Of a stretch of DNA of 64,000 bases, positions 1 through 64,000 are shown one piece after another. The stretch comes from Acidobacteriota bacterium (GTDB taxonomy: Bacteria; Acidobacteriota; Thermoanaerobaculia; Gp7-AA8). Every line of letters begins with the position of its first letter. Position 1 is the first letter of the stretch. The stretch covers positions 250,001 through 314,000 of the forward strand of contig JAJPHC010000013.1 in assembly GCA_021325515.1 (NCBI GenBank), read 5' to 3'. The notes below the pieces were generated by a model. That model ran no database searches and was not told where the DNA came from. It worked only from the letters and a program-made list of their open reading frames with translations. Both the position numbers and the translations under genes were made by a program.

Positions 1-100
1 AACTTTTGCATGTGTGCCTCCTGCGAGAAGGGTGGCGCGGCGGGCTGGTATACGCAGCAGAAATGCAGCGAAACGGATGCAGGCGGCAGGCAACTGGCGG

Positions 101-122
101 ACGGCCGGCAGGGATCGGCCGT
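101..122 (-). terminator. Stem-loop after LytTR regulator gene
   Basis: Seven-base inverted arms (ACGGCCG at 101-107 and CGGCCGT at 116-122) enclose an 8-base loop directly after the stop codon at 123-125. No U-tract follows, so it may be a 3' end-stabilising hairpin or a non-canonical terminator. Bases 1-100 contain nothing I can assign. Confidence 0.4.
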
Positions 123-824
123 CTATCGTGAAAAGATCCGCTCGAACTCCTCGCGGCGCGCGCGGCTGAGCTTCACCTGCGTGCCGTCTGCGAGCACGAG
201 CGTGCAGTCGCCGCGGAACATGGGGTGGATCTCGCGCACGCGATCGATGTTCACGATCGCGGAGCGGTGCACGCGGACGAAGTGCGCGGGATCGAGGCGC
301 GTCTCGATCGCGGCCATCGTTTCGCGCAGCAGGTGCGACTTGCCGCCGGCGTGCAGGGTAACGTAATAGTCGGCGGCCTCGATCCAGTCGATCTCGGAGG
401 TGTTGACCACGACGAACCTGTCGCGGACGCGCACGAGGAAGCGCTGGGCGAACGTCGCGCTGCCGCGCGTGCGGAGCTGCGTCTTCGCGCGCTCGAGCGC
501 GTGGAGGAAGCGGTCGTCGTCGAAGGGCTTGAGCAGGTAGTCGAGGCCGTGCGCGTCGAACGCCTGGATCGCGTAATGGTCGTAGGCCGTCACGAAGATC
601 ACCACGGGAACGGCGCCGAGGCCGATTTCTTCGAGAAGTTCGAAGCCGCCGACTTCCGGCATCTGGATATCGAGAAAGAGAATGTCGGGGCGCGTGCGCG
701 CGATCAGCGCCGCGGCATCGGCGCCGCTGCATTCTCCGGCGATCTCGACTTCGCCGTCGCGCTCCAGCAGCAGTCGGATCGAGTGGCGCGCGAGCGGCTC
801 GTCATCGACGATCAGCGCCTTCAC
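123..824 (-). CDS. LytTR-family response regulator
   Basis: This is a 233-aa cytoplasmic response regulator. Residues 1-115 form a receiver domain with the acidic pair in VDDEP, the phospho-acceptor Asp in LFLDIQMP (about residue 52) and the Lys of LLKPFDD (about 99). Residues 130-233 form a LytTR DNA-binding domain (IDWIEAADYYV, HRSAIVNIDRV). The GTG start at 822-824 overlaps the stop of the upstream histidine kinase by 4 bp (GTGA), so the two are translationally coupled and the kinase is the obvious partner. LytTR regulators usually act as transcription activators. The target is unknown. Confidence 0.93.
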   Translation of the reverse strand: MKALIVDDEPLARHSIRLLLERDGEVEIAGECSGADAAALIARTRPDILFLDIQMPEVGGFELLEEIGLGAVPVVIFVTAYDHYAIQAFDAHGLDYLLKPFDDDRFLHALERAKTQLRTRGSATFAQRFLVRVRDRFVVVNTSEIDWIEAADYYVTLHAGGKSHLLRETMAAIETRLDPAHFVRVHRSAIVNIDRVREIHPMFRGDCTLVLADGTQVKLSRARREEFERIFSR

Positions 825-1825
825 GATGCCACCTGCAGCGGCAGCATGATCGAGGCGAGGACGCCGTCGCGTTCCGCGCGCAGTTCGAATCTCTGATCGC
901 TGCCGTACAACTGGCGCAGACGCTCGCGTGTGTTGTGCAGTCCGATGCCGTCCGCATGCGCCGCCTGCAGCGCGCCGCTGTTGAAGATCTCGATCTGCAG
1001 ATGGGCATCGCGACGGAAGGCGCGCACGAGGATCGTGCCGGCTGCCGCGCTGCGGGCGATGCCGTGGCGAATCGCGTTCTCCGCCAGCGGCTGCAGGATG
1101 AAGGTCGGCACCATCGCTCGCCGCACCTCGGGGGAGACATCGATGCCGATGGAGAGCCGGTCGGAGAAACGGCCCTGCTGGATCTCGAGGTAGCGCTGCA
1201 GCATCGCACTCTCCTCTTCCAGCGTGACGCGCTGCCGTCCGGCGCGATCGAGCGTGTAGCGCAGCACGTCGCTCAGGCCGGCGATCATCGTCACCGCACC
1301 GCTGTTCTGTCCGGTGCGCACCAGAGAGCTGATCGTGTTGAGCGTGTTGAAGAGAAAGTGCGGCTGCAACTGCAACTCGAGCGCATGCAGCCGCGCGTTC
1401 ATCAGCGAGCGTTGCAGTTGGACGGCCTGTGCCGCGCCGGCAACGGTGATGTAGAGAATGAGCTCGATCGGCAGCCGCGCGAAGAGCAGCTCCGAGATCG
1501 GCGTCGTGGCCCACGTCGGATTCATCCGGTCGTACGGCCGCATCGTGAGCGTGAGTGCAATCCAGTAGCTGATGTGCAGCACCGCGGCGATGAAGGCGGC
1601 CAGCATGTGAATCAGCAGCGCGCGGCCCCGTGGCGGAATCACCGGCACGCGACGGGTGAGCCAGACGATCGCGAACGTCAGAGCGAACCATCCTTCCCAC
1701 ACCAGCACGTAGTGGCCGACGAGCAGCGGAACCGAATGCCCGTGCGTGATCATGCTCAGCCACACCTGCGTGCCGGAGATGAGGCCGAGCGCCGTCCAGC
1801 ATGCGGCGGCAGGAAGCCATTTCAT
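821..1825 (-). CDS. LytS-type membrane sensor histidine kinase
   Basis: This 334-aa kinase has about four hydrophobic segments in residues 1-140 with no extracellular domain of note. A His_kinase module follows with the phospho-acceptor motif LQPHFLFNTLNT, then a HATPase region with an N-box (PLAENAIRHGIA) and a glycine-rich G-box (GIGLHNTRERL). I chose ATG at 1823-1825 (MKWLPAAA). An in-frame TTG six codons upstream is possible. It overlaps the LytTR regulator by 4 bp and would phosphorylate it. The short membrane sensor suggests sensing within or close to the membrane, but the stimulus cannot be read from sequence. Confidence 0.9.
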   Translation of the reverse strand: MKWLPAAACWTALGLISGTQVWLSMITHGHSVPLLVGHYVLVWEGWFALTFAIVWLTRRVPVIPPRGRALLIHMLAAFIAAVLHISYWIALTLTMRPYDRMNPTWATTPISELLFARLPIELILYITVAGAAQAVQLQRSLMNARLHALELQLQPHFLFNTLNTISSLVRTGQNSGAVTMIAGLSDVLRYTLDRAGRQRVTLEEESAMLQRYLEIQQGRFSDRLSIGIDVSPEVRRAMVPTFILQPLAENAIRHGIARSAAAGTILVRAFRRDAHLQIEIFNSGALQAAHADGIGLHNTRERLRQLYGSDQRFELRAERDGVLASIMLPLQVAS

Positions 1826-1908
1826 GAGCGTAGTGTGGCGCAAACGCGATCCGTGTTGACGGATGTGCAGCGAAAGTGGGCTGGCGTGCAGCGAACGGGA
1901 TCGAGGCT

Positions 1909-2784
1909 TCAGCTCTGCATCGCCACGCGATTCCTGCCGCGGCGCTTCGCCTCGTACAACTTCGCGTCGGCGGCCTGAAACAGCTGCTCGCGCTCCATGC
2001 TGCCGGTGAGCATCGCGGCGCCGACGCTGACCGTCACCGACAGCGTCTCCTCGTTGAACACGTATTTCCCCTCCGCCACGCGCGCGCGGACGTTCTCGCA
2101 GAACGCGAGCACCTGCTCCGGCGTCAGCTCGGGGAGCACGATCGCGAACTCCTCGCCGCCATAACGCGCGAGCAGTTGTTCGCGGCGCACCGCGCTGCCG
2201 ATCGCGCCGGCCACCTGCTCGAGGACGTAGTCGCCGGCCTGATGACCGTAGGTGTCGTTGAGCTTCTTGAAGTGATCGATGTCGAGCATCGCCAGCGCCA
2301 GCGGCGACTCATAGCGGCGGGCACGCGCGATCTCGCGATCGAGAAAATCGAGCAGATACCGCTTGTTGTGCACTTTCGTCAGGCCGTCGAAGATCGTCAT
2401 CCGGTAGATCTCTTCGTGGAAGAGCGCTTCGACGTTGCCGCCGGCGACGTACTTGAAGATCGCGCCGCCGATCTTGATCTGATCACCGTTGTCGAGAGTG
2501 ACGGGGTTGGTCACCGCGATGCCGTTCACCTGCGTGCCGTTCCGGCTGCCGAGGTCGTGCACGGACCACGAATCGCCGCGGCAGGTGAGGCGTGCGTGCT
2601 GCCGTGAGACGAAGGACATGTCGACGCAGATGTCGGCGGTTGCGTCGCGGCCGATCGTGATCTCGTGCGTGAGCGCGTAGCGCTTGCCGAGATCGGGTGC
2701 GCCGTAGATGAGAATCAGACAGGCCTCGCCGGAGACCTGCGGTCCGCCGGGCTCGATGATGGTCCCTGTCTTGTCGAAGCTCAT
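1909..2784 (-). CDS. FHA domain-containing diguanylate cyclase
   Basis: This 291-aa soluble protein has an N-terminal FHA domain (about 35-110, with IGRD, SRQHARL and GSRNGT phosphothreonine-binding motifs). A GGDEF domain follows (about 130-290) with signature RYGGEEF, so it should make cyclic di-GMP from GTP. The usual RxxD inhibitory site five residues upstream reads RREQ, so product inhibition may be weak. ATG at 2782-2784 is preferred over a GTG 11 codons upstream. The gene is divergent from a Ser/Thr kinase whose ATG lies 36 bp away. An FHA domain reading kinase-made phosphothreonine is a natural functional link, but this is inference. Confidence 0.92.
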   Translation of the reverse strand: MSFDKTGTIIEPGGPQVSGEACLILIYGAPDLGKRYALTHEITIGRDATADICVDMSFVSRQHARLTCRGDSWSVHDLGSRNGTQVNGIAVTNPVTLDNGDQIKIGGAIFKYVAGGNVEALFHEEIYRMTIFDGLTKVHNKRYLLDFLDREIARARRYESPLALAMLDIDHFKKLNDTYGHQAGDYVLEQVAGAIGSAVRREQLLARYGGEEFAIVLPELTPEQVLAFCENVRARVAEGKYVFNEETLSVTVSVGAAMLTGSMEREQLFQAADAKLYEAKRRGRNRVAMQS

Positions 2785-2799
2785 GTGCGACCCGCGGCG

Positions 2800-2809
2800 A
2801 TTGTACAAT
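2800..2809. promoter_or_regulatory. Palindromic ATTGTACAAT, back-to-back -10 boxes
   Basis: The 10-bp perfect palindrome ATTGTACAAT lies between the divergent GGDEF and kinase genes. It reads as a TACAAT -10 hexamer on each strand, 11 nt before the kinase ATG and 15 nt before the cyclase ATG. No convincing -35 is visible on either side. The two genes may share one symmetric promoter core. Confidence 0.45.
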
Positions 2810-2820
2810 TCGAGCACTCC

Positions 2821-4167
2821 ATGGACGACAAGACCGCGCCGTACCGCACGCCGAGCGGCGCGCGTGAAACCGCGCGCGACGATGCGACGTGGGCGTTGCC
2901 GAAGGAGCCCGCCGCTCCTCCCTCCATCGACGGTTACACGATCCGCGGCCGCCTCGGCGAAGGCGGCATGGGGGCTGTCTTCCTCGCGCAGGACGATGTG
3001 CTGGGCCGCTCGGTGGCGATCAAGGTGATCTCGCAGAGCGGCAACGACGCGTTAGCCGGTGCGCGGTTCCTGCGCGAAGCGCGATCGATGGCGGCCGCCG
3101 AGCATCCGAACATCGTCCGTGTGATCTCGTTCGGTACGACCGGGGGAAAGCCGTATCTGATCATGGAGCTGGTCGACGGCGAATCGCTCGCGCAGCGGCT
3201 GCAGCGCGCCGGGAAGTTGAATGTCAGCGAGGCGATGAAGATCGTGAGGCCCGTCGTCGAGGCGCTCGCCGCGAGCTGGCAGAAGGGACTCATTCATCGC
3301 GACATCAAGCCGTCGAACATCCTGATCGACAAGAAGGGTGTCGTGCGCGTTGCGGACTTCGGGCTGGCGAAGCCGGCGGAGGGCGGCGGCGCGGACAATG
3401 AATTGACGCAGACCGGCGCGGTGGTCGGCAGCCCGTTTTACATGGCGCCGGAGCAGGCGAGCGGATCGCCGTCGGATTTTCGGGCCGACATCTATTCGCT
3501 GGGCATCGTGCTGTACGAGATGCTCACGGGCGAGCGGCCCTTCACAGGCTCCAGTGCGATGAGCATCGTCGCGAAACACCTGCAGGCGCCGATGCCGTCG
3601 CTGCGCACGACGAGGCCTGACGTGCACCCGCTCGCGGCGACGATCGTCGAGCGGATGACGATGAAGGATCCGCAGAAGCGCTACGCGTCGTATGGCCTGC
3701 TGCTGCGCGACATCGACAGAATTCTCGCCGAGTCGGCGCCGACCGCGGTGTCGATGCCGGTGGCCGCCAGATCTGCAGCAGCAAAGCCGGCGGAACTGAG
3801 CAGCGGCAACAAATGGTTAGTCCCGCTGCTCATCGGTGCCGTCATCGTGATGGGGCTGCTGCTGTTCGCGCGCCGGTCGGGGAAGACGGAGACCGCCGCT
3901 CCTGCGGTGCAGGGAAAATCGACGGAGGCCGGCTCGGCGGTGACCGTGACGAGCGCTCCGGCGCACACGGAAACGGCGCAGTCGTTCTCATTTCCGACTG
4001 CCGCGTACAGCCCGGCCCAACAACCCGCTGCACCAACGGTGCAACCACAACAGCAGCCGCAACAGCAGCCGCAGTCACAGCAGCAACAGCAGCAACCTCC
4101 ACCGCAGTTCCAGCCGCCGCCGCCCCCACCGCCGCCGATGGGCGGACCGCCGCCGCCAAGACCTTGA
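2821..4167 (+). CDS. Membrane-anchored serine/threonine protein kinase
   Basis: This 448-aa protein has a complete Hanks-type kinase domain (about 38-305) with the glycine loop GEGGMGAVF, catalytic Lys68, HRDIKPSN (159-166) and DFG (179-181), so it should be active. One transmembrane helix (about 331-350) follows. A low-complexity tail of about 98 residues, rich in Gln and Pro and ending in polyproline, would lie outside the membrane with no PASTA or TPR sensor. ATG at 2821 follows a TACAAT box by 11 nt with no Shine-Dalgarno. The gene is divergent from the FHA-cyclase. Confidence 0.94.
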   Translation: MDDKTAPYRTPSGARETARDDATWALPKEPAAPPSIDGYTIRGRLGEGGMGAVFLAQDDVLGRSVAIKVISQSGNDALAGARFLREARSMAAAEHPNIVRVISFGTTGGKPYLIMELVDGESLAQRLQRAGKLNVSEAMKIVRPVVEALAASWQKGLIHRDIKPSNILIDKKGVVRVADFGLAKPAEGGGADNELTQTGAVVGSPFYMAPEQASGSPSDFRADIYSLGIVLYEMLTGERPFTGSSAMSIVAKHLQAPMPSLRTTRPDVHPLAATIVERMTMKDPQKRYASYGLLLRDIDRILAESAPTAVSMPVAARSAAAKPAELSSGNKWLVPLLIGAVIVMGLLLFARRSGKTETAAPAVQGKSTEAGSAVTVTSAPAHTETAQSFSFPTAAYSPAQQPAAPTVQPQQQPQQQPQSQQQQQQPPPQFQPPPPPPPPMGGPPPPRP

Positions 4168-4168
4168 G

Positions 4169-4864
4169 CTACTTCACGAGATCGAGTTTCAGCGTCGCGT
4201 ACTTCTGATCGATCTCGATTCGCACCGGTACGTGCTGCGCGTCATCGCTCAGCCACACGCGCACCTCGCCCGTCTTGTCGCCGCCGATCGGCTGGATGCG
4301 GAAGGGGCGCACTGCGACGTTGTTCATGGTCGTGGCCGGCTGCGGGATGTACAGCACGCCGTAGCCTTTCGAACCGGAGAAGATCTCCGCGCGCTTCGGC
4401 ATCCGGAGCTCATCCGCATGATGGCGGAGATAGTAGATCGAGGTCAGCACGTCCTTCGGCTCGATCGAGCTCAGCTTCTTGATACGCGTCTCGTTCGTGT
4501 CGTTGTCCACGCGATGCACCTGCGTCTGTCCCTTGGTCGTGTCGAACACGACGCGCTCGTCGCGGTGATCATCGCGGTACGCGTAGGCATTGCGGCTCGA
4601 CAGTGTCTTCGCACCATCCGGCGCCATGACGGATTCGTAGAGATAGAACGACTTCGGATCGTCCTTGCCGAGCATCGTGAGCTGGGAGTGAACGTTGCCG
4701 GCTTCATCGGTCTGCAGCGTTCCCTGGCCTGAGGCCGGGAACGCCAGCTTTGCGGCCCAGGTGATGCCGCCCTTGAGGCGCCACGAATACGTCAGCGTTT
4801 CAGCGCGAAGAGGCAGAGCGAATGCGACTCCTGCGAGGAGCAAGGCTGCGATCGTCTTGTGCAT
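4169..4864 (-). CDS. Exported DUF3108-like protein
   Basis: This 231-aa protein starts with a clear signal peptide (MHKTIAALLLAGVAFALPLRAE). The rest is a beta-rich domain of the DUF3108 type: YSWRLKGGITWAAKL near the start, KDVLTSIYYLRHH in the middle and VRVWLSDDAQHVPVRIE near the end. The family is periplasmic and of unknown function. ATG at 4862-4864 puts the signal peptide at the very N-terminus; a TTG six codons upstream is less likely. It converges on the kinase gene, with stops one base apart. Confidence 0.75.
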   Translation of the reverse strand: MHKTIAALLLAGVAFALPLRAETLTYSWRLKGGITWAAKLAFPASGQGTLQTDEAGNVHSQLTMLGKDDPKSFYLYESVMAPDGAKTLSSRNAYAYRDDHRDERVVFDTTKGQTQVHRVDNDTNETRIKKLSSIEPKDVLTSIYYLRHHADELRMPKRAEIFSGSKGYGVLYIPQPATTMNNVAVRPFRIQPIGGDKTGEVRVWLSDDAQHVPVRIEIDQKYATLKLDLVK

Positions 4865-4900
4865 AGTGGACAATCGTTTCAAACAACATTCGCCGCATCG

Positions 4901-4928
4901 TTATTCAACTCGAGCGTGAGACTACAAT
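4901..4928 (+). promoter_or_regulatory. Putative promoter TTATTC-N16-TACAAT
   Basis: A TTATTC hexamer (4901-4906), a 16-nt spacer and TACAAT (4923-4928) lie just before the ATG at 4936. Only 7 nt separate the -10 from the start codon, so the transcript would begin at or next to the ATG (leaderless). Confidence 0.5.
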
Positions 4929-4935
4929 CTCTGCC

Positions 4936-6918
4936 ATGCGCTCCATGGTTGTGGTCGTTGCGCTGCTCTGCGCGGCGTCTGTCGTTGCTGACGTGCCGGG
5001 CCACAATCCGGGACTCGATTCCGAATGTCCGCCGGGCAAGCAGTGGTCGCGGGAGACCGTCAGTTGCAAGCAGGCCTTTTGTCCTCCCGGTGCCGGGCGT
5101 ACCTACACGCTCGACTGCAACTGCGGTGAGGCGTGGGACAGGCCGTATGCAACCTGCTGGGAGAACGGGCTGGCGGTGAAGTGTGTGGCGCGCGGGCAAT
5201 CGTGCGCGAGCGCGCCGGCGAAGTTCGATCCGAAGAGCGGCGAGTGCGCACCGGGCTATTCGTGGAACGCGATGCACAGCGACTGCATCGCGACGCTCCC
5301 TTCCGTCCTCAGTTGCGGCGTGAGCGACGTCTTCGGCAAACCGATCGAGAACGCCGAGATCACATACGCGGAGATCGGCGCCGGCGGCAAGCCGGCGAAT
5401 ACGCAACGCGGAAAAACAGGGCCGGCGGGGACGGTGGAGATCAAGCCGGGCGACCGCAGCGCGCAGAATGTCCGCATCCTCGTCAAGGCGCCGGGCTACA
5501 ACATGACGTCGATCAATCGCCAGACCGGCGCCAGCAGCGACTGCACGCTGCACGTGCTGAAGAACGACGACGTCGAGCGCTTCATGAAGGAGAAGTACAC
5601 CGACTTCCTGAGGCGCGCGTGCATGCCGCAGTCGATCATCGACACGGTGCAGAACGTGAAGTTCGCGTTCGGCACCGATGTCAGCACGAGCCGCTACGAT
5701 CCGGAGACCGACACGCTCTCCGTCGCGGGGGGTGAGCTCGGCGACTGGGACGCATTGCAGAAGACGCTCGTCCACGAGATGTCGCACGTGCTGAGCAACG
5801 CGATCGATCCGACGACGTTCTACATCAAGGGCTATCCGCTGGTCGGCAAGATCGTCGGCGGCAGTCACGACAACTGGCGCCCGGTCGCGCCGCAGCCGCA
5901 TATGGATCCGCGCGAGGTGGCTTATGAGGAAGGCTTCGCCGACTTCATCGCCACGCTCTTCTATCGCGATCGCAAGCAGTCCTATCAGGCCGATCTCGAG
6001 AACGACGCGACTGCGATGGAGTACGTGCACTCGCATCCCGCCGGCGATCCGCAGAAGACCGAGGGTGTGATCACGTCGTTTCTCGTGCAGCTCTACGGGA
6101 ATGCCGATCCGGCGAAGGCGCTCAGCGATTTCTACGCGGCGAGCACGTACGATCTCGCGACGTGGCATGGACGGCATGCGGCGCGCACGATCGACAGTTT
6201 CGTCGCGCAGAAGGCGAAAGAGGACAAGACGCCGCTCACCGGTTCCTGCGGCAACGCGCCGGGGGCGAATCTCAACGATCTCGCGAACCGCTTCGGCGTC
6301 GCACCGGAGAGCAAGCCGCGCATGAGCATCGACTACTCTCCGAAATCGCAAGGCTCCCTGCAAAACGGTCAGGAGCTGCAGACCGGCCAGACGTACACGA
6401 CGCCGGGCGACGGCACGCCGATGGCGTATGAGCGCTTCACGCCGGCCGGTGCCGAGACCGTGACGTTCGATCCGAAGACCTCTGCGAGCTTCACGATGAA
6501 CGGCGACGGCACGCTCTCCATGCTCGCAGGCCGCGTGCATGTCGCCGATGCGGATGTCAGCACGCCATCGCTACGCATCCGGCACAAGGGAACGTCGTAT
6601 CTCCTCGATGTGGCCGCGAACGGCGATCTGATCACCGTCATCGACGGTTCCGTCGATGCCTCGGACGATCACGGCGGCCGCGTGAGCGTGAACGCCGGCG
6701 AGAAAGTGGAGTACGACCGCCGGAAAGGATTCGGCAAACCTTCCTCCGGGAGACTGTGGGGTGTGACCAGGTTCTGGCAGGGATCGCGGCCGGGTGCAGC
6801 GCCGCGTTGGGGTTACGTCGCCGGCGAGACCGCGGCGATCCTCATCGTCAGCGCGCTGTTCCTGGAGATCGTCACGCGATCGAGGAAGCGGCCGCGCGGC
6901 GTGCGTCCGCCGACGTGA
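4936..6918 (+). CDS. Secreted HExxH protein with FecR-like domain
   Basis: This 660-aa protein starts with a signal peptide (to about 20). A Cys-rich segment follows (about 30-130, roughly a dozen Cys), then a carboxypeptidase-regulatory-like beta domain (about 130-200). The HEMSH motif is at 280-284, with EEGFAD (331-336) as a possible third zinc-ligand helix, as in gluzincins. Residues of about 490-610 look like a FecR-type beta domain (VRVNAG-type end, here VSVNAGEKVEYDR). A C-terminal transmembrane helix (about 638-655) with basic residues anchors it. I do not know a named family with this order. Peptidase activity is inferred from the motif only. Its 3' end overlaps the convergent FHA-RDD gene by 47 bp. 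Confidence 0.75.
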   Translation: MRSMVVVVALLCAASVVADVPGHNPGLDSECPPGKQWSRETVSCKQAFCPPGAGRTYTLDCNCGEAWDRPYATCWENGLAVKCVARGQSCASAPAKFDPKSGECAPGYSWNAMHSDCIATLPSVLSCGVSDVFGKPIENAEITYAEIGAGGKPANTQRGKTGPAGTVEIKPGDRSAQNVRILVKAPGYNMTSINRQTGASSDCTLHVLKNDDVERFMKEKYTDFLRRACMPQSIIDTVQNVKFAFGTDVSTSRYDPETDTLSVAGGELGDWDALQKTLVHEMSHVLSNAIDPTTFYIKGYPLVGKIVGGSHDNWRPVAPQPHMDPREVAYEEGFADFIATLFYRDRKQSYQADLENDATAMEYVHSHPAGDPQKTEGVITSFLVQLYGNADPAKALSDFYAASTYDLATWHGRHAARTIDSFVAQKAKEDKTPLTGSCGNAPGANLNDLANRFGVAPESKPRMSIDYSPKSQGSLQNGQELQTGQTYTTPGDGTPMAYERFTPAGAETVTFDPKTSASFTMNGDGTLSMLAGRVHVADADVSTPSLRIRHKGTSYLLDVAANGDLITVIDGSVDASDDHGGRVSVNAGEKVEYDRRKGFGKPSSGRLWGVTRFWQGSRPGAAPRWGYVAGETAAILIVSALFLEIVTRSRKRPRGVRPPT

Positions 6919-7918
6919 GGACGAATGTCCCGGCCAGCATGTCGCCGAGGCGTTGCTTCTTTTTGGAGGCGAGGACGATGATGCCGGCGGGGATGCCGCC
7001 GAAGAGCACGGGATTCACTTCGATGATGCGCGCCAGCGTCCGCAGAATGCCCTTCCACAATCCCGGCCTGCCGCCGTACTGGTCGACGACGCGGATCGCC
7101 GCGAGGTACTTGCCGAGCGTGGCGCCGAGGTAGCCCTCGAGAAGCGGGTAGTAACCGATGAGGATGGCGAGCCAGAGCGGGAGAAGCCTCTGCAGCTTCC
7201 AGGCGGCGAGAGCGGCGAGGGCGAGGAAGACGAAATCGATGACGGTGCCGAGCCACCTCCGCACCACGATTCCGTTCGTATACCCGCGGGCGATCGCCTC
7301 CGCGTTTTGCGCGGCCGGCTGAGGGGCTGCGGCGGCCGGTGCAGCAACGGGTGCAGCAACGGGTGCCGCAACTGGTGCAACGACTGGTTGGGGGATTGCT
7401 TGCTGCTGCTGAGGCTTGCCGCAGAGCGGGCAGAACACGCTGTCGATCGGGATGTCGTGCGCGCACGCGATGCAGCGAACGGTTAGAGGTTTCGCCTCCG
7501 GCGCAGGATGTGCCGAAGGGGGAGGAGGAAGCTGCGGGGCCGGCGGCGGTGATTCCGGAATCGGAACGTCGATCGTCGTCTGTTCGCCCAGCTCGTCGGC
7601 GCGCGACATCATCGTCCCGTCGGCATCATCGCGGCTGGCGAAGCGCAGCACCGTATCGCCGACCTGAATCAGGTCGCCTTCGTGCAGCATCTCCTGTTGG
7701 ATCTCCCGCCCGCGGATGTAGGTGCCGCCGCGGCTGCCGGCATCGACGAGCAGAAACCCGCGGTTGGTATTGACGATCTTCGCGTGCTGGCGCGACACGC
7801 CGCGATCATCGAGAACGATCTTGTTCTCCGGGGAGCGGCCGATGGTCGTCTCCACGCCGTTGAGCGTGAACTGCGTGGCCGCAAGCGCAGCCGGTTTCAC
7901 GACCGTGAGGGTGGCCAT
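6872..7918 (-). CDS. FHA-zinc ribbon-RDD membrane protein
   Basis: This 348-aa protein has an N-terminal FHA domain (about 20-90; IGRSPENKIV, SRQHAKI, then GSRGGTY where GSRNGT is usual). A Pro/Ala-rich linker follows, then a zinc ribbon with two CxxC pairs (CIACAHDIPIDSVFCPLC, about 148-165). A low-complexity Gln/Pro/Val-Ala linker leads to an RDD membrane domain (about 210-330, three helices). The architecture suggests phosphothreonine binding coupled to a membrane transporter-like module. A TACACT box ends 6 nt before the ATG. Its 3' end overlaps the neighbouring convergent gene. Confidence 0.88.
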   Translation of the reverse strand: MATLTVVKPAALAATQFTLNGVETTIGRSPENKIVLDDRGVSRQHAKIVNTNRGFLLVDAGSRGGTYIRGREIQQEMLHEGDLIQVGDTVLRFASRDDADGTMMSRADELGEQTTIDVPIPESPPPAPQLPPPPSAHPAPEAKPLTVRCIACAHDIPIDSVFCPLCGKPQQQQAIPQPVVAPVAAPVAAPVAAPAAAAPQPAAQNAEAIARGYTNGIVVRRWLGTVIDFVFLALAALAAWKLQRLLPLWLAILIGYYPLLEGYLGATLGKYLAAIRVVDQYGGRPGLWKGILRTLARIIEVNPVLFGGIPAGIIVLASKKKQRLGDMLAGTFVLTSADARRAAASSIA

Positions 7919-7924
7919 GGCGAT

Positions 7925-7930
7925 AGTGTA
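7925..7930 (-). promoter_or_regulatory. -10-like TACACT, leaderless type
   Basis: TACACT (minus strand) ends 6 nt before the ATG of the FHA-RDD gene, and there is no Shine-Dalgarno. It fits the TANNNT pattern seen at many starts in this window. Confidence 0.4.
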
Positions 7931-7954
7931 CAGGCGCGGGCGGGGGAGTCGTTC

Positions 7955-8141
7955 GTTGATGAGACGAGGAATGTTGATGAGACGAGGAACGAAAAGCGAA
8001 ATTCAGAATTCAGAATTTAGAATTCAGAATGAAAAATGGAAGCATGAACTGTAGGACACATACGTAATGCCATTCTTCATTCTGAATTCTGAATTCTGAA
8101 TTCTGAATTCAGCTTTTGAGACGAAGAACGAAAGGCGAATA
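7955..8141. repeat. Intergenic heptamer array with inverted arms (AATTCAG type)
   Basis: The gap 7919-8170 holds no gene. It begins with a tandem copy of GTTGATGAGACGAGGAA (7955 and 7973). A left arm of AATTCAG-type 7-mers (8000-8031) and a right arm of TTCTGAA 7-mers (8076-8111) are inverse complements separated by about 45 nt. A 24-bp flank (from 7979, GAGACGAGGAACGAAAAGCG) recurs as a direct repeat from 8118 with three mismatches. The stretch is AT-rich against a GC-rich background. Confidence 0.85.
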
Positions 8142-8170
8142 TCACAGAAAGTCACGCCGGGGCACGCGCT

Positions 8171-9413
8171 TCAGAGACTCAGATCGATCTTCATCACCAG
8201 GCCATCCATCAGCTTCTTCTCATCAGCGGGCCCGGCGTCGAACTTGTTTCCCTGGCTCGTGCTGATGAAGTAGTAGCGATCGCCGTCGATTCTGCCGATC
8301 GTCGGCTCGTCCATCTGCGGGTGATTCATCTCGAGGATCGCCGCCTTGGCGATTCCGAGGCCGTCGGGTGTGAGCGTGAGGCGGAGGATGCGATTCGGCT
8401 CGATTCCGTTCTGAACGGCGATGAGGTCGCGGCCGTGGCGTGTGAGGCCATCGATACCGCGCGTCTGAAAGCCCGCCGGCATGCGCAGCGCGACGACGTC
8501 GCCGGTCGCGACATCGACCGCGCGAATCGGCCCGCTGTAATCGCTGACGTAGAGAATCCGCTCGCTCGCCGAGAGCACGGAACCCTGCGGCGAGCGGATC
8601 ACGCCGTGCGGCACGACCGTCGCCGGCGAATTTCGAATCCGCGCGCAGCCGGAGAATCGCGCCGGTCGAGTCGGACACGTAGACGGAGCCGTCGCGCGCG
8701 ACGGTCAGATCATCGCAGAAACCCTTCGGCTCCAGCGCGATCTGGTGAAGCATCCGGCCGCTGTCGAGATCGAACGCGATGAGCGACGGGTCATTCGGAT
8801 CTCCGCTCTTGAACGACTCGACGCGCGGTGATGCGGTACTGCAGGCCCAGAGCAGCCGGCGGCCGTCGTCGATCCCGATCCCGCTCAGCCCATGCGGCCC
8901 GCGCGCGAACTCCCGGACGCGTCCGCGGCCATCGATGCGCAGGATGATCCCCTTGCGGACGCTGCTCACGAACCACGACCCGCGTTTCGCATCGTGCGCG
9001 AGTCCTTCCGTGATCAGCCCCTTGCGCGGAATGCGAAAGGCGATGCTCGCGCTGGCGACACGCCGCGACTCGAGTGCAGCGAGACGCTGGGTCACGTCGG
9101 CGAATCGCGGATCGCCGCGCAGCACGTCGAAGTCTTCGTCCTTCGTGTCGAAGAGAACGTCCATCTGCAGCAGGCGGTCCATCGTCGCGAACGCCTCGGC
9201 GGGATGGCCGGTGAAGCCGTAGGCGCGCGCGAGATTCGCAAGGATGCGCGGATGATCGGGATTCATCGCATCCATCGTCTGCAGCGTCGCGAGCAGACCG
9301 GCGTAATCCTTCGCTTTGTATTGCTCCAGCGCGCGGTGATTGAGCTCGTCGAATGTCGGAGCCGGCGCGGCGGCCATCAGCAGCAGTGCGATGAGGAGTG
9401 ACGCGAAGCGCAT
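8171..9413 (-). pseudogene. TPR/beta-propeller exported protein, frameshifted
   Basis: The gene starts at ATG 9413 with a signal peptide (MRFASLLIALLLMAAAPAP). TPR-like helices follow (about 20-90), then an SMP-30/NHL-like propeller. The frame is broken at an AAA in the minus-strand sequence (TTT at 8632-8634). Removing one base joins ILRLRADS to NSPATVVPHGVIRSPQ and gives one 413-aa ORF to the stop at 8171. The total length of 1243 nt is 3x414+1, as expected for a single insertion. It is either a recent pseudogene, a sequencing indel, or less likely programmed slippage. Substrate and role are unknown. Confidence 0.8.
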
Positions 9414-9434
9414 GGCGGGAATCATCGCCCACCT

Positions 9435-9440
9435 TACAAT
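9435..9440 (+). promoter_or_regulatory. -10-like TACAAT before DUF2914-like gene
   Basis: TACAAT lies 9 nt before the ATG at 9450, in the 36-bp gap between divergent genes. No Shine-Dalgarno or clear -35 is visible, so transcription would start at or near the ATG. Confidence 0.4.
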
Positions 9441-9449
9441 GCGCCGCGC

Positions 9450-10496
9450 ATGACGTGGCAGGAGATGCACCAGAAGTTTGCACGGCTGTTCTGGGCGCTG
9501 CATTCGGCATGGGCTCTGATCAGCGGCATCGCCGTCCTCGTTCTCGCGCACAACCGCTACGGCTTCCTCCGCTGGGTCGTGCTCTTCATCGCGCTGACGT
9601 GGGGCTCGACGCTGCTCTTCTCGCGGCTGGTGGCCGGCGAATCGCGCGTGCTGCGGTTCGCGCAGGGGCTCGTCTCCTATCTGACGCGCGTCATGTACCA
9701 GGAGACGCTCTTCTTCCTGATCCCGTTCTATTTCTATTCGGCGACGTTTCCATCGTGGAACTTTCTCTACGTCATCGCACTCGCGGCGTTTGCCGTGCTG
9801 TCGTGCTTCGACATGCTGTTCGACCGGCTGCTGCGCGAGCACCGCTGGTTTTCGACCGGCTTCTTCGCGTTCGTCAGCTTCTCGGCGCTGCAGTTCTTTC
9901 TGCCGCTGCTGCTCCGGACGCGCATCGACAACAGCGAGTACATCGCCGCGGGGATCTCGTTTCTCGCGGCGCTCGCGCTGGCGAAGCGCTTCCACGATCT
10001 TCGCGACGGCCGCCAGGTGGGTGCGATCGCGATCGCCTTCGCTGCGACGCTGCTCGCGATCTTCGTCTTCCGCCCGCTGCTGCCGCCCGTGCCGCTGCGC
10101 ATGACGAGCCTGCGCGTGTCCGGCGCGCTGAATCTGCATACGTTGAAAGCGCCGCACGACTACGAGACGGAAATCCCGGCGGCCGAGTTGAAGAACGGCC
10201 GCCTCTTCGTCGTCGCGACGATCTTCTCGCCGGAGCGCATTCCGGCGCGCATCCAGGTCCGCTTTCTCCAGCACGGGACGCTGCTGCGCGCGTCGCGTGT
10301 CTCGAGCCTGACCGCGCACCGCGGCGGCTTCCGCGTCTGGGACTCGCTGCATCTCCCCGCGAATCACAGCTCCGGCACGTATCGAATCGAGATCTGGTCC
10401 TCGGGACAGTTGCTCGGCAAGCGCGATATCCGCATCATCGGAGGTGGAGTGCGGACGACGGCCGCTGATGCGCGGACGTTCGGGCCGGCCTGCTGA
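9450..10496 (+). CDS. Polytopic membrane protein, DUF5924/DUF2914-like
   Basis: This 348-aa protein has about seven or eight hydrophobic helices in residues 18-220. A C-terminal extramembrane beta domain (about 230-335) contains RIQVRFLQHGTLLRASR and SGTYRIEIWSSGQLLGKRDI, resembling DUF2914. The N-terminal half resembles DUF5924, which is often fused to it; this match is from memory. The function of both domains is unknown. Its stop overlaps the rhomboid start (TGATG), so the two genes form an operon. Confidence 0.7.
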   Translation: MTWQEMHQKFARLFWALHSAWALISGIAVLVLAHNRYGFLRWVVLFIALTWGSTLLFSRLVAGESRVLRFAQGLVSYLTRVMYQETLFFLIPFYFYSATFPSWNFLYVIALAAFAVLSCFDMLFDRLLREHRWFSTGFFAFVSFSALQFFLPLLLRTRIDNSEYIAAGISFLAALALAKRFHDLRDGRQVGAIAIAFAATLLAIFVFRPLLPPVPLRMTSLRVSGALNLHTLKAPHDYETEIPAAELKNGRLFVVATIFSPERIPARIQVRFLQHGTLLRASRVSSLTAHRGGFRVWDSLHLPANHSSGTYRIEIWSSGQLLGKRDIRIIGGGVRTTAADARTFGPAC

Positions 10497-11056
10497 TGAT
10501 TCGACGCGCGCTCGTGCTGTTTCTGTTCGTCGGTGCGATGTGGGGCGTCCGCATCGCCGATTCCTTCCGCCACGATGGTGGATCGATCGCCGGCACCGGC
10601 GTTCTCCCCCGCACATCGGGCCACTTCCTCGGCATCCTCACCGCACCGTTCATTCACGCGAACTGGGATCACCTCATCGCCAACACGGTGCCTCTCCTGA
10701 TTCTGGGCGCGCTGATCCTGCTCGACGGCATCGGCGATTTTCTCTTCGTGACGATCGTCTGCACGCTGGTGGCCGGCGCCGGCATCTGGCTCTTTGGCTC
10801 GCACGCGAATCACATCGGCGCGAGCGGGATCGTCTTCGGCTACGTCGGGTATCTGTTGTTCCGCCCCGCATTCGACCGGAGGCTGATGTCGCTGCTGATC
10901 ACGCTGATCGTCGGTTCCCTGTATGGCGTGATGCTGCTGCTGTCGGTCGTGCCGAAGGCCGGCATTTCGTGGACGGCGCATTTCTTCGGATTCGCGGGAG
11001 GCATCGTCGCCGCCGCTGCGCTGCGCGCACGTGCACCACGCCGCCAGGAGTCGTGA
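10496..11056 (+). CDS. Rhomboid-family intramembrane serine protease
   Basis: This is a compact 186-aa rhomboid with six hydrophobic segments. The HANWDHLIAN motif of helix 2, the catalytic serine in GASGIVFG, and the histidine in SWTAHFFGFAGG are all present, so the Ser-His dyad is intact. It should cleave transmembrane or membrane-proximal substrates in the inner membrane. The first base of its ATG is the last base of the upstream DUF2914-like gene's stop. That partner may be a substrate or scaffold, but this is inference. Confidence 0.9.
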   Translation: MIRRALVLFLFVGAMWGVRIADSFRHDGGSIAGTGVLPRTSGHFLGILTAPFIHANWDHLIANTVPLLILGALILLDGIGDFLFVTIVCTLVAGAGIWLFGSHANHIGASGIVFGYVGYLLFRPAFDRRLMSLLITLIVGSLYGVMLLLSVVPKAGISWTAHFFGFAGGIVAAAALRARAPRRQES

Positions 11057-11060
11057 GCCG

Positions 11061-12389
11061 CTATCTCTCCAGCTTCGTCACCGTCTCCGCCCCCAGCGGC
11101 CAGCCGCCGCGAACGAACTCGCGGATCGAGCCGAAGACTGTGAGCGGATCGTCGATCCACATCGCGTGGCCGGCGCCTTCGATCGTGACCAGGCGCGCGT
11201 CGGGCACCGACATCGCCCACTGCCGCCCCGCGCCGTACGGCGCATTGCGGTCCTTGGTGCCGTGAATGGCTAGGACGGGCATCGTCACCTTTGCCAGATC
11301 GGCGGGCGTGATCGCAACGCTCTTCCATGTCGGGAACTGATTGCGGAAGTGCCGGTCGAGATTTGCCGGCCACTCGTTCTCGAGGTCGCACGTTCCCTTC
11401 ACGCGCGGCGCGAGCTCCTGGTTGCCGACGAGCAGCGAGCGCAGCGCGGCGTCCTGCAGGAGACAGAGGTCGTGCTGCGATTTCGCAGGATCGGTCTTCG
11501 CGATGTTCAGCTCGTGCCAGCGCCGCACCGGCTCGTCGTTCTCGTTGGTGAGCGGCGCAGGAAATTTCGTATCCGGACGGATCGCCACCGGGCCGAGCTG
11601 GATCACGCGCGCGACATGCTCCGGATGCTCCATCGCGTACTGCATCACGACGGAGCCGAGATAGGAGAAGCCGACGGGAATGATCTTCTCCGCCTTGAAG
11701 AAGGCGCGGACGGTCTCCAGGTCCTGAACGTCCTGCCGGATCGTCAACGTCTTGACCTCTTCCACGCGCGAGGAGCGGCCGCGGTTGCGCGGATCGTAGG
11801 TGATGATCGTCGCCGCATCCGCGAGCTGCCGGAAGTCGTCGTAGAGGATGAAGCCGAGAGGGATGACGAGCGTGTTGCGGCCTTCGCCGATCTTTCGGTA
11901 GTGCAGCTTCACGCCATCCGGCGTCGTGATGTCGCCCTCGCTGGCCGGAGCCGCGTTCTCGGCGATGCACGCCGGCGCGCCGCCGGGACCATCGAAGAGC
12001 ACGCGCCAGGTGCCGTCGGCCTGCTTCACCCACGTCGAATTGAAGTTGCCGACGTGATTGCCGTTCGGATCGAAGACCGGCCCGGCCGTGAGGCCGATGG
12101 TGCCGGCCGCATTCACCGCAACGCGGTCAGGCGCCCAACTGAACGGAGCCTTCGGCATCGCGAAGAAGCGCGACCAGCGCTCCATCACCGCTTTCTTGCC
12201 GCTGAGCGTGCCGCCCGCTCCCATGAAGGTCGCATCGTCCAGCACGAGCGAGAAGAACTTCGCCTGATCGCGATCCGCGAAGGCCTTCGCAAACGAAAGC
12301 TCCGCATTGCGGACTTCGTCGCGCGCATCGGCGAGAGCGGTCGTGGCAGCGATCACGAGGATCGCGGGAATCAGGAGATAGCGGTTCAT
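11061..12389 (-). CDS. Exported SnoaL-like/alpha-beta hydrolase fusion
   Basis: This 442-aa protein starts with a signal peptide (MNRYLLIPAILVIAATTALA). A SnoaL/DUF4440-like domain follows (about 22-145; RDEVRNAELSFAKAFADRD, SGKKAVMERW, GTWRVLFD). An alpha/beta hydrolase occupies about 160-435, with nucleophile elbow GFSYLG, acid in HGTKDRNAP and catalytic His in GAGHAMW. The triad appears complete, and the substrate is unknown. ATG at 12387-12389 is supported by GGAGG 4 nt upstream. The stop lies 4 bp from the convergent rhomboid stop. Neither domain is unusual alone; the fusion is the odd part. Confidence 0.85.
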   Translation of the reverse strand: MNRYLLIPAILVIAATTALADARDEVRNAELSFAKAFADRDQAKFFSLVLDDATFMGAGGTLSGKKAVMERWSRFFAMPKAPFSWAPDRVAVNAAGTIGLTAGPVFDPNGNHVGNFNSTWVKQADGTWRVLFDGPGGAPACIAENAAPASEGDITTPDGVKLHYRKIGEGRNTLVIPLGFILYDDFRQLADAATIITYDPRNRGRSSRVEEVKTLTIRQDVQDLETVRAFFKAEKIIPVGFSYLGSVVMQYAMEHPEHVARVIQLGPVAIRPDTKFPAPLTNENDEPVRRWHELNIAKTDPAKSQHDLCLLQDAALRSLLVGNQELAPRVKGTCDLENEWPANLDRHFRNQFPTWKSVAITPADLAKVTMPVLAIHGTKDRNAPYGAGRQWAMSVPDARLVTIEGAGHAMWIDDPLTVFGSIREFVRGGWPLGAETVTKLER

Positions 12390-12415
12390 CTGGCCTCCGA
12401 TGATGGGATTGACAA

Positions 12416-12506
12416 TGATGGGACCTATGGGACCTATGGGACCAATAGGCGGAACGTCAGTCTGCCCATAGGTCCTATAGGTCCTATAGGTCCCATAAGT
12501 CCCATC
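12416..12506. repeat. Intergenic 9-mer array with inverted arms (GGGACCTAT type)
   Basis: Three GGGACCTAT-type 9-mers (12420-12446) face inverse-complement units ATAGGTCCT/ATAGGTCCC (about 12465-12505) across a centre containing GGCGGAACGTCAG. The arms are imperfect. A second, better-conserved copy of this element lies at 53653-53744. It sits in the 205-bp gap between divergent hydrolase and histidine kinase genes. Confidence 0.85.
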
Positions 12507-12581
12507 CATCATCCTGCCATGACACGAGCGGTCGTTTCTCGGAACAAGCGGTGAACACCTCGCAACCACGGGAACCGGCTC

Positions 12582-12587
12582 TATCAT
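12582..12587 (+). promoter_or_regulatory. -10-like TATCAT before LytS gene
   Basis: TATCAT ends 7 nt before the ATG at 12595, with no Shine-Dalgarno. This is the same leaderless arrangement as several other starts here. Confidence 0.35.
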
Positions 12588-12594
12588 CATCTTC

Positions 12595-13650
12595 ATGAGC
12601 CGGGCGCGCATTGCGTTGTTTGTCTTTGTGGCCGGCACGGTCACGGGGATCTATTTCGCGCTGCAGGCGCACTGGAATCCGGCGTTCTCGCCGCGCATCA
12701 CCTGGTCGCGCGCATTCGGCGTCAATCTCACCTACTACTATCTCTGGGCGCTGACGACGCCGGTGGTCGTCACGATTGCGCGCCGTCTCCGCTTCGACAG
12801 TGCGCGCTGGGGCCGTGCGCTCGCCGCGCATGTGGTGGCGAGTGCGGTGCTCACCGTCGCACAGATCATTGCCGGTGAAGCGATTCTCGCCCTCCTCGGC
12901 CTTCGACCCGCCGCGCCGTTCGGGGAGAACGTGCGGGCGTCGTTCAATGCGAATTTTCAATCGAGCCTGCCGACGTACTGGATGATTCTCTTCGCCTGGC
13001 TGGCGTTCGACTTCTACGTGAAGAGCCGCGATCGCGAGCTGCGCAGCGCTCAACTGGCGGGCGAGCTGTCGCGCGCGCAACTGCAGGCGCTGCGGATGCA
13101 GCTCAAGCCGCACTTCCTCTTCAATACGCTCAATTCGATCTCCTCGCTGATGTACAGCGATGTCGAGGCGGCGGACGCGATGCTGGCGCGCCTCAGCGAG
13201 TTTCTCCGCCTCACGCTCGATCGCGAGCTCGAACAGGAAGTGACGCTGACCGAGGAGCTGGAGTATGTGCGGCGCTACCTGGAGATCGAGAAGATCCGCT
13301 TCGAGGAGCGGCTCTCCGTCCGCGTCGATGTCGGCCTCGACGCGGGCGAGGCGCGCGTGCCGTCGCTGGCGCTGCAGCCGCTGGTTGAGAACGCGATCCA
13401 TCACGGGATCGCGGCCCGCCCCGGCGGCGGCACGATCGCGATTCACGCGCGCCGCGAGAACGGCACGCTGCGCATCTCCGTCACCGACGACGGCGTCGGC
13501 AGCGGCGACGAGCATCCGCCGGAGCGCATCGGCCTCGCGAACACGCGGGCGCGGCTGGAGAAGTTGTATGGCGCCGAACAGCAGTTCATCTTTCGCGCAT
13601 CGCCGGCGGGGGGATGCGTCGTCGAACTGTCGATTCCGTATCACACCTGA
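12595..13650 (+). CDS. LytS-type membrane sensor histidine kinase
   Basis: This 351-aa kinase has four predicted helices in residues 5-145. A short linker rich in charged residues (KSRDRELRSAQLAGELSRAQ) likely forms a coiled-coil signalling helix. The phospho-acceptor motif is LKPHFLFNTLNSISSL (about 175), the N-box is PLVENAIHHGIA and the G-box is RIGLANTRARLEKLYG. It lies 2 bp upstream of its LytTR partner. It is similar in design to the kinases at 821 and 15926, which suggests expansion of one family. Confidence 0.92.
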   Translation: MSRARIALFVFVAGTVTGIYFALQAHWNPAFSPRITWSRAFGVNLTYYYLWALTTPVVVTIARRLRFDSARWGRALAAHVVASAVLTVAQIIAGEAILALLGLRPAAPFGENVRASFNANFQSSLPTYWMILFAWLAFDFYVKSRDRELRSAQLAGELSRAQLQALRMQLKPHFLFNTLNSISSLMYSDVEAADAMLARLSEFLRLTLDRELEQEVTLTEELEYVRRYLEIEKIRFEERLSVRVDVGLDAGEARVPSLALQPLVENAIHHGIAARPGGGTIAIHARRENGTLRISVTDDGVGSGDEHPPERIGLANTRARLEKLYGAEQQFIFRASPAGGCVVELSIPYHT

Positions 13651-13652
13651 CC

Positions 13653-14417
13653 ATGAAGACGATCCGCACGATGATCATCGACGACGAGCGGCTGGCGCGG
13701 CAGAAGCTGCGCACGCTGCTCGAGGATGATGAGGAGATCGAGATCACCGGCGAGTGCGCGGATGGCCTCGAGGCGATCGGCGCGATTCGCAGGCAGAAGC
13801 CCGATCTGCTGCTGCTCGACATCGAGATGCCGGGCGCCAACGGTTTCGAAGTGCTGCAGAAGCTGCGCGGCGAGCGCCTGCCCGTCGTCATCTTCATCAC
13901 CGCGCATGATGAATATGCGGTGAAGGCGTTCGAGGTCGAGGCGGCGGACTACGTGATGAAGCCGTTCGACCGGAAGAGGTTTCAGGAGGCGCTGCGCCGC
14001 GCGAAGCGGCACTTCGCCGAGGATGGCGCGGAGTCGGAGGAGCGGCTGCTGCGCCTGCTCGAGCGTGTCGTGAAGCCGAAGTCGCTCGATCACTTCGTCG
14101 TGAAGGCGCGCGACCGGACGTTCCTCGTCAGCACCGCGGACGTCGATTGGATCGAGGCCGAAGGGAAATACGTGCGGCTGCACGCGGCGGGAGCCGCGCA
14201 TCTCGTGCGCGAGTCGATCAGCGAAGTCGAGGAGCGGCTCGACGCGCGGAAGTTCCTGCGCATCCACCGCGCCACGATCGTGAATGTGAAGAGGATTCAG
14301 GAAATGCACCGCGGCTTCGGCGGCGCGATGTTCGTCGTGCTGAAGGATGGGACGAGGCTGACGATGAGCCGGCGCTACCGCGGCCGGATTCGCGAGCTCA
14401 CGGGGATGGATGTCTGA
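13653..14417 (+). CDS. LytTR-family response regulator
   Basis: This 254-aa regulator has a receiver domain (1-118: IIDDERLARQKL, phospho-acceptor Asp in LLLDIEMPG, Lys in VMKPFDRKRF) and a LytTR domain (about 150-250: VDWIEAEGKYVRLH, IHRATIVNVKRI). ATG at 13653 follows the kinase stop by 2 bp. A longer reading from inside the kinase gene (13614) is unlikely, because it would add residues before the receiver's first strand. The target promoters are unknown. Confidence 0.93.
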   Translation: MKTIRTMIIDDERLARQKLRTLLEDDEEIEITGECADGLEAIGAIRRQKPDLLLLDIEMPGANGFEVLQKLRGERLPVVIFITAHDEYAVKAFEVEAADYVMKPFDRKRFQEALRRAKRHFAEDGAESEERLLRLLERVVKPKSLDHFVVKARDRTFLVSTADVDWIEAEGKYVRLHAAGAAHLVRESISEVEERLDARKFLRIHRATIVNVKRIQEMHRGFGGAMFVVLKDGTRLTMSRRYRGRIRELTGMDV

Positions 14418-14443
14418 TTCGTTCGAATTGTAGATGTGGGTGC

Positions 14444-14527
14444 GCGGGTACGCGGGCTCGCGGGCTCGCGGTAGGATTCGAATTCGAAATCGCCCCCCAC
14501 CGCGTACCCGCGAGCCCCGTTAGCCCC
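14444..14527. repeat. Intergenic 8-mer array with inverted arms (GCGGGCTC type)
   Basis: The left arm (14444-14473) has units GCGGGTAC, GCGGGCTC, GCGGGCTC. The right arm (14499-14527) has their inverse complements (CGCGTACCC, GCGAGCCCC). The centre contains a perfect 12-bp palindrome TTCGAATTCGAA (14477-14488). The right arm runs into the last codons of the HTH-PilZ gene. The array separates two convergent regulator genes. Confidence 0.8.
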
Positions 14528-15164
14528 GAACCCCGAGCGGCTGCTGGAGCGCGTTTCTTTCCAGCGTTTTCTGCATGCGCGATTCGCGCTTCCGTTTCAG
14601 GGACTCGCGGTCGGGCTCGATCGCGCCGACGCTCTGCAGGGAGCGGATGGCGTCGGCCATGATCTCGGACTCATCCGCGATGACCACACCGCTGATGTAG
14701 CCGTTGCTGGCGAGGTGGCTCCAGGCGATCCGGCCGCGCACGGTCCAGACGCGCTGCAGTCCGAAGATCTCGAACGACAGCTTTCCTTCGCTGCCGATGT
14801 GCAACGCGCGGGCGTGATGGATGCGCATGCCGCCCTCGCTGATGTCGAGGATGCGGGCTCTGGTGCTGACCATGCGCGCGTTGATCTCGACCCTCGTAAG
14901 GAATCGGCGGCCGGAGCGTAGCTCGCCGTCGATTTCGTTGATGACGGGAATGCTGGTGGCGACATCCGTGGCAGCGGGCCGGGTTCTGGAGCGCAGCGCG
15001 TCGATGCAGCGCTCGAGATACGCTTCGACGGCTTCGCGCCGGACGTAGATGCGGCGTCCCTTTCGCTCGGCGGGCAGCTCGCCCGTGCGCGTCAGCGCCT
15101 GAATGGCGGAGCGGGAGAGAGGAAGAATGCGGGAGAGCTCGGCCAGCGTCAGGGTTTCGGACAT
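14520..15164 (-). CDS. Excisionase-type HTH fused to PilZ domain
   Basis: This 214-aa protein has an N-terminal winged-helix of the excisionase/MerR-like HTH_17 type (about 5-55: LTLAELSRILPLSRSAIQAL, ELPAERKGRRIYVRREAVEAYL). A PilZ domain follows (about 83-185) with both cyclic-di-GMP signature elements, RFLTR (RxxxR) and DISEGG (DxSxxG). A basic C-terminal tail (about 190-214) follows. It reads as a one-protein cyclic-di-GMP-responsive DNA-binding regulator; that role is inferred from domains. It lies 36 bp downstream of the LytTR gene on the same strand. The last codons lie in a repeat array. Confidence 0.85.
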   Translation of the reverse strand: MSETLTLAELSRILPLSRSAIQALTRTGELPAERKGRRIYVRREAVEAYLERCIDALRSRTRPAATDVATSIPVINEIDGELRSGRRFLTRVEINARMVSTRARILDISEGGMRIHHARALHIGSEGKLSFEIFGLQRVWTVRGRIAWSHLASNGYISGVVIADESEIMADAIRSLQSVGAIEPDRESLKRKRESRMQKTLERNALQQPLGVRG

Positions 15165-15200
15165 ACCGCACCCCTGGCATCCAAGAAGTGTGCCGCTCGG

Positions 15201-15929
15201 CTACAGCAGTTCTTTCAATCGCGCGTATCCGCTTCGGCTCACAGGCACTTTCGTCCCGTCGCGCAGGATGGCGACGCGGCTGTCTTTGGCATAGAGCTCG
15301 AGCTTTTCGATGCGCTCGATGTTGAGCAGCACGGAGCGGTGCACGCGGACGAAGCGGCCCGGATCGAGCGCCTGCGCGAGATCGCCGATCGATTGCTGTT
15401 TGCGCAGCGTCGTGCCCGCGGTGTGAATCACGATCGCCTCGTCGTCGGCTTCGACGTAGTCGATCCGCGCGACCGGGACGATCTGAATCGTGCCGTCGTC
15501 CTGGCGCACAACCAGCCGTTGCAGCGGTTTCGCGCGGAGTGCCGACGCGAGCCGCCCGGCCTCCGGCCGCGGATTGCCGCTCTGCTGTTTGATCCGCTGC
15601 AGCGCGCTCTGCAGCCGCGCCTCCGAGACAGGCTTCAGCAGATAGTCGAGCGCGTGGACCTCGAAGGCGCGCAGTGCGTACTCATCGTGCGCGGTCACGA
15701 AGACGACATTCGGCGAGCGGTCGAGCAGCTCGAGCACTTCGAAGCCGTCGAGCTTCGGCATCTGGATGTCGAGGAGCAGCAGGTCGGGATCATGTTCCGC
15801 GACGGCCTTCACCGCCTCGAAACCGTTGGCACATTCGGCGACGATCTCCACATCCTCATCCGCCGCGAGGTATTCGCGGAGGACGTCGCGGGCCAGCGGC
15901 TCGTCGTCGACGATGATCGTGCGGATCAT
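15201..15929 (-). CDS. LytTR-family response regulator
   Basis: This 242-aa regulator has a receiver domain (1-115: VDDEPLARDVL, Asp in LLLDIQMPKLDG, Lys in LLKPVSEARL) and a LytTR domain (about 138-242: IDYVEADDEAIVIH, VHRSVLLNIERI). Its ATG overlaps the kinase stop by 2 bp (ATGA), and it is the last gene of the five-gene LiaF-like/LytS operon before the HTH-PilZ gene. It probably regulates this operon or other envelope functions, by analogy with LiaFSR; this is inference. Confidence 0.92.
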   Translation of the reverse strand: MIRTIIVDDEPLARDVLREYLAADEDVEIVAECANGFEAVKAVAEHDPDLLLLDIQMPKLDGFEVLELLDRSPNVVFVTAHDEYALRAFEVHALDYLLKPVSEARLQSALQRIKQQSGNPRPEAGRLASALRAKPLQRLVVRQDDGTIQIVPVARIDYVEADDEAIVIHTAGTTLRKQQSIGDLAQALDPGRFVRVHRSVLLNIERIEKLELYAKDSRVAILRDGTKVPVSRSGYARLKELL

Positions 15930-16942
15930 CGCGGCAGCTCGATGCTGACGTGAAAGCGCCCGTCGTTCTCGCCGGCCTGAAAGACGGCTTTTCCATCGGA
16001 GACCGTCTGCAGGCGTCCGCGCGCGTTCTTCATTCCGATGCCTTCTCCACTCTGATCGACGCGATCGGGATCGGCGGGATTGTCGATCACGATGCGCAGC
16101 ATGCCATCGCGAAGTGTCGCATCGATGTCGATGGTGCCGCCTTCCAGGACCGAGGCCACGCCGTGCCGCACGGCGTTCTCAACCAGCGGCTGCAGCAGCA
16201 GCGGCGGCACGAGACATTGTGCCGAGGCGTCATCGACGCGGATGTTCGTCTTCAAGCGCTCACCGAACCGCACTCTCTCGATGTCGAGGTAGCGCGTCAC
16301 GAGATCCATCTCCTCCGCCAGTGTGATTCGTTCCTGAGCGCCGAGCCGGAGGATGAGGCGAAAAAAATCGGCGAGCCTCTGCGCCATCTGCCGCGCGTCG
16401 TCGGGCCGTGAGCCGCACAGCGAGGCGACCGCGTTGAGGCTGTTGAAGAGGAAGTGCGGATCGACCTGCGCCTTGAACGCGCGCAACTCGGCCTCGCGCG
16501 CCAGCACGCGATAGCGCAGCGCCGCTTCCTCCGCTTCACGCGAGACCTCGATTTCCAGCACCAGGTACTGCACGGCGACCGTGGTGAGATAGAGCAGGAG
16601 TCCCAGCGCGAAGATCAGTTGATAGTTGATCTCGATCGGCGCGAAGCGCGTGCCGAGCGCGGCGATCCAGGACTTCCAGATCAGCACCCACAGCCCGCTC
16701 GCCGCGGCGGCGGAGCCGATCACCGCTGCTGCAATCGAGCTGCGATTCGCCGATTGCAGCGGCATCGCGCGGCAGAGGTAGCGCGAGGCGAGCCCGATGA
16801 AACCGAGGAGGAGCGAGGGAGGGAGAGCGGCCGCGGTGGCGAGGCCGATCGGAGTCTTCGCCGACAGAAGAAACACAGAGGAGGCGAGCGCCGCGATCGT
16901 GACCGCGGCGAACGCGTAGAGAGCCAGCTCGAGCCGTTTCAC
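15926..16942 (-). CDS. LytS-type membrane sensor histidine kinase
   Basis: This 338-aa kinase has four hydrophobic segments (about 5-25, 35-55, 70-95, 110-130). The phospho-acceptor motif is VDPHFLFNSLNAVASL, the N-box is PLVENAVRHGVA and the G-box is GIGMKNARGRL. The GTG start at 16940-16942 overlaps the LiaF-like stop (GTGA), so translation is coupled through the operon. It would phosphorylate the LytTR regulator that follows. In known Lia systems the LiaF protein inhibits the kinase. Here the kinase is of the LytS rather than the LiaS type. Confidence 0.9.
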   Translation of the reverse strand: MKRLELALYAFAAVTIAALASSVFLLSAKTPIGLATAAALPPSLLLGFIGLASRYLCRAMPLQSANRSSIAAAVIGSAAAASGLWVLIWKSWIAALGTRFAPIEINYQLIFALGLLLYLTTVAVQYLVLEIEVSREAEEAALRYRVLAREAELRAFKAQVDPHFLFNSLNAVASLCGSRPDDARQMAQRLADFFRLILRLGAQERITLAEEMDLVTRYLDIERVRFGERLKTNIRVDDASAQCLVPPLLLQPLVENAVRHGVASVLEGGTIDIDATLRDGMLRIVIDNPADPDRVDQSGEGIGMKNARGRLQTVSDGKAVFQAGENDGRFHVSIELPR

Positions 16943-17649
16943 GCCGTCACTTCCTTCGCGTTGCGGATCTCCACGCCGCCCATGATCGCGCTTCCGCGGA
17001 CGATCAGGCGCGGCCCGTCGCCTTCCGTCGGATTGCTCGTGCGATTCGATGAGCCGCCGAGAAGTCCGATCACGCGATTCTCGATCACCCAATCCTTCGG
17101 CACGCGCAACTCGATGCCGCCCCAGAACGCGACCACATCGACCTCGGCCATCGTCACGATCTTCGCGCTCGTGAGATTGATGTCGCAGCCGCCCATCACC
17201 GCGACGGCGTCGCCGCCGGCGAGATCCGCCGACGTCACCTGCGAGCCGTTGCCTCCCATCCATGCGAAGGTGTGGAAGCGCTCGCCGCTGCCGGAACCGC
17301 GCAGCGCCTGGCCGATCAGCGTCAGTCCGCCCGCGGTGATCAGCAGCGGCCAGAGGCCGAGGATCTTCCAGAAGCGGAAGTCGGGGACGAGAGGAATGCT
17401 CGGCATGAACATCAGCGCGACGCACATCCAGATGATGCCGCCGATCCACTGCCGGCGCGCGAGGTGCGCGAGCGAGGTGGCGACGAGGATCAGCGGCCAC
17501 CAGCGGAAGTAGTCGTGCGCATCGATGCGGCCGAGCTGATCGAGCCAGGCGATGAGGCCGAAGGCGAGGATCGAGAGGCCGGTGACGAGCGCCATCCACG
17601 GATTCTTGCGGCGGCGTGCCTCGCGGCGGATCGCGCGGTCATCCATCAT
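16939..17649 (-). CDS. LiaF-like membrane protein
   Basis: This 236-aa protein has four helices in residues 20-115 with the LiaF transmembrane-like repeat RWWPLILVATSLAHL and LWPLLITAGGLTLIG. A C-terminal LiaF-type beta domain follows (about 125-232: WMGGNGSQV, AVMGGCDINL, FWGGIELRVP, IMGGVEIRN). Such domains stack GG-containing beta turns and face the cytoplasm. ATG ATG at 17644-17649 is preceded by GGAGG. It overlaps the gene upstream by 11 bp and the kinase downstream by 4 bp. It probably modulates the LytS kinase. Confidence 0.88.
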   Translation of the reverse strand: MMDDRAIRREARRRKNPWMALVTGLSILAFGLIAWLDQLGRIDAHDYFRWWPLILVATSLAHLARRQWIGGIIWMCVALMFMPSIPLVPDFRFWKILGLWPLLITAGGLTLIGQALRGSGSGERFHTFAWMGGNGSQVTSADLAGGDAVAVMGGCDINLTSAKIVTMAEVDVVAFWGGIELRVPKDWVIENRVIGLLGGSSNRTSNPTEGDGPRLIVRGSAIMGGVEIRNAKEVTA

Positions 17650-18007
17650 GACGAACCTCCTCTCCTTCGCGGCGGCGCATCGTGCCGAACAGCGTGCGGA
17701 CGACCATCATCGCGCCGACGGCGATGATGAGCAGCGGCCATGACGAGTCGAATGTGAGATCCCACAGATGAAGCATCGTGGCCTGCAGCCAGAGGCCGAT
17801 GATGATCATCCAGACGCCGGACCACGGCCTGCGGCGATCGAGAAAGCGGGCCGCGCCGAAGGCCACGAGGAACATCGGCCAGTAGTGCTCGACGACGAAA
17901 TGAAAATCGGCGTAGCCGAGGCGGTCGAAGAGAAAGAGAGTGCCGACGGTGATGAGGAGGAGGCCCGTGAAGAGCTTCCCGCCGTCGATGTTTCTGATGT
18001 CGTTCAT
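17639..18007 (-). CDS. Small LiaF-type (DUF5668-like) membrane protein
   Basis: This 122-aa protein has only the membrane half of a LiaF protein: four helices (about 10-28, 35-60, 62-80, 88-108) with HYWPMFLVAFGAARFL and SSWPLLIIAVGAMMV. It lacks the beta domain. The tail is basic (RRREGEEVRHDG). A strong AGGAGG lies 5 nt before the ATG. It sits between two full LiaF-like proteins that flank it in the operon. It may form hetero-oligomers with them; this is inference. Confidence 0.85.
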   Translation of the reverse strand: MNDIRNIDGGKLFTGLLLITVGTLFLFDRLGYADFHFVVEHYWPMFLVAFGAARFLDRRRPWSGVWMIIIGLWLQATMLHLWDLTFDSSWPLLIIAVGAMMVVRTLFGTMRRREGEEVRHDG

Positions 18008-18039
18008 TGATTCCTCCTGTCGTGTGGAGCGCGAACGCG

Positions 18040-18738
18040 TCAATGTGCGGGCGAGGCGTCCGCACGCCATTCGCTTCTCGCGTTCTTGATTTCGATTCCG
18101 GACATGAGCACGGCGCCGCGCACGATGAGCCTGCGGCCGCCCGCGGTGGATGAGGCCTTGTTCTCGACGCCGCCCATGACCGGGAAGGCTTCGCAGAGGA
18201 CGTCCCAGCCGGGAGGGACACGCAGCGTGGTGCCGCCCCACATCGAGAGGACTTCGACGGCGACGGGCGTGCGGTCCTCTCCCGGCTCGCCGAGCTCGAG
18301 GTCCGCGCCGCCCATGAAGGAGACGATGCGATGGCCGTTGAGCTCATCGGGCGACACTTTCGATTTGCGTGTGGTCAACACGTTGACCATCGTGCCGCCG
18401 CCGGTGCCGGAGGGCCGGACGCCGAGTGCGCTCAGGACGATCATCGCGCCGGCGCCGATGAGGATCAGAGGCCAGAGCGAGAAGATCGTCCGGTGGGCAA
18501 CGTGCGGCAGGAGCAGCAGCGCGCCGAACGCGATGCAGACGATGCCGAGGCCGCGCCGCGTCGCGTCGGCGAGGTAGATCGCGCCGAGGAGGACGAGGAA
18601 CAGCGGCCAGTAGCGGAGGATGCGATCGGCGTCGAAGAGATCGAGGTTATCGAGAGTCAGAACGACGCCGAGCATCGTGAAGAAAAGTCCGGCGATCAGC
18701 TTTGCCGGGCCGGGGCGGGGTGTGACGATCGTTTCCAT
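18040..18738 (-). CDS. LiaF-like membrane protein
   Basis: This 232-aa first gene of the operon has four helices (about 14-32, 40-60, 62-80, 85-105) with RYWPLFLVLLGAIYL and LWPLILIGAGAMIVL. A LiaF-type beta domain follows (about 115-220: SFMGGADLELG, SMWGGTTLRVPPGWDV, PVMGGVENK). The design is the same as the gene at 16939, so the two are likely paralogues. A TAATCT box lies 6 nt before the ATG with no Shine-Dalgarno, so the operon transcript may be leaderless. Confidence 0.88.
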   Translation of the reverse strand: METIVTPRPGPAKLIAGLFFTMLGVVLTLDNLDLFDADRILRYWPLFLVLLGAIYLADATRRGLGIVCIAFGALLLLPHVAHRTIFSLWPLILIGAGAMIVLSALGVRPSGTGGGTMVNVLTTRKSKVSPDELNGHRIVSFMGGADLELGEPGEDRTPVAVEVLSMWGGTTLRVPPGWDVLCEAFPVMGGVENKASSTAGGRRLIVRGAVLMSGIEIKNARSEWRADASPAH

Positions 18739-18744
18739 GCCGCG

Positions 18745-18750
18745 AGATTA
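18745..18750 (-). promoter_or_regulatory. -10-like TAATCT at head of LiaF-like operon
   Basis: TAATCT (minus strand) ends 6 nt before the ATG at 18738. No Shine-Dalgarno is visible, and no good -35 was found. Confidence 0.35.
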
Positions 18751-18812
18751 CGGACGCGTTCGGCGTTCGTCTCGCGTCTGCCGGTGAGTGGTGGATGGCG
18801 GGGGGCGAACGG

Positions 18813-18840
18813 CGGAACCGGCGCGTGCGCCGGTTCCCGC
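18813..18840 (-). terminator. Strong GC hairpin after metalloprotease gene
   Basis: An 11-bp perfect inverted repeat (GGAACCGGCGC at 18814-18824 and its complement at 18827-18837) begins 3 nt after the stop codon (18841-18843) of the minus-strand protease gene. No U-tract follows, so it resembles the hairpin at 101-122. It is probably a transcript 3' end. Confidence 0.55.
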
Positions 18841-20802
18841 CTATTGCACGCCGGCGCGTAACTCGGAGATGTGAACCATCCTCACCTTCGTCGTGCCGGC
18901 CGTGATCGTCGGATCGGTATAGCTCAATGAAGTGAGACTGAGCGAGGAACGGGCGGCGTCGAGTGCGGTGCGGAGGTCGTTAATGTGCACAGCCCTGACC
19001 TTCGTGGTGTTGACCGTGATCGAAGGATCGGTGAAGTTGAAGTCATTCGCGACACCGCTGTTCGCCAGCTTCCGGAGAGCGTTGACCGCTGTCCGCAGTT
19101 CCGTGAGGTGCACCGCGCGGATCTTCGTCGACGTGGTGAGCGTGGGGTCAGTGAAGATCGTGGTCGTTGCGACGTCGGTGACGCTGAATGCGCCCGTCGC
19201 GCTCGCGCGGGCCTTGTAGAGATACGACGTGTTGGCGAGCGCGGTCGTATCGGTGCAGGTCACGGTCGGTGCGGTCGCCGTGCAGACCTGAGTGAAGTTG
19301 GTGCGATCCGAACTGCGGAACACCTGGTACTGCGTCGATCCGTCCGTCACGCCGCTGACGGCGCTCCACGTGACCGCGACCGAGGTCGAGCTGGATGCCG
19401 TGGCGGTGATGCTTGCGGGGGCGGCGAGTGTGCTCGCCGGATACAGCCTGGCCACGGCACTCGCGTCCCACGTCTGCAGCGCGGCGGAGAGACCGCTGGT
19501 GATGACGGCCGTCATGATCGCTGACGAAGAGCAGTCGTAGGTCGCGATCGTCGTGCAGAGGTCGCTGTTCTCACGCGTCTTGTCGGAGTGGCGGAAGCCG
19601 AGCGTGTGTCCTACTTCGTGAGTCACCGAGCTGTTGAAGTTGCCGACGGACAGGCTCGCAGGGATGCAGGCGCCTACGCCCTTGTTCATGCTCACATCAC
19701 CTTCGGTAGTCCTGTAAAACGACTGCCCCTCCACCGTCGTCTGGCCCGAGGACGAGGCCGAGGCGACACCGCCCAAACCGAGGACGCCGCCGGCGCAGGA
19801 GTAGTTCGGGATGCCGGAAGCCGACATGTCCTTCTCGAAGACGATGTTGTTGACGCTGTCGGCAGCCTCGAAGATGCCGTTCACATTCGCAGTCGTCGTG
19901 GTGAGGACGTAGTTCACATTCGAGTTGGCGTCTCCGTTCCACGAGGAGAACGCCGTGTTGATCGCGTCGCTGCCGCTGTTCGTCACGTTCGTCTCGGCGC
20001 TTCCACGGTTCCAGTTGACGGCGGTCGGGAAGGAGGGCCAGCGCGCACCGGGACCGTTCTCCACGCAGGCTTTGTCGGTGGCGGTGACGCCGGAGTTGCA
20101 GGGTGCAAATCCGACGGCATAGAGAGGCAGCGTGTACTGAAGCACGGTGCAGCCGCTGCATGTCTCCGGCGCCGTGCGCAATTTCGAACGGTGTGGCGGC
20201 GCCGGCGCGGAATCGACAGGCTCTGTGGCGATGACGTAGCCGGCGCTCGCGGGACGTGAGGCGACGACGTCCCGAATGTGTTTCATGAAGAGCTCCGCGT
20301 CGCGCACGCGTTCGCGGTGAACGCTTCCATCGATGTCCCAGCCGGTGATGTCGCTGGCGGTGCGGCGGACGATCTGGCGGCCTGCGTTGTCGGTGCTGAA
20401 GCCGAAGAGTCCGAGGCCGAAGTCAGTCGTCGCGTAGTTGCCATCGGGGCGGCGGTTGACGAAGAGGAGGACGCGGTCGCCGTCGATGAAGCGCGGCGCA
20501 CCCGGGATGACTTTGAATCTCGTCTTCTTCTCTTCGTCTTCGAGCACGCCGCCAGGGATGCGGACGGTGAAGCCGTCGCGAATCGCCCCGTCGCTCTTGA
20601 GAATGTCCTCTATCGCAAAGACCGTCACGGTCTCGATGCCGCGCTCGTCGGAATCCTCGGCGTGCGAGTGAAGCGCGCGGGCGATGACGATCGCATCGGC
20701 TTTGCGAATGAACACGTCGTCAGCCGGGACGACATACGTGGCGGCGGAAAGAGTGCTCGCCGACAGAACGACACCGAAGAAAAAGAGTACGCGTGCCTTC
20801 AT
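18841..20802 (-). CDS. Secreted matrixin-like metalloprotease with C-terminal repeat module
   Basis: This 653-aa protein starts with a signal peptide (1-20). A long N-terminal region follows (about 20-215), then a metzincin domain with HEVGHTLGFRH at 395-405, matching HExxHxxGxxH of matrixins. Cys pairs lie nearby (CSGC at 215-218). A fibronectin type III domain occupies about 458-550. The C-terminus (about 560-653) has three copies of a TDPxIT...TKVRxVHIxELR unit spaced about 38 residues apart, ending LRAGVQ. The same module ends two neighbouring secreted proteins. It is probably a surface or extracellular protease. SD-like GAGAGG precedes the ATG. Confidence 0.88.
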   Translation of the reverse strand: MKARVLFFFGVVLSASTLSAATYVVPADDVFIRKADAIVIARALHSHAEDSDERGIETVTVFAIEDILKSDGAIRDGFTVRIPGGVLEDEEKKTRFKVIPGAPRFIDGDRVLLFVNRRPDGNYATTDFGLGLFGFSTDNAGRQIVRRTASDITGWDIDGSVHRERVRDAELFMKHIRDVVASRPASAGYVIATEPVDSAPAPPHRSKLRTAPETCSGCTVLQYTLPLYAVGFAPCNSGVTATDKACVENGPGARWPSFPTAVNWNRGSAETNVTNSGSDAINTAFSSWNGDANSNVNYVLTTTTANVNGIFEAADSVNNIVFEKDMSASGIPNYSCAGGVLGLGGVASASSSGQTTVEGQSFYRTTEGDVSMNKGVGACIPASLSVGNFNSSVTHEVGHTLGFRHSDKTRENSDLCTTIATYDCSSSAIMTAVITSGLSAALQTWDASAVARLYPASTLAAPASITATASSSTSVAVTWSAVSGVTDGSTQYQVFRSSDRTNFTQVCTATAPTVTCTDTTALANTSYLYKARASATGAFSVTDVATTTIFTDPTLTTSTKIRAVHLTELRTAVNALRKLANSGVANDFNFTDPSITVNTTKVRAVHINDLRTALDAARSSLSLTSLSYTDPTITAGTTKVRMVHISELRAGVQ

Positions 20803-20898
20803 GGTTTGGACCTCTCACCATGGACGTTCTTGGACTTTGGTTAAGGCGAGTTTGCGCCTCGCGCCGTTACCTTGGCAAGCGACGGAGATCACAGATTT

Positions 20899-20925
20899 TT
20901 GACCCGGCGCCCGGGCGCCTATAAT
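20899..20925 (+). promoter_or_regulatory. Promoter TTGACC-N15-TATAAT with palindromic spacer
   Basis: TTGACC (20899-20904) and a consensus TATAAT (20920-20925) lie 17 nt before the ATG at 20943. The spacer contains a perfect 14-bp palindrome GGCGCCCGGGCGCC (20906-20919) that could bind a dimeric regulator on top of the promoter. The leader would be only about 10 nt with no Shine-Dalgarno. Confidence 0.6.
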
Positions 20926-20942
20926 CGGCTCAGCCGTCGTCC

Positions 20943-23302
20943 ATGAACAAGTCGAGAATCTGCCTTCTCTTCGCCACTGCGTTCGTCGTGTGTGCTGCGC
21001 CGCCGATGTTTGCGACGCGCCCCTTCGTCGTCGATCACGAGCTCGCGGTGCGGCTCGAAAAGGGAATCGCTCCGGGCGAAACGCTCGAGTTGCGAGACAT
21101 CGCGCTGATCGACGGGAATCCGGCCACGCTGACGCTCGAGCGGTTCGAGGTGTGGCGGCCCGACGCCGAGATCATCGTGTACGAAGCGGACGGGAAGTCG
21201 TTCCACAAGCTGCCGCGGCCCGACACGAAGTTCTACAAAGGGATGGTCAACGGCGATCGGGATTCGGTCGTTGAGATCTCCGTCGGAAGGAACGGCCGCA
21301 TCGCCGGAATGATCATGGCGAATGACCGGATCTTCACGATTGGCCGCGGAATCCCGCTGCACAACGGAGTGCGCGCGGCGAGACGCGATGACGATGTGAC
21401 GCCGATCGACAGGAGCGATCCGCTGCTGATCCGCGAATTCGATGACGTCGAGGATCTGGCGAACAACCCGCAGGCGGCGAACTGGCATTGCGATCTCGAC
21501 ACCTTCGGGATGGGCAGGATCCGGCGGCCGAGCGCAAATCCGGCGGCTGGCGGCGCGGCTTCCGATGCGGCTCCGGCTGCGGCTCCGACGGGAACGCCGG
21601 CGACGGGTGTCTCGTACTCTCTCAACCTCGCGGTGGAAACGGACGCGGAGTTGCGGGCGGCGTTCGTGAGCGATGCCGCGGAGCTGACCTATCTCCAGGG
21701 ATTGATCGCCGCGGCCTCGGTGATTTATCAGCGCGATCTGAACACGACCTTGACGATCGGCACCGTGCATCAGTGGACGAACGCGGCAACCGATCCGTGG
21801 ACGGTGACGACGGCCAGCACCACCGGTGCGGCGCTCGCCGAGCTCGGCGCGTACTGGCACAACAACTATTCCGGTGTGGCTCGCTCGTCGGTCGTCTTCA
21901 TGAGCGGCAAGTTGTTCAGCGGCGGCGTGGCGTGGATCGACACGCTTTGCAGCGGCGACTTCTTCTGCGGAAGTACAGGCTCGAGTTGCGGCAGCTCGAC
22001 CTACGCCAATTCGTATGCGGGCGGCTATGCCTTCTGCGGCTCGAGCGGCAGCGTGGCGACGACGACGCCGGATCCGACGCTCACGATCAACGGAACGCAG
22101 TTTGCCCTTCCTTCGGCCAATTACTGGCCGCTGCTCGAAGTCACGCACGAGCTCGGGCACAACGCCAATGGGCCGCACACGCATTGTGTCGCGGTCACCG
22201 CTTCGCAACGCACGCAATACGGCGTGGTGGATGGACGGACGTTCGTCGATCAATGCGCAAGCGGTGAGTGCTATGTGGGCTCGACGAGCGCGCCGGCCGA
22301 ATATGGCACGATCATGAGCTACTGCCATCTGATCGCGGCGAGCGGGTTTCCGGGATTTCGCGCGAGCCGGTACCGCTTCTACAAGATCGGAGAGATCAGC
22401 GAGCTGATGCTGGGCGATACCGCGGCGCGCTGCACGGATCAGGGAACGTCAACCTGCCGTCTGACGCAGGGGCTGGGCGACGGTACGTCAGGCTTGAACG
22501 CCACGATTACGATCGGCAGCAATCTCGCGTGCTCCGCTGGAAAGACTGCATCCGTGCCGGCCAATGCTTCGGCGACGTTCTCCTGGCAGATCACAGGTGG
22601 CAGCATCACGGCCGGCGCGGCGACGAATCAGATCACGTTCACACCATCGGCGCCGAGCGTTACGGTTACCGTGACCGTGAGCAACGCGAGCGGCTGCGCG
22701 ATCATCAATTCGGCGACTGCCAGCACGCAGTGCGGCGCGATCAGCGCGCCTGTGAATCTCGTCGCCTCCGCGAGCGGAACCTCGGTCACCGTTACCTGGA
22801 ACACGGTGTCGGGTGCGACGTCGTACAACGTCTACCGGTCGACGGACAATGTGAACTTCACTTCGTTCAATACGGCTGGCCCTCCGTTCGTACAGACGGG
22901 GCTTGCAGCGGACACGGCGTACATCTACAAGGTGCGCGCGTTCAATGGCGCCGAATCGGGCGACAGCAACAAGGACCTTGCGGAGACCACGGTCTTCGCG
23001 GCGACGACGGCCGGCACGACGAAGTTGTCCGCCGCCGACATCACCGCGTTGCGCACGGCAGTCAATGCAGTGCGCAAGCTCGCGAACGGCGGAGTCGCAA
23101 ACAACTTCGGCTTCACCGATGCGACGCTCACTCCCGGTACGACGAAGGTGCGGGGCATCCACATCACGGAATTGCGCTCGACGCTGGATGCGGCGCGGAG
23201 CACGCTCGGACTGACCGCGCTCAGCTACACCGATCCGGTCATTACGAACGGTTCCACGAAAGTGCGTGCCGTGCATGTGACGGACCTGCGAGCCGGAGTG
23301 CA

Positions 23303-23306
<4 letters not shown>
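20943..23306 (+). CDS. Secreted reprolysin-like metalloprotease with C-terminal repeat module
   Basis: This 787-aa protein starts with a signal peptide (to about 24) and a propeptide-like region (about 25-200). A metzincin domain of the M12B/reprolysin-like type follows, with [11 protein letters not shown] at 402-412 and many Cys ([15 protein letters not shown]). An Ig/PKD-like domain (about 520-598) and a fibronectin type III domain (about 600-690) come next. The tail (about 695-787) has three units of the type [13 protein letters not shown], ending LRAGVQ, as in the divergent matrixin gene. The gene overlaps YjbQ by 4 bp. A clear sigma70-type promoter lies upstream. Confidence 0.88.
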
Positions 23307-23725
<419 letters not shown>

Positions 23726-23733
23726 TGTGCGCG

Positions 23734-26700
23734 TCACTGCAGCGCAGTGCGCAGTTCCTGCGTCGCCGGCGCCCTGATGAAGTTCGGCGCGGCAGGGTCG
23801 GAGAAGATCGCGCCCGGCAAGCCCAGCGCCGTTCGCAGCCGGTTGATCGCGCTGCGCAGCTCCGTCACGTGAATTATCTTCGCAGTCACTCCGACCAGCG
23901 CGGGGTCGGTGAATTCTGACGCTGCAGTCCCCGCCGCGGCGAGCAGCGCATTCACGATGATTCGGAGCTCCGTGATGTGTACGGCGCGAATGGGCATTCC
24001 TGCGAGTGTGGAGTCGGTCAGTGTGAAGGTATGGGCGTAGTCGGTGGCGAAGCCTGTCAGCGCGTTGCCGGTCAGGACGGCGCGCACTCTGTAGATCACG
24101 GCGGAATTCGGGCCGGGGCCGGAGTCGGTGAACGTGAGAGACGCGGTGGTGCCGATCATCGAAAAACCGCCGCCGGCGCTGCGCCAGATCTCGAAGTGAT
24201 CTGCAGTGACCGGGAACGACCAGGTCAGCAGGACCGACGTTGGTGAAGTGCCCACTGCATTAAAGCCGGTGATCGCGGCACCAGCTTGTGTGATCGTCAC
24301 CGATGCCCCGCCGATCGTGACGGAGCCGGTTCGCGGGCTCGTGCTGGCGTTCGGCATCACGGTCACGTAAACGGTGCCGTTGCCGACGCCTGTGGTCAGC
24401 GTATTCAGCCACTGTGCGGTCGCCGACGCCTTCCAGCCGCAACCCGACTTTCCTGTGATTGCGATCTGCAGAGTTTCGCCGGCCGCGCCGATCGAAAACG
24501 AGGCCGGAGATGGGGTCACAGCCGCGTTCGTACAATCGATGGTCGCAATTGCGTAGTCGTACAGAATTCCGGAGCTGGCATCAGCCTGTACGATCGTGTG
24601 CTGCCGCACGCCATCCGGCGAAAAGAAATGCCACCGCCCGCGCGTCTGCCAGGCAGTGCCGCCATTGTTCATGGACGGCAGGAGGGAACTGCCCTGAAAC
24701 GTCAGGAAATCCGGCGTGTAGTAGTGGATTTCCTGATCGGTGCGGGGAGGTGCGCCATATCCGCCCTGATACGAGGGAAGAATCGCGACGGATCCGAATG
24801 CCGTGGAATGCGCCGCCCACCGGATGCGGGTGTCGCGGTCAAAGGCGCCTACATAACGCATGTCCGTCGTGCTGTCGCCGGTCGAGCGGAACACATTGCC
24901 GCACGGTGTGTAGATCCGCGTGCCGTCGTCGGAGAACCAGACGTTCCCGCACATCGCATAGTTGCCGTGGTATGGCGAGTCGGACACATAGCGCGCCGTG
25001 CCGCCGGTCGTGTCGTACTTTTCGATGTCGCTCGGCGACAGGCCATTGTCGGCGGCATAAATCCACGAGCCTCCCGGATGCAGGCGTCCGACAGTGCCGG
25101 CGTAGAGTTGATTTCCAGTGTGCTGAGTTTCCGTGTTCGTCGCGATATTGACGCAGCGAAGAGTCTGCCACTGATCACGCCGCGGAAACGCATAGACGTA
25201 GCCGTTCCCGGCGAGCACGATGTCGAGCACGTCCGTGCTGACATTGAGCGTCTTCACGAGCACTCCGTCGACGAGATTCACGTACGAGATGAAGCCGTCA
25301 TGACCAACGGCAGCGTAATTGCCGTCCGGCGAGACGGAAACGGAAGTGGCAGGGTGCTCGAGGAGGACCGTCGTCAGCGTTTGTGCCGGAATGCGGAAGA
25401 TGCGCAGCGCATAGGGATCGTCAGCCACCGCGACGATGGCGTCCAGCGTTGGCGAATACTCGGCATCGATGACGCGGAAGGGGAGCGGCAGGAGAGCCGG
25501 GATCGTGACCGGTCCGGGCTGAGTAGCAGCATCCTGCGTTATGGTGATCGTCTGATCTCCGACGTGCAGCGTTCCGCTCCGTTGCGAGGTCGTGTCGTTC
25601 GCCTTCACCGAAACGGCGACCTTTCCATTTCCCACACCGGTCGACTTGCTGTCGAGCCATCCGTCGCTGACCGTCGTCGTCCAGCCGCATCCTGTCGATC
25701 CTGTGACGTCGAACGACAGCGTGCCGCCGGCTGCGCCGATCGTGGCTGACGCCGGCGTCACGGAAATCTGCACTGAGCCGCAGTCGACCGTCAGGAGCCC
25801 GTAGTCGCTGACGATGCCGGAAGAGGCGTCGGCCTGGACGACGATGTATTGTCTGCTGCCGTCCGCATTGAAGAAGATCCAGCGCCCTCTCGAAGCCGAA
25901 GTCTTTCCCTCCGAGATAAACGAGGGGAGAACGGCCTTGCCGGTGTAGAGGAGAGAATCGTGCGCGTAGTAGTGAATCTCGCCGGCTCCCGACGTGGAGG
26001 TGGGAAGAACGGCTACGCGATTCGACTGGAGATCGTGAGCCACCCATTGAATGCTCGACTCCTGCGAGAGCTTGCCGCCGTAGCGGATGTCGAGATCGGC
26101 GCTCGCCGCAGCACGGAAGGTGTTGCCGCACGCAGTGTAGAGGCGCAGACCGTCGGCGGAGATCCACACATTGCCACAGAAGGCGAAATCGCCGTGATAG
26201 ACCGAGTCGTATGCGTAGGTCGCCTGGCCGCTCTTGATGTCGAAGCGAATGACATCATCCGGCGACACATAACGGTCCGCTCCGTAAATGCGGTCGCCTG
26301 ACGGATGGAGGCGTGCGGCGGCGGGAGTGCGCCACGAATACGTCGAGGTTGAAGCGCCGGTCGTGAGGTTGATCGAGCGGACATAGCCATCCGTACTGAA
26401 GACGTACGCGAATCCATTTCCGCCGTGGATGATGTCGGTGACATTCACTCCGACGGCGACTGTCTGGATCAGCGTCATCGTCGTCAGGTTGATCTCGGAG
26501 AACCAGCCGTTATGTCCGACCGCGGCGCGCGTTCCGTCCGGACTGACACCGACGCACGTCGCGCCCAGCGGCAGATTGACGTCGTAGCTCACACCGGTGT
26601 CAGGGTAATAGGCGGTCAGTTGATACGGCGTCACACGGACGGCGATGATCGCGTTCAGCGAAGTCGAAAACTCGGCGTCCTTCACCCGGAACGGCAGGAC

Positions 26701-26805
26701 GGTGACGCTGGTGCTCAACGCGTCGCTCTGCGCCGTCATCGCCGAGGCGGAGGGAATCGAAAGAAACATGCAGACAACGACCATCAGCGGGTGAATGCGG
26801 CGCAT
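23734..26805 (-). CDS. Large secreted beta-propeller/BACON protein with C-terminal repeat module
   Basis: This 1023-aa protein starts with a signal peptide (1-22). It contains two similar halves, each with a YncE-like propeller segment of about 300 residues (VSVSPDGNYAAVGHDG, SPDGTRAAVGHNG). Each is followed by a BACON-type domain (GCGWTTTVSDGWLDS, GCGWKASATAQWLN, each ending TITITQ/SVTITQ). A fibronectin type III domain follows (about 840-925). The C-terminus has three degenerate units (PIRAVHITELR, KIIHVTELR, APATQELR), ending LRTALQ. No catalytic motif is seen. Internal duplication plus the shared tail suggests a surface-exposed binding protein. SD-like AGAGAGA precedes the ATG. Confidence 0.82.
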   Translation of the reverse strand: MRRIHPLMVVVCMFLSIPSASAMTAQSDALSTSVTVLPFRVKDAEFSTSLNAIIAVRVTPYQLTAYYPDTGVSYDVNLPLGATCVGVSPDGTRAAVGHNGWFSEINLTTMTLIQTVAVGVNVTDIIHGGNGFAYVFSTDGYVRSINLTTGASTSTYSWRTPAAARLHPSGDRIYGADRYVSPDDVIRFDIKSGQATYAYDSVYHGDFAFCGNVWISADGLRLYTACGNTFRAAASADLDIRYGGKLSQESSIQWVAHDLQSNRVAVLPTSTSGAGEIHYYAHDSLLYTGKAVLPSFISEGKTSASRGRWIFFNADGSRQYIVVQADASSGIVSDYGLLTVDCGSVQISVTPASATIGAAGGTLSFDVTGSTGCGWTTTVSDGWLDSKSTGVGNGKVAVSVKANDTTSQRSGTLHVGDQTITITQDAATQPGPVTIPALLPLPFRVIDAEYSPTLDAIVAVADDPYALRIFRIPAQTLTTVLLEHPATSVSVSPDGNYAAVGHDGFISYVNLVDGVLVKTLNVSTDVLDIVLAGNGYVYAFPRRDQWQTLRCVNIATNTETQHTGNQLYAGTVGRLHPGGSWIYAADNGLSPSDIEKYDTTGGTARYVSDSPYHGNYAMCGNVWFSDDGTRIYTPCGNVFRSTGDSTTDMRYVGAFDRDTRIRWAAHSTAFGSVAILPSYQGGYGAPPRTDQEIHYYTPDFLTFQGSSLLPSMNNGGTAWQTRGRWHFFSPDGVRQHTIVQADASSGILYDYAIATIDCTNAAVTPSPASFSIGAAGETLQIAITGKSGCGWKASATAQWLNTLTTGVGNGTVYVTVMPNASTSPRTGSVTIGGASVTITQAGAAITGFNAVGTSPTSVLLTWSFPVTADHFEIWRSAGGGFSMIGTTASLTFTDSGPGPNSAVIYRVRAVLTGNALTGFATDYAHTFTLTDSTLAGMPIRAVHITELRIIVNALLAAAGTAASEFTDPALVGVTAKIIHVTELRSAINRLRTALGLPGAIFSDPAAPNFIRAPATQELRTALQ

Positions 26806-26978
26806 GGTTTTGATCTCTCTTCTGAATCGAATCGTGCGCTGCCGCGCTACGAAACGTCAGTCGTTGTCGTCACTTCCAGATGTTCAGTGAAGGCAGTTGA
26901 AGCCGGGCTGCTGGGGATCATAGGTGTGGAGGCAGGACAACCTGCTCTCAGGTATCATCCTCGCTCCGGAGGAAACGC

Positions 26979-27311
26979 ATGAGCGATGACCGTCGTAGAG
27001 CCGAACGATTCCCGATGCGCGTCCCTGTCTCGTTCGGCGGCGGCACCGGGACCACCCATGATGTCAGCGGTCTGGGCGTCTTCTTCGAGACCGACTATCC
27101 CTTCGAAGTCGGCAGCACGATCGACTTCACGCTCGTCGTCCCCGACACCTCCAACGTCCAGTGCCACGGCACGATCGTCCGGATGACCCAGATCCGCGAG
27201 CACTTCGGCGTCGCCGTCGAGATCGATTCCTACAAGCTCACCGAAGATCAGCCGGTGATCGGCGTCCGCCCGCACATGATCATCGAGCAGTTCCAGAAGT
27301 TCGTGGGGTGA
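26979..27311 (+). CDS. Single-domain PilZ protein
   Basis: This 110-aa protein is a stand-alone PilZ domain with both cyclic-di-GMP binding elements: RRAERF (RxxxR, about 6-10) and DVSGLG (DxSxxG, about 28-33). It should bind cyclic di-GMP and relay it to a partner protein. A strong GGAGG lies 8 nt upstream of ATG 26979. The repeat array at 27312 starts directly after its stop. The 173-bp gap upstream (26806-26978) holds only promoter-like TATCAT and the ribosome site. Confidence 0.92.
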   Translation: MSDDRRRAERFPMRVPVSFGGGTGTTHDVSGLGVFFETDYPFEVGSTIDFTLVVPDTSNVQCHGTIVRMTQIREHFGVAVEIDSYKLTEDQPVIGVRPHMIIEQFQKFVG

Positions 27312-27526
27312 GTGACGAACAGTGACGAGTGAACAGTGACGAGTGAACAGTGACGAGTGATGAGTGAGTTCTGAGTGCTGAGTGCTGAGTGCTGAGTAAC
27401 GTCCGATACTCAGCACGCAGGACTCGGTGCGCAGCACAGGGTACTCAGCCCTCGGTACTCAGCACTCGGTACTCGGCACTCGGTACTCAGCACTCAGCAC
27501 TCGGCACTCATCACTCATCACTCGTC
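27312..27526. repeat. Long intergenic heptamer array (AGTGAAC/GAGTGCT/ACTCAGC types)
   Basis: About 215 bp is built almost only of 7-mers. AGTGACG/AGTGAAC units (27311-27360) come first, then GAGTGCT units (about 27373-27397). After a short centre near 27398-27410, about ten ACTCNNN units (ACTCAGC, ACTCGGT, ACTCGGC, ACTCATC) fill 27442-27524. GAGTGCT/GCTGAGT and ACTCAGC are inverse complements, so the two halves can pair. It fills the gap between the PilZ gene and the MacA-like gene. Confidence 0.9.
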
Positions 27527-27552
27527 TGAAACCTTCCCGTGCCGTATCCGTT

Positions 27553-27558
27553 CATAAT
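27553..27558 (+). promoter_or_regulatory. -10-like CATAAT before MacA-like gene
   Basis: CATAAT ends 9 nt before ATG 27568 and just after the repeat array. No Shine-Dalgarno is present. Confidence 0.35.
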
Positions 27559-27567
27559 GTGCAGCCA

Positions 27568-28887
27568 ATGCAGCCTGCACGTTCGAAGAAGAAGCTGTAC
27601 ATCCTCATCGCCGTCGCCGTCCTGATCGCCGGAGGTGTGGTCGCCGCGGTCATCGCGAAGAAGCGTGAGAAGCCGATTCCGATTACGACGGACAAGGCTT
27701 TCCGCAAGACGGTCACGCAACTCGTCACCGCCACCGGCAAGATCCAGCCCGAGGTGGAGGTGAAGATCGCGCCGGAAGTGTCGGGCGAGATCATCGAGAT
27801 CCCGGTGAAGGAAGGGCAGCAGGTGAAGAAGGGCGACCTTCTGCTGAAGATCAAGCCGGACAGCTATCAGGCGCAGGTGGAGGCGCAGAAGGCGGCGCTG
27901 AACTCGGCGCGCGCGGCGAGCGTGCGCAATCGCGCCGAGCTCTCCAAGGCCGAACAGGACTACAAGCGCGCGCAGCAGCTCTTCGACTCGAAGCTGCTCC
28001 CTGAAGCCGAGCGCAACACCGCGCAGACGAACTACGAGATCGCGAAGGCGGCTCTCGATTCGTCGCTCTTCGACATCCAGCGCGCGGAAGGCGCCCTGCG
28101 CCAGATCAATGACGCGCTCTCCAAGACCGTGATCTACGCGCCGCAGAGCGGCACGATCAGCTCGCTCACCAGCCGCGTCGGCGAGCGCGTCGTCGGCACC
28201 GTGCAGTTCGCCGGCACGGAAGTGATGCGCATCGCCAACCTCGACAACATGGAAGCCCGCGTCAACGTCAACGAGAACGACGTGGTGAACGTGAAGATCG
28301 GCGACGTCGCGCGCATCAGCGTCGATGCCTATCCCGACCGTAAGATCAAGGGAGTCGTGCGCGAAATCGCCAGCACGGCGATGACGAAGAACGCCGGGTC
28401 GCAGGAAGAAGTCACGAACTTCGAAGTCAAGATCAGCATCCCTGACCATTCGGTGCAGCTCCGTCCCGGAATGAGCACGACCGCCGACATCGAGACGGCC
28501 ACCGTCGAGAACGCGGTCGTCGTGCCGATCCAGAGCGTCACCGCGCGCTCCGAAGACAGCGCGCTCTCGCCCGAGGAGAAGGAAAAGCAGAGCGAGGCGC
28601 AGAAGGCGAGCGAAGGAAGCGACAATCGCGCGGACGTCACGAACGAAACGCTGGAGAAGCAGAAGGCGCGCGAGCTGCGCGAGAAACTGCATCGCGTCGT
28701 CTTCGTGAAGGATGGCGACAAAGTCCGGATGCAGAAGGTCGAGACCGGCATCGCCGACAGCACCTACATCGAGATCAGGAGCGGCCTCAATCCGGGCGAC
28801 GAAGTCGTCTCCGGCTCATACACCGCGATCTCCAGACGGCTCAAGAACGGCTCGAAGGTCGAAATCGAAAAAGCTGGGAAAAATTGA
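27568..28887 (+). CDS. MacA/HlyD-type efflux adaptor (membrane fusion protein)
   Basis: This 439-aa protein has an N-terminal membrane anchor (about 9-28), lipoyl-type half-motifs (IAPEVSGEIIEIPVKEGQ and, after the hairpin, VIYAPQSGTISSL), an alpha-helical hairpin (about 105-185) and beta-barrel domains. It would link an inner-membrane exporter to the outer membrane. Residues of about 330-380 form an unusual Glu/Lys-rich insertion (SPEEKEKQSEAQKASEGS). ATG at 27568 is preferred because upstream in-frame codons lie in the repeat array. Two permease genes follow on the same strand. Confidence 0.9.
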   Translation: MQPARSKKKLYILIAVAVLIAGGVVAAVIAKKREKPIPITTDKAFRKTVTQLVTATGKIQPEVEVKIAPEVSGEIIEIPVKEGQQVKKGDLLLKIKPDSYQAQVEAQKAALNSARAASVRNRAELSKAEQDYKRAQQLFDSKLLPEAERNTAQTNYEIAKAALDSSLFDIQRAEGALRQINDALSKTVIYAPQSGTISSLTSRVGERVVGTVQFAGTEVMRIANLDNMEARVNVNENDVVNVKIGDVARISVDAYPDRKIKGVVREIASTAMTKNAGSQEEVTNFEVKISIPDHSVQLRPGMSTTADIETATVENAVVVPIQSVTARSEDSALSPEEKEKQSEAQKASEGSDNRADVTNETLEKQKARELREKLHRVVFVKDGDKVRMQKVETGIADSTYIEIRSGLNPGDEVVSGSYTAISRRLKNGSKVEIEKAGKN

Positions 28888-28935
28888 AAATTGAAAAAGC
28901 GCGCGCATAGCGCGCCACCACAATTCTCAATTTCC
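28876..28935. repeat. Small inverted heptamer element (AAAATTG type)
   Basis: GGGAAAAATTGAAAATTG (28876-28893) and CAATTCTCAATTTCC (28921-28935) are approximate inverse complements with period 7. They enclose a GCGCGC-rich inner hairpin (28899-28915). The element overlaps the end of the adaptor gene and fills the gap to the first permease. Confidence 0.6.
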
Positions 28936-28941
28936 AACTCC

Positions 28942-30183
28942 ATGTTCTACGAACTCGTCGAATCCTTTCGCATTGCGTTCTCGATCCTTCGAGCGCACAA
29001 GATGCGGAGTCTCCTCACGACTCTCGGTGTGATCATCGGCATCGTCGCCGTCACGCTCATGGGGTCGGCGATCTCCGGCATCGAGATCGGGTTCGAGCGC
29101 TCACTCTCGGTCATTGGCGACGACATTCTCTATGTCGAGAAGTGGCCCTGGCATCACGTCGACGACTGGTGGAACTACCGCAACCGGCGGCGGATGGAAG
29201 CGCGTTACGCCGAGGATCTGAATCGGATGATTCAGTCTTCGCCGAAGTCGCAGCTCGTCGTTGCCGTGCCGACGCTGAACACGATTCGCACGGTGAAGTA
29301 CGGCGACAACGAAGTGCGCAGCGTCTTCACACAGGGAACGACGGACGACTTTCTGCAGACCTCGACGGCGGCGATGAAAGAGGGGCGCTTCTTCACCGGT
29401 CCCGAATCGCGCGGCGGCGCGCCGGTCGTCGTTCTCGGTTACGACGTCGCGGAAGTGCTCTTTCCCAATCGCTCCGCGCTCGGCAACACGGTGCTCATCG
29501 ACGGGAACCCGTTTCGCGTGATCGGTGTCTACGCCCGGCAGGGGACCTTCCTCGGTCTCTTCAGTTTCGACACGTATGCGGTCGTGCCGCTCACCGCGTT
29601 TTCGAAAGTCTTCAGCGGCCGTCTCGACAGCTCGATCCGCGTCAAGGTGAAGGACAAGAACCAGCTCGGTGCCGCGCGCGACGAGCTCACCGGCGCGATG
29701 CGCCGCGTGCGCGGCCTGAAGCCGGAACAGCAGGACGACTTCTCCATCAATGAGCAGGAAGGGCTCCGCAACTCGATCGGTCCCGTGAAGGCGGGCATCG
29801 CCGGCGCGGGACTCTTCGTCACCGGTCTCGCGCTGTTCGTCGGCGCGATCGGCATCATGAACATCACGTACGTCTCGGTTCGCGAACGGACGCGGGAGAT
29901 CGGGACGCGCAAAGCGCTCGGCGCAAGGCGGCGGACGATCCTGCTGCAATTCCTGATCGAAGCGGTCTCGCTCTGTTTGGTCGGCGGGATCGTCGGCGTC
30001 GTGCTGTCGTGGGGCATGTCGGCCGCCGTCGCGATGGCGTTCCCCTCGTTCCCGATGACCTTCTCCTTCAACCTCGTGCTCGTCGGGATGATCGTGTCGA
30101 CGGTGACGGGAATCTTCTCGGGCCTCGCGCCCGCGGTCGCGGCCTCGAGGCTCGATCCGATCGAGGCGCTGCGATATGAATAG
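28942..30183 (+). CDS. MacB-type ABC permease without ATPase domain
   Basis: This 413-aa protein has an N-terminal helix (about 20-45, TTLGVIIGIVAVTLMGSAI), a periplasmic MacB-type domain (about 50-275), and three C-terminal FtsX-like helices (about 285-310, 335-365, 370-400) with the coupling sequence REIGTRKALGARRRTILLQF. It ends SRLDPIEALRYE, as MacB permeases do. It has no nucleotide-binding domain. ATG 28942 starts right at the first amphipathic helix. It pairs with the next gene, probably as a heterodimer, and with the upstream adaptor. Confidence 0.9.
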   Translation: MFYELVESFRIAFSILRAHKMRSLLTTLGVIIGIVAVTLMGSAISGIEIGFERSLSVIGDDILYVEKWPWHHVDDWWNYRNRRRMEARYAEDLNRMIQSSPKSQLVVAVPTLNTIRTVKYGDNEVRSVFTQGTTDDFLQTSTAAMKEGRFFTGPESRGGAPVVVLGYDVAEVLFPNRSALGNTVLIDGNPFRVIGVYARQGTFLGLFSFDTYAVVPLTAFSKVFSGRLDSSIRVKVKDKNQLGAARDELTGAMRRVRGLKPEQQDDFSINEQEGLRNSIGPVKAGIAGAGLFVTGLALFVGAIGIMNITYVSVRERTREIGTRKALGARRRTILLQFLIEAVSLCLVGGIVGVVLSWGMSAAVAMAFPSFPMTFSFNLVLVGMIVSTVTGIFSGLAPAVAASRLDPIEALRYE

Positions 30184-30210
30184 ACGACCGGTGGCGAGGA
30201 AGGGCCGGCC

Positions 30211-31434
30211 GTGAGCGAAACGGCACGCATCGCCTTGACCGCCATCCGGACGAACAAGCTTCGTTCGGGGCTGACGATGCTCGGCGTTGCGATCGGCGTC
30301 TTCTCGGTCATCGGTGTGATGACGGCCTTGAGCGTGATCGCGACGTCGATCGAGCATGGGCTCGCGTTTCTGGGGAGCAATCTCTTTCAGTTCGCGAAAT
30401 ATCCGTCGATCAACACCGGGGGCGATCCGAGCATCAAGTTCGCGAACCGCCGCAACATCACGTACGCCGAGGCGCTGGAGTACAAGCGGCTGATGGAGGG
30501 GCAGACGAATGCGATCTGCTTCAAAGTCTTCGACAACGGCAAGCCGGCCAGTTATGACCGCGTGAAGCTGCAGGGTCTAACGCTCGCCGGCACCAACGAG
30601 AATTTTCTGATCGCGAACTCGTACACGCTCGGCTATGGCCGCAATCTCTCGCCGGAGGATGTGGAGCTGGCGCGCAACGTGGTCGTGGTCGGGACGCGCA
30701 TCGAGAAGAAGCTCTTCCCGAATCAGACGCCGGTCGGCAAGACGATCAAGATCAACGAGAAGCCGTACATGATCATCGGTGTCCTGGCGGAGAAGGGCTC
30801 GACGTTCGGGCAGACGCAGGACGACATCCTGCTGATTCCGATCACGCGCTTCTTCGCCGACTTCGGCTGGATGAACCGGACCGTGAACATCGCGACGCAG
30901 GCGACATCGCAGGCGACGTACAACGCGACGCTGGACAAGGCGATCGGCGCGATGCGCGCGGCGCGCGGCCTGAAGCTGGGACAGGAAAACGACTTCGCGA
31001 TCTATTCGAACGACACGATGGTCGCGGCATTCGCGCAGGTCGCGGACACCATCCGCATCGGCGCCTTCGTCGTGAGCGCGATCGCGCTGCTCGCGGCGGG
31101 GATCGGCATCATGAACATCATGCTGGTGAGCGTGACGGAGCGGACGCGCGAGATCGGCCTGCGAAAAGCGGTCGGCGCGAAGCGCAACGACATCGTGCGG
31201 CAGTTCCTGCTGGAGGCGATCGTGCTGTCGGAGGTCGGCGGCATCGCCGGGATTCTCGCCGGCGTGATCGGCGGCAACGGCGTCGCCCTCTGGCTCGATG
31301 TGTCGATGGTGTTTCCGTGGGGTTGGGCGATCACCGGCCTCATCGTCTGCTCGATGATCGGCACGGGGTTCGGCTGGTATCCCGCGTGGAAAGCAGCGCA
31401 GCTCGATCCGATCGAGGCGTTGCGATACGAGTGA
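30211..31434 (+). CDS. MacB-type ABC permease without ATPase domain
   Basis: This 407-aa second permease is of the same design: helix 1 (about 18-45), a periplasmic domain (about 48-270), three C-terminal helices and the motif REIGLRKAVGAKRNDIVRQF, ending AQLDPIEALRYE. The GTG start at 30211 lies 27 bp after the first permease. Its stop overlaps the next gene by 4 bp (GTGA). The required ATPase is not encoded in the window next to it; the only ABC ATPase present (53768) belongs to a different transporter type. Confidence 0.9.
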   Translation: MSETARIALTAIRTNKLRSGLTMLGVAIGVFSVIGVMTALSVIATSIEHGLAFLGSNLFQFAKYPSINTGGDPSIKFANRRNITYAEALEYKRLMEGQTNAICFKVFDNGKPASYDRVKLQGLTLAGTNENFLIANSYTLGYGRNLSPEDVELARNVVVVGTRIEKKLFPNQTPVGKTIKINEKPYMIIGVLAEKGSTFGQTQDDILLIPITRFFADFGWMNRTVNIATQATSQATYNATLDKAIGAMRAARGLKLGQENDFAIYSNDTMVAAFAQVADTIRIGAFVVSAIALLAAGIGIMNIMLVSVTERTREIGLRKAVGAKRNDIVRQFLLEAIVLSEVGGIAGILAGVIGGNGVALWLDVSMVFPWGWAITGLIVCSMIGTGFGWYPAWKAAQLDPIEALRYE

Positions 31435-32906
31435 GCGCAATCCGCGCCACGATCGCGCTGGCCGCGACCGGTCAGGCGTTCATCACCCTCGCGGCGTTCG
31501 GTCTGCTCCAGCCATGGGTCATGCTGGTGGTGGTCGTTGCGGCGTTTTGCGCGGCGAGATGGTTGCCGCAACTCCCTGACTCCAGTGCTCCCGGCGATGC
31601 CGCGGCATCGTGGTACCTGTTTCTCCCGTTTCTCTTTCTCCTTCCTCTCGCGCTCTATCCGCCTGTGGCATTCGACGAGACGTGCTATCACCTCCCGTTC
31701 GTCGATGCGATCGCGAAGTCGGGCGCGATCGTGTTCCGCACGGACTTCCGTTTTCCCGTCTTCCCGCTTCTGCACGAGATTCTCTGCGTGCCGGCGTTTC
31801 TGATCGGCGGTGCGACGGCGACGCATCTCATCGCGCTCGCGGAGACCGCGCTTCTTCTCGGTCTGGTTCTGGCCTGGCCGAAGGAGGAGAAAACGGCGCG
31901 ATGTCTCGCGGCGGCGCTGGTGATCGGCAATCCCATCCTCGTCCAGCTCGGGACGGTCACGTATGTCGACGTCGCGCTCGCGCTGTTCATCGCCGCCGGT
32001 TTCTACTGTCTCGACGACGAGCGTTTCCTCGCCGCCGGATTTCTTCTCGGCACCGCCGCTTCCGTGAAGTACCTCGGGCTCTTCTTCGTCGTGGCGGGAG
32101 TGTTCGTCGCGCGCCGTGCGATCGCGCGCTACACGGCCGGCGCTGCCGCCGGCATGCTGCCGATGTATGGCGTGCTCCTCGCGCTCACCGGCGATCCGCT
32201 CTTCCCGTATCTGAAGCCGTCGATCTGGGTTCTTCCGCCGGTTCCGCGTCCTGCGTCCGAAAAGGTCATCGGTGCGCTGCGGCTGTTGTGGGACATCACG
32301 TTCGCGCGTGCCCGCGTGAACTGGCAGCCGCCGTATTCGCCGCTGTTCGCGCTGGCGATCGTGATGGTGGTGTTCAAGTGGGGCGGTACGCGGTTGAGGA
32401 TCATTACGATTCTCTATCTCGCCGTCTTCACGTTTCTCCCCCAGGACTCGCGCTATCTCCTCCCGCTGCTGCCGCTGGTTAGCCTGGCTGCCGCGCGGCG
32501 CTGGGAACGATGGCGCGTTCCCCTCGCCGCGATCTCGATCGCCATCGCGATCGCCTACGCCGGCTTCCGCATGGTGCGCCAGGGGATGCCGAATGACCGC
32601 TATCTGGACGAGCGGATTCCGGAGCTGCGCGCGCTGCGGATGCGCGGCGCAGGACCGGTCTACCAATGCGGGGCCGAGCAACTGAAGTTCTTTGGCGGCT
32701 CCGAGCTCGCCGGCGATCACGCCGGTCCCTGGGCGTACAGCCGGATGATGGGGCGCGATCTGCAGGCGAGTGGTTTCCGCTATCTCCTCGTCTCGAAGCG
32801 CGCGTGTCCCGCGGAATGGCAACTGCGGACGGTGAGGCCCGGCTGGCAGCGAGTGTATGAGGATCGAGCCGCGATCCTGTGGGGCATTCAGCCAGCACGA
32901 AGGTAG
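31431..32906 (+). CDS. GT-C-like polytopic membrane protein
   Basis: This 491-aa protein has about ten or eleven hydrophobic segments. The first loop contains FDETCYHLPFVDAIA, matching the acidic-residue loop of GT-C glycosyltransferases (ArnT/PMT-like). A C-terminal soluble tail (about 395-491) follows. By family it would transfer a sugar from a lipid-linked donor to a periplasmic acceptor; acceptor and donor are unknown. The GTG start overlaps the permease stop. The assignment to GT-C is by overall layout, so it is tentative. Confidence 0.65.
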   Translation: MSAIRATIALAATGQAFITLAAFGLLQPWVMLVVVVAAFCAARWLPQLPDSSAPGDAAASWYLFLPFLFLLPLALYPPVAFDETCYHLPFVDAIAKSGAIVFRTDFRFPVFPLLHEILCVPAFLIGGATATHLIALAETALLLGLVLAWPKEEKTARCLAAALVIGNPILVQLGTVTYVDVALALFIAAGFYCLDDERFLAAGFLLGTAASVKYLGLFFVVAGVFVARRAIARYTAGAAAGMLPMYGVLLALTGDPLFPYLKPSIWVLPPVPRPASEKVIGALRLLWDITFARARVNWQPPYSPLFALAIVMVVFKWGGTRLRIITILYLAVFTFLPQDSRYLLPLLPLVSLAAARRWERWRVPLAAISIAIAIAYAGFRMVRQGMPNDRYLDERIPELRALRMRGAGPVYQCGAEQLKFFGGSELAGDHAGPWAYSRMMGRDLQASGFRYLLVSKRACPAEWQLRTVRPGWQRVYEDRAAILWGIQPARR

Positions 32907-32985
32907 CAGTTCGGGCGGACCCGAGCCATGGCACGCTCTTCGCTCTAGCGTCCTCTGCAATCTTGCTTTGTCGGAGGACGTACCA

Positions 32986-34464
32986 ATGGATGCGCAGAGG
33001 CTCGCGCAGACCGGGATCGAGGGCCTTGACCATATCCTCGTGGGGGGGCTTCCCCGCAATCGTGTCTATCTCGTCCAGGGCGATCCGGGCGTCGGCAAGA
33101 CGACACTCGGGCTGCAGTTCCTTCTCGAAGGAGCACGCGTGGGCGAGACGGCTCTCTACATCACGCTGTCGGAGACGGCCGAGGAGTTGAAGGCGGTTGG
33201 CGACTCTCATGGGTGGGATCTCGCTCCGATCCACATCTATGAGCAGTTCGTCGGCGAAGAGGAGCTGCGGGAAGAGGAGAGCACCGTCTTCTATCCCGCG
33301 GAGATCGAGCTTGGCGAGACGATCAAGGAGATGCTGGCCGCCGTCGATCGGATCCGGCCGCAACGCGTGGTGCTCGACTCGCTGAGCGAGATTCGTCTGC
33401 TTGCGCAGAGCACGCTGCGCTACCGCAAACAGATCCTCGCGCTCAAGCAGTTCTTCGCCGGGCGCAGCATCACGGTGCTCTTTCTCGACGACCGGACGGC
33501 GGAGATCAACGATCTGCAGCTGCAGAGCGTTCCGCATGGCGTGATCGAGCTCGAGCGCTACACGCCGCTGTACGGCGCGGCGCGGCGAAGGCTGCAGCTC
33601 GTCAAAGTGCGCGGACTGAATTTCCGCGACGGCTATCACGACTTCTCGATCGTGACCGGCGGCATCGTCGTCTACCCGCGCCTGGTCGCCGCGGAACATC
33701 GGCACGTCGTGCGGCACGAACAGATCTCGAGCGGGCTGCCGGAGCTCGACAGGATGCTGGGCGGCGGTGTCGACCGCGGCTCGAGCACCGTGATCATGGG
33801 TCCGGCGGGCTCGGGGAAATCCGCGCTGTCGTCGCAGTACATCTCCGCCGCCGCGGCTCGCGGAGAGAAGGTCTCCGTCTATCTCTTCGAGGAGAGCAAG
33901 GCCAGCGTGCTCTATCGCGCGAAGTCCCTCGGCATCGCACTCGAGGACCACCTCGCGAGCGGCATGATCACGATGCGCCAGGTCGATCCCGCGCAGATGC
34001 AGCCGGGCGAGTTCGCGCATCTCGTGCGCGACGCGGTCGAGAAGGAAGGCGTGCGCATCGTCGTCATCGACAGTCTGAACGGCTACCTCAATGCAGTGCC
34101 GGAAGAGCGCTTCCTCCTTCTGCATCTTCACGAGCTCCTCGCTTTTCTCGGACAGAAAGGCGTGGCCACCTTCCTCATCTTCGCGCAGCAGGGACTCGTG
34201 GGCCCGATGCACACCGTCGTCGACGTGAGCTATCTCGCCGACTCCGTGATGCTGATGCGCTACTACGAGGCGCACGGACGGATTCACAAGGCGATCTCCA
34301 TCGTGAAGAAGCGCTCCGGCATTCATGAGACCGCGATCCGCGAATTCGCGATGAGCGAGGATGGGATTCACATCGGTCCGCCGCTGGAGAACTATCGCGG
34401 TGTCCTCAGCGGGATTCCGACCTACGACAACACCGTTCGGGAGATCGAGGAACAGGCGCGGTGA
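32986..34464 (+). CDS. KaiC-like double-domain ATPase
   Basis: This 492-aa protein has two RecA/KaiC domains. The first has Walker A GDPGVGKT (32-39), the second GPAGSGKS (272-279), each with a downstream hydrophobic-Asp Walker B (RVVLDSL and IVVIDSL). The catalytic-Glu position reads SET in the first domain and FEES in the second. It lacks an adjacent KaiA or KaiB. ATG 32986 is preceded by GGAGG at a good distance. It is translationally coupled (GTGA overlap) to two hybrid kinases. This fits KaiC-like proteins that feed signals to kinases; a circadian role is not implied. Confidence 0.92.
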   Translation: MDAQRLAQTGIEGLDHILVGGLPRNRVYLVQGDPGVGKTTLGLQFLLEGARVGETALYITLSETAEELKAVGDSHGWDLAPIHIYEQFVGEEELREEESTVFYPAEIELGETIKEMLAAVDRIRPQRVVLDSLSEIRLLAQSTLRYRKQILALKQFFAGRSITVLFLDDRTAEINDLQLQSVPHGVIELERYTPLYGAARRRLQLVKVRGLNFRDGYHDFSIVTGGIVVYPRLVAAEHRHVVRHEQISSGLPELDRMLGGGVDRGSSTVIMGPAGSGKSALSSQYISAAAARGEKVSVYLFEESKASVLYRAKSLGIALEDHLASGMITMRQVDPAQMQPGEFAHLVRDAVEKEGVRIVVIDSLNGYLNAVPEERFLLLHLHELLAFLGQKGVATFLIFAQQGLVGPMHTVVDVSYLADSVMLMRYYEAHGRIHKAISIVKKRSGIHETAIREFAMSEDGIHIGPPLENYRGVLSGIPTYDNTVREIEEQAR

Positions 34465-36002
34465 CTGGTGTTTCGAACGATCGCATTCTCGTGGCGGCGC
34501 CCCTCGGGCGGGATGCGGAGCTGATCTGTACGCAACTCAGTAGTGCCGGCATGGATGCGGTGAAAGTCGCCGACGCGGTTTCTCTGGCGAATGAGATCGC
34601 GGCGGGCGCCGGCGCCATCATCGTGACGGAAGAGGTGTTGTCGCCGGACGGTCTGGCGGCGTTGAGCCGCGCGCTCGCGAAACAGCCTGCGTGGTCGGAG
34701 ATCCCGCTGATCGTCCTCGCCGCGGAGACTTCGCTTTCCGCCAAGAGCCGGACGACGGAGGGACTCGGCGACAGGACGAACGTCACGATCATCGACCGGC
34801 CGGTGCGCATCAAGTCGCTGGTGAGCGCGGCACAGTCGGCGCTGCGGGCGCGACGGCGGCAGTACGAAGTGCGCGGCCTGATGACGCAGCTCGAGAATCG
34901 CCTCCACGAGCGCGACAAGTTCCTGGCGATTCTCGGTCATGAGCTGCGCAATCCGCTGTCGGCGATTCTCCTCGCGTCACAGATGGCCGACGACGAGGGC
35001 CGTCTCGACCGCGAGCATGTGCAACTGATCGAGCGCCAGTCGCGGCATCTCACGCAACTGGTGAACGACCTGCTCGATCTGTCGCGCGTCGTCACGGGAA
35101 AGATCGTTCTCAAGCCGCGCCTGATCGATCTGCGTGACGTTGCTCAGCAGTCGCTGCGCATGATCGAAGCGGCGGCGGCGGAACAGGGAGTGGAGATCAG
35201 CTACGACCTTCCGGCCGAGGCGCTGAGGATCTATGCCGATCCGGTGCGGATCGAGCAGATCCTCAACAACCTGCTGACGAATGCCGTGAAATACACGCCA
35301 CGCGGCGGGCATGTGCATGTGTCGGTTCAGAGCGAGATGGGCAACGCGGTCATCTGCGTGCAGGACGACGGCGTGGGGATCGCGCCCGAGCGCATCGACG
35401 GGATCTTCGAGATGTTCGCGCAACTCGACAACGCGATCGGCCGCTCGCAGGGGGGCATGGGCATCGGACTGTCGCTCGTGCGCAATCTTGTGCAACTGCA
35501 CGGCGGCAGCGTCCGGGCGAAGAGCGACGGGATCGGCAAGGGATGCGAGTTCATCGTGACCCTTCCGCTTGCCGCCGCGGACGTCGCCGAGCAATCGCGC
35601 CGGCCGATTTCTCATCCGCAGGTGAAGCGCGACGGAGAGTCACGGCGCATCGTGATCGTCGAGGACAACAAGGATGTCCGCGATCTGCTGATGGTGAAGC
35701 TGCGCCGCCTCGGGCACGAGGTGATCGGTGCGGGCGACGGTGTGGAAGGATTGAAGCGGATCACGGAAGCGAAGCCTGACGTCGCTCTGGTCGACCTCGG
35801 TCTGCCGGGGATCGATGGCTTCGAGGTGGCGAGCAAGACGCGGCAGGAGCTCGGCGATCAGGTCGTGCTCGTCGCGGTGAGCGGTTTCGGCCGCCCCGAG
35901 GACGTGCGCCGGGCTCTGGAAGCCGGATTCGATGAGCATCTGACGAAACCGGCTGATGTGCAGGACATCGAGTCGCTGCTGCAGCGAATCGCGGGGGAGT
36001 GA
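34461..36002 (+). CDS. Hybrid histidine kinase with pseudo-receiver
   Basis: This 513-aa cytoplasmic protein starts with a receiver-like fold (about 7-125) that lacks the normal Asp pair, so it looks like a pseudo-receiver. A short coiled-coil follows, then HisKA with ILGHELRNPLSAIL (about 155-165), HATPase with NNLLTNAVKYTP, DDGVGIAPE and GMGIGLSLV, and a C-terminal receiver (about 393-510; IVEDNKD, phospho-acceptor in ALVDLGLPGIDG). No transmembrane helix is present. GTG 34461 overlaps the KaiC-like stop, so KaiC output is probably its direct input. Confidence 0.9.
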   Translation: MTGVSNDRILVAAPLGRDAELICTQLSSAGMDAVKVADAVSLANEIAAGAGAIIVTEEVLSPDGLAALSRALAKQPAWSEIPLIVLAAETSLSAKSRTTEGLGDRTNVTIIDRPVRIKSLVSAAQSALRARRRQYEVRGLMTQLENRLHERDKFLAILGHELRNPLSAILLASQMADDEGRLDREHVQLIERQSRHLTQLVNDLLDLSRVVTGKIVLKPRLIDLRDVAQQSLRMIEAAAAEQGVEISYDLPAEALRIYADPVRIEQILNNLLTNAVKYTPRGGHVHVSVQSEMGNAVICVQDDGVGIAPERIDGIFEMFAQLDNAIGRSQGGMGIGLSLVRNLVQLHGGSVRAKSDGIGKGCEFIVTLPLAAADVAEQSRRPISHPQVKRDGESRRIVIVEDNKDVRDLLMVKLRRLGHEVIGAGDGVEGLKRITEAKPDVALVDLGLPGIDGFEVASKTRQELGDQVVLVAVSGFGRPEDVRRALEAGFDEHLTKPADVQDIESLLQRIAGE

Positions 36003-39000
36003 AAAGAGCGGGTAGGGAAATCGCGTCTGAGAGACACTCCCTGATCGGACCCAGGGATGTTGTGACTCTCCGTCTTGCAATCGTTGAGGACGACTCGTCA
36101 TCCGCTGTGCTCATCAAGCGGCTGCTGGAGCAGTCGTTTGCTCACGGCGTCGAGGTGGAGATCGCAGACTCCGTCCGCGCGGCGAGCAGGCTCTCGCTGG
36201 CGGAATACGACGCGATCCTTCTCGATCTGTCACTGCCGGATGCGCAAGGGCACGACACATTCGACCGCATCCATCGCCAGGCACCGCTGACGCCGGTCAT
36301 TCTCGTGACCGGCACCGACGACGAGGCGCTCGCCGAAGCGCTGATCCGTGCCGGCGCGCAGGACTATCTCGTCAAGGGCAGGTTCAACGCGCGCGAGCTC
36401 CGCCGCGCCGTCCGTTATGCGATCGAGCGGCAGACGCTGCGCGTCGAGCTCGCCCGGGTGCGCGATGATCTCGCCGTCGTCGAACAGGCTCTCGCGAAGC
36501 GGCACACCAGTGCATCGCATGCGAGCTTCACCTGGGTTCACATCCATGACGAGTTCTACTTGCGCTACTTCAACGAGGCCGCGGCATCGCTTCGTTTGAA
36601 CGGGAGCCATCCCGTCCTCGGTTTGAAAGCATCGTCGTACTTCCCTCGCGACTCGCCGATTCTTCCGGCGATGCGGCGCGTGTTCGAGAGCGGAGATGCA
36701 GTCCGGCTTCGGGTGACGCTGCCGCAGCCGGAGTCGCAGCGTGAAGTCGTGATCACCTGCGCATTCGTGCCGCCGAACACCGTCACTCTCTTCGTCGAAC
36801 AGGATCACGACGAAGGCGCGGCACTCGCGTCGCGCGAAGCGGCGGAGATGCGGCTGCGCACGATCTTCGAGAAGAATCCGGTCCCCGCGTTCCTGTGGCG
36901 CATCGAAGGGAGCGATTACGAATGTCTGGAGGCGAATCGCGCGGCGTTGCGCGTCTCGAACGCGGCGCGCGATCTCGTCGGCCGCCGTGCGCGGCAGCTC
37001 TTCGCGGACCGGCCGCAGATCGTCGATGTGATGCAGCGGGTGAGCCGCACGGGGCGTGCGGAGTCAATCGCCGGCGAGGCGCAGTTGTTCGGTCCGGAGC
37101 GGCGGGCGACGATCACGATTGCCGAGATCTATCCCGACAGGTTGTTGACGTACGTGCAGGAACTGGCGAACGCGCCGCCGTTCGAGTTGCTGGAAGGCGG
37201 ACGCGGACGCCTCGTCGAAGCGGCGCCCGTCGGCGTCACCATCCTCGATCGCGAAGGGCGGATTCAGTACGCGAATCCGACGATTGCGGCGATGCTCGGC
37301 TACACGCCCGAGGAGCTTCTGCGCATGAAGGCGGCGGAGCTGCTCTTTCCATCGGATCTCCTCAGGGATCCACCGCGGCTCGAGTTGCCGGACGAGAGCG
37401 GCTCGTTCCATCGCGAGCGCGTGCTCCGCGCAAAGGACGGACGCGCGGTGATCGTCGAGACCTCCGTTGCCGCGCTCGATGAGCAGCGCCTGTTCTGCTC
37501 GGCGCGCGATGTCACCGCCATCCGGCGCGCGCAGGAGGAAACCGCGTTCCAGGCGCATCTCCTCGCCCATGTGAAGGACGCGGTGATCGCGACGGACATG
37601 AGCGGCCGCGTCGTCTACTGGAATCATCGCGCCGAGGAGTTGTACGGCTGGCCGCAGGACGAAGCGCTTGGCAGGTTGGTGACGCAGCTGAATACGCCTG
37701 CTGAGTTGTGGGACGCCGCGCGCGGCGCGATGGCGACCGCTCTGCGCGATGGCCGGTGGGAAGGGGATGTCGTTGGTGTGCGCAAGGACGGCTCGCGCAT
37801 TCCGATCTTCGTTGCGCTTTCCGCGACGTACGATGCGGCAGGACGGCAGTCGGGTGTCGTCAGCATTTCCTACGACCGCAGTGCGCTGAAGGAAGCGGAG
37901 GAGGCGCGCGCCCGCAATGAGCTGTTGCTGACGACCGTGATCGATCGTCTGCCGGTCGGCGTATGGATCGCCGACGCCGGCGGCCACGTCGTTCTGTCGA
38001 ATCGCAGGGCGCGCGAGATCTGGCGCGGCGTGCAGGAGTTCACGCCGGCCGATTTCGAAAACGCGCGAGGATGGTGGCCGGAATCAGGCCGGCGGCTTCG
38101 CGCCGACGAGTGGCCGGCGGCGATTGCGCTGCAACACCGCCAGGCGGTTGTCGATCAGGAGATCGAGGTCGAGGACGCGGATGGCGAACGTGTGTGGGTG
38201 AACGCTTCCGCCGTTCCCATCATCATGCCTTCCGGCGATTTCCTCGGCGCCGTCATCGTCCACCACGACATTACCGAAAAGCGCCGTGCGCAGGCCGCGC
38301 TGCGCAGCAACGAGTCGCTCTTTCGTTCCTTGATCGAGCACTCCTCGGACATCATCACGATTCTTTCCGACAGAGGAACGATTCTCTACGAAAGCCCCTC
38401 GGTCGAGTCGATCCTCGGATTCTCCGCGGAAGATCTGCGAGGACGAAGTTTCTTCGACTTCATCCGTCCGGCGGAAGCCGATGCGGTGCGCGCGCATCTC
38501 ACCGCACAACTGCAGAGCGACGCGTCGGCCCGCATCGATGTCGAGATCCGCCGCGCGGATGGCTCGTGGCTCGCGTTCGATGTGATCACCAGCCGCTACT
38601 TCGCCGGCGGGGAAGTGCGGATCATCGCGAACGCGCGCGACGTCACGGAACGCAACGCGCTGGCGCGCGGGCTCGAACAGGCCGATCGCATGGCCGGTCT
38701 CGGCCGGCTCGCGGCGACGATCGCGCACGAGATCAACAACACGCTCATGGGGATTCAGACCTTCACCGATCTGCTGCAGCGCCGCACGGTGAATGATCCG
38801 GAACAGATTCGTCTCGTGAATCAGATCCGCAGGTCGGTCGATCGCGGCAAGCACATCACCAGCGAGATTCTTCGATTCGCGCGTCCCTCGGAGCCGCAGA
38901 TGGAGAAGTTGCGGCTGCGCGATTTTCTCGAGACGCTCACCGCCGAGCTGCGCAGTCTCGTCAGCATTCCCTTCCACGTTGCGCTGCCGCCGGCCGATGT

Positions 39001-39733
39001 CTGGGTGCGCGCCGATAAGCATCAGATGAGTCAGGTCCTGACGAACCTCGTTCTCAACGCGCGCGACGCGACCGCAAACCGCGGCGAGATCCGCATCGAG
39101 ACGACGCTCGCCGGCGATGACGTCTGTCTCATCGTCGCCGATACCGGCGAAGGGATGTCGCGCGAAGTCCGCGCGAGGATCTTCGATCCTCTCTTCTCCA
39201 CGAAGCGCAGCGGCACGGGCCTCGGCCTCAGCGTGGTCTACCAGATCGTGATGAAGCACAACGGAAGCATCGACGTCTGGAGCGAGAAAGGAGAGGGCTC
39301 CGCGTTCACGATCACGCTGCCGCGCGTCACGGACGGTGTCGACGAAGAGGCGGAGCCGGAGGCAACCGTTCAGCGGCCGGCCGTGCGCAGGATCCTGCTC
39401 GTCGAAGATGATCCGCACGTCATTGCCGGCATCACGCTCCTGCTCGAGAGCGAAGGCTTCTCCGTCGCATCGACGAGCAACGGGCTGGATGCCGAGGCCG
39501 CGATCGAGCGTTTCCGTCCCGACGTTGTGCTGATCGACTATGGCCTGCCGGACATCAACGGCCTCGAGGTGTACCAGCGGCTGGAGCGCCGGTGGCCTCA
39601 GCTGGCGGTGATCTTCACGACAGGAAGTCAGACCGAAGCGATCGAGGAGCTCGCGACGCGGCCGAATGTCGCCGTTCTGTACAAGCCCTTCGACGTGCAG
39701 ACGTTGCTGCACGAGTTGCAGAAGGTGACGTAG
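35999..39733 (+). CDS. Large REC-PAS-hybrid histidine kinase
   Basis: This 1244-aa soluble protein starts with a receiver (about 20-140; IVEDDSS, Asp in ILLDLSLPD). At least five PAS-type segments follow (about 280-380, 400-500, 505-630, 640-760, 770-890; for example EAAPVGVTILDREGRIQYAN, EHSSDIITILSDRG). HisKA has ATIAHEINNTLMGI, and HATPase has LTNLVLNARDAT and GTGLGLSVV. A C-terminal receiver follows (about 1130-1244; ILLVEDD, Asp in VLIDYGLPD). GTG 35999 overlaps the upstream stop by 4 bp; an alternative GTG at 36062 starts nearer the receiver. It is the last gene of the KaiC-kinase operon. Confidence 0.9.
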   Translation: MKRAGREIASERHSLIGPRDVVTLRLAIVEDDSSSAVLIKRLLEQSFAHGVEVEIADSVRAASRLSLAEYDAILLDLSLPDAQGHDTFDRIHRQAPLTPVILVTGTDDEALAEALIRAGAQDYLVKGRFNARELRRAVRYAIERQTLRVELARVRDDLAVVEQALAKRHTSASHASFTWVHIHDEFYLRYFNEAAASLRLNGSHPVLGLKASSYFPRDSPILPAMRRVFESGDAVRLRVTLPQPESQREVVITCAFVPPNTVTLFVEQDHDEGAALASREAAEMRLRTIFEKNPVPAFLWRIEGSDYECLEANRAALRVSNAARDLVGRRARQLFADRPQIVDVMQRVSRTGRAESIAGEAQLFGPERRATITIAEIYPDRLLTYVQELANAPPFELLEGGRGRLVEAAPVGVTILDREGRIQYANPTIAAMLGYTPEELLRMKAAELLFPSDLLRDPPRLELPDESGSFHRERVLRAKDGRAVIVETSVAALDEQRLFCSARDVTAIRRAQEETAFQAHLLAHVKDAVIATDMSGRVVYWNHRAEELYGWPQDEALGRLVTQLNTPAELWDAARGAMATALRDGRWEGDVVGVRKDGSRIPIFVALSATYDAAGRQSGVVSISYDRSALKEAEEARARNELLLTTVIDRLPVGVWIADAGGHVVLSNRRAREIWRGVQEFTPADFENARGWWPESGRRLRADEWPAAIALQHRQAVVDQEIEVEDADGERVWVNASAVPIIMPSGDFLGAVIVHHDITEKRRAQAALRSNESLFRSLIEHSSDIITILSDRGTILYESPSVESILGFSAEDLRGRSFFDFIRPAEADAVRAHLTAQLQSDASARIDVEIRRADGSWLAFDVITSRYFAGGEVRIIANARDVTERNALARGLEQADRMAGLGRLAATIAHEINNTLMGIQTFTDLLQRRTVNDPEQIRLVNQIRRSVDRGKHITSEILRFARPSEPQMEKLRLRDFLETLTAELRSLVSIPFHVALPPADVWVRADKHQMSQVLTNLVLNARDATANRGEIRIETTLAGDDVCLIVADTGEGMSREVRARIFDPLFSTKRSGTGLGLSVVYQIVMKHNGSIDVWSEKGEGSAFTITLPRVTDGVDEEAEPEATVQRPAVRRILLVEDDPHVIAGITLLLESEGFSVASTSNGLDAEAAIERFRPDVVLIDYGLPDINGLEVYQRLERRWPQLAVIFTTGSQTEAIEELATRPNVAVLYKPFDVQTLLHELQKVT

Positions 39734-39817
39734 AGCGCCGAGCGCGTCTGCACACCCCTACCGCGCCCCGTCTCCTCGGCGGAGTATCATCAGCGAAAAT
39801 CCAACTGAGGGTTCCGG

Positions 39818-42097
39818 ATGCGACAGGTCATCGAGTTCGCAGGTGCGCTTCAAGTCGCGCTGAGAGCGCTGCAGTTCTACTCGGCGGATCACCCGCAGTC
39901 GAGGCAGTCGCTGGCGAATCTCGATCGCACGGCGCGGGCACTCCTCGGTGCACAGCTTCGCGTCACGGTGACGCTGTCCGGCGGAAAACTCCTCGTCGAT
40001 GGGAATCCGGTCGAGACACGTGCTCCGCAGATCGCGAAGATCGGCGACTGTTTTGCGCAGCATGGTGTGGGCGGCGTCACGCTCACCAACGGCTTCAACG
40101 AGCGCGAGATCGGGGAGCTGGTTAGGGTTCTCGCGATGAAGCCCGAGTCGTTGAAAGAAGCGGGCGGCGCGCAGAAGGTGCTCGAGGACGCGGGAGTGAT
40201 TCACGTCCGGCTCAGTCTCGTCCGCTATGAGGCGGTGACGGAGGGAGAGGAAGTCGTCTGGGCGAGCTCGGTGCGGCTCGTGGATCCGAATGCCCATGAG
40301 ACGCTGCCGGATCTTCTGCGCTCGTTTCTGAGTCAGCATCTCGTGCGCGGCGACGGTGATGGAAGCGGTCCGGGCAGCGCCTCCGGCACCGGTGTTGGTT
40401 CCGGCGGCGGAACGGCGGCGGAGGGAGGGGGCGGTAGCGAGCCTCCGTCGGACGCTGCGCTGCTTCAAATGTTCAATGATCCGGCGAACGCGAACCCGGA
40501 CAGCGCGCGCGAGGCGCTGCGGAAGACGATTGCGGGCATGCAGCCGGAGTTGCAGCTCGCGTTGCTGATGAGCATCGACAGGCTGCCGGAGGGATCGCTG
40601 CGCGAGGTGCTGAAGCCGCTCGCCGCGAGCATGGCGCCGGAAATCGTGGAGAGCGGCCTGGCCGGACATGGCGAAGCCGGCCTTGGTGCAACGGATGGTG
40701 GGGGAGCGACGGGAGACGCCACCGATTTCCTGTCGAGGCTGATGAAAGTGCTTCCCGCACCCGACCGTGACGTGCAGCTCCTCAAAGGACGAATGCAGGA
40801 GCTGGGTGTTACGCGCGAGCAGCTGGATATCGTGCTCGCCGTCGTGTCATGGGACACGCTGTCCGAGGATCAGCGGCTGGAGAAGCTCGCCGATCCGAAG
40901 GTTCTCTTCGATCTCGCTGCCGAGAAGTTGATCGAGTTCATCCGGACACTCCTCGCGCAGAGGCGCTACGCCGACGTCCTGGCTCTTCTGGAGCGCTATT
41001 CGGCTGGACTGTCTAACAGTTCGCTGCACATCCGCCGGAAGACCTGCGATGTGATTGGACAGGTCGCGCGATTCATGCCCTCGCCGGGGACGACGGCCGA
41101 CATCGACCGTCTGTTGCTCAAGGCGGCGTTCAACTACCTGCTGACGGAAGAGGATTACAACCTGCAGGCGCTGGCCGCCGATTCGGCGGCGATCGTCGCC
41201 GGGGGGTTCGTCGCTACAGGACGCGTCGCGGTCGCGCACTCGAATCTGATGCGGGCCGGTGCGCTGCTCGCGTCATCATCCGATCCGGCGAAGCGCGAGG
41301 CCTACATGGCGCTGGTCCGCGCGATCTCGATGCCGGATCGGATGAAGGAACTGACCGATCAGATGTTCACCACCGACAACGAGCAGTTCACGAACGAAGT
41401 GCTTCCTTACATCACGTTCCTCGGCGCTCCGATCACGCACGCGCTGGTGGAGGCGCTCGGCGAAGAGGAGGATCGCAGCAGGCGCGGGCGACTGGTGCGC
41501 GCGCTGAAAGCGATCGGAACGCCGGCGTATCCGGCGCTCGTCGATGCGCTGCATGGGCGCGTCTGGTTCGTGGTCCGCAATGCGCTGAATGTGCTGGGCG
41601 ACATCGGCGCTCCGGAGCTTGTGGCGGAGATCGGCGGCGCGCTGCATCATAGCGATCAGCGGGTTCGCCGCGCGGCAGTCCGTGCGCTGGGCAAGATCCG
41701 CGGCGAGCAGGCGGAACAGCTCCTCGTCGAAGCGCTCGTCGAAAAAGATCGCGAGACGCTTCACGAAGTGCTGATCTGTCTTGGTGCGATGAAGGCGGAT
41801 CTCGCGGTTGGGCCGCTGATCGAGATGGCGCGGCCGCGCCGCCTGGGGGGCGATGATGCCGTCCGCGAGATGGTGATCGCGACTCTGGGGCAGATCGGCT
41901 CGGCCGACGCGGTGCCGGTGCTGGTGGAGATCGCGTCGAAGCGCACGGCGTTCGGATCGCCGGCGGTGCGCATCGCCGCGGCCAAATCGCTGGCCGGCAT
42001 CGACACCAAAGAAGCGCGCGAGGCGCTGCAGAAAATCGTCGCCTCCGAGACCCAGGCCGCCGTAAAATCACAGATGCAGGCGCTGGTTAGACCATAA
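39818..42097 (+). CDS. HEAT-repeat protein
   Basis: This 759-aa protein starts with a helical/beta domain (about 1-170). A Gly/Ser-rich linker follows (about 178-215), then alpha-helical repeats of HEAT/PBS-lyase type in the C-terminal half, for example ALGEEEDRSRRGRLVRALKA, VRNALNVLGDIGAPELV and VRRAAVRALGKIRGEQAEQL. No catalytic motif is seen, so it is probably a scaffold. It shares its fold class with proteins that bind Ser/Thr kinases, but no partner can be named. ATG 39818 has GAGGG upstream. A short gap separates it from DUF1801. Confidence 0.82.
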   Translation: MRQVIEFAGALQVALRALQFYSADHPQSRQSLANLDRTARALLGAQLRVTVTLSGGKLLVDGNPVETRAPQIAKIGDCFAQHGVGGVTLTNGFNEREIGELVRVLAMKPESLKEAGGAQKVLEDAGVIHVRLSLVRYEAVTEGEEVVWASSVRLVDPNAHETLPDLLRSFLSQHLVRGDGDGSGPGSASGTGVGSGGGTAAEGGGGSEPPSDAALLQMFNDPANANPDSAREALRKTIAGMQPELQLALLMSIDRLPEGSLREVLKPLAASMAPEIVESGLAGHGEAGLGATDGGGATGDATDFLSRLMKVLPAPDRDVQLLKGRMQELGVTREQLDIVLAVVSWDTLSEDQRLEKLADPKVLFDLAAEKLIEFIRTLLAQRRYADVLALLERYSAGLSNSSLHIRRKTCDVIGQVARFMPSPGTTADIDRLLLKAAFNYLLTEEDYNLQALAADSAAIVAGGFVATGRVAVAHSNLMRAGALLASSSDPAKREAYMALVRAISMPDRMKELTDQMFTTDNEQFTNEVLPYITFLGAPITHALVEALGEEEDRSRRGRLVRALKAIGTPAYPALVDALHGRVWFVVRNALNVLGDIGAPELVAEIGGALHHSDQRVRRAAVRALGKIRGEQAEQLLVEALVEKDRETLHEVLICLGAMKADLAVGPLIEMARPRRLGGDDAVREMVIATLGQIGSADAVPVLVEIASKRTAFGSPAVRIAAAKSLAGIDTKEAREALQKIVASETQAAVKSQMQALVRP

Positions 42098-42100
42098 CGC

Positions 42101-42496
42101 ATGAGCTCGAAAAAACGTACGGCATCCGACGACACCCCGGCCTCGGCGCGCATCGACGCGCGGATCCGCGAATACGACGACTGGCGCGGGGAGATGCTCG
42201 CACGGCTGCGGGCGATCGTCCGAGAGGCCGATCCCGGCATCGTCGAAGAGTGGAAGTGGAACGTTCCCGTCTGGTCCCACGGCGGATTGATCTGCACCGG
42301 CGAGGTCTACAAGAGCGTCGTGAAGATGACGTTCGCCAAAGGCGCGTCGCTCAAGGACCCGGCCGGACTCTTCAACTCCAGCCTCGAGGGAAATACGCGG
42401 AGAGCGATCGACTTTCGCGAAGGCGACACGATCAACGAGAAGGCGCTGACGGCGCTGATTCGCGCCGCGGTGGCTTTGAACAAATCGCGAACGTGA
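42101..42496 (+). CDS. DUF1801 (YdhG-like) protein
   Basis: This 131-aa protein fits DUF1801: ADPGIVEEWKWNVPVWSHG and VKMTFAKGASLKDP, then a helical C-terminus. The fold is similar to the frataxin/YdhG group and of unknown function. It starts 4 bp after the HEAT gene stop, so the two probably share a transcript. A lysine-rich N-terminus (SSKKR) precedes the domain. Confidence 0.85.
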   Translation: MSSKKRTASDDTPASARIDARIREYDDWRGEMLARLRAIVREADPGIVEEWKWNVPVWSHGGLICTGEVYKSVVKMTFAKGASLKDPAGLFNSSLEGNTRRAIDFREGDTINEKALTALIRAAVALNKSRT

Positions 42497-42515
42497 GCCG
42501 CGGCCGCCTGCACGA

Positions 42516-43469
42516 TCAATCCATCACGACCGCGCTTGCGATCGCCAGAGTCTGCGTCGTCGAGAGGTAGTGATCGCGCCGTGCCTCCAGCTTGAGGAGC
42601 ACGTGCCGCGTTTGGCGGATCTCATACGTGAGCGTCCCTTCGCGCAGCCGTTGCGGAGTGCCGCTGATGCTCCCCTGCGGATCGCGGAAGCGTTCGGCGC
42701 GTACGGCAAATGCGTGGCGATCGTTCAGCGCGTAGCGTGCGAACGCGGCGGCACCCATCCACTGCGCGCCAGGGTCATGACCGTGGTCGAGCGAGCCGCC
42801 GAGGGTCAGGGCATCGGTCGTTTTCCACGTCGCGACGAGGTCGCCGAACTTCCGGCGCGAGTCGGCGTACGTGTTGAACGACGCCGACAGACGCGCGCCG
42901 CTGAACGCGAGCTGGGTGCCGATCGCCTTGCGTGCATGGGCCGTGGCGTTCTGCCAGCCGTTCAATCCATGCAGTTGAGCGGACCAGCGGTCGTTGATCG
43001 CGTAGGACGCCTTGATGCCGCTTTCGTAATAGGGCGAGAGCTCCGCCAGCCAGCCCCGTGTGTAATTCCAGTTGTCCTTGGAGAAGAACGTCTCGAACCC
43101 GATGTGCGACGGATAGATCCCTGCCTCGAGTCCTAGCTTGCCGGCGTTGTAGGACATCGATGCCTGATAGAGATTGCGAATCGCGCCGCGGTGCGGCTCG
43201 CCGGCGTGGACGACATCGGCGGAGTCGCCGCCTACGAGTGTGACGTGAAAGCCGAACGGCTTCGGCTCTTTCGCGATGTCGATCGCGGCGACGTTGAGCG
43301 CGAGCTGGTTCGCGCGGTGCGCCGTCGTTCCAACACCGCTGAAGAAGTTCAGCGCGGGATGGGGATTATCGCTGTTCCAGGCGCGATAGGCATCGGCCCA
43401 CCCGTGAAGCGAGATCGTTTGGGCACTCGCGCTCAACGTGAAAAAGAGCAGTGCCAGCAGCTTTCTCAT
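42516..43469 (-). CDS. Putative outer-membrane beta-barrel protein
   Basis: This 317-aa protein starts with a signal peptide (MRKLLALLFFTLSASAQ). Alternating-polarity strands follow over the rest, with aromatic girdle residues and a C-terminal strand ending TLAIASAVVMD. The region about 40-130 resembles the BBP2-type barrel family (porin-like, FSGVGTTAHRANQLALN, IYPSHIGFETFFSKDN). It is the last gene of the minus-strand operon with YnfA and the USP/Kdp-like genes. The substrate is unknown. Confidence 0.75.
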   Translation of the reverse strand: MRKLLALLFFTLSASAQTISLHGWADAYRAWNSDNPHPALNFFSGVGTTAHRANQLALNVAAIDIAKEPKPFGFHVTLVGGDSADVVHAGEPHRGAIRNLYQASMSYNAGKLGLEAGIYPSHIGFETFFSKDNWNYTRGWLAELSPYYESGIKASYAINDRWSAQLHGLNGWQNATAHARKAIGTQLAFSGARLSASFNTYADSRRKFGDLVATWKTTDALTLGGSLDHGHDPGAQWMGAAAFARYALNDRHAFAVRAERFRDPQGSISGTPQRLREGTLTYEIRQTRHVLLKLEARRDHYLSTTQTLAIASAVVMD

Positions 43470-43486
43470 GATGTCTCCGATGCGCG

Positions 43487-43801
43487 CTATCGCGAAGCGA
43501 CGATGACGATCGTTCCCGTGAGGCACAGCGCGGAGCCGGCGAGATCGGCCAGCGTCGGCCTGGCGCGTTCCGCGAGGAGAAGCCAGGTCAGCGACGCGAT
43601 GACGTAGATCCCGGCATAGGCCGCGAAGGCACGGCCGGCGTACGCGACGTCGACGCGCGTAAGCGAGAAGGCGAAGAGCGCGAGGATGACGAGCGCCGGG
43701 ATGAGCAGCAGCGGCGAGCGGCCCATGCGCGCCCACATCCAGAAGAGATAGCAGCCCGTGATCTCCAGAACCGCCGCCAGCGCGAGAAAGACATAGCTCA
43801 T
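43487..43801 (-). CDS. ynfA: YnfA/UPF0060 small membrane protein
   Basis: This 104-aa protein has four helices and the family pattern AAVLEITGCYLFW near the N-terminus and YAGRAFAAYAGIYVIASLTW further on. It has the normal family length. UPF0060 proteins are SMR-like and have been linked to drug efflux in some species; a role here is not shown. It overlaps nothing and lies 17 bp upstream of the barrel protein gene. Confidence 0.92.
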   Translation of the reverse strand: MSYVFLALAAVLEITGCYLFWMWARMGRSPLLLIPALVILALFAFSLTRVDVAYAGRAFAAYAGIYVIASLTWLLLAERARPTLADLAGSALCLTGTIVIVASR

Positions 43802-43848
43802 GAAATGCCATTGTGGTACGAGTTGCGGAACCGGTCCAGGAAAAGAAG

Positions 43849-43869
43849 GGACAAGCTGAGAGCTTGTCC
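43849..43869. terminator. 9-bp perfect hairpin between USP and YnfA genes
   Basis: GGACAAGCT, a 3-base loop and AGCTTGTCC form a perfect 9-bp stem. It lies between the USP stop (43881) and the YnfA start (43801) on the same strand. It has no U-tract, so it may attenuate transcription or belong to a dispersed repeat family. Confidence 0.5.
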
Positions 43870-43880
43870 TACGCCCGTCA

Positions 43881-44267
43881 CTAACCATTCGCTGCAGTCC
43901 CCACGACGACGACGTCGAACGGCGGATCGAGATACAGCAGTTTCTCCGCGATCGTCCTTCCCCGGCCGTGCCGCGAGCCGTTCTGCAGAAAGAGCGTCCG
44001 CACCGCAAAGCCGCGCGCGACGTCGAGCAGCGTCTGCGCGATCTCGTCGCCCTCCTGCATCACGGGAGATAGTCGAAGGTCGGCGATCAGCTCCAGGTTG
44101 TGCCGCACCGCATCCTCGTCGTCCGGCGTGACGGCGTGATACGGCAGCGACCTGACGATCGAGATGATGTAGCAGGGAACGCCCTGCGACTTTGCCAGCT
44201 CCGCCGCATGGCGGATGACGACATCCTCGCTCGCGGACGTGATGCGAATGGCCGCGCCGACGCTCAT
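43881..44267 (-). CDS. USP-like protein (KdpD-type UspA domain)
   Basis: This 128-aa protein begins MSVGAAIRITSASEDVVIRH and ends LYLDPPFDVVVVGTAANG, in the style of the UspA-like domain found inside KdpD. The ATP-binding GxxGxG motif is not obvious. ATG 44267 is preferred over the GTG just before it. A similar gene lies at the other end of the operon (48401). Separate USP subunits around a KdpD-like kinase that lacks this domain suggest a split sensor. Confidence 0.7.
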   Translation of the reverse strand: MSVGAAIRITSASEDVVIRHAAELAKSQGVPCYIISIVRSLPYHAVTPDDEDAVRHNLELIADLRLSPVMQEGDEIAQTLLDVARGFAVRTLFLQNGSRHGRGRTIAEKLLYLDPPFDVVVVGTAANG

Positions 44268-44335
44268 CACGCTTCATTGAAACCGGGATCCGCACAGCAA
44301 GTCCGGAGGAAACGCGAAAGATTTTCGAAAGAGGT

Positions 44336-45019
44336 CTACACCGGCTCGGCGATGAACCGGTATCCGATCCACGGCTCGGTCACGATGTATTGCGGATTGG
44401 AGCTGTCCGGCTCGAGCTTTCTCCGCAGCGCGCCGACATGTACACGCACGGCATCGTTCGATGTGCCCGGCGCTCCGTTCCAGACATTCGCGACGATCTC
44501 GTCGAATGACACGGGCCGGCCCGCGCGGCGCGCCAGCAATTCGAGAATCGCAAACTCCGTCGGCGTGAGCCGCACCTCGCGCTCTCCCTGCGTCACCTTG
44601 TGGCGCTCCACGTCGATGATGAGATCGGGGAACTCGAGCTGCATCCGCTGCGGTGCGCCGGCGCGGCGCAATTGTGCGCGCACGCGGGCCAACAGTTCCG
44701 GCGTCGAGAACGGCTTCACCACGAAGTCGTCGGCGCCGAGGTCGAGAGCGCGAACTTTGTCGACATCGCCGCCGCGGACGGAGAGCACGAGGATCGGCGT
44801 CGCGTTCTTCTCGCGGATCCGTTGAATCAGCCAGAAGCCATCGGCGCGCGGCATCGCGAGATCGGAGAGCACGAGATCGGGATGCGCAATCGCGAACTGC
44901 ACGAGACCGTCGACGCCGTCGCTGGCCGTCGTCACATCGAATCCGTGCAAGCCGAGATGCTGCTCGAGCTCCTTGCGAATGCCCTCATCGTCGTCGACGA
45001 CGAGAATGCGCGCGGTCAT
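44336..45019 (-). CDS. KdpE-like OmpR-family response regulator
   Basis: This 227-aa protein has a receiver (1-115; LVVDDDEG, Asp in LVLSDLAMPRADG, Lys in VVKPFSTPEL) and a winged-helix output domain (about 130-225; LTPTEFAILELLA, VRVHVGALRRKLE). Its ATG overlaps the kinase stop by 2 bp. The pair matches KdpDE in design and order, but no kdpFABC genes are next to it. Its likely target is the operon carrying the KimA-like transporter. Confidence 0.9.
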   Translation of the reverse strand: MTARILVVDDDEGIRKELEQHLGLHGFDVTTASDGVDGLVQFAIAHPDLVLSDLAMPRADGFWLIQRIREKNATPILVLSVRGGDVDKVRALDLGADDFVVKPFSTPELLARVRAQLRRAGAPQRMQLEFPDLIIDVERHKVTQGEREVRLTPTEFAILELLARRAGRPVSFDEIVANVWNGAPGTSNDAVRVHVGALRRKLEPDSSNPQYIVTEPWIGYRFIAEPV

Positions 45020-46446
45020 GCGGGTACCTCTTCCGCGACCATCGGCAGCAGAGCCGCGGGAAGATCGATGCGTGCGATCGCGCCGCCGCCCGGGCGATTG
45101 GCGAGCGTGACCTGGCCGCCGCTGGCGCTGGCGAGACTGCGCGCGATCTCGAGTCCGAGCCCGCGCCGCGACGTGTCACTCGGCAGTTCCACCGGCAGCC
45201 CCGGTCCGTGATCGGCGATCTCCAGCCGCACGCGGTCGTGCTCCAGCGGATGTCGAAATGCGGAGAGCTCGATCGGAGTTCCGGCCGGCGCCGCCTGATG
45301 CGCGTTCTCGATCAGATTCGCGAGGATCTCCAGCGCGAGCGATGGATCGACGAAGATCTCCGGGCAATCCGCCGCGACCTGGATCTCGAGCCGCCGATGC
45401 TGCGCGACGAGCGGGAGATGCTCGCGTGCGAAGCGGAAGAGATCGGCCGCAGGTGTCGGCTCCGGATGCGGCATCACGCTGCGCGCCTCGAGCCGCGCCA
45501 TCGCCAGGAGGTTCTCGATGCGGCGCCGCAGCCGCCCGGTGTGCTCGGCGATGTCGTGCACGACGCCGAGCGCGTCGCCATCGACGAGCGATCGCAGCCG
45601 TTCGATCTGCAGTGCGACCGCAGTGAGCGGCGTCGCGAGATCGTGCGAGACCGCGCGCAGCAGCGACGTCTTCAGCGCATCTCCTTCTTCCAGCGCCTGC
45701 ATGTGCGCCGTCTCGGCGAGGAATCGCTCGCGCTCGACGGCCAGCGCGACGAGTGTCGCGGCGGATTCGAGTGCGCTCAGCGTCGCCTTCGTTCCGCGCG
45801 CAGCGAGCACGCCGATCACCTTTCCGCCGATGTTGAGCGGCAGATAGACATCGCGGCCATGTGCCGCAGGAAACTCCACGGGCCGGTCGTGGCGTCCCGA
45901 GCCGGCGATGAGATCTTCGATCTCCTCTTCCTTCGAGCCGCTCCAGGAGATGACCTTTTGATCGTAGGGACTGATGCCGAAGAGCACGAGCCCGCCGCCG
46001 CTCGCGCCGGCGTTGGTCAGCACGCGTGTCGTCGCTTCGCCGAGGGCACCGACGCGGTTCGTGGCGGTGAAGAGATCGACGCTGAGCGCGTAAAGCGCCT
46101 CGACCTCCCGTCTGCGCGCCTCCGCGCTCTCGGCCAGCGACCGCGCTCGTACCACGAGACGCGTCACGACGACCGATGCGGAGAAGAACGTCGTCAGGGC
46201 GATCCAGTTCGACGGATCGGAGATCGTGAACGTATGAAGCGGCGGAAGGAAGTTGTAGTTGTAGAAGAGTGTGGCGACGAGCGAGCTGACGAGCGACGTC
46301 GCGAGATCGGTCCAGAGCGCGACAGCGAGAATCGTCACGAGAAAGATGTAGCCCACCGTGGCGGCATTGGATCCGCCGCGAAGTGCAGCCCAACCGACCA
46401 TGACGACGACCAGTTGCGCGAAAACGAATCGGCCCGCGCGCCTCAT
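45016..46446 (-). CDS. KdpD-like histidine kinase lacking N-terminal sensor
   Basis: This 476-aa protein begins directly with a DUF4118-type four-helix membrane domain (about 5-105), as in the middle of KdpD. A GAF-like region follows (about 120-250), then HisKA (AVSHDLATPLTAV) and HATPase (ANLIENAHQAAP, RRGLGLEIARSLA). The KdpD N-terminal P-loop and USP domains are missing. ATG 46446 overlaps the transporter stop by 4 bp (ATGA), and the regulator start overlaps its own stop. Standalone USP genes flank the group. Confidence 0.9.
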   Translation of the reverse strand: MRRAGRFVFAQLVVVMVGWAALRGGSNAATVGYIFLVTILAVALWTDLATSLVSSLVATLFYNYNFLPPLHTFTISDPSNWIALTTFFSASVVVTRLVVRARSLAESAEARRREVEALYALSVDLFTATNRVGALGEATTRVLTNAGASGGGLVLFGISPYDQKVISWSGSKEEEIEDLIAGSGRHDRPVEFPAAHGRDVYLPLNIGGKVIGVLAARGTKATLSALESAATLVALAVERERFLAETAHMQALEEGDALKTSLLRAVSHDLATPLTAVALQIERLRSLVDGDALGVVHDIAEHTGRLRRRIENLLAMARLEARSVMPHPEPTPAADLFRFAREHLPLVAQHRRLEIQVAADCPEIFVDPSLALEILANLIENAHQAAPAGTPIELSAFRHPLEHDRVRLEIADHGPGLPVELPSDTSRRGLGLEIARSLASASGGQVTLANRPGGGAIARIDLPAALLPMVAEEVPA

Positions 46447-48404
46447 AACACTCGGATCGGCAACACCATCGCCTGAATTCCCTGGAACTGCAAGCGCCGC
46501 TGAATCGCATGCGGCGTCTCGTTGTGCAACACGCGGTGGTACCACTTCTCTTCGCGGAAGATGAGCCGTCCCATGAAGAAGATCGCGCGAGGGAACTCAG
46601 CCGCAAGCGCGACGCACAGCTCCTCGATCGTCGCCACCGCCTCGGTTCCCACCGCCATGCGGTAGTCGGCCTTCAGGCCGTTCGCCTGCGTCCACGCGAC
46701 GTACTTCTGGAGCTGCGCCTCCGTCTCCTGTTCGAGCCGGTCAATCTCTTCCGCCCCCTTGAACGTGCCGGAGTCGACCACCGCCGCGGAGACGAACATG
46801 AACTGCTTGAAGTACCCCGGAAACGACTTGTGAATCGACAGGATCTGGTGCAGTCCGAATCCCGAGAAGGAGGCGACGCTGATGACCGCGGTCGGCTGAT
46901 TCTTCTCCAGCGCCGACGGCTCGACCTGCTCGATCTGCCGCGGCAGCGGCACCGTCGTGAGGATGTCGTCGAGCCGCTTCAGCCCTTCACGAACGGCCTG
47001 ATAGTGGCGGTGTACCCAGAAGGCGAACGCGATCACGATGCTCGTGACGACGACGGTGATCCATCCGCCCTTCTCGAACTTCTCGAAGATGATGACGACG
47101 AGGATGCTGAGGCACATCACGAGACCGGTGCCATGAATCGCGAGCTGGCTCTTCCAGCGAGGCTCCTTCGCGCGATCCTTGATCCAGTGCCGCGACATCC
47201 CGAGCTCCGTCAACGAGAATGTGATGAAGACGTTGATCGAGTACATGACGACGAGCATTCCGATGTCGCCGCGCGTGTAGACGAGCGCCGCGATCGCGGC
47301 GAAGCCCATCAGGTAGATGCCGTTCTTCGTCACCAGCCGGTCGGAGAGCTGGCTGAAGCGATGCGGCATCCAGGAGTCTACGGCCATGTTCGCCAGCACG
47401 CGCGGCCCATCGAGAAAGCCGGCCTGTGCGGCGACGATCAGCAGCAGTCCTTCCGCGGCGAGGCTGATGATCACGAACGCCGGTCCGCCGTGGAACGAAG
47501 AGAAGAGGCGCTCGAGCATCACGGCGTTCATCGTCTTGCCGGCGGCCGGCGTCGAGCGCGTGAGCAGATAGCCGAACATGATGCCGCCGGCGGTGAACGC
47601 GAGCGAAAACGCCATCAGCGCCATCGTCCGCTTGCCGGTGCGGACGCGCGGCTCGCGCAACATCGACACGCCGTTGGAAACGGCTTCGATTCCAGTGTAC
47701 GTGCCGCCGCCGAGCGAATACGCGCGTAGCAGCAGGAGTGCGAGCGGTCCCCAGCCGAGGGTGCGCACCGAGGTGTGGAAGTCGATCGACGCATCGCGGA
47801 AGACCGACGGGAGTGCAGCGAAATGTGAGCCGATCGCGTAAAAGATGGCGATGACGTGCGTGGCGATGAAGAGCATGAAGATCGGCGTCAGGATGCTGAC
47901 CGACTCACGCACGCCGCGCAGATTGAGAATGATCAGGATCAGGATCAGCGCGAATTCCGCAGGCAGTTTGTACGTGCTGTAGTGACGCGGCAGGAACGAC
48001 CAGATCTGATCGCATGCGCTGGCGATCGACACCGTGATGGTGAGTACATAGTCGACGAGCAACGCGCAACCGGAGACGACGCCGGCGCGGCTGCCGAGGA
48101 GCTTGGAGGCAACGAGGTAGCCGCCGCCGCCGCCCGGAAAGTGCTGGATCAGATTCGAATACGCGATGGCGATCACCGTGATCGTGATCGCCGTCATCCC
48201 CACGAGGATGATCGAGAGGTGAAAGTGCCCGCCGAGCGTCTTGTAGGCCTCTTCCGGTCCATACGCGGATGACGACAGACCATCGGCCCCGAGGCCGACC
48301 CAGGCGAAGAAGGCGACGAGTGAGAGATGATGAAAGATCTGCGGGTCGTTGACGTCGCGCGGCGGCCCGATGATGAGGCGGCGGATCCTCTGCATCTCGC
48401 TCAC
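46443..48404 (-). CDS. KimA-like APC-family potassium transporter
   Basis: This 653-aa protein has an APC-family core of about twelve helices (FFAWVGLGADGLSSSAYGPEEA near helix 1, YSLGGGTYTGIEAVSNG in the middle). A cytosolic C-terminal domain follows (about 480-653; AVISVASFSGFGLHQILS) like that of KimA proteins, which import potassium with protons and bind cyclic di-AMP there. The GTG start (48402-48404) overlaps the USP stop. It is coupled to a KdpD/KdpE-like pair. Substrate potassium is inferred from family and context. Confidence 0.88.
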   Translation of the reverse strand: MSEMQRIRRLIIGPPRDVNDPQIFHHLSLVAFFAWVGLGADGLSSSAYGPEEAYKTLGGHFHLSIILVGMTAITITVIAIAYSNLIQHFPGGGGGYLVASKLLGSRAGVVSGCALLVDYVLTITVSIASACDQIWSFLPRHYSTYKLPAEFALILILIILNLRGVRESVSILTPIFMLFIATHVIAIFYAIGSHFAALPSVFRDASIDFHTSVRTLGWGPLALLLLRAYSLGGGTYTGIEAVSNGVSMLREPRVRTGKRTMALMAFSLAFTAGGIMFGYLLTRSTPAAGKTMNAVMLERLFSSFHGGPAFVIISLAAEGLLLIVAAQAGFLDGPRVLANMAVDSWMPHRFSQLSDRLVTKNGIYLMGFAAIAALVYTRGDIGMLVVMYSINVFITFSLTELGMSRHWIKDRAKEPRWKSQLAIHGTGLVMCLSILVVIIFEKFEKGGWITVVVTSIVIAFAFWVHRHYQAVREGLKRLDDILTTVPLPRQIEQVEPSALEKNQPTAVISVASFSGFGLHQILSIHKSFPGYFKQFMFVSAAVVDSGTFKGAEEIDRLEQETEAQLQKYVAWTQANGLKADYRMAVGTEAVATIEELCVALAAEFPRAIFFMGRLIFREEKWYHRVLHNETPHAIQRRLQFQGIQAMVLPIRVL

Positions 48405-48763
48405 TGTTCCGCTCCTTCGCTGGCGATCACGACATCGAAGGGCCGCGTTGCACCGAGAAGACGCTCGGTCGTTCCGCGCCGAAGCCAGCGGAGAAGGCGC
48501 GGCCTGCGCGAACGGCCGATGACGAGGAACCGTGCCTGCTCCCGGCAGGTGAGCTCGATCAGCGCCGATGCGACGTCGCTCGCCTCCTCGGAGACGAGCC
48601 GTCCGCCGAGACCGGAGACGAGGTCGGCGAGATCGCGGGAGGGATGGCGCGCGATGCGGAACGCGACCCAGTCGAAGTTGAAGAATCGTGCGATGCGGCG
48701 GCCGCGCGTGATGATCGCGCGGGCGCGCTCGAGATCGGATGGTATGGCGATTGCGACGCTCAC
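48401..48763 (-). CDS. USP-like protein (KdpD-type UspA domain)
   Basis: This 120-aa protein begins VSVAIAIPSDLERARAII and ends TRPFDVVIASEGAEQ, with FLVIGRSRRPRL before it. It is similar in length and ends to the USP gene at 43881. The GTG start at 48763 is chosen because it aligns with that gene's start; an upstream reading to 48835 has no family support. It is the first gene of the potassium-type operon. Confidence 0.75.
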   Translation of the reverse strand: MSVAIAIPSDLERARAIITRGRRIARFFNFDWVAFRIARHPSRDLADLVSGLGGRLVSEEASDVASALIELTCREQARFLVIGRSRRPRLLRWLRRGTTERLLGATRPFDVVIASEGAEQ

Positions 48764-48891
48764 GATCCGATTCTCGTGAGCGCGGCGAAAGAAGTCCGGA
48801 AGATGGGCGAAAGAACATCGAAGGGCTCCAGCCATGAGATACTTCCGGAAGTTTCAGCGGTCGTGTTCGAGGAAACCCTGTGCTCGAAGCG

Positions 48892-49422
48892 ATGCCCATT
48901 CCTTCGCAATGTGAACCTGTCCCTGGGACAGAGCGTGATCCTGCCGCGCTCTATCTGGAGCACCGCCGCCTGCTCCTCCATGTCGCGATCAACAAATTCC
49001 GCGTTCCGGATGCCGATGCGGAGAATCTTCTGCAGGATGTGTTCGTCTCCTTCCTGCAGAGCGGGCGGCGTGTCGAGAATGTGCGCGCGTGGCTCGTGGC
49101 GGCGGTGTGCAATGCAAGCCGGCACTACTGGCGCATGCACTCGCGCACGGAGCAGTTGCCGGAGAATGTCGTCGAGCGCGCCGATCCCTGTTCCCAGCAT
49201 CTCGCGGAACAGGTCGCGCTGCGCATGACGGTGAAGCAGGCGCTCGGCTATCTTCCGCAGCGCTGCCGCGAGACGCTGCACCTTCATTACTTCGAAGGCC
49301 GCTCGGCATCGGATGTCGCCAACGTGCTGGAGACGACGAGCCGCTACGCGGAGAAGCTGATCCACAACTGTCTGCAACGTGTACGCGAGACGTACCGGCG
49401 GATCATGACGGTGCATTCATGA
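48892..49422 (+). CDS. ECF sigma factor (cassette A)
   Basis: This 176-aa protein has a sigma70 region 2 (about 15-85; LEHRRLLLHVAINKF, NLLQDVFVSFL, VRAWLVAAVCNASRHYWR) and a sigma70 region 4 (about 112-168; ALGYLPQRCRETLHLHYFEG, SASDVANVLETTSRYAEKLI). ATG 48892 is chosen over a GTG four codons upstream. Its stop overlaps the TPR gene start by 4 bp (ATGA). It is the first half of cassette A. It should direct RNA polymerase to a small set of promoters. Confidence 0.92.
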   Translation: MPIPSQCEPVPGTERDPAALYLEHRRLLLHVAINKFRVPDADAENLLQDVFVSFLQSGRRVENVRAWLVAAVCNASRHYWRMHSRTEQLPENVVERADPCSQHLAEQVALRMTVKQALGYLPQRCRETLHLHYFEGRSASDVANVLETTSRYAEKLIHNCLQRVRETYRRIMTVHS

Positions 49423-50651
49423 ACCTGACCGACGAACAACTGTTCGCAGCGCTTGCCGATGAGGACGTGTGGAGCGCGGAGAATGAGAGCGAGCCGGATC
49501 CGGCGATCGTCGCGGCCTTGCGCGGCGTGGCGGTTCTGGTGGAAGAAGAAGACGAGGCCGCGGACGCGAATCTGCGCCTGCTGCTCGACGGACAGCGCGA
49601 TGGTTGGATGGCGCGGCTCAACGAGCATCCGGAGTGGCGCAGTGCGGGGCTCGCGCGGAAACTCTCCGCGCAATCGTACGCGGCACTCGATCGAATGCCG
49701 CCGGACGCGCTGGAGATCACCGCGATGGCGGTCGATGTCGCGGAGCATCTCGACGCGTCGCAATACTTGGAGGAGACTCGGCGGCAGTTGCTCGGCACCG
49801 CGTGGCGCGAGCGCGCGTATGGGTTGTTCTACGTCGGGCGATTCCATGAGGCGCTGGCCGCATGTGATCGCGCGGATCTCGCATTCGAAGAGTGCATCGG
49901 CGGCGATTACGAGCGTGCGCGCGTCGCGCTGACGCGAGCGCTCGCGCTGCGGCCGCTGGATCGAATCGATGAGGGCGAGGAGCTCGTGCGATGGGCGGCG
50001 GCGGTGTTCCGTGAGTATGGAGACGTCGAGCGCGTCGTGCTGGCGGTGATCACGGGTGTGCAGATGCTGGCGCGCCGCCACCAGTATCGGGCAGCGATCG
50101 AGCGTCTGCGCGAAGCGGAGGCCGATCATGGCGATGCGCTGAGCCTTCAGGCTCGCGCGACGCTGGAGGGGAACCTCGCCTATTGCTATCGCATGCTGGG
50201 CGATACCGGGAGGGCGATCGCGCACTATCACCTTGCGTCGGTGCTGCATCAGGAGCTCGGCTCGGCGACCGAGGCGCTGCGCGACCGGTGGAACATCGCG
50301 GGACTGCTGATGGTGGCGGGCGACGCGGCCGAGGCGCTCCGGGCGCTGGAGGCGGTCCGACCCGAGCTCGAGACGTTCTCGATGATGTCGGAAGTCAACG
50401 TGCTCGATCTCGAACGGGCGGAGCTGCTCGTGGCGATGGAACGCTTCGACGAAGCGATCGCGATCTGCCTCGCGTTGCGCACGCGTCTCGCGGAGTCCGG
50501 CCTCAGCACGAGCACACGCGCGTTGACCGCGGTCGCCTATCTCGCCGAAGCGCTGCAGTCGCGTGCCGCGACGGCGAAGGTCGTGCGGCATGTGCGCGAG
50601 TACGTGAGGCGACTGCCCGAAGAGCCAGAGCTGCTGTTCCTGCCGTTATAG
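49419..50651 (+). CDS. TPR protein coupled to ECF sigma factor (cassette A)
   Basis: This 410-aa cytoplasmic protein starts MNLTDEQLFAALADEDVW, close to the LTDEELLLVLEEES start of its counterpart in cassette B. TPR helical pairs fill about 125-390 (RAYGLFYVGRFHEALAACDRA, LAYCYRMLGDTGRAIAHYH, AGLLMVAGDAAEALRAL). No Cys motif and no transmembrane segment are present. The ATGA overlap with the sigma gene implies a stoichiometric partnership; an anti-sigma or peptide-sensing role is inferred. Confidence 0.85.
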   Translation: MNLTDEQLFAALADEDVWSAENESEPDPAIVAALRGVAVLVEEEDEAADANLRLLLDGQRDGWMARLNEHPEWRSAGLARKLSAQSYAALDRMPPDALEITAMAVDVAEHLDASQYLEETRRQLLGTAWRERAYGLFYVGRFHEALAACDRADLAFEECIGGDYERARVALTRALALRPLDRIDEGEELVRWAAAVFREYGDVERVVLAVITGVQMLARRHQYRAAIERLREAEADHGDALSLQARATLEGNLAYCYRMLGDTGRAIAHYHLASVLHQELGSATEALRDRWNIAGLLMVAGDAAEALRALEAVRPELETFSMMSEVNVLDLERAELLVAMERFDEAIAICLALRTRLAESGLSTSTRALTAVAYLAEALQSRAATAKVVRHVREYVRRLPEEPELLFLPL

Positions 50652-50803
50652 CCGGCGTGCGCGAATCCCTCGCGCCACAACCTTCTCCGTTCGTATTGAG
50701 AAGCCGCCGATCCATTCCTCGCGAATCACGGTAGGGGTTTTTTCCTCCCCGTCACTCCCTGTCTGAAGAGTGCGCGCCCTCTTGAAAAAAAACGGAGGGC
50801 GAA

Positions 50804-50980
50804 ATGACAAGGAAGACGTTTGCGGTAGCACTCCTCACAAGTGTTGTTCTGCTGAGCACGCCGGCCGTTGCCGCGCAGCGCGATGATCCGCGCGATCCAA
50901 TCACACGAATCGTCCGGTACCTGAAGAAGGTCATCAGGGTCATCACACTGGATGACGGGATGACGCCGCCGAAACCCTGA
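50804..50980 (+). CDS. 58-aa secreted peptide
   Basis: This short ORF has a strong GGAGGG ribosome site 5 nt before the ATG and a textbook signal peptide (MTRKTFAVALLTSVVLLS then TPAVAA, with an AxA cleavage site). The predicted mature peptide is about 34 residues: QRDDPRDP, then a basic amphipathic stretch (TRIVRYLKKVIRVI), then LDDGMTPPKP. It lies 152 bp after the cassette A TPR gene and 4 bp from the convergent cassette B TPR stop. It could be a signal peptide ligand for the TPR proteins, or a small toxin or bacteriocin-like product. Codon use looks normal. Confidence 0.7.
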   Translation: MTRKTFAVALLTSVVLLSTPAVAAQRDDPRDPITRIVRYLKKVIRVITLDDGMTPPKP

Positions 50981-50984
50981 CGAT

Positions 50985-52289
50985 TCATTGCAGCGGCGGC
51001 TCGAACGTCACTTCGTCGCCGCGCACGCGTTGTTCGACGTAGTCGTGGACATATCGGACGAGTGCCGGCGTGGCTTCGTTGCCATTGACGGCGCGGCGCA
51101 GATAGTCGATCGCGTGTGCGGCGTCGATCTGCATCCCCTCGCGCGTGAAGAGCGCGGCAATGTGTGCGGCCAGCTGCGCGACCGTTGCCGTGTCGCCTTG
51201 CGCGAGGAGGATGCCGAGCGTGTCGAGATGAGCCATGGCGGCATCGGCGGTCATTCCGAGTTGTTCGAATCGCGACGCGGCATCGCGCAGATAGTGCAGC
51301 GCTTTGTCAGGGTCGGTCTCTGACAGAGCGTCGCCGATGCTCCATTGCAGGCGCACCGCTTCGCTCGGCATCTCGAGCTGCTCGTAGAGCGTGGTCGCCC
51401 GCTCCGCATGTTCACGCGCCGTGGCGAAGTCGCCGAGGCGCAGATCGCAACTGGCGATGTTGTGATACTGCCGCGCCAGCGATTCCATGTCGTCGAAGCG
51501 GTCGGCGGCGGCAGCGACTTCGCGGAAGATCTCGCGCGCCGCGGCGATATCGCCTTCGTCGTAGAGCACCACGCCTTCCACGCCGCGCACATGGGAGAGA
51601 TGAATCTCGTCTCCGTAGGCCTGAAACGTCTTCGCCGCCGATTGCAGCTCGCGCTTCGCCTCGCTGAAGCGCTTCATCGTCGAGTAGATGCTTCCGCGGC
51701 ACCAGGCGACGAACGCCAGGTCGTAGGCCGGCACCGGCAGTGTGCGATAGAGCTGTTCCGCGCGATCGATGGCAGCCAGCGCGGCGTGAAAGTCGCCGAG
51801 CAGCCGGTACGCATTCGCGCGCTGTTTGTACAGCTCCGCCTCCGTGCTGACGGCCGGAGGCTTGATCACCGCCAGGACCTTCGCTGCCAGATCGAGGATC
51901 GCCTGCGCGTCGCGCGGTGACTGGTGAAAGCGTGCGCGGGCGGCATCGATCAGCGCGGCTGCCAGGCCGCTGCTCTGCGGAAGATTGCGCAGCGTTTCCG
52001 GCCAGTCGGCGATTGCAACCGCGTCGAGCTGCTCGATCGTTTCATGCGCCTGCTGCGCTTCGGAACGAAGCCGTACGTCGAGTGCGATGATGCCGGCGAG
52101 ATCGTTCGACATCGGCGGTGGCGTGACCGTCATTGGTACCTCATCCCACAGCTCCGGTTTCCGGAGCTTGTCCAGCCAGTCGGCCATCTGGTCGAGCCGC
52201 TCGCTGCACTGAATGCAGTCCGGCCGGGGAGGCGATTCCTCCTCAAGCACGAGCAGAAGCTCTTCATCGGTGAGATGACGATGGATCAA
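50985..52289 (-). CDS. TPR protein coupled to ECF sigma factor (cassette B)
   Basis: This 434-aa protein starts at a TTG (52287-52289) that overlaps the sigma stop (TTGA). The N-terminus (IHRHLTDEELLLVLEEES) is followed by CIQC (about 26-29) and a helical linker (SERLDQMADWLDKLRK), like the zinc-binding anti-sigma (ZAS) knuckle. TPR-type helices fill about 150-410 (QRANAYRLLGDFHAALAAID, IASCDLRLGDFATAREHAE). An anti-sigma role is therefore plausible. The reading to 52436 is longer but lacks a conserved start. Confidence 0.82.
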   Translation of the reverse strand: MIHRHLTDEELLLVLEEESPPRPDCIQCSERLDQMADWLDKLRKPELWDEVPMTVTPPPMSNDLAGIIALDVRLRSEAQQAHETIEQLDAVAIADWPETLRNLPQSSGLAAALIDAARARFHQSPRDAQAILDLAAKVLAVIKPPAVSTEAELYKQRANAYRLLGDFHAALAAIDRAEQLYRTLPVPAYDLAFVAWCRGSIYSTMKRFSEAKRELQSAAKTFQAYGDEIHLSHVRGVEGVVLYDEGDIAAAREIFREVAAAADRFDDMESLARQYHNIASCDLRLGDFATAREHAERATTLYEQLEMPSEAVRLQWSIGDALSETDPDKALHYLRDAASRFEQLGMTADAAMAHLDTLGILLAQGDTATVAQLAAHIAALFTREGMQIDAAHAIDYLRRAVNGNEATPALVRYVHDYVEQRVRGDEVTFEPPLQ

Positions 52290-52771
52290 CTGGAACCTCG
52301 CGTGAAAAGCGCGCGGGCCCGCGCGAGACAACGATGGACGATCTGTTTGACGTTGTTGGCGTTCGTCCCGAGCCGCGTCGCGGCTTCCTCGGTCGAGTAT
52401 CCCTCGACAAACCGAAGTCGCAGAGCGTAGCGGCACTGACTCGACAGTTGTCCGAGGACAGCCACCAGGTCGGCCCGCTCGGCGACCGGATCGGGGGGAA
52501 TACTCGCATCGGACACCAGAGATGCCGGCACCTTCGCTGACAGGTAGTCGCGGCAGGCGTTGTACATGGCGGCAACGAGCCAGGAGCGCTCATCGCGAAT
52601 GCGGTCGCGATTCCGCAGATAAGAGACGAAGACGTCATGCACGAGCGGCCGGACGTCCTCGCGCGGCACGTGAAACCGGATCGCCGCCACATACTCCAGC
52701 AGCCTGTAGACGCCGGCGTAGACCGCCGCCGTGTGCTCTTCAGCCCCTGCAGCCTTGAGTGGTCTCGCCAT
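52286..52771 (-). CDS. ECF sigma factor (cassette B)
   Basis: This 161-aa protein has a sigma70 region 2 (about 18-80; EYVAAIRFHVPREDVRPLVH, DVFVSYLRNRDRI, SWLVAAMYNACRDYL) and a region 4 (about 100-155; QLSSQCRYALRLRFVEGYS, EEAATRLGTNANNVKQI). ATG 52771 has GAGGA just upstream. It is paralogous in layout to cassette A and points in the opposite direction, so the two cassettes converge near 50980. A 20-codon micro-ORF is divergent from it. Confidence 0.92.
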   Translation of the reverse strand: MARPLKAAGAEEHTAAVYAGVYRLLEYVAAIRFHVPREDVRPLVHDVFVSYLRNRDRIRDERSWLVAAMYNACRDYLSAKVPASLVSDASIPPDPVAERADLVAVLGQLSSQCRYALRLRFVEGYSTEEAATRLGTNANNVKQIVHRCLARARALFTRGSS

Positions 52772-52851
52772 CTTCCTCTCGCATGATCGCAGGACCGTGT
52801 GTAACCGAATCGCTCGATCCAGGACTGCTCTCTCCGGAAAGGAGAAAGCTC

Positions 52852-52914
52852 ATGGACGTACTGCTGATCGAACTGCTGATTCTGATGGGCAAGTTGTCGA
52901 TTCCCAATCCATAG
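52852..52914 (+). CDS. 20-codon micro-ORF with strong ribosome site
   Basis: A strong GGAGA lies 7 nt before ATG 52852, followed by 20 codons encoding MDVLLIELLILMGKLSIPNP and a TAG stop. The peptide is hydrophobic and ends PNP, compared with PPKP at the end of the 58-aa peptide. It is divergent from the cassette B sigma gene and ends 36 bp before a hairpin. It may be a signalling or leader peptide, or chance. No homologue is known to me. Confidence 0.4.
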   Translation: MDVLLIELLILMGKLSIPNP

Positions 52915-52950
52915 GACGGTGAATCGCGGCCCATGTTCCTAATGTTTCGG

Positions 52951-52984
52951 AGACCCTCGCCGATTGTAACGCCGGGGAGGGTCT
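52951..52984. terminator. Hairpin between micro-ORF and PilZ gene
   Basis: AGACCCTCGCCG (52951-52962) and CGGGGAGGGTCT (52973-52984) form an 11/12 bp stem with a loop of about 10 nt. It lies between the micro-ORF and the convergent PilZ gene, so it could serve both strands. No T-tract is visible. Confidence 0.5.
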
Positions 52985-53639
52985 ATCCGAGCTTCGCTGC
53001 GATCGCGCACTGCAGGCGGTAACGCGTTTCATCGTCGGCGTTCTCGAACGCGCGCTGCAGCGCGGCGGAATCGGCGGCGTCGCGCGCAACGGTGAAACCG
53101 TCGTGAGGCTGAGCGGGGGAGGTGACAAATTCTTTCGTCCATCCTGACGGCGTGAGATGAAAACGGATGTATGGCGAGCCATTATCGTCGTTTGTCGCGC
53201 GTGTCTTGATGCGGCGGACCCACGTGTCCTCCCCTTCGTCCGCGGCCAGCGGCGTCCGGATCCGGCGCGTCCAGGTGTCGTCGCCCGAAAACTGCGGCTC
53301 GGCGGCCGGCTGCACATGAGGCTCTGCGCTGTGGACGATCGCCTCGATGAGGCTTTCGCTCGCTGGATCAGATGGTCCGAACTGGATGCCGGTGTGATAG
53401 ACGACGCGCCCTTCACGCCGACCCATGATCGCAGTCCGGACGACTTTCGCCGGAAGCTCGGCCTCGCGTCCCTGCCACTGAAGGTGAATCCGCGCGCCGA
53501 GAATCGTGAATCGATCCTGATGCTCGAGGAGCGCGCCGATCGTACTGACGTTGATCAGCGTCACGCGCACTCCTCCGATGCTCGCCTCGACACCGGCAGG
53601 CAGCGACATTCGTGGTGCAGCGCGGCGCTCGTCAGTCAT
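52983..53639 (-). CDS. PilZ domain protein with C-terminal extension
   Basis: This 218-aa protein has an N-terminal PilZ domain (about 3-105) with RRAAPR (RxxxR) and NVSTIG (NxSxxG) cyclic-di-GMP elements. About 110 residues follow with no recognised fold, including the pair DTWTRRIRT and DTWVRRIKT and a C-terminal Ala-rich stretch. The extension may bind the regulated partner. It lies directly downstream of a palindromic repeat element. Confidence 0.88.
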   Translation of the reverse strand: MTDERRAAPRMSLPAGVEASIGGVRVTLINVSTIGALLEHQDRFTILGARIHLQWQGREAELPAKVVRTAIMGRREGRVVYHTGIQFGPSDPASESLIEAIVHSAEPHVQPAAEPQFSGDDTWTRRIRTPLAADEGEDTWVRRIKTRATNDDNGSPYIRFHLTPSGWTKEFVTSPAQPHDGFTVARDAADSAALQRAFENADDETRYRLQCAIAAKLG

Positions 53640-53652
53640 GGATGGGGGAATG

Positions 53653-53744
53653 GGACTATGGGACCTATAGGACCTATGGGACCTATAGGCGGAAGGTGAC
53701 GTTGCCGCCTATAGGTCCCATAGGTCCTATAGGTCCCATAGTCC
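53653..53744. repeat. Perfect 40-bp palindromic 9-mer element
   Basis: Two arms of 40 bp (53653-53692 and 53705-53744) are perfect inverse complements around a 12-nt loop. Each arm is built of GGGACCTAT/AGGACCTAT units ending TATAGGCGG. It shares unit and centre (TAGGCGGAA) with the copy at 12416-12506. It lies between the PilZ gene start and the ABC ATPase stop. On transcription it would form a very stable hairpin. Confidence 0.95.
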
Positions 53745-53767
53745 TATCCTCCCATTCTGACATCCAT

Positions 53768-54580
53768 TCACAAGTATTGCGCGCGCAGCATCTCCGCCGC
53801 CGAGGCATCGAGCAGTTCATCGCGCCTGATCTCATCGAATCGCCGCACCAGATCCTCGGCGCGAATGTGGCGGCGCTCCGCGGCGCGGTAATCGGCGAGA
53901 ACGCTGCCCTGATTCATCATCACGATGCGGTCGCCGAGCGTCGCCGCCTGCTGCATCGAATGCGTCACCATCAGCGTCGTCAGCCGGTGCTGCGACACGA
54001 TCTGCTCCGTGAGCCGGACGATCTGATCGGCGCTCTTCGGATCGAGCGCCGCCGTGTGCTCGTCGAGCAGCAGCAGATCGGGGCGCCGCCATGTCGCCAT
54101 CAGCAGCGTGAGCGCCTGGCGTTGTCCGCCGGAGAGTGTGCCGATCGGATTGTTCATCCGATTCTCGAGCTGCATGTTGAGTGTCGCAACGCGATCGCGC
54201 AGTTCGGTGTGAATGCGCGCCGGCAGCAAGCGTCCCAGTCCGCGACGAAGGCCGCGCCGCGCGGCGAGTGCGAGATTCTCGGCGACGGTCATGGAAGGCG
54301 CCGTACCGCTGAACGGATTCTGAAACACGCGGCCGATCATCGCGGCGCGGCGATGCTCCGGCCAGCGCGTGACGTCCGTTCCCGCGATGTTGATCGCCCC
54401 CTGATCGACGTAGAAGCTTCCCGCGACCGCGTTGAGCAGCGTCGACTTGCCCGAGCCGTTCGTGCCGATCACGATCACGAACGACCCGTCGTCGATCTGC
54501 AGCGACACTCCGCGCAGCGCACGCACCTCGTTGTGCGTCCCGGCGAAGAACGTCTTTCGCAACTCACGAAGCTGCAGCAT
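53768..54580 (-). CDS. ABC transporter ATP-binding protein
   Basis: This 270-aa ATPase has Walker A GTNGSGKST (about 40), Q-loop (RVFQNPFSG), signature LSGGQRQ and Walker B LLLLDEHTAALD, with His switch VTHSMQ. It is the NBD of the operon with the permease at 54564 and the substrate-binding protein at 56670. The set matches the TrpXYZ/ABC_sub_bind type. Walker B is followed by HTAALDP, as in these families. Confidence 0.93.
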   Translation of the reverse strand: MLQLRELRKTFFAGTHNEVRALRGVSLQIDDGSFVIVIGTNGSGKSTLLNAVAGSFYVDQGAINIAGTDVTRWPEHRRAAMIGRVFQNPFSGTAPSMTVAENLALAARRGLRRGLGRLLPARIHTELRDRVATLNMQLENRMNNPIGTLSGGQRQALTLLMATWRRPDLLLLDEHTAALDPKSADQIVRLTEQIVSQHRLTTLMVTHSMQQAATLGDRIVMMNQGSVLADYRAAERRHIRAEDLVRRFDEIRRDELLDASAAEMLRAQYL

Positions 54581-55490
54581 GGCTTCTCACTTTCTGCATC
54601 AGCATCGGCAGCACGAGAGCGCCGAAGACGAAGATCGCCGTGACGAGCTTGAGATCGTTCGGATTGAGACCCCAGCGGAGGGCGACCGCGATGATCAGCC
54701 GGAAGAGCACGGAGCCCATGATCGTGCCGGTGAGCGCGGCGCCGGCGCTGTCGGTGCCGGTCAGCGCGCGTCCGATGATCACGCTGGCCAGCCCCCAGAC
54801 GATCATGCCGATGCCCATCTGCACATCGGCGAATCCCTGATATTGCGCGAGCAGAGCGCCGGCGAATGCGACGAGGCCGTTCGAGATGCAGAGGCCGAGC
54901 ACGATCATGTTCTCGACGCTGACGCCGAGGGCGCGAATCATCTGTTCGTTGTCGCCGGAGGCGCGCATCGCGCTGCCGAGGTTCGTGTTGAAGAAGAGCC
55001 AGGCGATGAGCGCGATGATGAAGACGATCGCGGCGGACAGCACGAGAGAGCCGGCGTCGCGCGCGCTCACCGGCCAGCCGAAGAGAGTCGCCGAGTCGTG
55101 GCCGGTGAGCCAGCGGCCGAGATCCTGCGCGTACGTCGTGAGCGTCGTGACGGAGAGCAGCGGCAGATTGCTCTGCCCCATCACATGAAGATTGATGGAG
55201 TAGAGCGCGGTCATCACGAGGATGCCGGACAGCAGTTGATTGATCCTGAAACGCGTGTGCAGGATGCCGGTGCAGAGGCCGGCGGCGCAGCCTGCGGCGA
55301 AGGCTGCGATGCTGGAGGTCACCGGATGGACGCCGTGGGTGAGCATCGAGGCGGCGACCGCGGCGCCGAACGTGATCGAGCCGTCGGCGGTGATGTCGGC
55401 GAACTTGAAGACGCGATAGCTGATGTAGACGCCGAGGGAGAGCAGCGAGAGGATCAGTCCGATCGTCCAGGCCGAAAGCAGGAGCGTCAC
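54564..55490 (-). CDS. ABC transporter permease (BPD_transp_2 type)
   Basis: This 308-aa protein has about nine helices of the BPD_transp_2 family with the conserved GSAMRASGDNEQMIRALGV segment (about 185-205) and GLASVIIGRALTG. The GTG start overlaps the STAS gene stop (GTGA), and its 3' end overlaps the ATPase gene by 17 bp. It carries the substrate delivered by the lipid-anchored or periplasmic binding protein. Family members take up tryptophan or related compounds; the substrate here is unknown. Confidence 0.93.
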   Translation of the reverse strand: MTLLLSAWTIGLILSLLSLGVYISYRVFKFADITADGSITFGAAVAASMLTHGVHPVTSSIAAFAAGCAAGLCTGILHTRFRINQLLSGILVMTALYSINLHVMGQSNLPLLSVTTLTTYAQDLGRWLTGHDSATLFGWPVSARDAGSLVLSAAIVFIIALIAWLFFNTNLGSAMRASGDNEQMIRALGVSVENMIVLGLCISNGLVAFAGALLAQYQGFADVQMGIGMIVWGLASVIIGRALTGTDSAGAALTGTIMGSVLFRLIIAVALRWGLNPNDLKLVTAIFVFGALVLPMLMQKVRSHAAAS

Positions 55491-56683
55491 GCGGCTCCTC
55501 CTTCGGCGATCGGATACACCCAGCAGGCGCCGCGCTGGAACTCGCTCTCGCCCGCCCCTTCGATGGGACGGTCGTCGCGCAGCAGATGGACTACGGACAA
55601 CACGCTGCGCGGCTGGAGCGAGGCCGAGACGATGTCGGCGAGGGGCAGTTTGCCGCGGGGCAGCGATCGGAACGCGGTCACCACCGCGTGGAAGTGGCCC
55701 TGGTACCCATCGCCGATCGGCCGGAGGAACGGCTGCAACGTCTGGTTAGGCGACGATGAAGCGACGCCGGCGACGATGCTGCTGAACCGCGCGTACTCGC
55801 GTTCCGGCACGAACGAGAGCCATTCACGAACGGCGGGGAAGTCGAAGGACTGCGCGGCCGGCGGCCGCCGCCTGCGCGCGCAGATCAACCCCGCAATCTC
55901 CGCCGCCATGACGATTCCCACCGACGGCGTTCCGGCCAGCGAGGCGCAGGCGCGCACGATGTCGGTCAACGGGACGCCGGCGTCGGGCGCCGTGGCTTCG
56001 AAGCGGAGCTGATGGCTCGGCATTCCTTTGATGGTGATCGCGTAGAGCGCCTGAACCTTCGGAACCAGTCCGACGGTGCTGAGCATGTAGTCGGGTGTCG
56101 CCGTTCCATCCGTCGGCATGAAGGCGGCGCCTCCCGCGGCTGCGACGAATTCACCGCCGAGGCTCCGGCATTCCTCTTCGCTTGCTCCGAGCGCGCCGAC
56201 GCCGAGCGCGACGACATCGCGGTAGACCGAAATCGGCGTCGAAGGGCCATCCATTTCCGGACGGCCGGCGACGGAGCAGATCGACGCTTTTCCATCGAGC
56301 ATGCGGCTCTCGTAGGTTGCCCGTTCGGATTCGAGCGGCAGCGGGATCGAGAGAGTCCTGCGCTGCATCGCCGCGCCGGACGAACCGGAGAGCAGAAGCT
56401 CCAGAAAGCCCATCTGCCGGAGCGTGCCGCGGACGCGCTCCGACGCGTCGGCGATCTGCAGCGATCCCTGCAGCGCCGCGGCGTCGCGATGGTGCTTCAT
56501 CAGGATGCTCGCGCCGGCCGAGCTGAGATACGTCACGCCGGAAAAATCGAGCCGGACGTGGCGCGCGCCTTCGCGCTCCACTTCGTGCAGCGCCTCGTCC
56601 AGAGGTACCGACCAGTGGTTGTCCAGGCGGCCCGAGAGGCGGAGAAGAACGACGCCGCCCGCTTTCTCTTTAACGATTTCCAC
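55487..56683 (-). CDS. STAS protein with uncharacterised C-terminal domain
   Basis: This 398-aa protein starts with a STAS domain (about 1-105; VVLLRLSGRLDNHWSVPLDE, LDFSGVTYLSSAGASIL), as in anti-anti-sigma factors, with a serine at the typical phospho site. About 290 residues follow (from about 115) that I cannot assign, with many aliphatic beta segments and no transmembrane helix. GTG 56683 overlaps the binding-protein gene by 14 bp. It sits inside the ABC operon, between binding protein and permease. A regulatory role for transport is inferred. Confidence 0.75.
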   Translation of the reverse strand: MEIVKEKAGGVVLLRLSGRLDNHWSVPLDEALHEVEREGARHVRLDFSGVTYLSSAGASILMKHHRDAAALQGSLQIADASERVRGTLRQMGFLELLLSGSSGAAMQRRTLSIPLPLESERATYESRMLDGKASICSVAGRPEMDGPSTPISVYRDVVALGVGALGASEEECRSLGGEFVAAAGGAAFMPTDGTATPDYMLSTVGLVPKVQALYAITIKGMPSHQLRFEATAPDAGVPLTDIVRACASLAGTPSVGIVMAAEIAGLICARRRRPPAAQSFDFPAVREWLSFVPEREYARFSSIVAGVASSSPNQTLQPFLRPIGDGYQGHFHAVVTAFRSLPRGKLPLADIVSASLQPRSVLSVVHLLRDDRPIEGAGESEFQRGACWVYPIAEGGAA

Positions 56684-57704
56684 TGGTCTCTCCGATGATC
56701 TCTTTGGCCGAGCGCACGAGGGGCGGCGGAAGCGTGATGTTGAGCGCGCGCGCCGCGTCCAGATTGACGATGAGACTCGTCCCGGCGAAGTCTTCCAGCG
56801 GAATCTTCTTCGGGTTCTCGCCGCGCATGATGCGCGCCGCGAGGAATGCGGCGTGGCGGCCGCTGTCCTTGTAGTCGCGCGCGACGACGACCATCGCACC
56901 GCCGATGGCCTGCGACTTCTGAAAGGCGAAGACCGGCAGGTGCGAGCTGCGCGCGGCTTCGCCGATGCTGCCGAATGCGGACGCGGTCAGATTGCCGGGG
57001 ATCTGCAGCACCGCATCGATGTCGTGCGACATCAGCGCGGCGGCAGCGTTGGGGACATCCGTCGCCGTCTCCGCCGGCACGTAGACGACTTCGAAGCCGG
57101 CGCGCTTCGCCGACTCGTCGAGCGCGATCTTCGCGTTGACCATGTTCGTCTCCGCCGGACAGTAAAGAGTGCCGAGCCTGTGGATCGAAGGGAAGTTTGC
57201 CTTGATCAGCGCGAGCGCTTCGTCGTTGGCCGGCAGGAGACTCACGCCCGTCACGTTGGGCGCATGATCGGTGTTGCTCTTCCCGGCGCCCGCCTTCAAT
57301 CCCGACGAGACGTAGTTGTAGACGACGGGAACGTTCTGCGCGCGGCGCAGCGCGGCCTGCAGCGTCGGCGTGGAAAACGTGATGAGCATGTCCGCGCCGC
57401 CCGTGACGGCGGCGTCGATGAGCGCCGAGACCGTGGCCATGTCGCCCTGCGCATTGAGGATCTTGATCTGGTAGTCGCGGCCGTCCACGAGCCCCGACTC
57501 GTGCAGCCCCTTGATGACGCCCGCTTCCGCGTCCTTGACGTCGATCACGTCGTTGTACTGGACGAAGTAGAGCTTCCACTTGTGCTTCGCGATCGCCAGG
57601 CGCCCGGCGCGCTCGCGATGCTGCAGATCGGAGAGAAGCAGAATCAACGACGCGGCTGCGACGACGGCGATGCCGAGTGCGACTCTGCGGAATGCGTTGA
57701 GCAC
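56670..57704 (-). CDS. ABC transporter substrate-binding protein (ABC_sub_bind type)
   Basis: This 344-aa protein has an N-terminal membrane anchor/signal (about 8-28), then the PF04392-type fold (YNDVIDVKDAEAGVIKGLHE, GADMLITFSTPTLQAAL, SHDIDAVLQIPGNL, ENPKKIPLEDFAG). It ends with conserved LNLDAARALNITLPP-like text (IVNLDAARALNITLPPPLV). The GTG start at 57704 is the first in-frame start before the hydrophobic anchor. The gene heads the operon STAS-permease-ATPase. Confidence 0.88.
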   Translation of the reverse strand: MLNAFRRVALGIAVVAAASLILLLSDLQHRERAGRLAIAKHKWKLYFVQYNDVIDVKDAEAGVIKGLHESGLVDGRDYQIKILNAQGDMATVSALIDAAVTGGADMLITFSTPTLQAALRRAQNVPVVYNYVSSGLKAGAGKSNTDHAPNVTGVSLLPANDEALALIKANFPSIHRLGTLYCPAETNMVNAKIALDESAKRAGFEVVYVPAETATDVPNAAAALMSHDIDAVLQIPGNLTASAFGSIGEAARSSHLPVFAFQKSQAIGGAMVVVARDYKDSGRHAAFLAARIMRGENPKKIPLEDFAGTSLIVNLDAARALNITLPPPLVRSAKEIIGETSGNR

Positions 57705-57782
57705 AGGACCGCGCGTATGGTCGCTTAGGGGGCGGGCAAGAGGCAACAGGCACCAGGCGTTCCGGCCGCCTGTGGCGCCTGA

Positions 57783-57788
57783 TACGAT
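57783..57788 (+). promoter_or_regulatory. -10-like TACGAT before DUF2721 gene
   Basis: TACGAT ends 6 nt before ATG 57795 and no Shine-Dalgarno is present, as at other leaderless-looking starts here. Confidence 0.4.
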
Positions 57789-57794
57789 CCGCCG

Positions 57795-58244
57795 ATGCAC
57801 GAGATCGACGAGATCGCACATGTCATTCAACTCGCGATCGCGCCGGTCTTTCTTCTCACCGGCATTGCGTCGCTGCTGAATGTGCTGAGCGGGAGGCTGG
57901 CGCGCATCATCGATCGCGCGCGTCGCCTCGAGGATCGGCTGCCGGGTATGTCGGACGATGTGCGCCACCCTCTGATCCGCGAGCTCGACGTGCTGGCGCA
58001 CCGCGGGAAGCTCATGTATCGCGCGATCACCTTGAGCACGATCGCGGCGTTGCTGGTCTGCTTCGTGGTGGCGACCCTGTTCATCAGCGCGATGGTGCAC
58101 TTTTCCGTGGGGAAGATCGTCGCGGCCCTCTTCGTCGCAGCGATGATCAGTTCAATCGGCAGTCTGATGTTTTTTCTGCGCGAAGTGTTCCTCGCCATCC
58201 GAACGTTCGAGATCGGGTTGCCGCGAGAAATGCGTACGAACTGA
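57795..58244 (+). CDS. DUF2721 membrane protein
   Basis: This 149-aa protein has one helix near the N-terminus (about 9-30, VIQLAIAPVFLLTGIASLL), a conserved cytoplasmic segment (LSGRLARIIDRARRLEDRL) and two more helices (about 78-100, 105-128). This matches DUF2721 in length and layout. The function is unknown. Its 3' end overlaps the convergent MFS gene by 98 bp, one of the longest overlaps in the window. Confidence 0.85.
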   Translation: MHEIDEIAHVIQLAIAPVFLLTGIASLLNVLSGRLARIIDRARRLEDRLPGMSDDVRHPLIRELDVLAHRGKLMYRAITLSTIAALLVCFVVATLFISAMVHFSVGKIVAALFVAAMISSIGSLMFFLREVFLAIRTFEIGLPREMRTN

Positions 58245-59517
58245 GCGCAGCGGCGATCAGGGTTCCTGCGATCGCGTACGTCACGCGCAGCCCAGTCGCG
58301 GCGAAAACGGCTCCCATCACCGATGCGCCGGTGATGAGTCCCGCATTGCGCGAGAGGCTCAGCATCCCGGAGATCACTCCGCGCTGATCGCCTCGCACGC
58401 CGCTCATGATCGCCGTGTTGTTCGCGGTCTGGAACAGCGCGTAGTGCGACGTCATCACGATGATCGGGAGGATGTATCCCGCGACGCCGAACGCGGCAGG
58501 CATGAGCGACTGCGCGAATGCCCCGAGCGCGATTCCGGCGAGGCCGATTGCGGTCATGCGCGCGGTGCCGAAACGGTCGGCGAGGCGGCCGGCGGGAATG
58601 CCGGTGAGTGCGGCCACGAGCGGGCCGGCGGACATGACCAGTCCTACGCGCGCGGCGCCGAGCCCGAGGGTGCGCGAGAGATAGAAGGGCCCCGTGACGA
58701 GCGTTGCCATCATCACGGTCGAGACGATCGCACTCATCGCGAGACTCACACTCAGCTTCGTTTCGCGAAGCATCTCGAGGCGCAGCAGCGGCGAGGCCGT
58801 CTTCGCCTCGACCGCGATGAAGAAGATCGCGGCGATGAGCGCGAAGAGCAGCAGCCGGATGTCCGCATGGCCGTGGCGCGTCGTCACGGCGAGCGCGTAG
58901 CTGCCGAGCGTGATCGCGAGGAGGAGCGTGCCCGCATGATCGAACTTCGTCGTTTGCGCGGGACAGTCGAACGGCAGGTAACGCGCGGCGAGCAACAGCG
59001 CGGCGAGGCCGAGCGGCGCGTTGATGAGGAAGATCGATCGCCAGCCGAATTGCGCGATCAACAGGCCGCCGAGCGAAGGGCCGAGCGCCGTGCCGACCGC
59101 CGACATCGTGCCGAGCAGTCCCATCGCGCGCCCCGTCTGCCCGGCGGGCACCGTCTCGCTGACGAGTGCCACGGTGAGCGCCATCATCACGGCGGCTGCT
59201 GTGCCCTGCAGCGCACGCGCGGCGATGAGCAGCCGGAGCGAGGGAGCGAGACCGCACAGAACGGATGAAGCGGTGAACGTGAAGATGCCGGCGAGAAAGA
59301 GCCGGCGGCGGCCGAGAACGTCGCCGAGGCGGCCGGCGCTGACGATGAGCGCGGTGACGGCCAGCAGGTACGCCAGCACGATCCACTGGACCGGCTGAAA
59401 CGATGCATGGAACGCAGCCGCGAGTGCCGGCAGCGCGACATTCGCGATGCTCGTGTCGAGTGAGGAGAGCAGCATCGATAGGGAAAGGCTGGTGAGCGCC
59501 AGGGTTGATTTCGACAT
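58147..59517 (-). CDS. MFS transporter (DHA2-like exporter)
   Basis: This 456-aa protein has about twelve to fourteen helices with the MFS motif A loop (GRLGDVLGRRRLF, about 62-74) and motif C-like (TALGPSLGGLL) of drug/H+ antiporters. It starts MSKSTLALTSLSLSMLLSSL then DTSIANVALPAL, as DHA2 proteins do. A TAAATT box lies 6 nt before the ATG. It is divergent from a LysR regulator (140 bp), which probably controls it. Exported compound is unknown. Confidence 0.92.
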   Translation of the reverse strand: MSKSTLALTSLSLSMLLSSLDTSIANVALPALAAAFHASFQPVQWIVLAYLLAVTALIVSAGRLGDVLGRRRLFLAGIFTFTASSVLCGLAPSLRLLIAARALQGTAAAVMMALTVALVSETVPAGQTGRAMGLLGTMSAVGTALGPSLGGLLIAQFGWRSIFLINAPLGLAALLLAARYLPFDCPAQTTKFDHAGTLLLAITLGSYALAVTTRHGHADIRLLLFALIAAIFFIAVEAKTASPLLRLEMLRETKLSVSLAMSAIVSTVMMATLVTGPFYLSRTLGLGAARVGLVMSAGPLVAALTGIPAGRLADRFGTARMTAIGLAGIALGAFAQSLMPAAFGVAGYILPIIVMTSHYALFQTANNTAIMSGVRGDQRGVISGMLSLSRNAGLITGASVMGAVFAATGLRVTYAIAGTLIAAALSSYAFLAATRSRTFGWRGTLRAEKTSDCRLN

Positions 59518-59523
59518 GCACGA

Positions 59524-59529
59524 AATTTA
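59524..59529 (-). promoter_or_regulatory. -10-like TAAATT before MFS gene
   Basis: TAAATT (minus strand) ends 6 nt before the ATG at 59517. No Shine-Dalgarno is present. Confidence 0.4.
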
Positions 59530-59588
59530 GGGCTTGACGAGTCATGGCGGAAGACGCACGGATTGCACTGTATTCGTGCATGGGGCGC

Positions 59589-59594
59589 TATGAT
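59589..59594 (+). promoter_or_regulatory. -10-like TATGAT ahead of heptamer array
   Basis: TATGAT directly precedes the GGGCGCT array, so the LysR transcript would begin inside it. The array length would then set the leader length. Confidence 0.3.
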
Positions 59595-59595
59595 T

Positions 59596-59658
59596 GGGCG
59601 CTGGGCGCTGGGCGCTGGGCGCTGGGCGCGAGGCGCTGGGCGCGAGGCGCTGGGCTCG
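59596..59658 (+). repeat. Nine heptamers (GGGCGCT type) abutting the LysR start
   Basis: Nine 7-mers in exact register (four GGGCGCT, then GGGCGCG/AGGCGCT alternating, then GGGCTCG) run from 59596 to 59658, and the LysR ATG is the very next base. There is no Shine-Dalgarno. Unlike the other arrays it is not inverted. A change by one unit would alter spacing by 7 nt and shift any frame entering from upstream. Confidence 0.95.
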
Positions 59659-60546
59659 ATGGATCTGAATCTCCTCATCACCTTGAATGCTGTTCTCACG
59701 GAAGGGAGCGTTGTTGGGGCTGCGCGAAAGCTGCACCTCAGTCCCTCCGCCATGAGCCGTGCGCTGGCGCGGCTGCGGCGCGTGATGGGTGATCCGCTGC
59801 TCGTGCGGGCGGGGCGCGGGCTCGTGCCGACACCGCGCGCGCTCGAGCTGCGCGACCGCGTCAGCCAGCTCGTGTGGGATGCCGAGGGGGTGTTGCGGCC
59901 CGCGGAGCTGCTCGATCTCGCGCGTCTCGAACGCACGTTCACGCTGCGCAATCGCGACGGCTTCGTCGAGAACTTCGGGCCGCGGCTCATCGCGCGCGTC
60001 GCGAAGGAAGCGCCGGGTGTGCGGCTCCGCTTCATCGAGAAGACGGATCGCGAGAGCACGCTCCTGCGCGAAGGCGCCGTCGATCTCGAGACCGGCGTCG
60101 TGGCAGAGACCACGAGCCCCGAGCTGCGCGCGCAGGCGCTGTTCCGCGACCGCTTCACAGGCGTCGTGCGCAAAGGCCACCCGCTGAGCAAAGGACGAAT
60201 CACCGCGGCGCGCTTCGCGAAAGGACGGCACATCCTCGTATCGCGGCGGGCGCACGACAAGGGCGCCGTGGATGATGCGCTGCACGCCGTGGGACTCGAG
60301 AGAACGATCGCCGCGATCGTCGGCAGCTACTCCGCAGCGCTGGCGCTGGCCCGTTCTTCCGACCTGATCGCGACGCTTCCCGAGCGCTACACCGGCCTGC
60401 TGCGCAGCGGGATGTTCAGCTTCCGCCTGCCGCTCACCATGCCGGAGATCACCATTTCGCTCATGTGGCATCCCCGGCTCGATGCCGACCCGGCGCATCG
60501 CTGGCTGCGGCAGTGCGTGCGCGAGGTCGTTGCCGCTGCGGTTTGA
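59659..60546 (+). CDS. LysR-family transcription regulator
   Basis: This 295-aa protein has an N-terminal HTH (about 4-60; [52 protein letters not shown]) and a substrate-binding type effector domain (about 88-290). ATG 59659 is chosen because the HTH starts MDLNLLITL as in the family; upstream codons are the heptamer array. It is divergent from the MFS gene and is its likely regulator. It lies 35 bp upstream of a kinase gene. Confidence 0.92.
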
Positions 60547-60571
60547 CCCTCTCCGCATGCGGGCGTACGAT
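60543..60571 (+). promoter_or_regulatory. Promoter TTGACC-N17-TACGAT
   Basis: TTGACC (60543-60548), a 17-nt spacer and TACGAT (60566-60571) match a sigma70 promoter with ideal spacing. The -10 ends 10 nt before the TTG start of the kinase gene. The -35 overlaps the LysR stop. Confidence 0.65.
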
Positions 60572-60581
60572 CGATGTCTCC

Positions 60582-62780
60582 TTGATCGGCCAAACCATTT
60601 CTCATTACCGGGTCTCGGCCAAGCTGGGTGCCGGTGGAATGGGCGTCGTCTACGACGCAGAAGATACGAAACTGGGCCGTCACGTCGCGCTCAAGTTCCT
60701 GCCGGCGGAGCTCGCACAGGATGCTCCTTCGCTGCTGCGCTTCCAGCGTGAGGCGCGCGCGGCCTCCGCTCTCAATCATCCGAACATCTGCACCGTGTAC
60801 GCGATCGAGGAGCACGACTCGCAGCACTTCATCGTCATGGAGCTGCTCGACGGCGACACGCTCGCATCGCGCATCCGCGCCGGTGCCCTTGATCTCGAAA
60901 CGACACTCGATATCGCAATCCAGCTCGCCGATGCGCTGGAGTCAGCGCATGCGAAGGGAATCGTTCATCGCGATCTCAAGCCGGCGAACATCATCGTCAA
61001 CAACCGCGGCCAGGCGAAGATCCTCGACTTCGGCCTGGCGAAAGTGGAGCTCAAGCGCACGCTCGAGGGGACGGACGTGACTGCGGTGCGCCGCGACGAG
61101 CTCACGCAGGCCGGCTCGACGCTCGGGACCGTCGCGTACATGTCGCCGGAGCAGGCCCGCGGCCAGATCACCGATTCGCGCACCGATCTCTTCTCCCTCG
61201 GCACGGTGATCTACGAAATGGCCACCGGAATCGTTCCCTTCCGCGGCGACACCTCGGCGATCGTCTTCGATGCGATTCTCAATCGCGAGCCGCAGGCCGT
61301 GCAGCAGGTCAATCCGCAACTGCCGGCGGAGCTGAATCGCATTCTGTCGAAGGCATTGGAGAAAGACCGCACGCTGCGCTATCAGGGGGCGACGGATCTG
61401 AAGACCGATCTTCTCCGCTTGAAGCGCGATTCCGCATCAGGCGGGCGGCGCGCGGCTGACTGGAGCGACTCGCACCGCGAAGCTGCGAAGCCGGCGCAGA
61501 AGTCCGTCGCCGTGCTCTACATGGAGAATCTCAGCGGCGCGAAAGAGGATGAATATCTTCGCGATGGAGTGACCGAGGACATCATCACGGAGCTGTCGAA
61601 GATCGCGGGGCTGAAGATCTTTTCCCGGCCGACGGTGCTGGCGTATCGCGACCGGCAGGTGACGCCCGCGCAGATCGGGCAGCAGCTCGGCGCCGCGTAT
61701 GTGCTGGCCGGAAGCCTGCGGCGCGCAGGCACGCGGCTTCGCATCAACGCGCAACTCGTCGACACGCATACCGACTTCCCGGTGTGGTCCGAGCGATACG
61801 ACCGCGAGATGCAGGATGTGTTCGAGCTGCAGGATGAGATCGCGCGCAAGATCGCCGAGGCGCTGCGGGTGACGCTCACGACGCAGGAGCAGGCGGCGCT
61901 GGCGGCGAAGCCGACCGCGAATCTGCAGGCATATGACCTCTATCTTCGCGGCAAGGCGTACGCGCGCCGGCTTACGCGGCAGGATCTCGAGTTCTCGCTG
62001 TCGATGTTCGAGAATGCCGGCGTACTCGATCCGCAGTTTGCGCTCTCGTATGCGGCGATCGCCCACACCTGCGCGCAGTATCACTATCACTACGACCGCG
62101 ATCAGCGCTGGATCGACCGCGCGCTGGCGGCCAGCCGCCGTGCGAGCGCAATCGCGCCGAACGCGCCGGAAGTGCTCGTCGCCGAGAGCTGGATCACGTA
62201 TGCCGAGGGGCGATACGACGACGCGGTCGAAACGGTGCGCAAGGCCATCGCGATGAAGGCCGACTGCGAAGGCGCGTACTACCTCCTCGGCCGCGCGCTG
62301 TTCAGCGCCGGACGATTCCAGGAACTGCTCGACATCGCGGAGAGCGCCATCGCCGCCTCGGGTGAGGACTACAACATCTACGTCCCCGTGCACAACGCGA
62401 TCAAGGCGCTGTCGAAGACCGACATGTCGCGCATCTTCGTGCAGCGCCGGATTCAGGTGTTCGAAGCGCATCTGAAGAAGATTCCGGAGGATGCGCGCGC
62501 GCGCGTGCTGCTCGCGGTCGACTACGCGGAGCTGGGGCACGTCGAGGACGCGATGCGCGAGGCCAACCTCGCGCTGGAGTTGCGCTCGAACGAATCGATG
62601 GTGCTCTACAACCTTGCCTGCCTCTTCTGCCGCCTGCAGAAGAAGGAGGAGGCCATGGATGCGCTGCGGAAGTCGTGGCAGGCGGGGTATCGCGATGCGG
62701 TGTGGACGCGGCGCGACACCGACCTCGACCTGCTCCACGATGTGCCGGAGTTCAACCGGCTGTATCCGCCCCAGGAGTGA
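60582..62780 (+). CDS. Serine/threonine kinase-TolB-like-TPR protein
   Basis: This 732-aa protein starts at TTG ([16 protein letters not shown]), matching the usual MIGQTISHY start of this kinase group. The kinase domain (about 8-275) has [18 protein letters not shown] and DFGLAK. A linker follows, then a TolB/FlgO-like N-terminal fold (about 305-430; [39 protein letters not shown]). TPR repeats (about 455-725) end the protein. No transmembrane helix is seen. Such proteins are common in Acidobacteriota. The kinase is probably active; targets are unknown. Confidence 0.93.
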
Positions 62781-62792
62781 GCACCGGTCGGC

Positions 62793-63515
62793 GTGAATTG
62801 TGCATGTCCCGAGGGCATGCCGACATCACCCCGCATCCAGTACCAGCAAGGCGATCACATCTGTACGCTCTACAACGATCGCGACGAACAGCTCGCGGCC
62901 GCGATCGAATACCTTCGCGGCGGCTTAAGCCGCGGGGAGCGATGCCTTTACGTCTGCTGCGAGCACACGCCGGACGAGTTTCGTGAAGGGCTGCGGGCGG
63001 CCGGGATCGACGTCGCTGCGGAAGAGGCGCGCGGGGCACTGCTGCTCCTGACGAAGCACGATGGCCATCTCAAGGGCGGCTCATTCGATCCCGACAAGAT
63101 GATCACGATGCTGCATGGTGCGGTGCAGGATGCGCTCGATGCAGGCTTCGCGGGGCTGTGTGCGGCCGGCGACATGTCGTGGCTGCTCGACGAGGCCGAC
63201 GGCTCGGACCGCATCGCCGAGTACGAGGCGAAGCTCAATGCCTTCTATCCGACATCGAAGGCGCTCGGCCTCTGTCTCTACAATCGCAACCGGCTGCCGC
63301 CGGAAACGCTCGACCACTCGCTCGCGACGCATCCGCACGTCCGAGTCGACGGCAACATCCTGCTCGAGAATCCGTTTTACGAACCGATCGAGAAGGCATC
63401 GTTCCGCAAGTACGCCGGAAACCTCAAGGAGAAGCTCGAGTGGCTGAGGTCGGCGCTCGCGAGTCTCTTCGCCGGTGACAAGACCGCGGAACCGTTGCCT
63501 TTGCGCGTCAAGTGA
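62793..63515 (+). CDS. MEDS domain protein
   Basis: This 240-aa protein has a MEDS-type domain (about 15-195): IQYQQGDHICTLYNDRDEQ, ERCLYVCCEHTPDEF, GLCAAGDMSWLL and ALGLCLYNRNRLPPETL. MEDS domains are sensory and often linked to kinases. The C-terminal tail is helical (about 205-235). GTG 62793 is used; ATG at 62817 is an equally good start. The gene lies 12 bp after the Ser/Thr kinase and its stop overlaps the convergent hydroxylase gene by 8 bp. Confidence 0.85.
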   Translation: MNCACPEGMPTSPRIQYQQGDHICTLYNDRDEQLAAAIEYLRGGLSRGERCLYVCCEHTPDEFREGLRAAGIDVAAEEARGALLLLTKHDGHLKGGSFDPDKMITMLHGAVQDALDAGFAGLCAAGDMSWLLDEADGSDRIAEYEAKLNAFYPTSKALGLCLYNRNRLPPETLDHSLATHPHVRVDGNILLENPFYEPIEKASFRKYAGNLKEKLEWLRSALASLFAGDKTAEPLPLRVK

Positions 63516-64000
63516 GCGTGGCTCTCGCCGGGGCAGGCTCGCGCGTCTGCAGTGTGCCGTCGCTGCGATGAAAGTCGCGACGCTGGCGAAGGAAAGGCAT
63601 CGCGAGAATGCGGCCGAGAGTCACGTCGCGCGGATCCTGATACGCCGGCACGCCGATCGTGATCTCGCTCTGCGGAACCGAAAGCAGAATGGTTCCGTGC
63701 AGATAGTCCCATGCTGACAGCAGGCTGGACCAGTTGCTGTCGGTCTCACTGAGATGATCGGAGTGATGGATGCCGTGCATGCGCGGCGTCACGATGACGC
63801 GCACCAGCCAGCGTTCCAGGCGAATCGGCAATTCGATGTTGGCGTGATGAAAGAGGATCGACACGAACAGCACGAGCTGCCAGAGCCAGAGCTCGCGTGC
63901 CGTTACGCCGAGGAGCAGGACCTGCAGCGCGCGATAGAGGATCGAGAGCGCATGCTCGCCAAAATGGAAGCGCAGAGCGGTCGAGCTGTCGAGATCGCGG
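63508..64000 (-). CDS. Sterol desaturase/fatty acid hydroxylase family protein (partial)
   Basis: This gene is cut by the window end, so its N-terminus is missing. The visible 164 residues start DSSTALRFHFGEHALSILYR within the first few codons. They contain the histidine-box text FHHANIELP and RMHGIHHSDHLSETDSNW, which bind the diiron centre. It ends with a Pro/Ala-rich tail. It is an integral membrane diiron oxygenase-type protein; substrate unknown. Confidence 0.88.
   Translation of the reverse strand, partial: RDLDSSTALRFHFGEHALSILYRALQVLLLGVTARELWLWQLVLFVSILFHHANIELPIRLERWLVRVIVTPRMHGIHHSDHLSETDSNWSSLLSAWDYLHGTILLSVPQSEITIGVPAYQDPRDVTLGRILAMPFLRQRRDFHRSDGTLQTREPAPARATLT

Follow-up and report, generated by a model that had tools for sequence, protein, structure and literature searches.

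The fusion gene and its surroundings

The window, a 64,000-nucleotide stretch of an Acidobacteriota contig, carries a minus-strand gene whose product joins an N-terminal winged helix-turn-helix (HTH) of the HTH_17, or excisionase, type to a PilZ domain (Table 1). This combination was the core of the original prediction, made from the letters alone, and both Pfam domains were recovered above their curated cut-offs: HTH_17 (PF12728) with 51.3 bits against 27 (E 1.4e-13), and PilZ (PF07238) with 33.6 bits against 22.5 (E 5.1e-8). In alignment with its paralogues the protein ends after a basic helix and is without their further C-terminal domain. GC content of the gene by codon position is 0.64/0.50/0.86.

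Table 1. Features of the HTH_17-PilZ fusion gene, with positions in the window
Feature	Position	Strand	Basis and remarks
HTH_17-PilZ fusion gene	14520-15164	minus	Open reading frame, 214 aa, ATG start
HTH_17 / excisionase-type winged helix-turn-helix	15006-15152	minus	Residues 5-53; PF12728, TIGR01764, predicted fold
Linker	14919-15005	minus	Residues 54-82; pLDDT <50 at residues 61-81
RxxxR of putative c-di-GMP site, R83-SGR-R87	14904-14918	minus	Alignment of 41 PilZ domains
PilZ domain by Pfam	14655-14903	minus	Residues 88-170; PF07238, fold matches
DxSxxG of putative c-di-GMP site, D107-ISEG-G112	14829-14846	minus	Motif and alignment
C-terminal basic helix	14544-14609	minus	Residues 186-207; matches 'SLxRKR' segment of paralogue family
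Possible ribosome-binding site, AGGGG	15171-15175	minus	6 nt upstream of ATG; direct sequence reading

Two LytS-type kinase/LytTR pairs, at 12595-14417 on the plus strand and 15201-16930 on the minus strand, converge on the fusion gene. The LytTR response regulator of the second pair (15201-15929) lies on the same strand, 36 nt upstream of the fusion gene, and is itself preceded by its LytS-type kinase and by LiaF-like membrane genes (16939-17649 and 18040-18738). Matches to this regulator were found at 74-77% identity in six genomes and at 56-60% in two more. The fusion gene is absent beside the regulator orthologue at all eight of these loci (tblastn E ≤ 0.01, 1.5 kb beyond the regulator), which were counted only with a full-length match, so that L093 (ending at a contig edge) and L094 (broken) were left out. 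Because the co-location is not conserved, we claim neither a functional link to LytS/LytTR nor a role in the neighbouring operon, despite the 36-nt gap. A GC-rich inverted repeat at 14438-14533, between two convergent genes, has 18-nt arms that are 89% complementary and a longer 48-nt pairing that is 73% complementary; no terminator-like site was reported at this repeat, which is possibly a shared transcription end.

A GGDEF protein and two other PilZ proteins had also been expected in the window, and they are there: an FHA-GGDEF protein at 1909-2817 and PilZ proteins at 26979-27311 and 52983-53639, with no further ones in the window. The FHA-GGDEF gene adjoins a LytS-type kinase gene (821-1843), and its product could link phosphothreonine recognition to cyclic di-GMP (c-di-GMP) synthesis. 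PilZ is the best-known c-di-GMP receptor, and EAL domains act as c-di-GMP phosphodiesterases. Genome-wide there are 43 GGDEF, 17 EAL and 15 PilZ matches, and the numbers of GGDEF and EAL domains make it very probable that c-di-GMP is present in this organism. A related ligand could be imagined for the PilZ domain, such as 3',3'-cGAMP from a promiscuous GGDEF enzyme, given that hybrid GGDEF enzymes exist in other phyla and that the PilZ motif by itself does not exclude related dinucleotides, but the 17 EAL-domain matches speak for c-di-GMP and make such a ligand very improbable.

The HTH_17 domain and the PilZ motif

An AlphaFold2 model of the fusion protein, built on a four-row alignment, has a mean pLDDT of 74.6 and contains, in order, a winged HTH, the linker, a PilZ barrel and a C-terminal helix; with low-confidence residues in the linker and a pTM of 0.49, the placement of the domains relative to each other is unreliable. 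The N-terminus also matches the NCBIfam 'excise' family of excisionase-type DNA-binding domains (TIGR01764; 9.5e-9, 35.5 bits against a cut-off of 28.8), and the fusion protein has excisionase matches in PHROG. This part of the protein is basic, with a net charge of +3 over residues 3-52 and +4 in the wing. Its predicted fold was matched by VIA-align 2 to DNA-bound BldC (6amk_B; Z 7.8, rmsd 1.2, 50 of 51 chain residues), to Pukovnik Xis (4j2n_C; Z 7.5) and to RdfS (8dgl; Z 6.2). A Z below 8 alone could reflect a common arrangement, and the BldC match agrees with the HTH_17 profile. By profile and model, the N-terminus is a BldC/Xis-type winged HTH and a putative DNA-binding domain, in keeping with the winged helix originally proposed.

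The top-scoring N-terminal fold match is 6hn7_B (Z 8.5, rmsd 2.4, 67 residues), a small protein described in work on phage-satellite packaging, and the CbpA-CbpM complex (3ucs; Z 6.4) is also among the matches. We drew no link to defence or packaging from 6hn7_B, nor from the PADLOC mad1 match (8.6e-7, residues 1-48) and the PHROG terminase-small-subunit match (6.1e-5, residues 1-70), both of which involve the HTH end only.

Phage and ICE excisionases such as Pukovnik Xis and RdfS have the same HTH_17-type winged helix, which together with the 'excise' and PHROG matches would suit a mobile-element origin, with the protein a genuine excisionase (recombination directionality factor) and the PilZ domain captured by the element. 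The protein differs from those excisionases in its fusion to PilZ and in having no tyrosine recombinase in the window: none of the 13 Phage_integrase (tyrosine-recombinase) matches of the genome falls there, the nearest on the same contig being about 174 kb and 194 kb away. HTH_17 is moreover a general DNA-binding family, and the HTH part had no match in 50,697 phage records. We give this explanation almost no credence, because no tyrosine recombinase is nearby.

The barrel is typical of PilZ. Foldseek gave 12 matches at E ≤ 0.001, each of them a PilZ domain or a PilZ-carrying cellulose synthase, several in c-di-GMP-bound form, including the complexes 4xrn and Alg44 (4rt0). VIA-align 2 matched the barrel to VCA0042 (Z 12.5 for 1yln and 12.4 for the c-di-GMP complex 3kyg) and to the c-di-GMP complexes of YcgR (5y6g; Z 12.3) and MrkH (5kgo; Z 11.5), and returned a further fold match to PlzA (7mie; Z 10.3). 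Sequence searches of the PDB with the full protein, the HTH part and the PilZ alignment returned unrelated chains only, nothing meaningful, and the score for the gmx PilZ paralogue domain of NCBIfam (TIGR02266) was 29.5 bits, below the curated cut-off of 68.7.

The c-di-GMP motif is defined as RxxxR plus (D/N)xSxxG in the part of PMC10333796 consulted, which also states that not every PilZ domain binds c-di-GMP and that the name-giving PilZ does not. String matching is weak evidence for the motif, because arginine is abundant in the fusion protein: RxxxR occurs five times, and of 20,000 shuffled versions of the sequence 310 contain both motifs at suitable spacing. We therefore aligned PilZ domains to fix its register. 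In the fetched loci, PilZ domains matching a profile of the query's subfamily gave 47 hits, from which 6 partial ones (profile end <100) were dropped to leave 41 domains. R83, R87 and G112 are identical in all 41, and R91 is Arg in only 6; the in-register RxxxR is therefore R83-R87, and R87-R91 was rejected as a coincidental second match. Position 107 is Asp in 26 domains and Asn in 10, and position 109 is Ser in 27, giving the full RxxxR and DxSxxG in 14 domains, the query included, or in 22 with Asn allowed. In the fusion protein all five positions (R83, R87, D107, S109 and G112) are intact. Both motifs are thus present as first proposed, with their register corrected.

The tolerance of this subfamily for loss of D and S, and the missing D in all four HTH-bearing relatives described below, would fit a protein that binds DNA and uses its PilZ domain not for c-di-GMP but for dimerisation or for docking a partner. 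We regard this as unlikely for the fusion protein itself, in which the five motif positions are complete and the barrel matches c-di-GMP-bound PilZ structures.

Relatives and distribution

All 18 genomes of the family (17 besides the query's) have a match to the query protein. Leaving the gene itself aside, there are 51 matches, of which 35 start at query residue 79 or later and 16 between residues 25 and 74; residues 1-24 are covered by none of them. This pattern indicates that the PilZ domain and the helix that follows it are the shared part. These belong to a lineage-specific paralogue family, as also indicated by the tree, with 28-34% identity to six members. Most paralogues consist of PilZ, the 'SLxRKR' helix and then a C-terminal helical domain (QHAR...EEVLAVWEYLER) that is absent from the query; one of the six other aligned paralogues, L012, also ends after the helix. 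The PilZ and 'SLxRKR' arrangement recurs at loci L008, L010-L024, L032-L036, L070 and similar ones, mostly with the segment 'QHAR..RL..YNRAK..HREEVLAVWEYLER'. Pfam reports PilZ only in L070, the one full-length paralogue scanned, and several members of the family have two PilZ domains.

An HTH-like N-terminus followed by a linker, PilZ and the C-terminal domain was found in four genes from 3 of the 17 other family genomes (G001, G010 and two in G015). Three of these relatives, those with named records, come from metagenome assemblies. Against HTH_17 two of the four relatives score 12.8 and 12.9 bits and two give no score, with a cut-off of 27. The query's HTH carries a net charge of +3; in the relatives the charge is -1 to -2, and their recognition helix is neutral or acidic. 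All four have Q in place of D107, giving QxSxxG. One relative was modelled and has the same order of winged-helix elements (pLDDT about 76-84). The search for relatives that the original prediction had suggested thus recovered the architecture, an HTH-like N-terminus on PilZ, with the basic HTH residues and the PilZ Asp lost. The HTH loss named there as counter-evidence is seen in these relatives, and no full orthologue was found. Conservation consequently gives no support for a shared DNA-binding, c-di-GMP-dependent function across the group.

A profile of the four relatives scores the query N-terminus at 17.8 bits, compared with 15.0 for the best of 2,000 shuffles, and in pairwise comparison with the query N-terminus two relatives beat all 1,000 shuffles, while 30 of 1,000 shuffles scored as well for L068 and 232 of 1,000 for L041. 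In a tree of the PilZ domains alone the four relatives form one clade (support 99/99), so that the loss of motif and HTH residues in them may be one event and not four. Of 200 bootstrap trees, 80% separate the query and the relatives together from the remaining domains, but the branch that does so has bootstrap/SH-aLRT support of only 78/3. A single origin of the HTH-PilZ fusion in the query and the four relatives is possible and favoured by these comparisons.

The gene order is the same at two loci, L079 (4077-5621) and L044 (3216-4703): a stand-alone receiver-domain gene comes immediately before the HTH-like/PilZ gene, which faces a long open reading frame (831/855 aa). An initial guess that this long gene encodes a cyclase was dropped, as it has no Pfam match at E ≤ 0.01. 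Beside the third relative, L081 (3513-4172) encodes repeated 'QEFATMRT' units, likely a coiled-coil.

The state of the HTH in these relatives bears on a further alternative, namely that PilZ binds c-di-GMP while the HTH mediates protein contacts, or no longer has its sites, making the protein an adaptor and not a transcription factor. The neutral or acidic recognition helices and sub-threshold HTH_17 scores of the four relatives, with the winged-helix order retained in the modelled one, would be expected of such an adaptor, as would the presence of CbpA-CbpM and the packaging protein 6hn7_B among the N-terminal fold matches. The query's own HTH, in contrast, is a canonical and basic HTH_17 and is closer to BldC than to the CbpM complex, and for the query we consider an adaptor role rather improbable.

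Beyond these genes, the 17 other family genomes, 148 genomes of the class and a 396-genome sample of the phylum Acidobacteriota yielded no orthologue in which both halves are intact, and selection on the domain combination cannot be shown for this reason. The class was searched with a profile (A3) of the query and three HTH-like relatives at E ≤ 1e-7. Among the best candidates of each genome (at most 22), the HTH part is in frame with PilZ in G000, G001, G010 and G015 only; a possible fifth fusion, G002:C206 (model positions 24-188), was rejected, since the frame before its likely ATG is not HTH-like. The phylum sample gave a match at E ≤ 1e-6 in 4 of 396 genomes, with the HTH covered by the query only among the best candidates per genome (at most 7). 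A search with the query HTH alone gave matches in three of the 147 other genomes of the class, located in short reading frames (98-109 aa). The query's own genome has 15 PilZ and 2 HTH_17 matches at E ≤ 0.001, which coincide only in the fusion gene. When a genome contig collection was scanned with the protein, 284 stretches matched the pattern and none encodes a relative, in a scan that finds close relatives only and from which the record of the window itself may be missing; scanning the same collection with A3 returned three loci, the HTH-like relatives already in that alignment. Among plasmids, the full fusion protein had no match and the HTH part had four weak HTH-only matches.

A possible c-di-GMP-responsive regulator

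The best reading of the fusion gene is a one-component, c-di-GMP-responsive DNA-binding regulator, which we would back and doubt in equal measure. Its basis is the domain content, the integrity of the motif, the predicted fold and the abundance of c-di-GMP enzymes in the genome, from which we infer c-di-GMP binding, DNA binding, the coupling of the two, its sign and any targets. The HTH_17 domain would bind DNA in the manner of BldC and Xis, and the PilZ domain would bind c-di-GMP via R83, R87 and D107-S109-G112. Because the flexible linker that follows the HTH runs up to the RxxxR, the ligand would be expected to order or fix the linker, and the resulting shift of the HTH relative to the PilZ barrel may strengthen or weaken DNA binding. 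On DNA, the HTH_17 protein BldC forms oligomers arranged head to tail, and RdfS, of the same type, also assembles in this way, according to the part of PMC11963761 consulted, so that the ligand could act on assembly. A fuller scenario, put forward tentatively and with more doubt than confidence, is a c-di-GMP-gated HTH_17 regulator with head-to-tail assembly on DNA as in BldC and RdfS, under the control of PilZ, that arose once in the family and was followed in a sister line by joint loss of the ligand motif and the DNA-binding residues.

On sequence grounds the fusion protein is a plausible switch. It is seen intact in this one genome only, which weakens the case; a few other genomes carry decayed relatives. 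A protein of 214 aa that combines a textbook winged HTH with a full PilZ motif would be a simple model for how c-di-GMP binding leads to DNA binding. Its relatives, in which the motif is altered and the helix acidic or neutral, offer natural comparison material.

Transcription factors that bind c-di-GMP are well known. MrkH of Klebsiella pneumoniae, a PilZ-type c-di-GMP-dependent transcription activator, resembles the fusion protein in its PilZ fold and in being a DNA-binding protein of similar size, but has no evident HTH, whereas the N-terminus described here is a standard HTH_17. The consulted part of the original paper describes no obvious homology of MrkH to an HTH domain (PMC3161979), and a 2025 review, in the portion consulted, calls its DNA-binding domain novel (PMC12564702). 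PlzA of Borrelia, which has two PilZ domains, likewise combines a c-di-GMP-type PilZ with nucleic-acid binding; the consulted text reports binding of DNA/RNA and assigns this activity to the N-terminal, non-canonical PilZ domain (PMC10333796) and not to an HTH. With MrkH and PlzA, action on DNA by PilZ proteins is already known, in both cases without an HTH as far as these sources describe them. The Acidobacteriota-family PilZ paralogues share PilZ and the following helix with the fusion protein, which differs from them in its N-terminal HTH_17 and in the absence of their C-terminal domain. BldC of Streptomyces, an HTH_17/MerR-like regulator, shares the fold of the N-terminal domain, but its listed solved chains are 51-56 residues long and we know of no sensor domain in it. 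Among the titles and abstract openings listed from the open-licence literature, none describes PilZ joined to an excisionase-type or standard HTH_17, and domain databases may well hold other HTH_17-PilZ examples. If the proposed function is correct, the fusion protein would be the first PilZ transcription factor known to us with a standard winged HTH.

What the first reader, a model, noticed from the sequence alone, without database searches (positions are those of the whole stretch)
48892..52914. Two convergent ECF sigma/TPR cassettes with small peptide genes
Two cassettes, each an ECF sigma factor overlapping a TPR protein by 4 bp, face each other. Between them lies a 58-aa secreted peptide gene; divergent from the second sigma lies a 20-codon micro-ORF with a strong ribosome site. 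The TPR proteins share an LTDE(E/Q)L N-terminus. TPR proteins are known peptide receptors in RRNPP quorum sensing in Firmicutes, and translational coupling to a sigma factor suggests an anti-sigma. A peptide signal read by TPR anti-sigma proteins would be new, but this is inference.
Basis: partly seen in the sequence, partly recalled or inferred. Interest (0 to 1): 0.8.

Follow-up and report, generated by a model that had tools for sequence, protein, structure and literature searches.

The report
Peptide-gated TPR anti-sigma switches in Acidobacteriota
In a class of soil Acidobacteriota, nearly every copy of a family of sigma-factor inhibitors with a peptide-binding-type domain sits beside a gene for a tiny, mostly exported peptide, which looks like an undescribed peptide signalling system that would switch gene sets on through sigma factors.

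Summary
Both sigma/TPR pairs, their 4-bp overlaps and both small genes are present as described. The small genes are not chance ORFs. Across 18 genomes of the same family, SD-led secreted small ORFs ending in a Pro motif are about 190 times denser just downstream of these TPR genes than elsewhere. A 670-kb scan for the micro-ORF motif finds only five distinct cases, all beside a cassette. The peptides share a C-terminal signature (window: MTPPKP and LSIPNP). In other families of the class the partner peptides end in GxxDP(N/D)G, sometimes in 2-4 tandem copies. The TPR proteins carry an N-terminal HHCC zinc anti-sigma domain; its nearest solved relatives are anti-sigma factors (RslA, ChrR). The peptide gene has an ECF-type promoter (GGTAGGG-N14-GTCACTC), found in 16 of 18 family genomes and almost nowhere else in the class; it also drives several sigma-TPR operons. 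Best reading: a sigma / peptide-receptor anti-sigma / propeptide module with RRNPP-like logic, in a diderm phylum and with a sigma factor as output. Direct peptide-TPR and TPR-sigma binding, and whether the peptide acts outside the cell, are inferred. TPR1 in the window has lost the zinc-finger core.

The parts
48880..49422 (+). ECF sigma factor 1 (GTG start; ATG at 48892 also possible)
   Evidence: Pfam Sigma70_r2 and r4_2 over cut-off; NCBIfam sigma70-ECF over cut-off
49419..50651 (+). TPR1, TPR protein of the ZAS-TPR anti-sigma family, 4-bp overlap with sigma1; HHCC core deleted
   Evidence: clade with L071, L075, L095, L099, L103, L104
50730..50757 (+). ECF-type promoter GGTAGGG-N14-GTCACTC of the 58-aa peptide gene
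   Evidence: only match in the window, 0 expected; 15/15 match to consensus; 3 sites in own genome; 113 sites vs 0 control in 14 relatives
50766..50783 (.). imperfect inverted repeat AAGAGTGCGCGCCCTCTT at the place of the peptide-gene-specific GAGGGCGCCCTC palindrome
   Evidence: read; the stricter GGGC(GC)nCC form is in 23/47 peptide upstreams vs 0.9% background; the window copy is a looser version
50804..50980 (+). 58-aa secreted propeptide, C-terminus MTPPKP
   Evidence: SD GGAGG; family of SD-led secreted peptides next to TPR genes
50985..52289 (-). TPR2, ZAS-TPR protein (H..CxxC partly kept), TTG start, 4-bp overlap with sigma2
   Evidence: AF2 model pLDDT 87
52286..52771 (-). ECF sigma factor 2
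   Evidence: Pfam Sigma70_r4_2 over cut-off, r2 weak; NCBIfam sigma70-ECF over cut-off
52839..52844 (+). Shine-Dalgarno AAGGAG of the micro-ORF
52852..52914 (+). 20-aa leaderless hydrophobic peptide MDVLLIELLILMGKLSIPNP, divergent from sigma2
   Evidence: same arrangement in the two nearest TPR2 relatives, L063 (MLDFLINLWLDSRLSVPDG) and L084 (MLEVEIALLLLYLSIRISVPNG)

Best explanation
Each cassette is a three-part switch: an ECF sigma factor, a translationally coupled soluble anti-sigma factor made of an N-terminal zinc-finger anti-sigma domain (ZAS) and a C-terminal TPR superhelix, and a small peptide gene. The anti-sigma domain holds the sigma factor. The proline-marked C-terminal tail of the matured peptide binds in the TPR groove, changes the shape of the protein and frees the sigma factor, which transcribes its regulon. 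In several relatives that regulon includes the sigma-TPR operon, and it includes the peptide gene here and in many relatives (positive feedback). Most peptides carry Sec-type signal sequences, so the signal is probably exported, trimmed and re-imported (quorum or diffusion sensing); the genome has oligopeptide-binding proteins that could serve import. The short hydrophobic micro-peptides are a second precursor type, similar to the SHP precursors of Rgg systems. Shown: gene order, conservation, domains, C-terminal motif, promoter motif, tracking of peptide type with TPR clade. Inferred: binding, release of sigma, export and re-import, recognition of the motif by the cognate sigma factor.
For: Pairing: 46 of 70 TPR homologues have an ECF sigma gene directly upstream, 34 with an exact 4-bp overlap. 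Peptide: 42 of 57 TPR genes in the family and order have a strict call, about 6 more by eye, 3 lie at contig ends; density 47/42 kb vs 11/398 kb. Micro-ORFs: 5 in 670 kb, all beside cassettes. C-terminus: Pro at -3 in 40/48, [ILM] at -6, S/T at -5, P/G at -1; the pheromone is at the C-terminus in most RRNPPA propeptides (PMC9765709). Other families of the class: peptides ending GxxDP(N/D)G beside ZAS-TPR genes, 13/48 with 2 or more repeats. Anti-sigma domain: H..HxxxCxxC nearly invariant, zf-HC2 in 7/37, profile hits RslA E 5e-4, then ChrR, DdvA, RsiW at weak E, top 11 Foldseek hits of the modelled domain all anti-sigma chains. TPR fold: LGN Z 28, then Rap/NprR pheromone receptors Z 21-24. Promoter: GGTAGGG-N14-GTCACTC upstream of peptide genes and of several sigma operons, 113 sites vs 0 control, absent in the two family genomes whose only cassette is divergent and nearly absent outside the family. 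Tree: peptide architecture needs 8 changes vs 19.7 shuffled; the four peptide-less TPRs form one clade and also lack sigma and ZAS. Own genome has at least 6 oligopeptide-binding proteins.
Against: No binding or expression data. TPR1 in the window lost the HHCC core and TPR2 one His, so anti-sigma activity of these two copies is uncertain. The same promoter type stands before peptide genes whose TPR is coupled to an HTH gene (L115, L116) and before unrelated genes, so it may belong to one common ECF sigma factor rather than each cognate one; sigma1, sigma2 and the micro-ORF lack it here. Many family TPRs in f12-f18 have no adjacent sigma. Diderm cells need an outer-membrane route for peptide uptake. 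Signal peptides were called by a simple rule, not SignalP. Foldseek E-values for the anti-sigma domain are weak taken singly (0.35 and up). Clade tracking is partly plain co-inheritance.
Confidence: 0.68

Rival explanations
1. The peptides are outputs, not signals: secreted cationic amphipathic (antimicrobial or membrane-active) peptides made under control of the ECF sigma factor, while the TPR anti-sigma senses something else.
For: The 58-aa peptide and many relatives have a basic amphipathic stretch (ITRIVRYLKKVIRVI) after the signal sequence; the peptide gene sits under an ECF-type promoter.
Against: The micro-peptides have neither signal sequence nor basic helix but share the C-terminal motif; peptides of f12-f18 are acidic or neutral with DPxG repeats. 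The common denominator is the C-terminal tag, which suits a ligand. Peptide and sigma are lost together in one TPR clade.
Confidence: 0.15
2. Intracellular export-status sensor: the precursor itself reports on Sec/membrane insertion. When export fails, unprocessed peptide accumulates in the cytosol, binds the TPR protein and frees the sigma factor.
For: All peptides are either signal-peptide-bearing or hydrophobic; no re-import step is needed in a diderm; regulon genes include outer-membrane and secreted proteins.
Against: One sensor would suffice, whereas genomes hold up to a dozen cassettes with diverging C-termini; tandem repeats of the tail resemble multi-copy pheromone precursors (PMC9765709, PMC11343458).
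Confidence: 0.12
3. The TPR proteins are anti-sigma factors that respond to other ligands or partners; the peptides are hitchhiking or unrelated small secreted proteins.
For: No binding data; TPRs are generic interaction domains; promoter sharing is not unique to peptides.
Against: Density enrichment of 40-190 fold, conservation across families with swapped gene order, architecture tracking with the tree, coupled loss.
Confidence: 0.05

Closest known systems
RRNPP/RRNPPA peptide quorum-sensing systems (Rap-Phr, NprR-NprX, PlcR-PapR, Rgg-SHP, AimR-AimP)
   Same: TPR protein of 250-500 aa adjacent to a small secreted propeptide; candidate signal at the C-terminus; tandem-copy precursors; short hydrophobic precursors as with Rgg; TPR superhelix most like Rap/NprR among bacterial proteins.
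   Different: Effector is a ZAS anti-sigma domain with an ECF sigma factor, not a fused HTH or Rap bundle; Acidobacteriota (diderm), not Bacillota; the papers read describe the family for Firmicutes/Gram-positives (PMC10075063, PMC9765709).
ZAS-type soluble anti-sigma factors (ChrR, RsrA, RslA)
   Same: N-terminal HHCC zinc domain, gene downstream of and overlapping an ECF sigma gene.
   Different: Sensor is a C-terminal TPR superhelix rather than a cupin or redox-active zinc site; associated peptide gene.
ECF42 sigma factors with C-terminal TPR domains
   Same: ECF sigma plus TPR regulation (PMC8103513, PMC8999054).
   Different: There the TPRs are fused to the sigma C-terminus and needed for activity; here they are a separate anti-sigma protein with a peptide partner.
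TPR-CHAT (Csx29)/Csx30/RpoE module of the CRISPR-Cas7-11 system
   Same: A TPR-containing protein in a pathway with a sigma factor (PMC10028731, seen as a search hit; not read in full).
   Different: Protease pathway triggered by RNA; no propeptide or ZAS-TPR fusion.

Membership tests
RRNPP/RRNPPA | small propeptide (10-100 aa) | tested here: met
   58 aa and 20 aa; family 40-120 aa and 18-30 aa
RRNPP/RRNPPA | propeptide secreted by Sec | tested here: inconclusive
   58-aa peptide fits a simple signal-sequence rule; SignalP not available; micro-ORF has no signal sequence (as with SHPs)
RRNPP/RRNPPA | receptor of 250-500 aa with TPRs | tested here: met
   410 and 434 aa, Pfam TPR hits over cut-off, TPR superhelix model
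RRNPP/RRNPPA | receptor and propeptide genes are neighbours | tested here: met
RRNPP/RRNPPA | N-terminal HTH DNA-binding domain or Rap-type helical bundle on the receptor | tested here: not met
   N-terminus is a ZAS anti-sigma domain; only L115/L116 have an HTH_3 protein, as a separate adjacent gene
RRNPP/RRNPPA | peptide binds TPR and changes output | not testable with these tools
   needs binding assay
ZAS anti-sigma factor | Hx(n)HxxxCxxC zinc motif at N-terminus | tested here: inconclusive
   met for the family (37/57 by strict pattern; nearly invariant in A1); TPR2 partial, TPR1 lost
ZAS anti-sigma factor | gene coupled to an ECF sigma gene | tested here: met
   both cassettes; 46/70 homologues, 34 with 4-bp overlap
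ZAS anti-sigma factor | ASD fold | tested here: inconclusive
   all top 11 Foldseek hits are anti-sigma chains but E above 0.3; ChrR Z 7.5 over 59 residues, rmsd 5.7; sequence profile RslA E 5e-4
ZAS anti-sigma factor | binds and inhibits the cognate sigma | not testable with these tools
   needs biochemistry
ECF sigma factor | sigma domains 2 and 4 only | tested here: met
   (r2 of sigma2 is below the Pfam cut-off, but NCBIfam sigma70-ECF is over its cut-off)

The most novel reading that the evidence does not exclude
A class-wide family of peptide quorum-sensing systems in a diderm phylum: secreted propeptides (C-terminal P-x-P/PPG tails or multi-copy GxxDP(N/D)G) are read by ZAS-TPR anti-sigma factors that release ECF sigma factors, with positive feedback on the peptide gene, and with swapping of the output module (sigma factor or HTH_3 protein) on the same TPR-peptide core.
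Probability: 0.5. Interest if true: 0.95.

Novelty: new variant of a known kind. Interest (0 to 1): 0.85.

Why it matters
Cytoplasmic TPR receptors for peptide pheromones are described for Bacillota and their mobile elements in the papers read. A peptide-read anti-sigma factor would be a new way to control ECF sigma factors, give Acidobacteriota a candidate cell-cell signalling language with up to a dozen channels per genome, and hand experimenters exact peptide sequences, receptors and a promoter to test.

Tried and rejected
TrbC/VirB2 pilin hit of the 58-aa peptide: E 5e-4 but below the curated cut-off, driven by the hydrophobic stretch; rejected. Peptide families in Pfam/NCBIfam: none. The alignment of all TPRs was too diverse for the named-genome scan; a closer set gave 9 named loci, all Acidobacteriota/Thermoanaerobaculia MAGs. 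Shared promoter motif in f12-f18 peptides: nothing above shuffled. TPR columns separating PxP from PPG peptides: fully confounded with clade, not used. Mantel test TPR vs C-terminus: r 0.22, p 0.0005, but driven by close pairs. Literature: no paper found in the open library on TPR anti-sigma factors with peptides; subscription papers, including the 2021 ECF reclassification, could not be read. Strong family matches in a phylum sample lie only in this class; with that strict cut-off, distant forms elsewhere are not excluded.

Full report
Observation. Sigma1 (48880/48892-49422 +) overlaps TPR1 (49419-50651 +) by ATGA; sigma2 (52771-52286 -) overlaps TPR2 (52289-50985 -) by TTGA, so TPR2 starts with TTG. 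The 58-aa ORF (50804-50980 +) lies between the convergent cassettes and the 20-aa micro-ORF (52852-52914 +) diverges from sigma2. Pfam and NCBIfam confirm ECF sigma factors and TPR proteins. The two TPR proteins are each other's only matches in the 5.4-Mb genome at E below 0.001.

Relatives. The genome belongs to a family (f1) of 18 held genomes; named relatives are Acidobacteriota, class Thermoanaerobaculia, metagenome-assembled. Family members carry 1 to about 12 TPR homologues each. In 60 fetched loci, 46 of 70 TPR homologues have an ECF sigma gene directly upstream, 34 with an exact 4-bp overlap. The TPR proteins have an N-terminal H..HxxxCxxC motif that is nearly invariant, with zf-HC2 found in 7 of 37: the signature of zinc anti-sigma (ZAS) factors. 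A profile of this domain hits the anti-sigma factor RslA first (E 5e-4), then ChrR, DdvA and RsiW at weak E-values. A model of the domain has only anti-sigma chains among its first 11 Foldseek hits, each weak alone (ChrR Z 7.5, rmsd 5.7, 59 residues). TPR1 has lost the core of this domain and TPR2 keeps H and CxxC only.

Peptides. Just downstream of the TPR gene nearly every cassette has an SD-led small ORF with a signal-sequence-like N-terminus. Density within 700 bp downstream is 47 in 42 kb against 11 in 398 kb elsewhere; with Pro in the last four residues, 40 against 2. Of 57 TPR genes, 42 pass a strict call, about six more are clear by eye and three lie at contig ends. The C-terminus is the best conserved part: Pro at -3 in 40 of 48, [ILM] at -6, S/T at -5, P/G at -1. 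The two window peptides share it (MTPPKP, LSIPNP). Third-codon-position changes prevail in most peptide pairs compared, as expected of coding sequence. Micro-ORFs with this tail occur five times in 670 kb, all within 77 bp of a cassette. Three of them (window, L063, L084) are divergent from sigma, and their TPRs form one clade with support 100/98.

Tree. Peptide architecture (downstream, convergent, divergent micro, none) needs 8 changes on the TPR tree against 19.7 when shuffled. Four peptide-less TPRs, all from G008, form one clade and have also lost sigma and the ZAS domain. Two TPRs (L115, L116) are coupled to an HTH_3 gene instead of sigma, lack the ZAS domain, and still have a convergent peptide gene. 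One clade keeps ZAS and peptides but has no adjacent sigma gene (L070, L074, L085, L094).

Wider class. An HMM search finds strong relatives in 75 of 149 class genomes, with 11 or more in several. In families f12-f18 the partner peptide is mostly upstream and ends in GxxDP(N/D)G; 13 of 48 precursors with the motif have two or more copies and 7 have three or more (this set was selected by the motif, so only the repeat counts are informative). By a motif-free rule 50 of 81 TPR genes have a secreted small ORF nearby, 51 in 108 kb against 6 in 254 kb. Multi-copy and short hydrophobic precursors are known from RRNPPA systems (PMC9765709, PMC11343458).

Promoter. Upstream of the peptide genes a bipartite motif GGTAGGG-N14-GTCACTC stands out; the window copy at 50730-50757 is perfect. 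The same motif precedes several sigma-TPR operons (L064, L065, L078, L088-L091, L096, L100). Fourteen relatives hold 113 sites against none in the reversed-pattern control. It occurs in 16 of 18 family genomes, is missing in the two (G003, G012) whose only cassette is divergent, and is found in only one other class genome. Other genes also carry it (small proteins, outer-membrane and secreted proteins), so it marks an ECF-type regulon. That the cognate sigma reads it is inference. A palindrome GGGC(GC)nCC 14-18 nt after the start of the GTCAC element is specific to peptide genes (23/47, background 0.9%, sigma operons 1/44); the window has a looser 18-nt inverted repeat there.

Structure. The TPR2 model (pLDDT 87) is a TPR superhelix; best matches are LGN (Z 28) and, among bacterial proteins, Rap and NprR pheromone receptors (Z 21-24). 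TPR folds are common, so this permits but does not prove peptide binding. The genome has at least six oligopeptide-binding proteins that could import peptides.

Mechanism and verdict. The best-supported reading is a peptide-gated anti-sigma switch with RRNPP-like logic. It meets the published neighbourhood, size and TPR criteria of RRNPP systems (PMC10075063) but not the effector domain, so it works like, but is not, an RRNPP member. Binding, sigma release and export/re-import remain to be shown. Rivals are peptides as secreted effectors and an intracellular export-status sensor.

Noticed in passing
window 53642-53755: A 51-nt inverted repeat (94% complementary, 12-nt loop) built of CTATGGGACCTATAGG units lies just upstream of a PilZ-domain gene.
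   Followed up: no
L115, L116 (genomes G013, G017): TPR genes coupled to a separate HTH_3 regulator instead of sigma, without ZAS domain, with a convergent peptide gene: looks like a split RRNPP transcription factor.
   Followed up: partly
L138, L141, L202, L204, L211, L223: Peptide precursors with 3-4 tandem copies of a GxxDP(N/D)G unit beside ZAS-TPR genes in other families of the class.
   Followed up: partly
L232, L242, L243, L245, L247, L248, L249, L254: A conserved small protein family (core 'LxYLexxxxxxNPDMPxAFGxPHxIRxxLdR') under the same ECF-type promoter, start codon close behind the -10 element; no Pfam hit for the one member tested.
   Followed up: no
L070, L074, L085, L094: ZAS-TPR genes with peptide genes (four tandem copies in L085) but no adjacent sigma; possibly acting on a sigma encoded elsewhere.
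   Followed up: partly
window 44336-48408: KdpE/KdpD-like response regulator and DUF4118 kinase next to an amino-acid permease gene.
   Followed up: no
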